From: Desulfovibrio sp. | GTDB lineage: Bacteria > Desulfobacterota > Desulfovibrionia > Desulfovibrionales > Desulfovibrionaceae | Reading direction: 5' to 3' | DNA: 37,804 nucleotides | Assembly (NCBI GenBank): GCA_031272715.1 | Contig: JAISTH010000025.1 | Span: 1 to 37,804 of the forward strand | Shown: piece after piece, positions 1 to 37,804 of the stretch | Numbering within the stretch: the stretch's first letter is position 1 | How the letters are laid out: each line of letters starts with the position of its first letter | The notes under the pieces: generated by a model | The model's input: the letters and a program-made list of their open reading frames with translations, nothing else | Database searches by the model: none | What the model was told of the DNA's origin: nothing | Translations under genes and position numbers: made by a program

Positions 1-1064
1 CGGATGGACTGCACCATGACGCCGATCTCGCCTTTTTCCTTCACCGGACATTGCGCCTCCAGATTCCCTTCGGCCACCTCGCCCGCGAAAACGGAGACCT
101 GCGTGAGGGTCCGGATGAGCCCCATGATGATGAAGGTCGCAATGATGATGCCGACGATGAAGCTTCCGATCCCGACATACGCCATCACCGAGCGGACGGT
201 GAGAACCATGCTGGCGGCCTCCGCCTGGATTTCCCTGGTCTGTCCGTCCACGAGCCTGCTCATCTTGGCGATTTCAGCGTCCATTTCATTCGCGGCACCC
301 ATGCAGGAAGTCCATTCCGCATCGACCTTCTGGGATGCCGCGGTCATTTTTTCGATCGCCTGTGACATCTCGTTGTAGCTATTCTTTATCACTGCGAACA
401 AGGAACGACCATTTTCCGTCGTAATGACTGCTTCCAATTTCTGCAAGCCATTTGCAAAATCCTGCATATCCTTCTTCGCATCGAGCAAGTCGGACGTTTT
501 GAGTCCACCATAGAAGCGTCCCAGTGCACCTATGATACTGGAGAGCTCGTTCCAGAGTTTGTTGACGAGGACTATGCTCGTGACGTTATTTATTTTTTGT
601 GCGGCATCGACCATTGTGTCGCATGCCTCATAGAGCTTGTGGTAGGCAGGTTGGACGGTTTCACCGTATATCTTGCGCAGTTCGGTGATCTCGTTGGTCA
701 GACGCGTGAGATCGTCACGCTGGGTGGCGATCCTGGGCTGGATGCCCTCGTAGAAGCGCCTGCGATCCTCCATTTTTGTCGCTTTCTGGTTCTCCGCCGC
801 AGTGGCGAGCATCTTGTTCGCGATATTCGCGATTTCCGGGACATATTTCGTGTCCTGGGTGCGGACGAACCGGTTGAAGACGAGCAGCATGCTCGCCGAT
901 CCTGCGGAGAGATCCGAGAGGACCGTGTTCTGCACGCTGCTTCGGGTGGACTCGTCGAAGCTCTCGGCGATGTCCTGTATCCTGGTGCGACTGAACAGGG
1001 CGAGGCCGGCGATGATGACGAGCATCACGGCGAAGCCCAGGATAATGCGGAATTTGGTCGTCAT
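1..1064 (-). CDS. methyl-accepting chemotaxis protein, N-terminal part (cut by window edge)
   Basis: The reading frame starts at an ATG at 1064 and stays open to base 1, giving about 354 residues without a stop. Residues about 7-27 are a hydrophobic signal anchor, about 28-287 are a helical, probably periplasmic ligand-binding region, and about 289-313 form a second membrane segment. A HAMP domain begins after it (run VFAGEVAEGNLEAQCPVKEK) and is cut by the window edge. This is the order of a transmembrane chemoreceptor; the cytoplasmic signalling domain must lie beyond the window. The sensor region is all-alpha with no recognisable Cache motif, so a four-helix-bundle sensor is likely, and its ligand is unknown. 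Only a weak ribosome-binding site (TAGGG) precedes the start. A sigma-28-type promoter lies about 270 bp upstream, which fits flagellar-regulon control. Confidence 0.85.
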   Translation of the reverse strand, partial: MTTKFRIILGFAVMLVIIAGLALFSRTRIQDIAESFDESTRSSVQNTVLSDLSAGSASMLLVFNRFVRTQDTKYVPEIANIANKMLATAAENQKATKMEDRRRFYEGIQPRIATQRDDLTRLTNEITELRKIYGETVQPAYHKLYEACDTMVDAAQKINNVTSIVLVNKLWNELSSIIGALGRFYGGLKTSDLLDAKKDMQDFANGLQKLEAVITTENGRSLFAVIKNSYNEMSQAIEKMTAASQKVDAEWTSCMGAANEMDAEIAKMSRLVDGQTREIQAEAASMVLTVRSVMAYVGIGSFIVGIIIATFIIMGLIRTLTQVSVFAGEVAEGNLEAQCPVKEKGEIGVMVQSI

Positions 1065-1333
1065 GTCGAAGCCCTACCGTTTTGAGGTGAGAGGAAACTC
1101 CACGAGGTCTGCCCATCGGGGGGGCGAACCGGCGCTGACGGGATGCCGTCAGCGGCCAGCCAGGCGCGCCTTCGTCAGGGCCGAGGGGGAATCGCCGATA
1201 CGTCGTGATCGACGCCCCGAACCACACACAAGAATCCGTTTCATATCCCAAGCGGTAGGGGGGGATGATTGCATCCACTGGGATATCTGTCGCAGTGGCC
1301 GGAATCGGCCGACCTGTTTGCCTTCACAGGTCT

Positions 1334-1360
1334 CTATCGGCATATCGGGGGGAGGCTTTA
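1334..1360 (-). promoter_or_regulatory. sigma-28 (FliA) type promoter for the chemoreceptor at 1064
   Basis: On the minus strand the sequence reads TAAAGCCT, 11 bases, GCCGATAG. The flagellar sigma-factor consensus is TAAAGTTT-N11-GCCGATAA, so both boxes and the spacing fit. It points toward the chemoreceptor starting at 1064, leaving a leader of about 260 nt. That leader contains a small inverted repeat (CCACTG at 1275-1280 with CAGTGG at 1293-1298). The match is seen directly; use by a motility sigma factor is inferred. Confidence 0.7.
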
Positions 1361-2024
1361 TGCCGCGCGTAAACTTTTTAACCTGGCCGTCCCCACGCCC
1401 TTTACGCCGGGCGGGTTCGCCAATTTGACAGACTTTCCCGCAAAAGGCAAGGACGCGGAATGCAGGCAAGCAAAGGACATGCCACGCATTGCGCCGGAAC
1501 CGCACGCCCCCGGGGACGGCGTCCCCCGGGGCACGAGTCGGCATTTTGCCGAAGCGGCCGTTCTGGACGCAGGGTGCGGGAACCTGACCCGCCGGTTCTT
1601 GAAAAAATCTAGAAGATGGCGGAATGGCCGTTTCCCGTGCAGGGGCCTCCTGACGACGAATCCTGGATCGACGGCCGGATCGGACCGACGCAAGAAGAAA
1701 GGGAGAGCGCATGGGCCCGGGGTGACGGGAAAGCGGCGGACGTTGGCGGCATTCCGAACTCGCCGCCCCACGGATCGACTTTGACGGCGGAAGACGCCCC
1801 CGGCGCAAGCCCCGGAAATCGGCACCACTGGCGGGTCCGCCGGCCTTCAGGCATTGGCGTCCCGGAAGCCTGCTTGTACGGTCGCCGTCCATGACGGCGG
1901 AAGACGCTCCCGGCCCAAGCCCCCCGGAAATCGGCACCGCTGGCGGGTCTGCCGGCCATAATGTCCCGCCGCGTCCACATCCTCGGCCGATCCCGCCGGC
2001 CCCACGCGCCACCCCAAAAAACGC
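1361..2024. other. non-coding spacer between chemoreceptor and guaB
   Basis: No reading frame here has both a plausible ribosome-binding site and protein-like composition; the open frames on both strands are what GC-rich DNA gives by chance. It holds a GC-rich inverted repeat near 1506-1532 (GCCCCCGGGGAC with GTCCCCCGGGGC) without a T-tract, and a duplicated 63-65 bp element described separately. Confidence 0.6.
1783..1957. repeat. duplicated ~64 bp element, two copies about 110 bp apart
   Basis: Bases 1783-1845 and 1893-1957 are near-identical. Both begin GACGGCGGAAGACG, contain GGAAATCGGCACC followed by TGGCGGGT, and end GCCGGCC. They differ by a few substitutions and a 2-base length change. 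The 47 bases between are unique. The copies lie upstream of the guaB promoter candidate. They could be dispersed chromosomal repeats or a duplicated protein-binding site; the sequence does not decide. Confidence 0.75.
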
Positions 2025-2055
2025 TTGCAACCCGTCCGAACATGTGGCACATAAT
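2025..2055 (+). promoter_or_regulatory. candidate sigma-70 promoter for guaBA
   Basis: TTGCAA (2025-2030) and CATAAT (2050-2055) are separated by 19 bases, or 18 if the -10 is read as ACATAA. Spacing is slightly long. The leader to guaB would be about 280 nt and contains a GC hairpin at 2282-2304 (GGCGGGG with CCCCGCC). No purine riboswitch core was recognised. Confidence 0.4.
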
Positions 2056-2344
2056 CGGATTCACCGTTCGCGCGACGGCCCTCGACCGCTCCGCCCCGCG
2101 AAACCCCGGAAGGCCGCGGATCCGACCGCCACCCGACCGCATCACCGCACGCCGATGCGACCCCGGATCCGCATTCCACGCCGGATGCGGAGCGCCCGGC
2201 AGGGCGCGAAGGGACGGCGGACCGCCTCCGGGGGCGGCCCCGGACCTTGAAACGGCAACGGCCCAGACACCGACGCGAACGGGCGGGGGCGCACGCACCC
2301 CGCCCCCGCGATACACACCCCTCCCGGCTCCTGGAGAGACCGCC

Positions 2345-3802
2345 ATGTTCACCTCCCTCGGCAAGGCGCTGACCTTCGACGACATCCTCCTCATCCCCGG
2401 CTACTCCGAATGCACCCCGGACGCCGTGGACATCACGACGCACCTCACCCCGGACATCGCGCTGGGCATACCCCTCATCTCCGCCGCCATGGACACGGTG
2501 ACAGAGTCGGGTATGGCCATCTCCATGGCCAGAATGGGGGGCATCGGCATCATCCACAAGAACATGTCCCCGGACCGGCAGCGCCTCGAGGTCGAGCGGG
2601 TCAAGAAGAGCGAAAGCGGCATGATCCTCGACCCGGTGACCATCACCTCGGACAGTTCCGTCCAGCACGCCCTGGACGTGATGGCCAACTTCAGCATCTC
2701 GGGACTCCCGGTGGTGGACGGGGACACCCTCATGGGCATCCTCACCAACCGGGACGTGCGCTTCGTCGAGGACGCAAGCGCCGTGAAGGTGGCCGACGTC
2801 ATGACCCGGGAGGGGCTCGTGACCGTGCCCATGGGCACGTCCCTGCAGGAGGCGCGAAGCCATCTCCACCAGCACCGCATCGAGAAGCTGCTGGTGGTGG
2901 ACGATGCCGGGCGTCTGCGGGGCCTGATCACCATGAAGGACATCGACAAGGTCCAGAAGTATCCCAACGCCTGCAAGGACGACAAGGGACGCCTGCGGGT
3001 GGGGGCGGCCGTCGGGGTGGGCGCGGACTGCGACGCCCGGGCGTCGCTGCTTCTGGAGGCCGGAGCCGACGTGCTGGTGCTGGACTCCGCCCACGGCCAC
3101 TCCCTCAACGTGCTGAACGCCATCCGCAAGATCAAGGGGAGCTTCCCGGACTGCCAGCTCGTGGCGGGGAACGTCGCCACGTACGAGGGGGCGAGGGCCA
3201 TCCTCGAGGCCGGCGCGGACTGCGTCAAGGTGGGCATCGGACCGGGCTCGATATGCACGACCCGGGTGGTGGCCGGGGTGGGGGTGCCCCAGGTGACCGC
3301 GATCATGCACTGCAGCCGTGCCGCGAGGGAGATGGACCGCTGCTGCATCGCGGACGGCGGCATCAAGTTCTCGGGGGACATCGTCAAGGGGCTTGCCCTG
3401 GGGGCGCATTCGGTGATGATCGGATCGCTGTTCGCGGGCACCGAGGAGAGCCCGGGGGAGACGGTGCTCTACCAGGGGCGCACGTACAAGATCTACCGGG
3501 GCATGGGGTCCATCGACGCCATGAAGGAAGGGAGTTCGGACCGGTACTTCCAGGACCCCAGCAAGAAGCTGGTGCCGGAAGGGATCGTGGGACGGGTTCC
3601 GTACAGGGGGCCCGTCATGGACGTGGTCTACCAGCTCATGGGAGGGCTGCGTTCCGGGATGGGCTACGTGGGGGCGAAGAATCTCGACGCCCTCTTCACC
3701 GGGTCGTCCTTCTGCGAGATTTCCGTGGCGGGCCTGCGGGAGAGCCATGTCCACGACGTCATCATCACCAAGGAAGCCCCCAACTACCGGGTGGACAACT
3801 GA
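2345..3802 (+). CDS. guaB: inosine-5'-monophosphate dehydrogenase
   Basis: The product (485 residues) oxidises IMP to XMP with NAD+, the first committed step of GMP synthesis. The usual elements are present: the N-terminal substrate-barrel start ([14 protein letters not shown]), two CBS domains at about residues 95-200 ([20 protein letters not shown] and a second copy), and the catalytic loop GPGSICTTR with the active-site cysteine at residue 304. Length matches the family. The ATG at 2345 is chosen because GGAGAG lies 6 bases upstream and because the family begins at this point; the frame is open upstream to 1961, but that part has no homology. guaA follows after 30 bases, which include a short hairpin (GACCGCGC at 3801-3808 with GCGCGGTC at 3813-3820), so the two are likely co-transcribed. 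Confidence 0.97.
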
Positions 3803-3832
3803 CCGCGCCCGCGCGCGGTCCGGGGAAGGCGC

Positions 3833-5368
3833 ATGCCCAGCAAGGTCGTCGTCATCGACTACGGGTCCCAGGTGACCCAGCTCATCGCCCGGAGGATCCG
3901 GGAGGCCGGGGTCTATTCGGAGATCCACTCCTGCGCCGTCGGCGCCGCGGAAGTGGCCGCGATGGAGCCGGGGGCCATCATCCTCTCCGGGGGGCCGGCC
4001 AGCGTCGGGGAACCCGACGCCCCCTCCCTCGATCCGGGCCTTCTGGAGATCGGGGTGCCGATACTCGGCATCTGCTACGGGATGCAGCTGCTGGCGGGGG
4101 AGCTCGGCGGCACCCTCGCCCGGTCCCTCACCCGGGAGTACGGCCCGGCGGAGCTGACCCTCACGGCGCCAAGTCCCTTGTGGAAGGGCGTGGAGGAAAG
4201 GACGCGGGTCTGGATGAGCCACGGGGACAGGGTGACGGCGCCCCCTCCGGGCTTCGTGGTGACCGGCCGGACGCCGACGCTCGACATCGCGGCCATGGCC
4301 GACGAGAAAAGGCGCATATACGCCGTCCAGTTCCATCCCGAGGTGCATCACACCGAGCGCGGGGAACCGATGCTGCGCAACTTCCTCTTCGAGGTGGCGA
4401 AACTCCCCGCGGACTGGAGCATGGCCTCCTTCCGGGAGCGGGTCGTCAGGGAGATGGCGGAGCAAGTGGGGGACCGGCACGTGGTGTGCGCCCTCTCCGG
4501 CGGCGTGGACTCCACGGTGACGGCGGCGCTGCTGAACGAAGCCATAGGCAGGCGCCTACACTGCATCTTCGTGGACAACGGACTGCTGCGCCTCGGGGAG
4601 GCGGAGGAGGTGTCCGGGTACCTGCGGGAGCATTTCGACCTCGATCTCGTCCTGGTGGACGCGGCGGACCGGTTCCTCTCGAGGCTGGCGGGGGTGACGG
4701 ATCCCGAGGAGAAGCGGAAGATCATCGGCCGCACCTTCATCGAGATCTTCGACGAGCAGGCGGGCAGGCTTCCCCGGGTGGACTTCCTGGCCCAGGGGAC
4801 CCTCTATCCGGATGTCATAGAATCCGTGTCCCACAAGGGGCCCAGCGCCGTCATCAAGAGCCACCACAACGTGGGGGGGCTGCCGGAGACGATGCAGCTG
4901 AAGCTCATCGAGCCTCTCAGGGAGCTTTTCAAGGACGAGGTGCGCAAGGTGGCCCTGGAGATGGGGATGCCGGACTCCATCGTCCACAGGCACCCCTTCC
5001 CGGGTCCGGGACTGGCCATCAGGGTGCTGGGTGAGATCACGCCGGAGCGGCTGCGCATCGTGCGGGAGGCGGACAGGATCGTGCAGGACGTGCTGCGGGA
5101 GTCCGGGTGGCACGGGAAGGTGTGGCAGGGCTTCGCTGTGCTGCTGCCCTTGCGCACGGTGGGAGTGATGGGGGACGGACGCACGTACGACCATGTGGTG
5201 GCGTTGCGCGCCGTGGAGAGCGTGGACGCGATGACCGCGGACTGGGCGCGCCTGCCCCACGAGGTGCTGGCGTTGATGTCGAGCAGGATCATCAATCAGG
5301 TCAAGGGCGTCAACCGGGTGGTGTACGACATCTCCCCCAAGCCGCCCTCCACCATCGAGTGGGAGTGA
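3833..5368 (+). CDS. guaA: GMP synthase (glutamine-hydrolysing)
   Basis: The product (511 residues) aminates XMP to GMP using glutamine and ATP. The N-terminal class I glutamine amidotransferase domain has its nucleophile in GICYGMQLL (Cys81) and the catalytic pair in [11 protein letters not shown] (His168, Glu170). The ATP-pyrophosphatase P-loop LSGGVDSTV follows at about 221-229, and the C-terminal dimerisation domain ends in the usual KPPSTIEWE. All catalytic residues and the length are typical. A GGGGAAGG ribosome-binding site precedes the ATG. It lies directly after guaB in the same orientation. A GC hairpin (GGGGGCG at 5388-5394, CGCCCCC at 5405-5411) follows the stop but has no T-tract, so read-through into tatB is possible. 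Confidence 0.97.
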
Positions 5369-5458
5369 CCGAGCGGCCCGGGTCCCCGGGGGCGACGAAG
5401 GGAGCGCCCCCCGCCCGAACCTCCCCTCGCGGGATTGCAAACGCCGGAGCGTCTTGCC

Positions 5459-5959
5459 ATGTTCGGCATCGGCAGCACTGAACTTCTTGTCATCCTTCTG
5501 GTGGCCCTGGTCGTCCTCGGGCCGTCCAGCCTCGCCAAGGTCTCCCGCATGCTCGGGAAGGCCATGGGGGAGTTCCGCAAGGTCTCCACCGAGTTCCAGC
5601 GCACCCTCAACGCGGAGGTCGCCCAGGAGGAGAAGGCCCGGAGCGAGGGGAAGAAGGCTGCCGGGAGCGGGGGATCGACCGAGGGGGACGCCGGGAAGGC
5701 GGCCCCCAAGGAATCCGTTTCCGCCGCGACCGAAGGGGCGAAGGAGACCTCGGCGCCGTCTTCGGGCAAGGCCGGAGAGGAAAAGAATGACGTGGCCGCC
5801 ACCGGGACGGGAAGCGTCCCGACGCCGCCGCCGGACTCCCCGCTGGCCCAGGCCATCGCCAGGACGCAGGAGGCGGCGCGCTCCGGGGACGGCGACGGCA
5901 CGGCTCCGCCATCGGCCACGACCTCCGGGACGGATCCGGATAAGGCGTCCGAGGCATGA
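5459..5959 (+). CDS. tatB: Sec-independent protein translocase protein TatB
   Basis: TatB is part of the twin-arginine translocase receptor that exports folded proteins across the inner membrane. The first 20 residues, MFGIGSTELLVILLVALVVL, form the single N-terminal membrane span with the conserved glutamate at position 8. Then come the GPSSLAKV hinge, where the proline after glycine favours TatB over TatA, and an amphipathic helix (residues about 24-55). The rest of the 166 residues is a Lys/Ala/Gly/Pro/Ser-rich, probably disordered tail, longer than a minimal TatB. The ATG at 5459 (GGAG 9 bases upstream) is chosen over the in-frame codon at 5435, because only the later start puts the membrane span at the N-terminus. 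The stop overlaps the tatC start (ATGA). Confidence 0.9.
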   Translation: MFGIGSTELLVILLVALVVLGPSSLAKVSRMLGKAMGEFRKVSTEFQRTLNAEVAQEEKARSEGKKAAGSGGSTEGDAGKAAPKESVSAATEGAKETSAPSSGKAGEEKNDVAATGTGSVPTPPPDSPLAQAIARTQEAARSGDGDGTAPPSATTSGTDPDKASEA

Positions 5960-7806
5960 GTTCCACGCCCGAAAACGCCTCCGCCCGGAGATTTGCCACC
6001 GCCCCCTCGCCGTGGGGCGCAGGGACCGGGAACTCCGAACGCGACTCCGCACCCGTGGCGTCCGATGCCGCGTCGCCTTCCGGGACGCCCGATGGGGCGC
6101 ATCCCCCTGCGGAGCATGATGGCACGGGCCTTTCCACGGCTTCCGGGGAGACGTCCCTTGCCGCATCAGAGGATGCGGCCCCTTCCGGAGCGTTCCGGGA
6201 TGCGCCCGACGCCAGGACCATCGCGGATCCGCGAACCGCGAAGGACACGGCCGATGCCAAGGCCAGGATCCCTTCGGACGGAGACACGGCCGCCGATGGC
6301 GGCGCGAACCCCGAAGGCGATGCACCTCGTGTGGACGCCGGGGCCATTGTGGACGAAACGCCTTCCCACGCCACCGGGACCGCCTATGATGGCGACGCCT
6401 CCCAGGACGGCACGGACTCCCCGTCCGAGGACATGACACAAGACGACGGAACCGCCGCGACTGCCGCGGAACCCGATCACGCCCACGACGGCGATGCCGG
6501 GATCCCGGGAAGCCGCAAGCCCATCCCCTACGAGGACTGGGCGGACATGACCTTCGATCCCCCGAATCCTCCCGGCGTCGGCCCCGCCCTTGATGCGGCC
6601 TCCAGCGAAACCCCGCCTCCTCCGGACTCCCCGGACGCCTCGGATGCCCCCTCGGACACGCCCTCGGACGATGCCGGCCACGTCCCCTCCGATAGCCCGC
6701 CCGCCGCAGGCAACGACGACGACGCCAAGGGGGAAACTCCCGGGAAACGCCCCGTCACCCCCTACGAGGACTGGGCGGACATGACCTTCGATCCCCCGAA
6801 TCCTCCCGGCGTCGGCTCCGCCTCCGATGCGGCCCCAGCCGAAACCCAGCCCTCCCAGGACTCCCCGGACGCCTCCGACGCTCCCTCGGACACGCCTTCG
6901 GACGATGGCGGCCATCCTCCCTCCGACAGCCTCCCCGCTCCCGCCGCAGGCGGGTCCGGCGACGACGGAGGAACGGGCGACGCCCAAGCGTCCGACGCCC
7001 CGGTCCCCGCATCCCCTCGCGAACCCGCGACCCAGGACGCCCACGATGCGGACAAGGGCAACATGCCCCTCATGGGACACCTCAACGAACTGCGATTCCG
7101 CCTCGTGCGCTGCTGCATCGCCGCGGGCCTGGGCTTCCTCCTCTGCTGGGCCTTCGTGGACCCCATCTTCGACACCCTCACCGCCCCGCTGCTGAAGGTC
7201 CTGCCCGCGAATTCCACGGCCATCTACACCACCCTGCCCGAAGGCTTCTTCATCCGCATGTTCATCGCCTTCATCGCCGGACTCTTCGTGGCCAGCCCCG
7301 TCATCTTCCACCAGATCTGGTCCTTCATCGCCCCGGGCCTCTACGACGAGGAGAAACGCTTCCTCGTCCCCCTGGCCGCCGTCTCCGCCCTCTTCTTCAT
7401 CGCCGGGGGCTCCTTCTGCTACTTCATCGTCTTCCCGTACGCCTTCGCCTTCTTCGTCAGCTACTCCACGGAAACCATCGTCGTCATGCCCAAGGTGAGC
7501 GACTACCTGGACTTCGTCCTGAAACTCATCCTCGCCTTCGGCCTGATCTTCGAGATGCCCCTCTTCGCCTTCTTCCTCAGCCGCATGGGACTGGTCACCG
7601 CGGACGGGATGCGCTCCTTCCGCCGCTACGCGGTCGTCGGCATCTTCATCGCCGCCGCCATCCTCACCCCCCCGGACGTGGTCTCCCAGCTGCTCATGGC
7701 CGCCCCCATGCTCATCCTCTACGAGGGCAGCATCCTCGTCGCCGCCGCCTTCGGCAGAAAGAAATCCCCGCCCACACCCGAACCCCAGGAGGAGGACAAT
7801 GGCTGA
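5956..7806 (+). CDS. tatC: Sec-independent protein translocase TatC with long repeat-bearing N-terminal extension
   Basis: TatC is the multi-spanning core of the Tat receptor that recognises twin-arginine signal peptides. The classical core occupies residues about 370-616: [42 protein letters not shown] and [20 protein letters not shown], with six predicted membrane spans and normal core length. The unusual part is residues 1-369, an Asp/Ala/Pro/Ser/Thr-rich, probably disordered region with no membrane span. It contains two copies of a 78-residue unit, each beginning [19 protein letters not shown]. Since the TatC N-terminus normally faces the cytoplasm, the extension should be cytoplasmic. 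The start at 5956 overlaps the tatB stop (ATGA). An alternative start is the in-frame ATG at 7063, directly before the core, but synonymous differences between the repeat units argue that the extension is translated. hisB starts inside the last codons. Confidence 0.9.
6526..6960 (+). repeat. 78-codon direct repeat inside tatC
   Basis: Unit one starts at 6526 and unit two at 6760, a period of 234 bases (78 codons). The first 57 bases, encoding [19 protein letters not shown], are identical. In the later stretch [13 protein letters not shown], five third-position differences (TCG/TCC, GAT/GAC, GCC/GCT, and CCC/CCT) are all silent. Outside these blocks the units diverge. In-frame period and silent changes indicate selection on the protein. 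Confidence 0.9.
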
Positions 7807-8389
7807 ACGCAAGGCCGTCCGCACCCGGGAAAGCGCCGAGACCAAGGTCTCCGTCGCGCTCTCCCTGGATGGGACCGGACTGGTCGACATCTCCACGGGC
7901 TTCGGCCTGCTGGATCACATGCTCGCCCTCACCTTCTTCTGGGCCGACATGGACCTGACCCTCCAGTGCCGCGGCGACCTCAGGATCGACGCCCACCACA
8001 GCGCCGAGGACATCGGCATCGTCCTCGGACAGACGCTGCTGGAAGCCCTAGGGGACCGCAAGGGAATCGCGAGGGTCGGCTACGGCAGGGTCCCCATGGA
8101 CGAGGCCCTGGCGGAGGTCACCCTCGACCTCTCCGGCAGACCGTGGCTCGAATGGCGCGGGGACGACCTGCTGCCTCCGGTCATCGCCGGCGAGGAACGG
8201 GACCTCTGGAGGGAGTTCCACAAGGCCTTCGCCAGCGGGGCGCGCTGCAACCTGCACGTCGCCTTCGCCTACGGCAAGAACGGCCACCACCTTCTGGAAT
8301 CCGCCGCCAAGGGACTGGGAGTGGCCCTCTCCCAGGCCGTGGCGGCACACGGCACGAACGTCAGGAGCACCAAGGGAGGTCTCGACTGA
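7799..8389 (+). CDS. hisB: imidazoleglycerol-phosphate dehydratase
   Basis: The product (196 residues) dehydrates imidazoleglycerol phosphate to imidazoleacetol phosphate in histidine synthesis. It is the monofunctional dehydratase form without the phosphatase domain found in enterobacteria. Metal-binding motifs are visible: GFGLLDHM and [14 protein letters not shown] in the first half, and [16 protein letters not shown] with [16 protein letters not shown] in the second, the two-fold repeat typical of the family. It ends in [10 protein letters not shown] as expected. A strong AGGAGG lies just upstream of the ATG. The gene overlaps the 3' end of tatC by 8 bases, and its stop overlaps the next start (TGATG), so these genes are translationally coupled. 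Confidence 0.96.
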
Positions 8390-9036
8390 TGCGCACCCCT
8401 ATTCTCGGGACACTGATCATGGCCCTCTGCCTCGCCCTGGTCGCGGGATGCGGACGCTCCCGCGGCGAGGCCCGCACGCCCTCCCCCGACAGGGGCACGA
8501 TCACCGTCGCCCCCTTCACCCAGCCCACCGACGGCAGCCAGCTCATCCTGGGAGCCATCCCCGAGGACCAGGGCCGCATCGCCCAGGACGCCCTCCCCGC
8601 TCTGGACAGGAAACTGCGGGAGATCCTGATGACCAAGACCAAGGCGACCTGCGTCTTCCCCCAGCGCCTCGACCTGCCCGAGGACAACACGCGCTACCAC
8701 ACGTCGGACCAGCCCGGCGGACTGCCCCTGTGGCTCAACTACGGCAGACGCATGAACGCCAGGATCCTGCTCGTCCCCCTGGTGCTGAACTGGCACGAAC
8801 GGGAGGGCTCGGCGGCCGGCGTCACCCGCTCCGCCCACGTCAAGCTGGAATTCTACATGCTGGACGTGCCGGGCGGCCGGGTCATCAACCGGTCCGTCTT
8901 CGAGGAGAAACAGGTGGGGCTGACGGAGAACCTGCTCGGCATCGGCACCTTCATCAAGCGCCGCGCCTCCTGGGTCACCGCGTCGGAACTCGCCGACGAG
9001 GGCATGAAGAAGGCCATGCAGGACTTCTCGCTCTAG
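8389..9036 (+). CDS. putative lipoprotein encoded between hisB and hisA
   Basis: The 215-residue product has a lipoprotein signal peptide: basic residue near the N-terminus, hydrophobic stretch, and lipobox LVAGC with the lipidation cysteine at residue 21. Glycine follows at +2, so no inner-membrane retention signal is seen and the mature protein is likely periplasmic-facing, perhaps on the outer membrane. The mature part (for example [18 protein letters not shown] and [18 protein letters not shown]) is not a family I can name. The ATG at 8389 has GGGAGGT 8 bases upstream and overlaps the hisB stop, so the start is firm. There is no sign that it acts in histidine synthesis; the position may only reflect operon packing. 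Confidence 0.85.
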
Positions 9037-9073
9037 GCGCGCCGCCCGGGCGACGGAAACCAGGGGGAACCCC

Positions 9074-9814
9074 ATGATCCTCTTTCCCGCCGTGGACATC
9101 AAGGACGGCAAGGCCGTGCGCCTGCGCCAGGGCAAGGCCGGGGACGTGACCGTCTTCGCCGACGACCCCGTGGACGCCGCGCTGGACTGGCAGTCCAGGG
9201 GCGCGAAATGGCTCCACGTGGTGGACCTGGACGGGGCCTTCGAAGGCGTGCCCAGAAGCCGCCCCATCGTGGAACGCCTCTGCGCCCGCGTCGGGATCCC
9301 CGTGCAGCTGGGAGGCGGCATCCGGGACCTCCCCACCGCCAGGAGCTATCTCGACGCCGGCGTGGAACGGGTCATCGTCGGCACCATGGCGCTGGAGGAT
9401 CCCGACGGCTTCGCGGCCCTGTGCGCCGCCCTCCCGGGCCGGGTGGGGGTCTCCCTGGACGCCGAGGGGGGCCGTCTCAAGAGCCGGGGGTGGGTCGCCG
9501 CGACGGAGGCCACGGTCAGGGACGTCCTGCCTGGCCTCGTCGAGGCCGGAGCCGCCTTCGCCGTCTACACGGACATCGCCCGGGACGGGATGCAGAAGGG
9601 CGTGAACGTCGAGGCCCTCAAGGAGGTGGCGACGCTTTCCACGGTGCCCGTCATCGCGGCGGGAGGGGTGACGACCCTCGAGGACGTCCAGCGGCTCCAC
9701 CCCCTGACCCTGACGACGCGGCTCGTGGGGGCCATCAGCGGCAGGGCCCTCTACGAGGGGACCCTCGACCTCGGGGAGGCGCTGGCCTGGATCGCGGGCC
9801 AGCCGCAAACGTAG
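9074..9814 (+). CDS. hisA: phosphoribosylformimino-5-aminoimidazole carboxamide ribotide isomerase
   Basis: The product (246 residues) performs the Amadori rearrangement of ProFAR to PRFAR in histidine synthesis. It is a beta/alpha barrel with two phosphate-binding repeats. Visible motifs are [14 protein letters not shown], which holds the catalytic Asp8, [30 protein letters not shown] for the second catalytic half, and [12 protein letters not shown]. The length is normal. AGGGGGAA precedes the ATG, 37 bases after the lipoprotein stop. It is the last gene of the cluster that began at guaB. The [10 protein letters not shown] stretch and the barrel motifs favour HisA over its homologue HisF. 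Confidence 0.96.
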
Positions 9815-9836
9815 CCGGCATTGGCGCAACGGGCCG

Positions 9837-9882
9837 ATCCCCGGGAGGCCAGGGAGCGGCCCATTTGCCCTTCCCGGGGGAT
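9837..9882 (+). terminator. possible transcription end after hisA
   Basis: ATCCCCGGGA (9837-9846) can pair with TCCCGGGGGAT (9872-9882) with one bulged base. There is no T-tract after it, so intrinsic termination is uncertain. It separates the his cluster from the promoter at 9902. Confidence 0.3.
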
Positions 9883-9901
9883 TCCCGGGGCGATGGGTCC
9901 C

Positions 9902-9930
9902 TTGACGTGTCGGGTTTTTCGTGGCAGCAT
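9902..9930 (+). promoter_or_regulatory. promoter of ATPase-nuclease copy 1 (pseudogene)
   Basis: TTGACG (9902-9907), 17 bases, CAGCAT (9925-9930). The same layout, TTGACA-N17-CAGAAT and TTGACA-N17-GAGAAT, precedes the two intact paralogues at a similar distance from the ATG, which supports all three. Confidence 0.55.
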
Positions 9931-10007
9931 GTCCGCCTGGTCCCAGGCAAGCGCACCTGCGCCCGAATCTCCGCCGCCACGCACCCCCCTCAAGGAGGAG
10001 GCGCACC

Positions 10008-11751
10008 ATGTCCAGACCCGCTCCGCCGACCATCCTTCCCGGCTCCCCGCCGCCCCTCCCCCCCACCGATGAAGCGCGATTCGACTTCATCCGCAAGGTG
10101 TGCGCCATCTACGTGGACAAGACGCAGTTCATCCGGCGGATGGTCACGGACAAGGGCCACTCCTTCTTCTGCGTCCGGCCGCGGCGGTTCGGCAAGTCCC
10201 TGATGACCACCACCCTCGAGTCCTTCTTCCGGGGGGAGAAGGAACTCTTCCGTGGGCTTGCCATCGAAGAACACATGGAAAGCGATGCCTTCTCCGAACA
10301 TCCGGTCGTCTCCCTGGACATGAGCGCCCCCCTACGCACGGTGGCATCAAAGCCATGAACGAAGGGTTGATGGCGCAACTTCGGTTGAACACCTACAGGA
10401 AAGGCGTGTCCGTGCGGGGGAAGGATCCTATGGTGGCCTTCGGCAACCTCCTGGCGGATATACACGAAAAAGCGGACCAATTGCAATTATCGTCGACGAG
10501 TACGACACCCCTCTGACAGACACGCGTGACAATCCGAAGGCTCAAGAAGCCGTGCGAAAACTGATGAGGAATTTCTACACTGTCATAAACACCTATGACA
10601 AGAAGGGATTCATTTGTTTTGTGTTCATAACCGGGATCAGCAAATTTGCAAAAGGTGGCGTTCTTTCTGGATTAGATGACCTTGTTGACATCTCATTTAG
10701 TGATGACTATAGTTCGATATTCGGTTTTACTGAAAATGAAATTATAGAAAATTTCTCGGCATATATTGATGCCGCCGCAGAAAAGCTCTCGTTTACGCCA
10801 CAAACCTTACTGAATAGACTTCGAGACTACTACGATGGCTATTTTTTCGGAGGAACGGAGAATGTTTACAACCCTGTAGCCATAGTTTCCTTCTTCGAAA
10901 AACTTGATTTTGTACCATATTGGATCAGAACGGGAAGCAGTGAATACATGAAAAAATATCTATACGATAACAAAATCACTTTAGATTACTTTGTCAACAC
11001 ACCAATTTCACTTGAAGAAATAACCTCACCAGGTGAAATAACCAACACTATTGCCCCTGAACGATTTCTCTATCAGGCAGGGTATCTTACAGTACGCGCC
11101 ACGGAGAAAAAAAGAGAAATATTCTACTATCTGACATACCCAAACTATGAAGTACGTGCAAACATGATGTCGCTTATTACCAGAAATTTCATCTCTGAAT
11201 GAAATGAAATTCGCAGATCACAAGCAGAATTTTTCTATCTTCTTGGCACACGTAAATACGCAGAAGCATTTCTTGAATTCAATGAGATGCTTAAAAGAAT
11301 CCCGCATGACAATTCTATTTCCGGGGGCGACGACAAAGAAGTCTCCCCTCTCTATCGCAAGCTGATTATAGGATTTCTTTATGGGACAGAACTGTTTGTC
11401 ATGTCTGATATGCACTCGAAATCCAAAAATTCAGGAATAGTATTTGAATGTGGTAAAAAACCATACATAGTTGAACTCAAGACAGCTGTCGGCGAGAATA
11501 ATGCCCTGAAAGAACTTGTCAAGGCAATGAAACAAATCGACAAAGAGAGCTACACTGGCGTCTTCCCAAATCCAATGGCCATCGGATTGATCGTCGATGA
11601 GGAGGAGCGGCTCATCACGCACATGTGCATCGAGACGGAAGTGTACCATCTCAAAAAACGCAAACTGACCCATCTGGGCAAGTTGAACGAACTTGCTGCG
11701 GCAGCGTCCCGAAAAGGAAGCAGGACCACCGCGCGGCCAGGGACGCCGTAG
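10008..11751 (+). pseudogene. AAA-ATPase / PD-(D/E)XK nuclease family protein, copy 1, disrupted
   Basis: Aligned by eye to the two intact paralogues downstream, this copy covers the whole gene but has three lesions. A one-base deletion near 10330-10345, just after the LDMSAP motif, shifts the frame. A second one-base loss near 10475-10482, just before IVDEYDTPL, shifts it again. An in-frame TGA at 11200-11202 stands where copy 2 has CGA (arginine), a simple C-to-T change. Between the lesions the protein is well preserved: the ATP-binding loop RPRRFGKS, Walker B IIVDEYD, FITGISKF, DYYDGYFFGGTENVYNP and the nuclease-like IVELKTA. The start keeps AAGGAGGAG upstream. It is more diverged than copies 2 and 3 and is probably a decaying member. 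Programmed frameshifting is unlikely because there are three independent lesions. Confidence 0.9.
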
Positions 11752-12045
11752 CCGTCCCCACAGAAAGGATTGTGCCATGGGGGCATCGGGCCCCGAACGG
11801 TCCGGCGGCAGCCCCCATGCATATGGGGAGTCCCGATGCCGGTGACGGACGGACCGCCCCGTCCGCCCATGCCGCCGCAGCGGCGGCGCAGAGCACGGCG
11901 GACCTCGTCGATGGGAGCTGGAGTACCGCCCAAAGGGACGCAAGGTGCGCTCTTGACATCGTCCGTCCCTTGTGACAGAATCCCCGCAACGTTGCAGAGC
12001 ATGAAGGCGCCCGGCTCTCGGCCTCGCCCTCAAAGGAGTCGTCCC
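11752..12045 (+). repeat. duplicated inter-gene spacer, first copy (second at 13807-14102)
   Basis: The spacer after copy 1 and the spacer after copy 2 are homologous throughout, including CAGAAAGGATTG, TCGGGCCCCGAACGG, the CCCCATGCATATGGGG palindrome, TTGACATCGTCCGTCCCTTG and AAAGGAGTCGTCCCATG. The duplicated unit is therefore gene plus spacer, about 2.06 kb. In this copy GGCATCGGG (11782-11790) pairs perfectly with CCCGATGCC (11832-11840) around the inner hairpin CCCCAT/ATGGGG (11813-11828). The homologous part ends after the start of copy 3; the sequence after copy 3 is different. Confidence 0.85.
11953..11981 (+). promoter_or_regulatory. promoter of ATPase-nuclease copy 2
   Basis: TTGACA (11953-11958), 17 bases, CAGAAT (11976-11981), followed by a leader of about 57 nt and AAAGGAG before the ATG at 12046. 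Confidence 0.65.
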
Positions 12046-13806
12046 ATGCCCCTCCCCGTATCCCCGCACCCCCTCCCTCCCATCGGCGAACCGCGATTCG
12101 CCTACATCCGCAAGGCGAACGCCATCTACGTGGACAAGACAGAATTCATCCAGCGGATGGTTTCGAGCATAGACTGCAAATTCTTCTGCGCCAGGCCGCG
12201 CCGATTCGGCAAGTCCTTGATGATCACCACCCTCGAATCCTTCTTCAGGGGGGAGAAGGCGCTCTTCCGTGGCCTTGCCATCGAAGAATACATGGAGAGC
12301 GATGCATTCTCCGAACATCCGGTCATATTGCTCGACATGAGCGCCCCACGGACACGCATGGGCATCAGTGTCCTGCAGGAAGGGCTGATGGCGCGACTCG
12401 GGTTGAACGCCTCGGCAAACGGCGTGTCGCTGCGGGGAACGGATCCAACGGTGGCCTTCGGCAACCTCATGGAAGACATATACAAAAAAAGAGGAGAGAT
12501 TGTACTCCTTGTCGATGAATATGACGCCCCCCTACTGAAAACATTAGATAAACCAGAAGTCCACGAGGAAGTTCGAGAAGAGCTTAGGGATTTCTATACG
12601 ATGATAAAATCCTATGACCTACTGGGGTTCATTCATCTGGTTTTCATAACGGGCATCAGCAAATTTTCAAAACTTGGCATATTCTCTGAGTTGAATAATG
12701 TAATAGATATCTCATTTGATGATGAATATGCAACAATGTATGGATATACCGAGAAAGAGATCATTGACAATTTTTCCACATACATAGACATTGCAGCTGA
12801 AAAGCTATCACTTACGCCAGAAACTTTAATGGGTAGACTTCGTGATTACTACGATGGCTATTTTTTCGGGGGCACAGAGAACGTATACAACCCTGTGTCA
12901 ATAGCCTCATTTTTCAAACATAATAAATTTGCTCCATACTGGATCCGTACCGGTAGCCAAGAATTTATCACAAAATATACCGCAACGCACAATATCGCAC
13001 TCGGTCAATTTGAGAATATCGCAATCGCACATGAAGAAATAACCGAACCAGGTGAAATAACCAAAAGCCTTAGCCCTGAATATTTTCTCTACCAAGCAGG
13101 ATATCTCACAGTTCGTGCCGCAGAAGAAGACGGAAAACCTGCCTACTATTTAACATATCCAAACTATGAAGTTCGTGCCGCAATGCTCTCTCTCATTACC
13201 AATAATTTCTTCAAAGTTCGAAATGATGTTACTAAATTGCAAAGAAAATTTGCCAGTCTCCTTTATAAATCTGCATATGCCGATGCCTTCTTAGAATTTA
13301 ATGAAGTTCTTGAAAGAATACCGTATGATGATGCAGTTGATGGTGAAGCCGATGGCAAGGTCGGTGGCAAAGCCAGTGGCAAAGTAGTTAAACTTGGCCA
13401 GGCTCACTACAGAGAACCTATTCTCGGGTTTCTCTATGGGTCAGAATTGTTCTTCATAGCAGAGATACACTCAAACAAAGGAAGACCAGACATCGTATTC
13501 GATTACGGTGAGAAGACATTCGTTATCGAACTCAAGACAGCTATCGGAGAGAAGAAGTCGTTAATTGAGCTCCTCGGGGCCATGAAACAGATTGACGAAG
13601 GAAACTACACAGGCCGATTTCCAGATCCCGTTGCCGTAGGATTGGTCGTCGATGAGGAGGACCGGCTCATCACACACATATGCATAGAGACGGAAGTGTA
13701 CCACGTCAAAAAACGCAAACTGACCCATCTGGGCAAGTTGAACGAACTTGCTGCGGCAGCGTCCCGAAAAGGAAGTAGGACCGCCGCGCGGCCAGGGACG
13801 CCGTAG
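12046..13806 (+). CDS. AAA-ATPase-like / PD-(D/E)XK nuclease family protein, copy 2
   Basis: The 586-residue product has an N-terminal AAA-type ATPase domain: ATP-binding loop ARPRRFGKS at 49-57, Walker B IVLLVDEYD at 152-160, and FITGISKF at about 200-207. A middle region carries DYYDGYFFGGTENVYNP (268-284). The C-terminal domain has the PD-(D/E)XK pattern GRPDIVF...VIELK (Asp482, Glu495, Lys497). This matches the widespread multi-copy family described by AAA-ATPase_like plus PDDEXK_9 domains; its function is not established, and nuclease activity is inferred only from the motif. Start: AAAGGAG 8 bases before ATG 12046. Codons about 1-145 and the last 50 are GC-rich, while about 145-530 are AT-rich. 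A DGKV-type tetrapeptide repeat lies at 432-447. It lies between paralogues and has its own promoter. Confidence 0.88.
   Translation: MPLPVSPHPLPPIGEPRFAYIRKANAIYVDKTEFIQRMVSSIDCKFFCARPRRFGKSLMITTLESFFRGEKALFRGLAIEEYMESDAFSEHPVILLDMSAPRTRMGISVLQEGLMARLGLNASANGVSLRGTDPTVAFGNLMEDIYKKRGEIVLLVDEYDAPLLKTLDKPEVHEEVREELRDFYTMIKSYDLLGFIHLVFITGISKFSKLGIFSELNNVIDISFDDEYATMYGYTEKEIIDNFSTYIDIAAEKLSLTPETLMGRLRDYYDGYFFGGTENVYNPVSIASFFKHNKFAPYWIRTGSQEFITKYTATHNIALGQFENIAIAHEEITEPGEITKSLSPEYFLYQAGYLTVRAAEEDGKPAYYLTYPNYEVRAAMLSLITNNFFKVRNDVTKLQRKFASLLYKSAYADAFLEFNEVLERIPYDDAVDGEADGKVGGKASGKVVKLGQAHYREPILGFLYGSELFFIAEIHSNKGRPDIVFDYGEKTFVIELKTAIGEKKSLIELLGAMKQIDEGNYTGRFPDPVAVGLVVDEEDRLITHICIETEVYHVKKRKLTHLGKLNELAAAASRKGSRTAARPGTP
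13339..13386 (+). repeat. 12-bp coding tandem repeat in copy 2 (4 units)
   Basis: Four 12-base units encode DGEA, DGKV, GGKA and SGKV just before the nuclease-like domain. Copy 3 has seven units at the same site and copy 1 has none, so the length changes in whole codon multiples, as expected of slipped-strand expansion. Confidence 0.8.
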
Positions 13807-14102
13807 CCGTCACCACAGAAAGGATTGCGCCATGGGGCATCGGGCCCCGAACGGTTCGGCGGCAGTCCCCATGCATATGGGGAGTTCCGGGGCCGGCAAC
13901 GGCCGGATCGATTAGTCCGCCCATTCCGCCCCGGCACGCAGAGCACGGCAGGCCTCGTCAGCGGGAGTGAGAGTACTGCCCAATGGGACTCAAGGTGCAC
14001 CCTTGACATCGTCCGTCCCTTGTGAGAGAATCCCCGCATTGTTGCAGAGCACGATGGCGCCCGGTTCTCGGCACCCGCCCTCGCCATCAAAGGAGTCGTC
14101 CC
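13807..14102 (+). repeat. duplicated inter-gene spacer, second copy
   Basis: Homologous to 11752-12045. The inner palindrome CCCCAT-GCAT-ATGGGG (13867-13882) is kept exactly. The outer stem of the first copy is lost, but a different outer pairing is possible (GGGCCCCGAAC with GTTCCGGGGCC). A short ATG frame with an upstream AAGGA exists in both spacers, but its reading frame is not conserved between them. Confidence 0.8.
14003..14031 (+). promoter_or_regulatory. promoter of ATPase-nuclease copy 3
   Basis: TTGACA (14003-14008), 17 bases, GAGAAT (14026-14031). It is identical to the copy 2 promoter except for the first base of the -10 box, which is G instead of C. Confidence 0.6.
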
Positions 14103-15872
14103 ATGTCCCTCCTCGCCCCCCCGCATCCCCTCCCCCCCATTGAAGATCCACTATTCGATGCCATCCGCGAGGCAAACGAAGTCTACGTGGACAAAACGGG
14201 ATTCATCCAGCGCATGGTCTCGGGGCGCAAGCGCAAGTTTTTCTGCGCCCGTCCGCGCCGATTCGGCAAGTCACTGATGGTCACCACCCTCGAGTCCTTC
14301 TTTCGGGGAGAGAAGGAACTCTTCCAGGGGCTTGCCATCGAGGAGTACATGGAAAGTGATGCATACTCCGAGCATCCGGTCATCTCCCTCGACATGAGCG
14401 CCCCACGGACGCGCATGGGCATCGGCGTCCTGCAGGAAGGACTGATGGCACAACTCGGACTGAACGCCTCAGCAAACGGCGTGTCGCTACGGGGAACGGA
14501 TCCAACGGTGGCCTTCGGCAACCTCATGGAAGACATACACAAAAAAAGTGGAAGACTTGTAATCCTTATTGACGAATATGATGCCCCTCTCTTGAGAGCA
14601 TTTAATAAAGCAGAAATCTATGAAGACGTGCGGGAAGAGCTAAGAGATTTCTACACGATGATAAAACCTTACGACAAACAGAGATTTCTTCGTCTCGTAT
14701 TCATTACTGGGATCAGTAAATTTGCAAAACTTGGCATATTCTCTGGGTTAAATAATGTTACAGATATCTCATTCGAAGACGAATATGCAACAATGTTTGG
14801 ATATACCGAGAAGGAAATCCTTGACAATTTTTCTGCTTACATTGAAATTGTCGCTGAAAAGCTATCACTTACGCCAAAAACTTTAATGGGTAGACTTCGT
14901 GATTACTACGATGGCTATTTTTTCGGAGGGACAGAGAACGTATACAACCCCGTGTCCATAGTTTCCTTTTTTGAAAAAAATAAATTCGCACCTTACTGGA
15001 TCCGTACTGGCAGCCAGGAATTTATCACAAAATACATCTCAGAGAGAAAAGTCACACTCAGTCAATTTGAGAATATTACGATCTCACCTGAAGAGATAAC
15101 AGAGCCTGGTGAAATAACGAGAAACCTTAGCCCTGAATATTTTCTCTACCAGGCAGGATATCTCACAGTTCGTGTCACAGAAGAAAACGGAAAACCTGCC
15201 TACTATTTAACATATCCAAACTATGAAGTTCGTGCCGCAATGCTCTCTCTCATTACCAATAATTTCTTCAAAGTTCGGAATGCCGTTACTGAATTACAAA
15301 GAAAATTTGCCAATCTCCTTTATAAATCTGCATATGCAGAAGCCTTCTTAGAATTTAATGAAGTTCTTGAAAGAATACCATATGATGATGCAGTTGATAG
15401 TGAAGCCGTTGGCAAAGTCGATAGCAAATCTGATGGCAAAGTCGATGGCAAAACTTGTGGCAAAGCCGATGGCAAAGTTGTCAAACTTGGCCAGGCTCAC
15501 TACAGAGAACCTATTCTCGGGTTTCTCTATGGATCAGAATTATTCTTCATAGCAGAGATACATTCAAACAAAGGAAGACCAGACATCGTATTCGATTACG
15601 GTGAGAAGACATTCGTTATCGAACTCAAAACAGCTATCGGAGAGAAAAAATCGTTGAATGAACTTCTCTTTGCCATGAAACAAATGGACGAAGGAAACTA
15701 CACGGGCCGATTCCCAAATCCAGTTGCCGTAGGATTGGTCGTCGATGAGAAGGACCGACTCATCACGCACATATGCATAGAAACTGACGTGTACCACGTC
15801 CAAAAGCGGAAACTGACCCATCTGGGCAAGTTGAACGAACTCGCTGCCGCGGCGGACGGGGAAGGGAAGTAG
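14103..15872 (+). CDS. AAA-ATPase-like / PD-(D/E)XK nuclease family protein, copy 3
   Basis: The 589-residue product is a close paralogue of copy 2, with the same motifs: RPRRFGKS, the Walker B VILIDEYD, FITGISKF, DYYDGYFFGGTENVYNP, GRPDIVF and VIELKTA. It differs mainly near residues 18-45, in the tetrapeptide repeat (seven units against four) and at the C-terminus, where it stops at TAG 15870 with ADGEGK while copy 2 reads on for eight more codons in another frame. AAAGGAG lies 8 bases before the ATG. The middle of the gene (from about 14535) is clearly AT-richer than its first 430 bases and than the flanking genome. It is probably a functional enzyme of a poorly understood family; a role in defence, recombination or selfish-element biology is possible but nothing here decides. 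Confidence 0.88.
   Translation: MSLLAPPHPLPPIEDPLFDAIREANEVYVDKTGFIQRMVSGRKRKFFCARPRRFGKSLMVTTLESFFRGEKELFQGLAIEEYMESDAYSEHPVISLDMSAPRTRMGIGVLQEGLMAQLGLNASANGVSLRGTDPTVAFGNLMEDIHKKSGRLVILIDEYDAPLLRAFNKAEIYEDVREELRDFYTMIKPYDKQRFLRLVFITGISKFAKLGIFSGLNNVTDISFEDEYATMFGYTEKEILDNFSAYIEIVAEKLSLTPKTLMGRLRDYYDGYFFGGTENVYNPVSIVSFFEKNKFAPYWIRTGSQEFITKYISERKVTLSQFENITISPEEITEPGEITRNLSPEYFLYQAGYLTVRVTEENGKPAYYLTYPNYEVRAAMLSLITNNFFKVRNAVTELQRKFANLLYKSAYAEAFLEFNEVLERIPYDDAVDSEAVGKVDSKSDGKVDGKTCGKADGKVVKLGQAHYREPILGFLYGSELFFIAEIHSNKGRPDIVFDYGEKTFVIELKTAIGEKKSLNELLFAMKQMDEGNYTGRFPNPVAVGLVVDEKDRLITHICIETDVYHVQKRKLTHLGKLNELAAAADGEGK
15396..15479 (+). repeat. 12-bp coding tandem repeat in copy 3 (7 units)
   Basis: Seven 12-base units encode DSEA, VGKV, DSKS, DGKV, DGKT, CGKA and DGKV, at exactly the same codon (432) where copy 2 has four units. 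Confidence 0.8.
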
Positions 15873-16021
15873 GACCGTTGCGGAGGCAGGGGATGTCCCG
15901 GGATCCTCGCCATGCCGGAGGTGTGAAGCAGGGCGGCCTTGCCGACCACATGATCCAGGGCCGCCGAGAGGGATGACTAGGCGAGGGGTGCGGACGCCCC
16001 TCCCACACACGGTCCCCGGAC

Positions 16022-16091
16022 GGCCCGGGGCGCGGGCGAGAAAAAAATTTCCCGGGCCGGGGTTGACGATGCCCGAACCGACCTTATCCTC
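16022..16091 (+). promoter_or_regulatory. hsp20 promoter region with upstream inverted repeat
   Basis: TTGACG (16063-16068), 17 bases, TATCCT (16086-16091) fits a sigma-70 promoter. The same place can be read as a heat-shock sigma-32 type site (TTGACG, 13 bases, CCTTATCC). Directly upstream, GGCCCGGG (16022-16029) and CCCGGGCC (16051-16058) form an inverted repeat across an A/T-rich centre, a possible operator. It is not a CIRCE element. Confidence 0.5.
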
Positions 16092-16125
16092 TTTGTACCG
16101 ACAAAAAAACCAAGGAGGATATGCC

Positions 16126-16662
16126 ATGCCGACTTTCTACACGCCCCGCAAGTGGGTCAAGGCGCATCCCGACCAGAACGCCGCCGGCGAGCAAGGAAGG
16201 GAACGCGGATACGCGACCGTCGCCCGGCTCCACAACGACATCGACAGCCTCTTCGACGGCTTCATCAGCCCCTGGCTCGACTTCGACCTGCTGGGCCGCA
16301 GGAACCTCAAGCCCTCCGCAGCAGGCACCGTGACTCCCAGGCTCGACGTCCACAGCGACGACCAGAAGTACACCATCACGGCGGAACTCCCCGGCGTCTC
16401 CATGAGCGACGTCTCCCTGGAGGTGAAGGAGAACACCCTGCACCTGCGCGGGGAGAAGAAGGTGGAGTCCGAGGAGGAGAAGAAGGACTACCACATCAGC
16501 GAGCGCATGTACGGTTCCTTCGAGCGCGCCCTCTCCCTCCCCGAGGACGCCGTGGTGGACGCGATCAAGGCGTCCCAGAAGGACGGCGTCCTCACCGTCA
16601 CCATCCCGAGGAAGCAGCCGGAGAAGGCCGCCACACGCTCCATCACCATCGATCAGGGCTGA
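16126..16662 (+). CDS. Hsp20/alpha-crystallin family small heat-shock protein
   Basis: The 178-residue product is an ATP-independent holdase chaperone that binds unfolding proteins in the cytoplasm. The alpha-crystallin domain spans residues about 67-165: it begins PRLDVHSDDQKYTITAELPG, has NTLHLRGEKK, and ends with the family signature DGVLTVTIPR. The N-terminal 65 residues include LHNDIDSLFDGFISPW, typical of class A bacterial Hsp20. The C-terminal I-x-I anchor appears as SITID. Two ATGs follow the AAGGAGG; the one at 16126 (7 bases downstream) is in frame, while the one at 16121 is too close and out of frame. It is a single-gene unit ended by a strong terminator at 16687. Confidence 0.93.
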   Translation: MPTFYTPRKWVKAHPDQNAAGEQGRERGYATVARLHNDIDSLFDGFISPWLDFDLLGRRNLKPSAAGTVTPRLDVHSDDQKYTITAELPGVSMSDVSLEVKENTLHLRGEKKVESEEEKKDYHISERMYGSFERALSLPEDAVVDAIKASQKDGVLTVTIPRKQPEKAATRSITIDQG

Positions 16663-16686
16663 ACGCGCCCACCCCTGACACGAAAC

Positions 16687-16718
16687 GAGGCGGCCCCCAC
16701 GGGGCCGCCTCGCATTTT
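16687..16718. terminator. bidirectional terminator between hsp20 and the convergent glycosyltransferase gene
   Basis: GAGGCGGCCCC (16687-16697) and GGGGCCGCCTC (16701-16711) form a perfect 11-bp stem with a 3-base loop, followed by GCATTTT. It sits 25 bases after the hsp20 stop and 80 bases from the end of the minus-strand gene. Confidence 0.85.
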
Positions 16719-16789
16719 CCTGATCACTCGGATCCGAAGGGAGGCGATGCCGCCCCATCGGACTCCGTCCCCTTCCGGGACCCTCCGCC

Positions 16790-18226
16790 TCAGCGATCCT
16801 TCGGCGGCTTCAGATTGTAGTCCTTCATCAGACGGGTGATGTGCCCGATGACCTGCTGCCCGGTGATGAGGCGGGAACACTCGAACTGCCTGTCGGTGCC
16901 CTTGTGGCGCGGGCACCAGAGGAAGTCGTGGTGGTCGAAGTTGCAGTCCGTGGCGTCCCAGCACCCGGTGCAGCCGTGGGAGCTGTACACCCGGTAGGGG
17001 GTCACGAACTCGCAGATGGGCAGGGTGAATCCGCTGATGAGCACGATCGGCACCTTGCAGCACCAGGCCAGCCAGGACAGGCCGCTGGAGAGGCCGATGA
17101 AGAAGTCCGCGTGACGGATCAGCGCGATGCGTTCGCCCAGGGGCAGGTTCCCGGTGAAGTCCTCGGCGTCGTGGGGGACGTGGTTCCAGATGTGGCCCAT
17201 CCCCGTGATGGCGTCCTTGTCGATGGCCAGCACCCTGTAGCCCATCTCCCTGAGGTGCTTCACCACGATGGTCCAGCCGTGGCCGTTGTTCCAGAACTTG
17301 GCCTGGCAGGAGCTCTTGGTGGCGATGCAGACGTAGGGCTCCTCGATGCGCCTGGGGATGTCCAGGTTGACCTTGGGGGGCTCCTCCGTGGGGTCCACGC
17401 CGAGGATGTAGCCTGCGGTGCGGTGCAGTCCCACCTGCCGGAAGTCGATGGGCTGGGCGTCCCTGTTGCCCCGGAAGAAGAGGCCCACGCGGTAGGACGC
17501 GTAGGGGTACTTCGTGACGACCGTCTGGGGGGTGTTCAGGGTCATGTTCGGGTACTGGTCCTTGAAGATCTCGATGAGATTGTCCGCGAGGGCGCATTCC
17601 AGCTGGCAGTCGTGCTTCCTCTGGAACTTGTCCGCATAGGGGAACCAGCCCACCAGGTCGCCCAGGGTGCCGACCGGGAACTTGATCAGCACGTGCTTCC
17701 CCTGCATGTTCAGGGCGTGGTCGACCAGGGGGCTGGGGTTGCCCTGCTCCCAGACCTTGATGACGAAGGGGATGTAGTACTTCTTCGTGGAGACCACCCA
17801 CCCCTCGTTGGCGTCGCAGGCGAAGATGACGTTGCCGGACTCGGCGTCGTGGATCTCGGCGTGCCACTTTCCCGGGGGCAGCCAGATCCTGGCTCCGTCG
17901 TTGAAGTCGTAGCGCACGCCCTTGGGCCCTTCCTGGGTCGGGATGTCGGGCGGCGGGATGAAGAAGGGATCCTGGCGGACGCCCACTCCTGCGGCCTGGG
18001 CCGGATCCGGGGAGGCGGGCGCGGTCTGTCCGGTGGCGCCCTGGGAGGCGAAGGCGGCGGGATCGTCAAGTCCGCCGGGAGCGGCGGAGGATCCCGGCCC
18101 CGATGCCGGTTGCGGGGCCGAGCCCACTTCCACCGAGGTCGCCGCCGAGGCGGCGCTGACTGGGGTTTCGACCGATGAGGCGGAGTCCTTGGCGGGTTCG
18201 CTGGTCTCGTTGCGCTTTGGTGGCAT
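16790..18226 (-). CDS. autotransporter strand-loop-strand O-heptosyltransferase (TibC/Aah-like)
   Basis: The 478-residue product resembles the TibC/Aah family, which adds heptose from ADP-heptose to serines of AIDA-I-type autotransporter adhesins in the cytoplasm. Diagnostic features: the beta-rich start (GVRYDFNDGARIWLPPGKWH), a GT-B type C-terminal half (FIGLSSGLSWLAWCCKVPIV), and the cysteine cluster that binds iron in TibC: Cys419, Cys422, Cys438 and probably Cys450, in HGCTGCWDATDC and FLWCPRHKG. The first 85 residues are Ala/Ser/Pro-rich and likely disordered, an addition to the usual enzyme. GGAGGT lies 4 bases before the ATG at 18226, so the long start is firm. No autotransporter gene lies in this window, so the substrate must be encoded elsewhere. 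Confidence 0.88.
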   Translation of the reverse strand: MPPKRNETSEPAKDSASSVETPVSAASAATSVEVGSAPQPASGPGSSAAPGGLDDPAAFASQGATGQTAPASPDPAQAAGVGVRQDPFFIPPPDIPTQEGPKGVRYDFNDGARIWLPPGKWHAEIHDAESGNVIFACDANEGWVVSTKKYYIPFVIKVWEQGNPSPLVDHALNMQGKHVLIKFPVGTLGDLVGWFPYADKFQRKHDCQLECALADNLIEIFKDQYPNMTLNTPQTVVTKYPYASYRVGLFFRGNRDAQPIDFRQVGLHRTAGYILGVDPTEEPPKVNLDIPRRIEEPYVCIATKSSCQAKFWNNGHGWTIVVKHLREMGYRVLAIDKDAITGMGHIWNHVPHDAEDFTGNLPLGERIALIRHADFFIGLSSGLSWLAWCCKVPIVLISGFTLPICEFVTPYRVYSSHGCTGCWDATDCNFDHHDFLWCPRHKGTDRQFECSRLITGQQVIGHITRLMKDYNLKPPKDR

Positions 18227-18532
18227 GTTACCTCCGGGATTTCTGGGAGCGAGGGATGTCCTCCATCCCCCGGAGGGGCGGGAGCAGCATCGTCTTCATT
18301 TTCATCATCCGCGGCCTTTGGCCTTCGCCGTTCGGACGGAGGCCGTGTCGGAGACAATGGAAGGAACGCGGCGCGCCGCGTCGGCCAAAGAAAGCGGCAC
18401 CACGCCATGGGGCGCGTCGGCCGGGATCGGACGCGACCGCGACGCATGGACGAAGGCCCCGCCGACATGGCAGGGGCATCGGATGCGTTCGCGCGTCACA
18501 TCGTCGAGTCGGCAGTCTGGTATCTTAGCTGG

Positions 18533-18560
18533 AACATATTGTCAATGGGTCGCCAGTCAA
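18533..18560 (-). promoter_or_regulatory. candidate promoter for the O-heptosyltransferase gene
   Basis: On the minus strand TTGACT (18560-18555), 16 bases, TATGTT (18538-18533). The leader would be about 300 nt. The -35 box overlaps an A/T-rich inverted repeat (TCAAAAAAAAGCG at 18557-18569 with CGATTTTTTTTGA at 18578-18590, one mismatch), which could be a regulatory site or a terminator. Confidence 0.35.
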
Positions 18561-18590
18561 AAAAAAGCGGTTTCAGACGATTTTTTTTGA

Positions 18591-19360
18591 GATTTCCTTC
18601 CCTAAGGGGGAGGGAGGGGGATGGGGGCCGCCATGGAAGCGGCCATGGAGGCCGCAGGGAGGGGAAGGCGGACTTTTCCGCGCCAGGGTCGAAAAAGGTG
18701 GACTCCGTCTTCCGGCAATGTGGACGGGAGGTCGTCCGGGATGGACGCCTTCGCGATCCGAAGAGGCATGCACGGGACGGGAGGCCGTTTCTCCGGCGCA
18801 TTCCGCATCTGTTGCATCGGCTGCCCCCAGGCGTGTCGCCGAAGTCCCGGTCTGCGCCTTCGTCGCAAGGCATTGCGGCTTGCCAGGCTTTCCGGCGTGT
18901 CAGTGGAACTGCATCGGTTCCTTCGCCCGGGAGGACGCAGCGCCGGGAATCAGCCTGGGAAGGGGAATTTTTCGGGGCTGCCGTCCCTCCCTGTCTCGGC
19001 GATGTTCCCGTTTCGGAGAGAAACTGGACACACGAATGCACACGGACTGCGCTCCGCATGGACGGATGGAGTCCCTGCCATGCCATCGTGCCGTGCCGCC
19101 GGACCGATCGATGCCGGACCGGAGCGCGCAAGACGGCCCCTTTCGCGGCCGTCCATGCCGGATCCGCTTCGACGAAGGGCCGATGCGACTTGCGCAACGA
19201 CGGGCTCCGCCACGGATCTCCCTCCAGCCGTCCCCACCGCCTCGGTCGCCATATCATCGACCAGACGGCCGCCTGGTCGCCGTCACGCCCCCGCATCCGC
19301 TGCGCCGCATCGGGCCGCGGACCCCGCTGCGGGCGGCTTTCGCGACTTCCAAAAAACGTC
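18591..19360. other. gene-free stretch, about 770 bp
   Basis: Long open frames exist on both strands but they are rich in Arg/Ala/Pro/Cys, overlap one another in several frames and lack ribosome-binding sites. No RNA gene or mobile-element remnant was recognised. Confidence 0.5.
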
Positions 19361-19389
19361 TTGCCAACGTTCCGATCATGCGGTATGTT
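19361..19389 (+). promoter_or_regulatory. promoter of the KfrA/H1-like gene
   Basis: TTGCCA (19361-19366), 17 bases, TATGTT (19384-19389). The leader is about 32 nt and contains CGGAGAG, 5 bases before the ATG at 19428. Confidence 0.6.
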
Positions 19390-19427
19390 GATGCAATCAT
19401 TGGTTCAACCACAACCGGAGAGATGCC

Positions 19428-20363
19428 ATGCCGGCAAGAAAGTTCACGGATGCGGACATCGAAGCCGCCGTCCGATCCCTAGGAGAGAAGACGACGCTGC
19501 GATCCGTCAGGGCGTTGCTGGGAGGCGGAGATCTCGGCAGGATAGGCGCGGTGATTCGAAGGGTCCGCAGCGAGGGCGATCCGTCCTTGGCGATGCCGGC
19601 CAGCCCCGCGACCACCGTCGAAGTCGCGGTACCGGCGACGTCGACGTCGCCGCTGATGTCCCTCCTTTTCAGGTGCACCCGCGAGGTGGCGGGAGCGGCC
19701 AACAACCTTGCATCCATACAGGCCGACATCGCCAAGGCGCGCGCCATCGTCACCGAGGAAGTGGGGCGGCGCGAATGGGACGGAACGGAAGGCTCCGACC
19801 AGGTCGCCGTCAGGCTGGTCGCGGCCGAGACCCGGGCGGACAATCTCGAGAAGGAGCTCTCGACGGCCCGGGAGGAGCTTGCCGGCCTGCGGGGCGAGAA
19901 CCGCGTGCTGCGGGAGCAGCTGGGACTGGCGTTGACGCGCGCCGGCGCACCGGCTTCCTTCGTCGCCCCTCAGGGACGGGCGGCGGCCAAGCCCGCATCG
20001 GCCTCCAAGCCGGCGTCCAAGTCCGCCCCCGGCTCCAAGCAGGCGCCCAAACCCGCCGCATCCAAACCGGCGACCAAATCCGCCCCGGCCGCCAAGGCGA
20101 CGTCCAAGCCCGCCTCCAAGTCGGCGGCCAAGCCCAGGCCCGCCGCGCCGGCGAAGGACAAGGCCGCGTCCGGCGACAAGACGCCGGCGCCCCACGCCTC
20201 CGGGAAGGGCCACGGCCGGCTGACGCCCCCGGAAACGGTGGAGCGGATCATCGCCCTGTCCAGGCAGGGGATGGGCAACACCCAGATCTCCAAGGAGACC
20301 GGGGTGCCCAGGAGCACGTGCAGCGACATCATCAGGAAGGCCTCGACCGGCAAGGCCAAGTGA
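19428..20363 (+). CDS. putative DNA-binding protein: KfrA-like N-terminus, coiled coil, histone-H1-like linker, C-terminal HTH
   Basis: The 311-residue product seems to carry two DNA-binding ends. Residues about 5-47 (DADIEAAVRSLGEK...TLRSVRALLGGGDLGRIGAV) look like the N-terminal winged-helix region of KfrA-type proteins. Residues about 120-170 are predicted coiled coil (ETRADNLEKELSTAREELAG). Residues about 187-250 are a Lys/Ala/Pro/Ser tract with repeated KPAS, KSAP and KPAA units, like the tail of histone H1. Residues about 265-305 form a helix-turn-helix of the resolvase/transposase type (VERIIALSRQGMGNTQISKE). Possible roles are nucleoid organisation, DNA bridging or transcription control; none is proven. 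The start is fixed by GGAGAG and the promoter at 19361. It is monocistronic and ended by the terminator at 20441. Confidence 0.75.
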   Translation: MPARKFTDADIEAAVRSLGEKTTLRSVRALLGGGDLGRIGAVIRRVRSEGDPSLAMPASPATTVEVAVPATSTSPLMSLLFRCTREVAGAANNLASIQADIAKARAIVTEEVGRREWDGTEGSDQVAVRLVAAETRADNLEKELSTAREELAGLRGENRVLREQLGLALTRAGAPASFVAPQGRAAAKPASASKPASKSAPGSKQAPKPAASKPATKSAPAAKATSKPASKSAAKPRPAAPAKDKAASGDKTPAPHASGKGHGRLTPPETVERIIALSRQGMGNTQISKETGVPRSTCSDIIRKASTGKAK

Positions 20364-20440
20364 TCCGCCAACCCTCGGCCCCGATGCGCCGAGGCAGGTT
20401 CCGGGCCGAGCCGGGAAGCCCCGGCCGCGCCCGACATAGA

Positions 20441-20481
20441 CAAGGCCCCCATGGGCGACGCATCGTCCCATGGGGGCCTTG
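20441..20481. terminator. bidirectional hairpin between convergent genes
   Basis: CAAGGCCCCCATGGG (20441-20455) pairs perfectly with CCCATGGGGGCCTTG (20467-20481), a 15-bp stem with an 11-base loop. There is no T-tract on the plus side. It lies between the H1-like gene (+) and the chemoreceptor gene (-). Confidence 0.75.
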
Positions 20482-20535
20482 CTCATGGCCTGGGCCTTGC
20501 TCGTGGCAGGGGGCTTGCTCTCGGCAGTGCCTTGC
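20474..20535. repeat. 18-bp tandem repeat, three units plus a partial fourth
   Basis: Units GGGCCTTGCTCATGGCCT (20474-20491), GGGCCTTGCTCGTGGCAG (20492-20509) and GGGGCTTGCTCTCGGCAG (20510-20527), then TGCCTTGC. The first unit includes the right arm of the terminator stem. Confidence 0.75.
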
Positions 20536-20585
20536 CGCGGAGCCCGTCGAATGCCGACGAACCTCGGCGCCGCATCGCCCGCGGC

Positions 20586-23078
20586 TCAAGCCTTGCCGGC
20601 ATCCACCCCTATCGCGTTCTCGACGACGCCCCGGAGTCGCTCGGCGGTGCCCTTCAGCGTCTCGACGCCCTTCGCCGCCGCGGACATGCCTTCCGCCGTC
20701 CCGGCGACGAGCATGCGTATCTCCTCGAGGGACTTGGCCATCTCGTCCGCCGAGGCCCCCTGCTCCTCGGCGGATGCGGCGATGGAGGAGACGTCGTGGG
20801 CCGACTCCGAGGATATCTCGACGATCTCCCGCAAGGCGTCCCCGCTCCGGTCGGCAAGGGCCACCGCCTCCCCCACGCGCCTCGCCGCCTCGACCATCGC
20901 CTCGCTGTTGTCCCTGGCGGATCGCTGGATGACGCTCATGGCGACCTCAACCTCGTGGGTGGCCGATGCCGTCCTGTCGGCGAGCTTGCGCACCTCGTCC
21001 GCGACGACGGCGAAACCCCGGCCCGCCTCCCCCGCCCGCGCCGCCTCGATGGCCGCGTTGAGGGCGAGAAGGTTCGTCTGATCCGCGATGTCCGTGATCA
21101 CCGAAAGGACGCCGCCGATGCCCTCGGTCTGCGACCCCAGTTTCTCCATGTCCGCCATGAGGGAGGCCGTCACGCCATTGACGCTCTCGATGGCGCTGAT
21201 GGCCTGGCGGACGATGCCGGCCCCCTCCTCCGCCTTGTCCTTGGACCGTCCGCAACGCTCCGACGCCCCGGCGGCCCGGGACGCCACCTCGGAGATGGAC
21301 GCATTGATCTGGGCCATGGCGGACGCCGCCGACTCGATGCGCGTGCGCTGCTCTTCCGCGGCCTTCGCCACGTCGACGACCTTGACGTCCAGTTCGCTGG
21401 CGGACTCGGCGAGGGTCTTGGAGATGCCGAAGGATTTCTCGACCAAAGCCTCGATGGTGCGCTGCTGATCCCTGATGCCGCCAAGATCCTGCAGGAACTC
21501 GAAGAAGCCGCGGACGGCCCCGTCCCCGTCGATGCAGGGCACCGCCGTGACGGCGACGTCCATGGGCCGCCCTTCCGCCCCGGCGCCTTCGATGACCGTC
21601 TCGCCGGAGGCCGGACGCTTCTCCCGCATGCAGATGTCGCCGGGGCATCCGGACGTCCCGCAGAGGGGCATGCGGATGCGGTCGGCGCAGGCGGACCCTC
21701 CCTTGGAGGAACCTCCGCCCATGATCCCGAGGGCCGCCCTGTTGGCGTAGACGACGCGATGGCCGGCATCGCAGGACATGAGCGGCGGAAAGTCGTCGAT
21801 GACGCCGCAGTAGGCGTCCGCGATGACGTTCACGCGTTCCGCGAGGCGGGAGAAGGATCCCGGGAAGGCGCCCGCGTCGAGCCTGTACCCGAACTCGCCG
21901 CGCCCGATGGCGTCCGACGCCCTGTCCGCGGCCGACACGATCCCCTTGACCGTGTCCGGAATGGACTTCATTGCCACCGCGAGATCCCCTATCTCGTCCC
22001 GGCGGTCGATGTGCAGGTCCCCGTCCAGATTCCCGGCGGCGATGTCCCCGGCATAGCCGATTGCCCTGCGCAGCGCGGTAAGCACGGGCCGCAGGAGAAC
22101 CTGCACGGCCAGAAGGCCGACAAGGGCGGCGACGCCGCACCCGGCGAGGATCGTCCGCCGGATGTCCGCAAGGGAGGCGAATATCTCCGACACATCCGAC
22201 TGGAGGACGAACATCATCCCCGAGACCGGGTCCACATGGTACGCCCCGAAGACCTCCGTCCCGGCAGCGCTTCGGTATTCCGCGACGCCCGAAGGGGGCG
22301 CGGCCACCATGGCCTTGAAGATCGGGGTGCTTGGAAGTTCCTTGAAGAGATAGTTCGGGTCGTCGTGCATGACCAGCAGGCCGTCCATATCCGTGGCGAA
22401 CTGGACCCCTGTCCTGCCGAAGGGCTTCATCTCCCTCACGTGGAAGGCGTCCAGGGAACCTGCGGTGTAGACGACGCCGACGATCCTTCCCATGACCTCG
22501 ACGGGGGCGGCGACCACGAGGACCGCCTTGCCGTTGACCCGGGAGCGGATGGGCCTGGATGTGACCACCTCGCCTTTCATGGCGGCCTTGACGTAGTCGC
22601 GGTCGCCGAACTTCACGCCCACGGCGGCGGGGTTGGAGGAGGCGATGGCGATGCCGTTCATGCCGATCACGGTGATGGTGTCAATGCCGAAGTACTTCTT
22701 GATCTGTCCCTCGAGAAGCGCGCCCAGTCCCTTCGCGGCTCTCGCCATGCTTTCCCTGGCCCTCGCCTCGCTCTCCTCGTCTCCGGGAGGCGTCAGCATC
22801 CAGGCCTCCGCGAAGGACTCCAGGTGGTCGTCCGCCGCGATCCGGGCCACGTCGCTGCGCCGCACGGCGATGTGGACGTCCATCGCTCTCGACACGGACT
22901 CGGCGGCGGCGAGGGAGGACTCCTCGATCCGGTGTCGCATGGACTCGGCCGCCTCCCGGAAGGAGAGGAGGCCGCAGGCGGCGACGAGCAGGACGACCAG
23001 GAGGCAGACCGGGACCTGTATCCTGGCCGAGAGGGGGAAGCGAAATCCATGCCGGGGCGCAGCTGTTTCTAGGCGCAT
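20586..23078 (-). CDS. methyl-accepting chemotaxis protein with Cache sensor, HAMP and Cys-containing PAS-like module
   Basis: The 830-residue product is a complete transmembrane chemoreceptor. Residues 20-42 are the first membrane span and 43-305 a periplasmic double-Cache sensor ([34 protein letters not shown]). Residues about 308-330 are the second span, and HAMP follows at about 331-383. A PAS-like cytoplasmic module at about 431-535 contains the cysteines 464, 473, 478 and 483 ([20 protein letters not shown]), which could bind a metal cluster or sense redox state. The signalling domain has the conserved tip [20 protein letters not shown] at about 663-682. It signals through CheA/CheW, not encoded here. 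GGAG lies 8 bases before the ATG at 23078. No sigma-28 site was found upstream, unlike the chemoreceptor at 1064; a possible sigma-54 site is at 23213. Confidence 0.93.
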
Positions 23079-23132
23079 GTCGGGACTCCGAGGGAAATGG
23101 ACGTCCGTGGCGGACGGATCCGGAAAACGCAG

Positions 23133-23170
23133 GACGGACGGTTCCGGCGCCGATGCCGGGACCGTCCGTC
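23133..23170. promoter_or_regulatory. long hairpin in the leader of the chemoreceptor gene
   Basis: GACGGACGGT (23133-23142) pairs with ACCGTCCGTC (23161-23170), with an additional inner CCGG/CCGG pairing. It lies about 55 bases upstream of the minus-strand start at 23078. A second hairpin (GCCTCCC at 23171-23177, GGGAGGC at 23182-23188) adjoins it. Confidence 0.5.
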
Positions 23171-23212
23171 GCCTCCCGTGGGGGAGGCGCTCACATATCC
23201 TTCAAGAGAGGA

Positions 23213-23228
23213 AGCAAGAAGCGTTCCT
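23213..23228 (-). promoter_or_regulatory. candidate sigma-54 promoter for the chemoreceptor at 23078
   Basis: The minus strand reads AGGAACG, 4 bases, TTGCT. Compared with TGGCACG-N4-TTGCW, the essential GG and GC pairs are present at the right spacing, with mismatches at positions 1 and 4. The predicted leader is about 120 nt. Confidence 0.35.
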
Positions 23229-23378
23229 TTTTTGGCCGGAGGGCGCACCTATGCTCCCGCTTCGCCATCCTGCGCAAGTCTGGGGGAGATGCGGCTTCCG
23301 GGAAGGACGCGGACGAAGGCCGGGTTGCCGCTTCGGGGATGGTCGGGGGACGCGTCCCGATGGGCGATGGCAGGGAGA

Positions 23379-23432
23379 GGCGCATTGGGGAGGGATGGCG
23401 CATTAGGGAGGGATGGCGCACTGGGGGGGGCG
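23379..23432. repeat. 18-bp tandem repeat, three units
   Basis: Units GGCGCATTGGGGAGGGAT (23379-23396), GGCGCATTAGGGAGGGAT (23397-23414) and a degenerate GGCGCACTGGGGGGGGCG (23415-23432). It lies just downstream of the tRNA gene on the minus strand and has no recognised function. Confidence 0.75.
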
Positions 23433-23471
23433 CCTGCTCCTCTCGCCCTCCCCGGCGGTTCCGGCTTTCTC

Positions 23472-23548
23472 TGGCGTGCCCGGCAGGAATCGAACCTGCG
23501 GCCTACAGCTTAGGAGGCTATCGCTCTATCCGACTGAGCTACGGGCAC
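23472..23548 (-). tRNA. tRNA-Arg (anticodon CCT)
   Basis: Read on the minus strand, the acceptor arm GTGCCCG pairs with CGGGCAC. The D-arm is GCTC...GAGC, the anticodon stem ATAGC/GCTGT (closing with one wobble or mismatch), the anticodon loop CTCCTAA (anticodon CCT, decoding AGG), and the T-arm GCAGG-TTCGATT-CCTGC. Discriminator base G and an encoded CCA end complete it (CCA at 23474-23472). All invariant positions (T8, A14, GG in the D-loop, TTC) are present. It is a single tRNA gene with a strong promoter at 23641-23668. Confidence 0.95.
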
Positions 23549-23640
23549 GCGCAAGATGCGCCGACAACACCTGGCCGGGGCGTCCGCGAGGCGCGGATTT
23601 CACCGAAACGGGCCAGGGTCCGACGGCAACGACGGGGGAC

Positions 23641-23668
23641 ATTCTACTCCCGGACGCAAAGGTGTCAA
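23641..23668 (-). promoter_or_regulatory. promoter of tRNA-Arg
   Basis: On the minus strand TTGACA (23668-23663), 16 bases, TAGAAT (23646-23641), close to consensus. It lies about 90 bases upstream of the tRNA and after the stop of the HD-domain gene. Confidence 0.75.
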
Positions 23669-23800
23669 GCCCCGACTTACTTCGGCGACGTCTTCTTGAT
23701 GTCCAGCCGGTCCGGCACAGGATTCCGGGACTTTCCGGGCTCCCAAGGGAGTCGTGCGCCCCCGGGGACCATCTCCCGGCCCCGCGCCCAAGGAGGCCCC

Positions 23801-25021
23801 TCACCCGAAGTCCGCCAGCAACCGCTCCAGTTCGAGGCACTTGAGGGGATGTTCCATCAGCCGCCCCTTCAGCCGCACCCACGCCTCCACGAGATGGGGG
23901 GAGGAGACGCCGCCCCGTATGGAACTGTTGGCCTCGATGAAGGCGGCAAGCACGTCGCACGCCTTGAGCATCCCCCCGTCCTTGGGGTCCAGGCCGTCCA
24001 CGTTGCACTCCCGGTGGAAGACGTCGTAGTCCTCCACCGCCCGGGGCACCCCGTCCTCCCGGACGCACTCCTGGAACTCCGATCCCAGGGAGAGCCCAAG
24101 CAGATAGGCGATCCGCTCGACGAGGGACGCGTGCCCGGCCTCCGTCAGGGGGCGGAGGATCCTCGCGTCCATTTCCGAATGCTCGTACTCCTTGATGAGC
24201 TCCGGCAGACCGATGAAGGACTGCTTCACCGGGGAGATGATGTCCCGGGTGAGCAGCTCCGGCAGGTCGTGCATGAGGCCGCCGAAGAAGTCGTTGACGC
24301 GCCGGGCGGCGCAGGCGCCGATGGCGAGGCTGTACAAGTAGCCGTAGGCCGCCACGATGAACATGTGCCCCAGCACCGAGGTCGCGGGGATCCTCGACAC
24401 CTGCGTCCAGCGTATCTGGAAGCGCAGCTGGCCGCAGAGGCTGGCGAAGCGGGTGAGGGCCGGATCCATGTACGCGACGTCGGAGAGGTCCTCGAGGCAG
24501 TGCCGGAAGGAGGCGTCGATGTCCTCGATCTCGTCGTCGAAGGCGTTCAGGGGCTTCAACAGACGGAATTCCCACTGGGACGCGTACATGTGGGCCGCCT
24601 TCAGGATCCTGCGGGCGCGGGTCTCCCGCAGTCCGTCCGCATGCCAGGCCTGCATCCTGTCCCAGAAGGACTCCGTGGGGGAGAGCATGGGACGCAGGCG
24701 TCCGAGGACGTACTCGGTCAACTGCCGGTAGTGCTCCCTGTTCTCCATGATCCTGTAGAGGACGGGGGGCTTGATGTCCGTGACGACGAGGCGGAAGAAA
24801 TAGTCGAACAGCCCCCCTTCGATGATCTCGACGGCCAGGGCCAGACGCTCTTCAAGGGAGGACGCGAACGTCGCGTTGTGCCAGAAGACGAAGGCAAGCA
24901 GCATCTTGTGGCCCTGCTTGTCGATCTCCTGGAAGTCCATGGGACGGAGCTTGTCGTTCCAGCGCCGCATGTAGGCGCCGGAGAAGACGAGTTCGAGGAG
25001 GCTCTTGCCTGGTGTTGTCAT
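23801..25021 (-). CDS. HD-domain phosphohydrolase, YfbR-like signature
   Basis: The 406-residue product contains a metal-dependent HD phosphohydrolase domain. His219 in SVLGHMF and the HD doublet 251-252 in GLMHDLPELLTRDIISPVK are the visible ligands. The segment HDLPELLTRDIISPVK resembles the HD...TGDLPTPVK motif of the YfbR 5'-deoxynucleotidase group, so nucleotide hydrolysis is likely; the exact substrate is unknown. About 200 residues precede the HD core and belong to no family I recognise. The ATG at 25021 is preferred; a TTG at 25057 is also in frame. No good ribosome-binding site precedes the ATG, but an inverted repeat CCGCGG-TGTT-CCGCGG lies 14 bases upstream. It follows the exported-protein gene in the same direction after 84 bases. 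Confidence 0.82.
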   Translation of the reverse strand: MTTPGKSLLELVFSGAYMRRWNDKLRPMDFQEIDKQGHKMLLAFVFWHNATFASSLEERLALAVEIIEGGLFDYFFRLVVTDIKPPVLYRIMENREHYRQLTEYVLGRLRPMLSPTESFWDRMQAWHADGLRETRARRILKAAHMYASQWEFRLLKPLNAFDDEIEDIDASFRHCLEDLSDVAYMDPALTRFASLCGQLRFQIRWTQVSRIPATSVLGHMFIVAAYGYLYSLAIGACAARRVNDFFGGLMHDLPELLTRDIISPVKQSFIGLPELIKEYEHSEMDARILRPLTEAGHASLVERIAYLLGLSLGSEFQECVREDGVPRAVEDYDVFHRECNVDGLDPKDGGMLKACDVLAAFIEANSSIRGGVSSPHLVEAWVRLKGRLMEHPLKCLELERLLADFG

Positions 25022-25105
25022 GGGGATGTTTGTACCGCGGAACACCGCGGATGGCAAGGGGGATGGCGCGCCGGGGATGGCGGCGGACGCCGGGGCGGGA
25101 GCCGC

Positions 25106-25996
25106 TCAGTCTCCCTTGGGGGCGGCCTGCTGCGTCCCGCGCCGCGCCCTGGAGGGGGCGATGCGGGTCTTGACGATGAAGCCGTGGAAGTCCCGCAGGT
25201 GGGGGGACGTGGCGAAGTCCCGGCGGAAGTCGTCCCCCAGCATGGGCAGCACCTTGGACTGCTGCACCTCGTCCAGGAAGACGATGTCCATGTCGGCCTT
25301 CTTGTCGGCGAACCTGGTCTCCCTGAGTCGCCGCAGGTCCCAGAGGAGCATCACGGCCGGCCCGAGCCACCGGACCTCCTCGGGCCGGGGGCCGGATTCG
25401 GGGTCCGTGTCCGAGGAGGAGGCGATGGTGTGGACTTCGGGGACGTAGACGTGCATCTCCACGGAATCCCCCTTGCCGACGAGTCCGCTGTCCAGGGCCT
25501 TGCGGACGATCCCGAAGGCGGGGAGGGAGGTCTCCCGGAGGTAGTCGGCGCCGGTGTAGCCGATGGCCACGTCCACGCGCCAGATGTCCCCGTCCCGGAC
25601 GTCGCCGTTCCAGCGTCGCTCCCGCAGGACGCGCAGGATCTTTCCGTCCAGTTCCAGCCAACGGTTTTGCTGGTCCTCGGCGAGGGTCTCGGCCGGGTTG
25701 CCGAGGATGGATGTCACGTCCCCCTGGAGGGGGGGATTCGGTCGGCGGCGTCCCGCGGGCGGGGCATCGGCGGTCTTGGCGGATGCGGGTCTGGAGGCCG
25801 GGGCGGGTTCCGAGACGGATTCGGGAGCAGTGGCGGATTCGGGGGCGGATGCCGTGTTGTCGGCGATGGACATCTCGATGGCGGTCGCGTCCCGGCCCAG
25901 GGCGGGCAGGGGCAGGCTGCAGAGGAGCAGCAGGACGAGGAGCGCGGCGGGACACGGGGTCGGCGCCTTGCCGGGGGATTGGTTGCGCTTGTGCAT
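25106..25996 (-). CDS. exported protein of unknown function
   Basis: The 296-residue product starts with a Sec-type signal peptide: MHKRNQ, then a leucine-rich core (LLVLLLLCSLPLPALG) and a likely cleavage after ALG. After it comes a Pro/Ala/Ser-rich stretch of about 60 residues, probably disordered, and then a folded domain from about residue 90 (SILGNPAETLAEDQQNRWLE; SVEMHVYVPEVHTIASSSD; VRWLGPAVMLLWDLRRLRE). I do not recognise the family. It is expected in the periplasm. The ATG at 25996 is chosen because it places the signal peptide at the N-terminus; the frame is open upstream to 26398 without homology. The ribosome-binding site is weak. A promoter at 26112-26140 would give a leader of about 110 nt. 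The HD-domain gene follows and may be co-transcribed. Confidence 0.75.
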   Translation of the reverse strand: MHKRNQSPGKAPTPCPAALLVLLLLCSLPLPALGRDATAIEMSIADNTASAPESATAPESVSEPAPASRPASAKTADAPPAGRRRPNPPLQGDVTSILGNPAETLAEDQQNRWLELDGKILRVLRERRWNGDVRDGDIWRVDVAIGYTGADYLRETSLPAFGIVRKALDSGLVGKGDSVEMHVYVPEVHTIASSSDTDPESGPRPEEVRWLGPAVMLLWDLRRLRETRFADKKADMDIVFLDEVQQSKVLPMLGDDFRRDFATSPHLRDFHGFIVKTRIAPSRARRGTQQAAPKGD

Positions 25997-26111
25997 GGCT
26001 GTTCGCGAAGGACCGGGCGTCCTTTTGGGATCATGTCGGCGTTCGTGGGAACGGTTCGCCTGGTGGCCTGGTCGGTTCGCGTCCTCCGGGTGGTTGGAGT
26101 TCCGTGCGCTG

Positions 26112-26140
26112 CCTGTAACCCTACGGCCGAAGCCTGTCAA
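26112..26140 (-). promoter_or_regulatory. promoter of the exported-protein gene
   Basis: On the minus strand TTGACA (26140-26135), 17 bases, TACAGG (26117-26112). The -35 box is perfect and the -10 is partial. Confidence 0.5.
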
Positions 26141-26951
26141 TCGTCCTCTTCGGGAAAAGGACCCCGGCCTCCGGCCGATACCGCCGGCAACCGTCAGCGA
26201 TGCCGGCACCAATCCTTCGGCACTTGCCCCGGGCCATCGCGTTGGGTCCAGCGGCGTTTCCTCAAGGCTCCCTGCGCCCGTTCCAGGCGACGCCGTGGGC
26301 GCATCGGACCAGACATGTCGTCGATCGCATCCACTCCGATCCACCGGAAGTCCGCCTGGAAATCGCTCCCGCAATGGGCCGTTCCGCGATCCTCGCACGC
26401 CTGCACGGCTTCCTGCAACGCGGACTGGCGACCCTATGCCGGAAGAAAGAAGTCGTCAAGCATCCTCGTTAACACATTTTCGAGGCGATCATCCGGAAGG
26501 CTTCGCCCCCATGGGCATCAGTTCTGCATCGTCAGCACCAAGGCGCAAGCCGCTTTGGCCAACACCCGCCGGGGCGCGATGGGCGGCACAGGGCGACATG
26601 CCAAAGCCATCCGCCTTCGGTGCTGTCGTTGCATCGGCCATCCCTTGGCGCTGCATGACGAGAAAGGCTAGACATCGCAAGAGTCGTTACGGGATGACGA
26701 GACGGCGCGGCTTGCCGCTTCGGACGCCGGCGCATGCCGGTCGGGGCGTCCGAAACCGCTCCTCGCCATCGCGCCGGCAGGCCGTCTGCACGGCGGGTCT
26801 GGCGGACCCAGGCGCCTTGGGCCCCAAGGCTTGTGATGCAGGACTTGGCCGGAAGGCCGCAAGGCAAGCGAACAAGGGAAAAATGTGGAGACGCATTTGC
26901 CATCTCGGACCAAAGTCTTTGGGCAGGAGACAATTGCACGGATCCCTAGCG
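26141..26951. other. gene-poor stretch, about 810 bp
   Basis: No convincing protein gene. On the minus strand a TTGACG-N17-TAGGGT pair (26459-26431) precedes an open frame of 74 codons (26418-26194) that lacks a ribosome-binding site and family resemblance. A perfect hairpin GCCTTGG-GCC-CCAAGGC lies near 26814-26830. The stretch 26480-26900 is rich in GGC/GCC-type short palindromes and may be decayed or repetitive intergenic DNA. Confidence 0.5.
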
Positions 26952-27056
26952 CTATATGTCTCCCCGCCTTTTGGCATTGATAACTATCAGCGCGACAAAA
27001 ACTGCTATTATGCCCACGATCGTCCAGACGTTGTAAGGGTCAAGGGAGAATTGCAT
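26952..27056 (-). CDS. 34-residue single-span membrane peptide
   Basis: The minus-strand ATG at 27056 has a perfect GGAGGT 5 bases upstream, and the frame runs to TAG at 26952. The peptide begins MQFSLDPYNVW, has a hydrophobic core of about 20 residues (TIVGIIAVFVALIVIN, residues 12-27), and ends in a basic and acidic tail, AKRRGDI. This is the layout of bacterial small membrane proteins: regulatory subunits of membrane complexes or type I toxins. No antisense RNA was demonstrated. It lies in an AT-rich island with the 128-residue predicted membrane protein upstream (134 bases between). The Shine-Dalgarno match and clean membrane segment make chance unlikely, though no homologue is known to me. 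Confidence 0.6.
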   Translation of the reverse strand: MQFSLDPYNVWTIVGIIAVFVALIVINAKRRGDI

Positions 27057-27190
27057 TTCACACCTCCATATTTTAAAAGTGAAAGGAAACGATACTAAAA
27101 ATTATGCATTATTAAAAAATAATTATTGTTGAACTTTATTACCGCGAAGTAAGCTCTGATGTGTTATCTCCGCCATTGTCTTTGGTGTCG

Positions 27191-27577
27191 TCACATACAC
27201 TTTGTATTTTTTTTCTTAGAGGAAGATTCCAAGTCCTTTTTTGACTCTGAAATACGAAAAACTAAGTCAGAGAAAAACATAAGCGCGAAAGCAGCAATTG
27301 CACTCGAAATTGTACCATCTTTACCAGCCAATGAGAGGATCATAAGTGCGCCGCTCATCATTCTGAGCCATTCCGCATACCATCTGTATCCAGCAGACGT
27401 TTTAGGGAAGTACTTCATGTTTATAAGCGAACTGCCAATCCTTCGAAACCATTCTCCGAGTCGTATCCGTTCGGATATGGTCTTAAAAAGTTCTTGATGA
27501 ACATTGCGACAAGAGAACAAAAACTTAAGACCATGTTTAAGATTGCATGTAGTATTAGCATAAAATTTTGCTACCAT
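27191..27577 (-). CDS. hypothetical membrane protein in AT-rich island
   Basis: The 128-residue frame has a basic, aromatic N-terminal half (FRRIGSSLINMKYFPKTSAG) and then a hydrophobic stretch that can form one or two membrane segments (MMSGALMILSLAG and SSAIAAFALMFFSDLVF). It ends in a Lys/Ser-rich tail (SKKDLESSSKKKN). Base composition is much more AT-rich than the neighbouring genome, suggesting acquisition by transfer. The start is uncertain: the ATG at 27577 has no Shine-Dalgarno and lies in a small palindrome (TACCATT-TTG-AATGGTA); an internal ATG at the MKYFPK position would give a shorter protein. No family recognised. Its size and protein-like composition favour a real gene, but the call is moderate. 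Confidence 0.45.
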   Translation of the reverse strand: MVAKFYANTTCNLKHGLKFLFSCRNVHQELFKTISERIRLGEWFRRIGSSLINMKYFPKTSAGYRWYAEWLRMMSGALMILSLAGKDGTISSAIAAFALMFFSDLVFRISESKKDLESSSKKKNTKCM

Positions 27578-28122
27578 TTTGAATGGTAAAGTTTATGAGT
27601 GATACTAATTTACGCATTGATAACTTTAGCGATTCTCATCGTAACATGTAATGATTTCTTTAAAACACAAATAATCCTGTTAGCTTCACTTTTCGTGATT
27701 GGTCGCCAGTAGGACATTCCCTTCCACGCAGTTGGTACACATGGCGCGCCTTGCCTGAAATCCCGCATCCCGGCCAATTTAATCTTCATGGCTCTGGATG
27801 TCCTCGAAGGAGTGCCCCGGTGGCGGCATCGCGCCAACTCCCCGCACGCGGGTAACGTGCCTCCCAGCATACTGCCAAGGTTGCGGTCCGTCAACAAAAG
27901 GAATCCCGGGCAACAGGGCGATTGCATGAACGATGGGCCGGCCTTGCCGCCGTCCCCGGCGCGATGCACTGGGCATCATCGGTGCGGCAACGGCCGTCCC
28001 CGGCCTGGAACAGTTTTAAAGGTGTGGACGAATCTTCGACCTCGTTGGCGCAAGGCACGTCCTTCCGGAGGGCGCCCCCTCGGCGGGGACGAGGGGCGTC
28101 GGCGGACGGACGGGATGGAGGG
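27578..28122. other. gene-free stretch, about 545 bp
   Basis: The AT-rich part ends near 27720 and the rest is GC-rich. A minus-strand frame of 35 codons (27717-27610) begins ATG right after GGAAGGGA, too close for a normal ribosome-binding site; it is not called. Nothing else was recognised. Confidence 0.45.
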
Positions 28123-28626
28123 TCAGGGGGCGAGGACGAGGTCGCCCTTGCCCAGGGTCCAGGGGAACCTGTCGGGGCGGTCGGCCGCCAAGGGCAACTC
28201 GAGTCCGCCGTACTCGAAGGTCTTGTAGCGACGCTCCTGCCTCTCGCCGTTCAGGACGGGCAGGGAGCCGAAACGCTCCTCGAAGGCCAGCAGGGCCGCG
28301 GCGAGGGTGTCGAAGTGCACGTCGCTGCACTTGGGGCGCCTGGGGGTCGCGATGTTCACCTCGAAGGCGATGTCCTCCCTCAGGAAGGGGAGGGACGCGC
28401 GCCATGCCTGCCTGAAGGTCTCCATGCATTCCCCGAACTCCCCGGCGACGAGGAAAAGGATGGTCGAGATGGCCTTGGGGTAGCGCACTGCGAGGGCGCT
28501 CTTGAAGCGGAAGACGGCGACGGAGCGATCCAGGTGGGACTCCCTGGTCCTGCCCGTCACGTCATCCCACGTCGTGGTCATGTCCCACGGCAGAGTCTGC
28601 CATTCTATGCGCTGCAATGACGGCAT
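28123..28626 (-). CDS. hypothetical protein
   Basis: The 167-residue product has no signal peptide or clear membrane span, although FLVAGEFGECM is hydrophobic. It has protein-like composition (for example RSVAVFRFKSALAVRYPKAI, LREDIAFEVNIATPRRP, FGSLPVLNGERQERRYKTFE) and normal GC codon use, so it looks like a resident cytoplasmic gene. AAGGAGG lies 11 bases before the ATG at 28626, which decides the start; the frame is open further upstream to 28902 but without protein-like content. I do not recognise the family. It stands alone, with the Ech operon starting 626 bases away on the other strand. Confidence 0.7.
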   Translation of the reverse strand: MPSLQRIEWQTLPWDMTTTWDDVTGRTRESHLDRSVAVFRFKSALAVRYPKAISTILFLVAGEFGECMETFRQAWRASLPFLREDIAFEVNIATPRRPKCSDVHFDTLAAALLAFEERFGSLPVLNGERQERRYKTFEYGGLELPLAADRPDRFPWTLGKGDLVLAP

Positions 28627-29071
28627 GGCTGAGCGTTCCTCCTTGGAAGGACGCCGACGGTACCACTCATCGACATCCAGTGCAAGCATCCGGGCAGGTC
28701 GCCGGATCCGCGGCCTCCCGGGGCGTCCCGGCGCGAGCCCGGGAGGCCTCTCCGACGGGAACTTCCCGACGGGAAAATGCATACTAGCACAAGCCTTCCG
28801 TCCGCGCCACCCCATTCCGAACAAAATCTTCCGCGCCCCGCAGGGACCGGAAACGGCCGCCCGGAAGGCCCTCCCTGTCCGATGCTTGCGTCCCCTCGCC
28901 ATCCCAGGCCTCCACGGGAATCCCCGAGTCCACCCCGCACATCTTCACCGCCCACGACATCCATGCTGTCCCCATTCTCGACAAGCCCATGATCTAGGCC
29001 AATTTTCTCCATCTCTCATATATGTCCGTTCAAGGTCCTTCCTAACACAGACTAATTTTACGAATATTCTC
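28627..29071. other. divergent spacer upstream of the Ech operon
   Basis: No gene seen. The composition turns AT-rich from about 29010 on, as expected of a promoter region. Confidence 0.5.
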
Positions 29072-29100
29072 TTGACCATGCAAAAATCTCTTTCTAATAT
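29072..29100 (+). promoter_or_regulatory. promoter of the ech operon
   Basis: TTGACC (29072-29077), 17 bases, TAATAT (29095-29100), close to consensus. The leader is about 145 nt and can fold into a nested hairpin near 29155-29185 (CAGTG with CACTG, enclosing CAAT with ATTG). A second TTGACA at 29136 has no good -10 box. Confidence 0.65.
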
Positions 29101-29252
29101 CGCGATGGTTGCAAGAGTCGTCTCATTCGATGGACTTGACATGTCGGTGAACATTCAGTGCAACAATCTTTAATTGTATAGCCACTGATCACACGTACAC
29201 GTCGACATCGGATCGGTCTTCTCGTTCGCCAACGTCATCGCGGAGAGTCCAC

Positions 29253-31193
29253 ATGGTACACCTGTTCGTCTTCTGCTGCATCGTCCTGCCGTTTCTTGCC
29301 GGAGCAGTCGTCCGCATCCTGCGCCGCAATGACCTGCGCCGCATCCTCGTTCCGATCACTGTCGCGGCCATGGCCGCGGCGGCCATCGGACTCGGCGTCG
29401 CGGGTCCCTTCAGACTGGAAGTGCGGCACCTCGCCGGCATCCCCGCGGACGCCGTCCTCACGCTCCTCGAGACCGCCCTCCCCCTCTGCATCCTCCTCAT
29501 CGGCTGGCGCGCCGGAAGCCGGCTCGTCATGGGACTCACGGCCCTGCAGCTCGCCGGCATCGCCCATCTCCACAGGACCGGGCCGGAGATCGCTCCCCCG
29601 GCGGCCATCGCCGCCGACGGCCTCTCCCTCCTCATGACGATCATCGTGTGCGTCGTCGGAGGACTGATCACGATCTACGCCATGGGCTACATGGACGTCC
29701 ACGAGAGCCGGCACAGGCCTCCCGTCTCCCGCAAGCCGAGGTTCTTCGCGACGGTCCTGTGCTTCCTCGGGGCCATGAACGGACTGGTCCTCTTCGACGA
29801 CCTGCGATGGGTCTTCCTCTTCTGGGAGGCGACGACCCTGTGCTCCTACCTGCTCATCGCCCACGACGACACCCCCGAGGCCCGGAGCAACGCCCTGTGC
29901 GCCCTGTGGATGAACGTCCTCGGGGGCCTCGCCTTCGTGTCCGCCATGCTCTTCCTCCGGCAAAGCCTCGGGACCCTCTCCGCGGAGGAGGTGCTGAGGC
30001 GGGTCTGCGCCATGGACGTCCGGACCACGGCGACCCTCCTCCCCTTCGCCTTCCTGTGTCTCGCCGCCTTCACCAAGTCCGCCCAGGTCCCCTTCGAAAG
30101 CTGGCTGTGCGGGGCCATGGTCGCCCCCACCCCCGTCTCGGCCCTGCTCCACTCCGCCACCATGGTCAAGGCCGGTACCTACCTGCTGCTGCGCATGGCC
30201 CCCGCCTTCGCCGGCACCACCATGTCCACCATCGTGGCCCTCTTCGGCGCCTTCACCTTCGTCGGGGCCTGCCTGCTGGCGGTGGGACAGCAGGACGCGA
30301 AGCGGCTGCTGGCCTATTCCACCATCGCGAACCTCGGCCTGATCATCGCGTGCGTCGGCATCAACACCACGGCCTCGGCCACCGCCGCCACCGTGATCAT
30401 CGTGTACCACTCCGTGTCCAAAGGGCTGCTCTTCGCCTGCGTCGGCAGCATCGAGCAGCGCATCGGATCCCGGGACATCGAGGACATGCGGGGACTGCGG
30501 GCCGTCATGCCGCGCACCGCCACCATCGCCGCCATCGGCATCCTGACCATGCTGCTGCCGCCCTTCGGCATGCTCACCGGCAAGTGGCTGGCCATCGAGG
30601 CCATCGCACGGGCCACCCAGGCCATGCCCCCCATCCTCGGTTTCGTGGCCCTGGGCTCCGCCCTGACGGTGCTCTTCTGGACCCGCTGGGCCGGGGCCTT
30701 CATCCGCTCCCCGGAACTCCGGGAACGACCGTCCCCAGGGCCCCAGCGGCCCACCGTGCTTTTCGCCCTGAAGGCCCTGTGCGGCCTCGCCCTCGTCTTC
30801 TCCCTCCTCGCCCCTGTGGTTCTGGAACGATTCATCGTTCCCGCCGTGACGGAGGCCTACGCGAGATACGGCCAGGTCGCCGCCCTGCCCGCCATCCCCG
30901 GGACGGGCCTCGCCTGGATATACGGACTCTCGGCGATCCTCGCCGCCGCGGCATGGATGGCCCGCAAGGCCGCCCGGAACGTGCCGGACCGCGCCCACTG
31001 TCCGCCATACGCATGCGGCGCCGCCGTCGAAAGCGGAAAGGAGGCCGGATTCCGCGGGCCCATGGACGCCTTCGTCCCGACCCGGCTCGCCAACTGCTAC
31101 CTGCGCCGGCACTTCGACGAGGCGTGGCTCACCCGGGCCATGGACACCATCTCCACGGCCTTCCTGGTCGTGCTCGTGGGAGGACTGCTATGA
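29253..31193 (+). CDS. echA: Ech-type hydrogenase membrane subunit EchA (NuoL/Mrp antiporter-like)
   Basis: The 646-residue product is a polytopic membrane protein of the complex I NuoL/M/N and Mrp antiporter family, the proposed ion-translocating subunit. It has about 14 predicted membrane spans. Conserved functional residues are visible: Glu in FLFWEATTLCSYLLI, the KSAQVPFESWL lysine region, and AMVAPTPVSALLHSATMVKAGTYLL, the hallmark of the family. Lys in GQQDAKRLLAYSTIANLG and His in VYHSVSKGLLF continue the polar axis. GGAGAG lies 7 bases before the ATG. The stop overlaps the echB start (ATGA). Position at the head of an echABCDEF-ordered operon supports EchA over Hyf/Coo homologues. Confidence 0.9.
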   Translation: MVHLFVFCCIVLPFLAGAVVRILRRNDLRRILVPITVAAMAAAAIGLGVAGPFRLEVRHLAGIPADAVLTLLETALPLCILLIGWRAGSRLVMGLTALQLAGIAHLHRTGPEIAPPAAIAADGLSLLMTIIVCVVGGLITIYAMGYMDVHESRHRPPVSRKPRFFATVLCFLGAMNGLVLFDDLRWVFLFWEATTLCSYLLIAHDDTPEARSNALCALWMNVLGGLAFVSAMLFLRQSLGTLSAEEVLRRVCAMDVRTTATLLPFAFLCLAAFTKSAQVPFESWLCGAMVAPTPVSALLHSATMVKAGTYLLLRMAPAFAGTTMSTIVALFGAFTFVGACLLAVGQQDAKRLLAYSTIANLGLIIACVGINTTASATAATVIIVYHSVSKGLLFACVGSIEQRIGSRDIEDMRGLRAVMPRTATIAAIGILTMLLPPFGMLTGKWLAIEAIARATQAMPPILGFVALGSALTVLFWTRWAGAFIRSPELRERPSPGPQRPTVLFALKALCGLALVFSLLAPVVLERFIVPAVTEAYARYGQVAALPAIPGTGLAWIYGLSAILAAAAWMARKAARNVPDRAHCPPYACGAAVESGKEAGFRGPMDAFVPTRLANCYLRRHFDEAWLTRAMDTISTAFLVVLVGGLL

Positions 31194-32044
31194 CGCTCCC
31201 CATCATCGGCACCCTGGCCTGTCTCGTCCTCGCCGCCTTCACCGGAGGACTCCTCGGGGGCATCGACCGTCGCCTCACCGCCCGGCTCCAGTCCCGGCAG
31301 GGGCCCCCGATCCTGCAACCCTTCCTCGACGTCGCGAAGCTCCTGGGCAAGACCCCCAGCGTCACCAACGCATGGATCGTCCCATGCGCCATCCTCACTC
31401 TCGCGTCCACGGCCGTGGCCCTCGCCATCCTCCTCCGGGGGGGCGACCTGCTCCTGATCCTCTTCGTCCTCGCCGCAGGGGCCGTCTTCCAGACGGCGGG
31501 GGCCCTCTGCGTCCCCTCCCCCTACAGCCACCTCGGCGCCCACAGGGAACTGCTCCTCATGCTGGTCCACGAGCCCATCCTCATCCTGGTCTTCACGGGG
31601 ATCGCCATGTGCACGGGATCCTTCTCCGTGGCGGACGTGTTCCGGGAACAGGCCCCCCTCCTGCCGAGAATGCCCCTGTGCTTCCTGGCCCTTGGCTACG
31701 CCCTGACCATCAGGCTGCGCAAGTCCCCCTTCGACTTCGCCGCAAGCCCCCACGCCCACCAGGAACTCGTGCGGGGCCTCCTCACCGAGTACGCCGGCCC
31801 GTACCTGGCGCTCCTCGAGATCGCACACTGGCTGGAAACAGTCCTGCTGCTGGGGGTATGCGCCCTGCTCTGGCACACCAGCCTGCTCGGGATGGCGATG
31901 CTGGCCCTGGGCTCCTTCCTGGCCGAGATACTCCTCGACAACGCCACGGCGCGCCTCACCTGGCAGTGGATGGTGCGCCGGATGTCCCCTCTGGCCGTCA
32001 TGGGACTCGCGCTGGTCAATCTACTGTGGCTCTACGTGGCATAG
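31190..32044 (+). CDS. echB: Ech-type hydrogenase membrane subunit EchB (NuoH-like)
   Basis: The 284-residue product belongs to the NuoH/HycD family, the membrane anchor that links the soluble hydrogenase module to the ion pump. Motifs include DRRLTARLQSRQGPPILQPFLDVAKLLGK near the N-terminus, the family signature for the loop facing the small subunit, and later RLRKSPFDFAASPHAHQELV with a charged cluster, then LTEYAGPYLALLEIAHW. Seven or eight membrane spans are predicted. Length fits EchB. The ATG overlaps the echA stop and has GGGAGG upstream, giving translational coupling. It is followed after 11 bases by echC. Confidence 0.92.
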   Translation: MTLPIIGTLACLVLAAFTGGLLGGIDRRLTARLQSRQGPPILQPFLDVAKLLGKTPSVTNAWIVPCAILTLASTAVALAILLRGGDLLLILFVLAAGAVFQTAGALCVPSPYSHLGAHRELLLMLVHEPILILVFTGIAMCTGSFSVADVFREQAPLLPRMPLCFLALGYALTIRLRKSPFDFAASPHAHQELVRGLLTEYAGPYLALLEIAHWLETVLLLGVCALLWHTSLLGMAMLALGSFLAEILLDNATARLTWQWMVRRMSPLAVMGLALVNLLWLYVA

Positions 32045-32055
32045 GGGGACGCACA

Positions 32056-32754
32056 ATGGACATCTTCCGGAACCTTCTCCACCACGGGCGGATGAAATCC
32101 CCGTGGTTCCTGCACTTCGACTGCGGCTCCTGCAACGGCTGCGACATCGAGACCCTTGCCTGCCTCACCCCCAGATACGACGTGGAACGATTCGGGGCGG
32201 TCAACATCGGCAACCCGAAGCACGCCGACGTCCTTCTGGTCACGGGCACGGTCAACCCCCGCAACCGCCTTGTCCTGCGCCAGATCTTCGACCAGATGCC
32301 CTCCCCGAAGGCGGTGGTGGCCGTCGGGGCCTGCAGCCTCTCCGGCGGGGTCTTCCGGGGCGCATACAACGTCGTGGGGGGCGTCCACGAGGTCATCCCC
32401 GTGGACGTCAGCGTCCCGGGCTGTCCCCCGAGACCCGAGGCCATCATCGACGGACTGCTGGAGGCCATGGCCGCCATGGCCGCGAAAATCGGCCGCGGAC
32501 CCGCCCCGGGCCCCACGCTCATGCCATGGGATCCCGATCCCGGAAGGGAAGAGCCCGCATCGGCACGGCCTCCGGATTCCCGGGCGGCCCCCGACGGGAA
32601 CGGCAAGGCCCCGGAGGAACGCGGGACGGCGCCCGCACCCGCCCCGGATGCGTCCCCTCCCGTAGCGGAGGACTCCGGGCGGGACCCTGATGCGCGTCCC
32701 CCGGACGGGCACGATCAAGCCGGCCCGGGATCCGCCGGAACCGCGGCGGGCTGA
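32056..32754 (+). CDS. echC: Ech-type [NiFe]-hydrogenase small subunit EchC with C-terminal extension
   Basis: The 232-residue product is the NuoB-like small subunit that carries the proximal [4Fe-4S] cluster. Ligands are visible: Cys26 and Cys29 in GSCNGCD, Cys93 in VGACSLSGG, and Cys123 in VPGCPPRPE. The family core ends near residue 147. Residues about 148-232 are an additional Pro/Ala/Asp/Gly-rich, probably disordered tail, not normal for EchC. GGGGGA precedes the ATG. After the stop, 118 bases separate it from echD, the largest gap in the operon; they hold a hairpin CCTCCG-TCGG-CGGAGG (32784-32799). Confidence 0.92.
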   Translation: MDIFRNLLHHGRMKSPWFLHFDCGSCNGCDIETLACLTPRYDVERFGAVNIGNPKHADVLLVTGTVNPRNRLVLRQIFDQMPSPKAVVAVGACSLSGGVFRGAYNVVGGVHEVIPVDVSVPGCPPRPEAIIDGLLEAMAAMAAKIGRGPAPGPTLMPWDPDPGREEPASARPPDSRAAPDGNGKAPEERGTAPAPAPDASPPVAEDSGRDPDARPPDGHDQAGPGSAGTAAG

Positions 32755-32872
32755 CCCCGGCCGCCCACCCGCCAAGGCGCCCCCCTCCGTCGGCGGAGGA
32801 GGCACGCGCCGCCCGGGACACCCCTTCCCCACGGAAGGACGACACGCGCCCACCGCGCACAAGGAGACCACT

Positions 32873-33325
32873 ATGCTCTTCGACGCCACCCACGTCACGC
32901 CCCCGACGCTGCTGGAGCACGTCCGGGACATGGCGGAGGCCGGATGCCGCTTCGTCGCAATCTCCCAGACGGTGCTGGGGGAGGATTCCCTCCGCCTCCA
33001 GTACCATTTCGACGAGCACAGGACCATGACCGAACTGCGCCGCAGCGACAGGATGTGCCACCTGACCCACGCCAGGGACCGCGGGATGCGCCATCTCGCC
33101 CTGGAAGTCCCCCGGGACGCCTCCGTCCCCAGCATCACGCCGATCTACCCCTGCGCCGCCCTGGCGGAAAACGAGACCCGGGACCAGTTCGGCGTCCGCT
33201 TCGAGGGCCTCTCCCCCGACTGGGACGGCCATTTCCTCCTCGAAGGGGAGACGGTCCGCTCCCCCCTCTTCACCATGACCATCGTCCCGCCCCGCAAGGC
33301 GCCGGAAAAGGAGGACAGGCCATGA
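32873..33325 (+). CDS. echD: Ech-type hydrogenase subunit EchD (NuoC-like)
   Basis: The 150-residue product corresponds to the NuoC/30-kDa subunit that supports the hydrogenase module. The signature YPCAALAENETRDQFGVRFEGL at about 104-125 is the local form of the NuoC ERExxDxFGIxFxGH motif. The N-terminal half is the small alpha/beta domain. AAGGAG lies 7 bases before the ATG at 32873; the frame is open upstream to 32690 without homology. The stop overlaps the echE start (ATGA), so the two are translationally coupled. It holds no metal ligands, as expected. Confidence 0.88.
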   Translation: MLFDATHVTPPTLLEHVRDMAEAGCRFVAISQTVLGEDSLRLQYHFDEHRTMTELRRSDRMCHLTHARDRGMRHLALEVPRDASVPSITPIYPCAALAENETRDQFGVRFEGLSPDWDGHFLLEGETVRSPLFTMTIVPPRKAPEKEDRP

Positions 33326-34401
33326 ACCGCATCACCTCCGTCCCCTTCGGCCCCCAGCACCCCGTCCTTCCCGAGCCCCTCCACATCGCCCTGGCCGTGG
33401 AGGACGAGACCGTGACGGAAGCGACGCCGCAGCTGGGCTTCGTGCACAGGGGCCTCGAAGGCCTCGTCCGCGTCCGGGACTACAAGGGACTCGTCCACGT
33501 GGTGGAACGCATCTGCGGCATCTGCTCCTGCATCCACGCAGGCTGCTACTGCAACGCCGTGGAGGACATGCTGGGGATCAGCGCGCCCCCGAGGGCGCAG
33601 TTCCTGCGGGTGGTGTGGTCGGAACTGCACAGGATCCACTCCCACCTGCTGTGGCTGGGGCTCTTCGCGGACGCCTTCGGCTTCGAAAGCGCCTTCCACG
33701 AGTTCTGGCGGTTGCGGGAGCACGTCCTGGACGTGTGCGAGGCCACCACGGGGAACAGGATCATCCTCTCCGTGAACGTGGTGGGGGGCGTGCGCCGGGA
33801 CATCAACCAGGAGCGCATCCGCTGGATCCGCGCCCAGATGGACGAACTGGAGACGGGCCTCCTGGGGATGGAGAAGGTCATGCTGGAGGACTACACGGTG
33901 CAGGAACGCACCCGGGGCGTGGGCGTCCTCGAGAAGGAGGAGGCGAGACGCTCCGGGGCCGTCGGCCCGGTCCTCCGGGCCAGCGGCTGGGAGATCGACG
34001 AGCGGATGAACGGCTACGCCGCATACGGGGAACTGGACTTCGAGCCCGTGACGGCGACGGAGGGGGATTGCAACGCAAGATGCAAGGTCCGCTTCGAGGA
34101 GACGCTGCGCTCCATCGACCTGGTCCGGGAGGCCCTGGGGCGGCTGCCGGACAGCGAACTGGCCGTCCCGGCCACGGGGCTCCCCGACGGGGAGTCCGTC
34201 TTCAGGGCCGAGCAGCCCCGGGGGGAACTCTTCTACTACCTGCGGGGGAACGGGACGAAGATGCTGGAACGGCTGCGGGTGCGCACGCCCACCTTCGCCA
34301 ACATCCCGGCGCTGCTGGGGATGCTCCCCGGCATCAGGCTCGCGGACGTGCCGGTGGTGGTGCTGAGCATCGACCCATGCATCTCCTGCACGGAGAGGTG
34401 A
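33322..34401 (+). CDS. echE: Ech-type [NiFe]-hydrogenase large subunit EchE
   Basis: The 359-residue product is the NuoD-like catalytic subunit with the nickel-iron active site. Both cysteine pairs are present: Cys65 and Cys68 in VERICGICSCIH, and Cys353 and Cys356 in SIDPCISCTER at the very C-terminus. The protein ends three residues after the last cysteine, so no C-terminal propeptide is seen to be cleaved in maturation; group 4 enzymes such as CooH share this. The N-terminal part (FGPQHPVLPEPLHIALAVED) and FVHRGLEGLVR match the family. Nickel insertion would need Hyp proteins, which are not in this window. The ATG overlaps the echD stop. Confidence 0.95.
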   Translation: MNRITSVPFGPQHPVLPEPLHIALAVEDETVTEATPQLGFVHRGLEGLVRVRDYKGLVHVVERICGICSCIHAGCYCNAVEDMLGISAPPRAQFLRVVWSELHRIHSHLLWLGLFADAFGFESAFHEFWRLREHVLDVCEATTGNRIILSVNVVGGVRRDINQERIRWIRAQMDELETGLLGMEKVMLEDYTVQERTRGVGVLEKEEARRSGAVGPVLRASGWEIDERMNGYAAYGELDFEPVTATEGDCNARCKVRFEETLRSIDLVREALGRLPDSELAVPATGLPDGESVFRAEQPRGELFYYLRGNGTKMLERLRVRTPTFANIPALLGMLPGIRLADVPVVVLSIDPCISCTER

Positions 34402-34404
34402 GCC

Positions 34405-37327
<2,923 letters not shown>

Positions 37328-37356
37328 TTGACAGAAGAGTAGACTTGCCGTATATT
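37328..37356 (+). promoter_or_regulatory. near-consensus sigma-70 promoter with no obvious gene downstream
   Basis: TTGACA (37328-37333), 17 bases, TATATT (37351-37356), in an AT-rich setting. This is the best promoter match in the window. Its start point would be near 37363. Confidence 0.65.
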
Positions 37357-37804
37357 TTATGATATTATGTTCAATTACCTCTTTAAGGAGACATGTTTAC
37401 GGGCCATCCATCAGTGATTTGCGAAATTTGCGTCTTGTGGCCGCAAAGGCGTTTTTGAAGAAAATAAACATAAAAATACAGAGATTTTCTAGAGAATGTC
37501 GTAGTCCTGAAGCGATCCCAAGTCCGGCGGGACGCCGGAAGGGCGCCCAGTCAGCGGATCGCAACGGCGAAATTGGACATCCAGGCCAAGGGATATCCCG
37601 ATGCAGGCAAGGACAGACGGACAGGCAAGGGTCGCGGTACGCCACCGCAGTTCCGCCAGGGTGCAAGGATGCACTCCCCATGTGACGACGCCGAACGCCC
37701 CGGCACTCCCTGACGGGATGAAGGGGCAGGTCGGCCGCCACCTCGGGGTCGGCATCCCGGCGCCCGTCTCGTCCCCTTGTCCCGCCTCGGTCTGTGTGCA
37801 TTCG
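37357..37804 (+). other. possible transcribed region at the right edge, product unknown
   Basis: Downstream of the promoter, AAGGAG is followed 2 bases later by an ATG at 37394, which opens a frame of only about 21 codons. A longer frame (37359-37685) would start upstream of the expected transcript start. CCGGCG-GGA-CGCCGG near 37521-37536 can fold. A small RNA, a short peptide, or the leader of a gene beyond the window are all possible. Confidence 0.3.

Follow-up and report, generated by a model that had tools for sequence, protein, structure and literature searches.

Results

The tatC locus

The DNA analysed here, called the window, is a stretch of 37,804 nucleotides from a Desulfovibrio sp. 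assembly (contig JAISTH010000025.1, forward strand). Its tatC gene lies at 5956-7806 on the + strand, encodes 616 residues and starts at an ATGA overlap with tatB, that is, with a gap of -4, just as the first-pass annotation had read it. The features of the locus are as follows.

5459..5959, +, tatB, 166 residues, with a long tail; PF02416 match at residues 4-53
5825..5884, +, TatB-tail island PPPDSPLAQAIARTQEAARS, a form of the island common in family TatB tails (pattern instances, translation)
5956..7062, +, TatC N-terminal arm, 369 residues, acidic, Pro/Ala/Ser-rich, of low predicted order
6517..6750, +, 78-residue repeat unit 1
6526..6582, +, 19-residue motif copy 1, DNA identical to copy 2
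6634..6672, +, 13-residue block copy 1
6751..6984, +, 78-residue repeat unit 2
6760..6816, +, 19-residue motif copy 2
6868..6906, +, 13-residue block copy 2, with four silent codon differences from copy 1
7063..7803, +, TatC core with H375, E378, F457, Y463 and E466 (Pfam, E. coli alignment)

By profile score and signal-peptide residues the protein is a TatC. It matches the full TIGR00945 profile (1-215 of 215) over residues 372-589 with 219.3 bits, above the curated cut-off of 132.7, and the Pfam TatC domain (PF00902) covers residues 375-584 only, leaving about 369 extra residues before the core, in agreement with the extension of about 370 residues originally described. Alignment to E. coli TatC places H375, E378, F457, Y463 and E466 at the positions of H12, E15, F94, Y100 and E103, a list of signal-peptide residues taken from the accessible part of PMC13323110, and these five positions are invariant across 51 aligned TatC sequences. 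Compared with TatC as described by PF00902 and TIGR00945, the window protein has the same core, the same position after tatB and the same five residues, and it adds an acidic N-terminal arm of 369 residues. This arm contains 73 acidic and 17 basic residues, which bears out the acidity noted at first reading; up to the start of the core profile there are 374 residues with a charge of -56. It is the longest arm of 143 family loci, and it shares the features by which we recognise the family arm, namely a length of at least 40 residues, net acidity and a start overlapping tatB. By homology to TatC of known structure, the protein would have a transmembrane core, for which AlphaFold2 predicts the core helices, and a cytoplasmic N-terminus.

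Predicted structure and position of the arm

In the AlphaFold2 model of the window TatC, blocks of 38-54 pLDDT extend over residues 1-360 and no secondary structure appears before residue 372, while in the model of P0010 residues 1-92 fall below 50 and one short helix precedes the Trp island described below. With no confident predicted structure, the models are consistent with the long disordered arm that had been proposed. The last arm residue lies six positions ahead of the conserved His, which helps to bind twin-arginine signal peptides. In the E. coli alignment, residue 6 of E. coli TatC is already paired with the residue preceding Met370; according to the accessible part of PMC13323110, residues 6-236 of E. 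coli TatC are modelled by cryo-EM, and signal-peptide recognition is ascribed to H12 and E15 among others. By alignment, then, the arm ends approximately where the E. coli chain becomes ordered, just before H12 and E15. Since the end of the arm adjoins the equivalents of these two residues, and since each TatBC complex holds three TatC copies according to the part of the literature available, we infer that the arm stands at the mouth of the receptor, with three arms per complex if all TatC copies are armed.

The acidic arm across the family

TatC was found in 188 of the 199 genomes drawn from the family. We collected 231 loci, some chosen by similarity to the query and others mainly to cover genera, and located the TatC core by profile in 229. 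The start was taken as the one nearest to the tatB stop, or as the first ATG where tatB was not found. Three loci (L028, L081 and L085) had no usable start, and with identical cores counted once 143 family sequences remained, including 54 named contigs whose core was not found in the family genomes examined and whose family was assigned from similarity and title.

Whether relatives keep the extension had been posed as a check, and an arm of at least 40 residues is present in 131 of these 143 distinct loci, with a median arm of 119.5 residues (142 sequences). The net charge is -5 or lower in 129 loci, the four-base overlap with tatB occurs in 110, and no TatB was found in 12. Five of the 12 short-armed loci have no TatB found, so that their start is uncertain. 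When only GTDB-family genomes are counted, the corresponding figures are 80/91 for arm length, 81/91 for charge and 68/91 for the overlap. In contrast, arms of at least 40 residues occur in only 1 of 30 phylum outgroups (L189, in a stretch masked with N; median 11 residues), these being the best-scoring loci of the search rather than a random draw. The other comparison sets gave 1 of 11 among other named deltaproteobacteria outside the family (L111, 65 residues, basic) and 1 of 4 among same-order outgroups (L209, 49 residues, net charge -12). The long acidic arm is a trait across the sampled genera of the family and not a quirk of one genome. As a single control protein, SecY of the same genus is not lengthened, with open frames of 438-495 in the 16 genomes, out of 17, that gave a match; one additional piece lies at a contig end.

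We also inspected the sequence upstream of the core in eight more phylum loci, of which five have frames over 350 codons and three have shorter ones. A long acidic arm is present in none of them. The upstream frame of L236 is basic, with a likely start near the core; L237 has at most 41 basic residues upstream and L241 has 62; L238 gives a partial core match only, and L239 has 34 residues and a split core; 18, 34 and 32 residues precede the core in L240, L242 and L243, respectively.

Translation and constraint of the arm

Among 124 locus pairs with 86-99% core identity and arms of at least 60 residues, we took 29 pairs without shared members. The arm dN/dS is below 1 in all 27 computable pairs, ranging from 0.11 to 0.83, and the pooled pN/pS is 0.54 for arms against 0.09 for cores; some arm pairs are distant (dS of 1.5 or more), which makes their alignment uncertain. 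These ratios in relatives indicate that the arm is read in frame and is under weak purifying selection, and they support the earlier view of the arm as real coding sequence.

The conserved Met before the core (Met370 or Met373) was considered as an internal start. Of the 143 family sequences, 136 have a Met within eight residues upstream of the core; in the outgroup comparison, which covers slightly different positions (-6 to -3) and counts family member L105 as an outgroup, 16 of 46 have one. All four order outgroups also keep a Met there, however, so that its conservation has another possible cause. Ribosome-site pairing at the internal Met exceeds that at arbitrary arm positions (p 1e-9), but this positive signal vanished under synonymous shuffles, which pair more strongly (-4.6 against -3.9, 134 sequences), and the tatB-overlapping start also pairs more strongly than the internal Met (median -5.4 against -3.7). 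The Asp/Glu-rich stretch before the core is the likely cause of the spurious signal.

The 78-residue repeat

The two 78-residue units headed by a 19-residue motif were recovered as first described: the DNA repeat in the arm spans 226 nt at 80% identity, and the motif stands near the start of each unit, its copies 78 residues apart. The first-pass annotation had also claimed five silent differences in the 13-residue block, of which we count four, and had read selection on a translated sequence from the repeat. Over the 77 codons compared between units, there are 20 silent differences at 58 sites and 32 replacements at 173 sites (Fisher p 0.017), a modest contrast in the direction claimed, but one antisense frame of the unit gives a similar ratio. 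The repeat by itself is therefore no proof of the reading frame, and it is the dN/dS of relatives that provides it. The headline motif lies inside a 58-nt run identical between the units (6525-6582 = 6759-6816), so that no contrast of silent and replacement changes exists there and the motif carries no information on selection. If the motif changed at the silent rate seen elsewhere in the unit, the absence of any silent change in it would have a P of about 0.0008, which points to motif blocks that were probably homogenised by local conversion, or copied more recently or patchily. No match was found for the repeat as a phage-derived or RNA element.

For comparisons among arms we used 77 representatives, defined by core identity below 85% and an arm of at least 40 residues. 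The window arm holds 25 repeated 6-mers, and at least three repeated 6-mers occur in 8 of the 77 representative arms against 0.08 expected from shuffles. Elsewhere in the window, a long ORF with a 12-base-period repeat (VDSKSDGKVDGK...) lies at 14022-15872 and may, judged by eye, encode an AAA-ATPase with a nuclease-like end; a 311-residue ORF at 19428-20363 has a Lys/Pro/Ala-rich repeat linker followed by a small end that by eye resembles a DNA-binding domain.

The window motif and the Trp island of sister lineages

The 10-residue motif of the window arm, which had been suggested as a feature to look for in relatives and in other proteins of the genome, was found in the window protein only. 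A collection of 5.77 billion proteins gave no relative with a match among 4401 candidates (proteins of 0.55-1.75 times the length, sharing exact 5-residue words), and no copy was found elsewhere in its own 80%-complete genome. Sister lineages carry another Trp island, [FL]SGPEWxP[DE], which the window arm does not contain; it has YEDWADMTF twice and a third Trp near the arm N-terminus. On a single FastTree of the cores, read without branch supports, the window is placed among lineages carrying the Trp island, and the doubled YEDWADMTF may be a replacement of it.

The pattern [GM][PL].W.[PS][DE] gives 11 instances in 10 of the 77 representative arms, twice in L054. Because the instances were found by pattern, identity at the fixed positions is inflated; at the non-fixed positions -5, -4, -1 and +1 the pairwise identity is 0.49, 0.67, 0.51 and 0.38, against 0.13 in the flanks. 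Over the 19 instances found in the full set of distinct arms, four different codons are used for Gly and four for the second Pro, three for Ser and two for Asp. Glu, by contrast, is written GAA in 16 of 16 cases and the first Pro is written CCG in 15 of 16, so that these two columns show little or no silent change. Since most arm sequence changes fast and 67 of the 77 representatives have no Trp island, no single motif is needed family-wide.

Other recurrent strings were seen by eye, such as LPDYEPDGSD in g39 and DDPSL in the arms of several genera (L224, where it occurs twice, L160-L163, L145 and L150); DDPSL was marked by pattern as well. We also tried a general rule of an aromatic after an acid with a hydrophobic residue at +3, and rejected it: across the 77 arms, acids precede aromatics 71 times against 71.0 expected, and the remainder is weak, with a hydrophobic residue at +3 in 23 cases against 15.6 expected (reached by 40 of 1000 shuffles) and both together in 14 against 8.0 (31 of 1000). 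The pattern P[DEQNKG][WY].P[DE] is seen 9 times against 0.07 expected; because it was chosen with the arms already read, and from related sequences, this significance is not independent.

A TatB-tail motif in TatC arms

Many family TatB tails carry a short island resembling PPxGSPLAxALAxTxAEA, with 49 non-identical instances by pattern among 129 tails. A profile built from these instances, from which L013 and L080 were deliberately excluded, matches the TatC arms of these two loci with 30.3 and 32.9 bits, against 7.3 for the best of 20 shuffled sets. L080 is named Desulfovibrio piger, and L013 agrees with L074 (D. piger ATCC 29098) in frame length, core position and start positions; as both belong to one lineage, the copying of the island is probably one event. 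Across 20 codons, 52 of 60 and 49 of 60 nucleotides agree between the arm copy and the TatB copy, and identity drops in the flanking sequence. Within 18 codons, L013 shows three silent codon differences and one amino-acid difference between its arm and TatB copies, and L080 shows four and two. A TatB-tail motif inside the TatC arms of two D. piger-lineage genomes suggests a link to TatB.

The TatB tail resembles the TatC arm in being of low complexity, with a short conserved island in many members, an island that the D. piger-lineage arms share. The tails are Ala/Lys-rich and near-neutral (median tail charge -3), whereas the arms are strongly acidic (median -23). The arm of L139 scores 11.7 bits with the TatB-tail profile, above the shuffles, but as a single case it supports no claim here. 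The arms of g39 (PPRDLSEAVDRASKE) were tried as a moved TatB motif and rejected, with a best score of 1.6 bits, inside the shuffled range. In the window itself, a 20-nt stretch at 90% identity is common to the TatB tail (5823-5842) and the TatC arm (6614-6633) and codes PPPDSP in both; either exchange or coincidence could account for it. In L031, a likely tatA of 66 residues with a short tail (1444-1644) lies on another contig than tatBC.

Discussion

We put at about an even chance that the TatC arm acts as a flexible tether on the receptor side, rooted at the signal-peptide site and displaying short docking motifs. The gene would make a full-length TatC whose long acidic N-terminal arm we infer to be cytoplasmic and disordered in the cell, and its negative charge, together with short aromatic or helical islands, would hold a basic or groove-bearing partner near the mouth of the receptor. 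Candidate partners would be TatA or TatB, the signal region of a substrate, or a substrate chaperone. Arms would lengthen through local duplication, and islands would be gained, copied and replaced between lineages, the doubled 10-residue motif of the window being the version of that genome. The docking element proposed in the first-pass annotation survives in part. A real, in-frame, family-wide arm rooted at the signal-peptide site, with a Trp island conserved in some relatives, speaks for it, but the window motif was found in none of the relatives compared and its DNA identity is uninformative on selection. As for the substrates, chaperones or TatB named there as possible partners, nothing picks one; the motif shared in the D. 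piger lineage suggests a link to TatB.

The reading nearest to this one, with which it overlaps, is that of a generic acidic brush, in which the arm, by its size and charge, holds the mouth of the receptor free or draws in basic signal regions without specific docking, and only composition is selected. Acidity is indeed among the most constant features of the arm (129/143), it is highest over the 30 residues that adjoin the core (net acid per residue 0.25 against 0.16, 77 representatives), and most of the arm sequence turns over, as the pooled pN/pS of 0.54 shows. However, composition alone does not account for an island that is conserved at the protein level despite changes in some of its codons, or for a TatB-tail motif copied into the arm, and we consider a brush rather less likely than not. 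An intramolecular gate, in which the arm turns back onto its own TatC or TatBC to block or modulate the signal-peptide site as long as no substrate is present, would suit an arm whose end adjoins the signal-peptide residues. The two AlphaFold2 monomer models, with low arm confidence and almost no secondary structure, argue weakly against it, their core confidence being modest and TatB absent from them, and we hold a gate to be improbable. We give equally little credence to neutral lengthening, by which slippage and duplication in high-GC DNA would have added a harmless arm like many low-complexity tails: internal repeats are over-represented (8/77 arms) and the sequence turns over fast, but across the family the arm itself, its acidity and the overlapping start are retained, and some members conserve an island. 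That the arm is absent or only partly made, translation beginning at the internal Met, is very improbable given that dN/dS is below 1 upstream of it.

Returning to the tether, we would extend it, with considerably more reserve, to the speculation that the short aromatic and helical motifs of TatC arms and TatB tails can stand in for one another in recruiting a common cytoplasmic partner. Lineages would then rewire the receptor by copying such motifs, exchanging them for others or shifting them from one of these neighbouring genes to the other.

Lineage-specific inserts in TatC are known in N. salsuginis and M. xanthus, according to the accessible part of PMC13323110, and they resemble the arm in being an extra segment on a standard core, disordered in N. 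salsuginis. These inserts are periplasmic, whereas the arm of the window TatC is N-terminal and, by homology, cytoplasmic. In TatC of genera g5 and g14 (L158, L160-L163, L167-L171) the core matches in two pieces within one frame, as is expected of a lineage-specific insert around core residues 30-75, which perhaps lies in a periplasmic loop like the inserts in the available text of PMC13323110. No mention of such a TatC arm was found in the literature searched, which consisted mostly of papers open without subscription; in the accessible text of a TatC diversity survey (PMC3827258) neither 'extension' nor 'N-terminus' is used, and 'N-terminal' appears a single time, within a reference.

What would such an arm mean for these bacteria? 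TatC is a core component of the Tat machinery, by which folded proteins are exported, and the family examined here consists of sulfate reducers. A family-wide arm at the signal-peptide site, with an island conserved in some members, would add a recruitment or sorting layer in Tat-using bacteria. TatC is usually treated as a compact receptor, and these bacteria use Tat for hydrogenases and similar enzymes. The natural arm variants offer a way to study the route by which TatA, chaperones or substrates come to the receptor.
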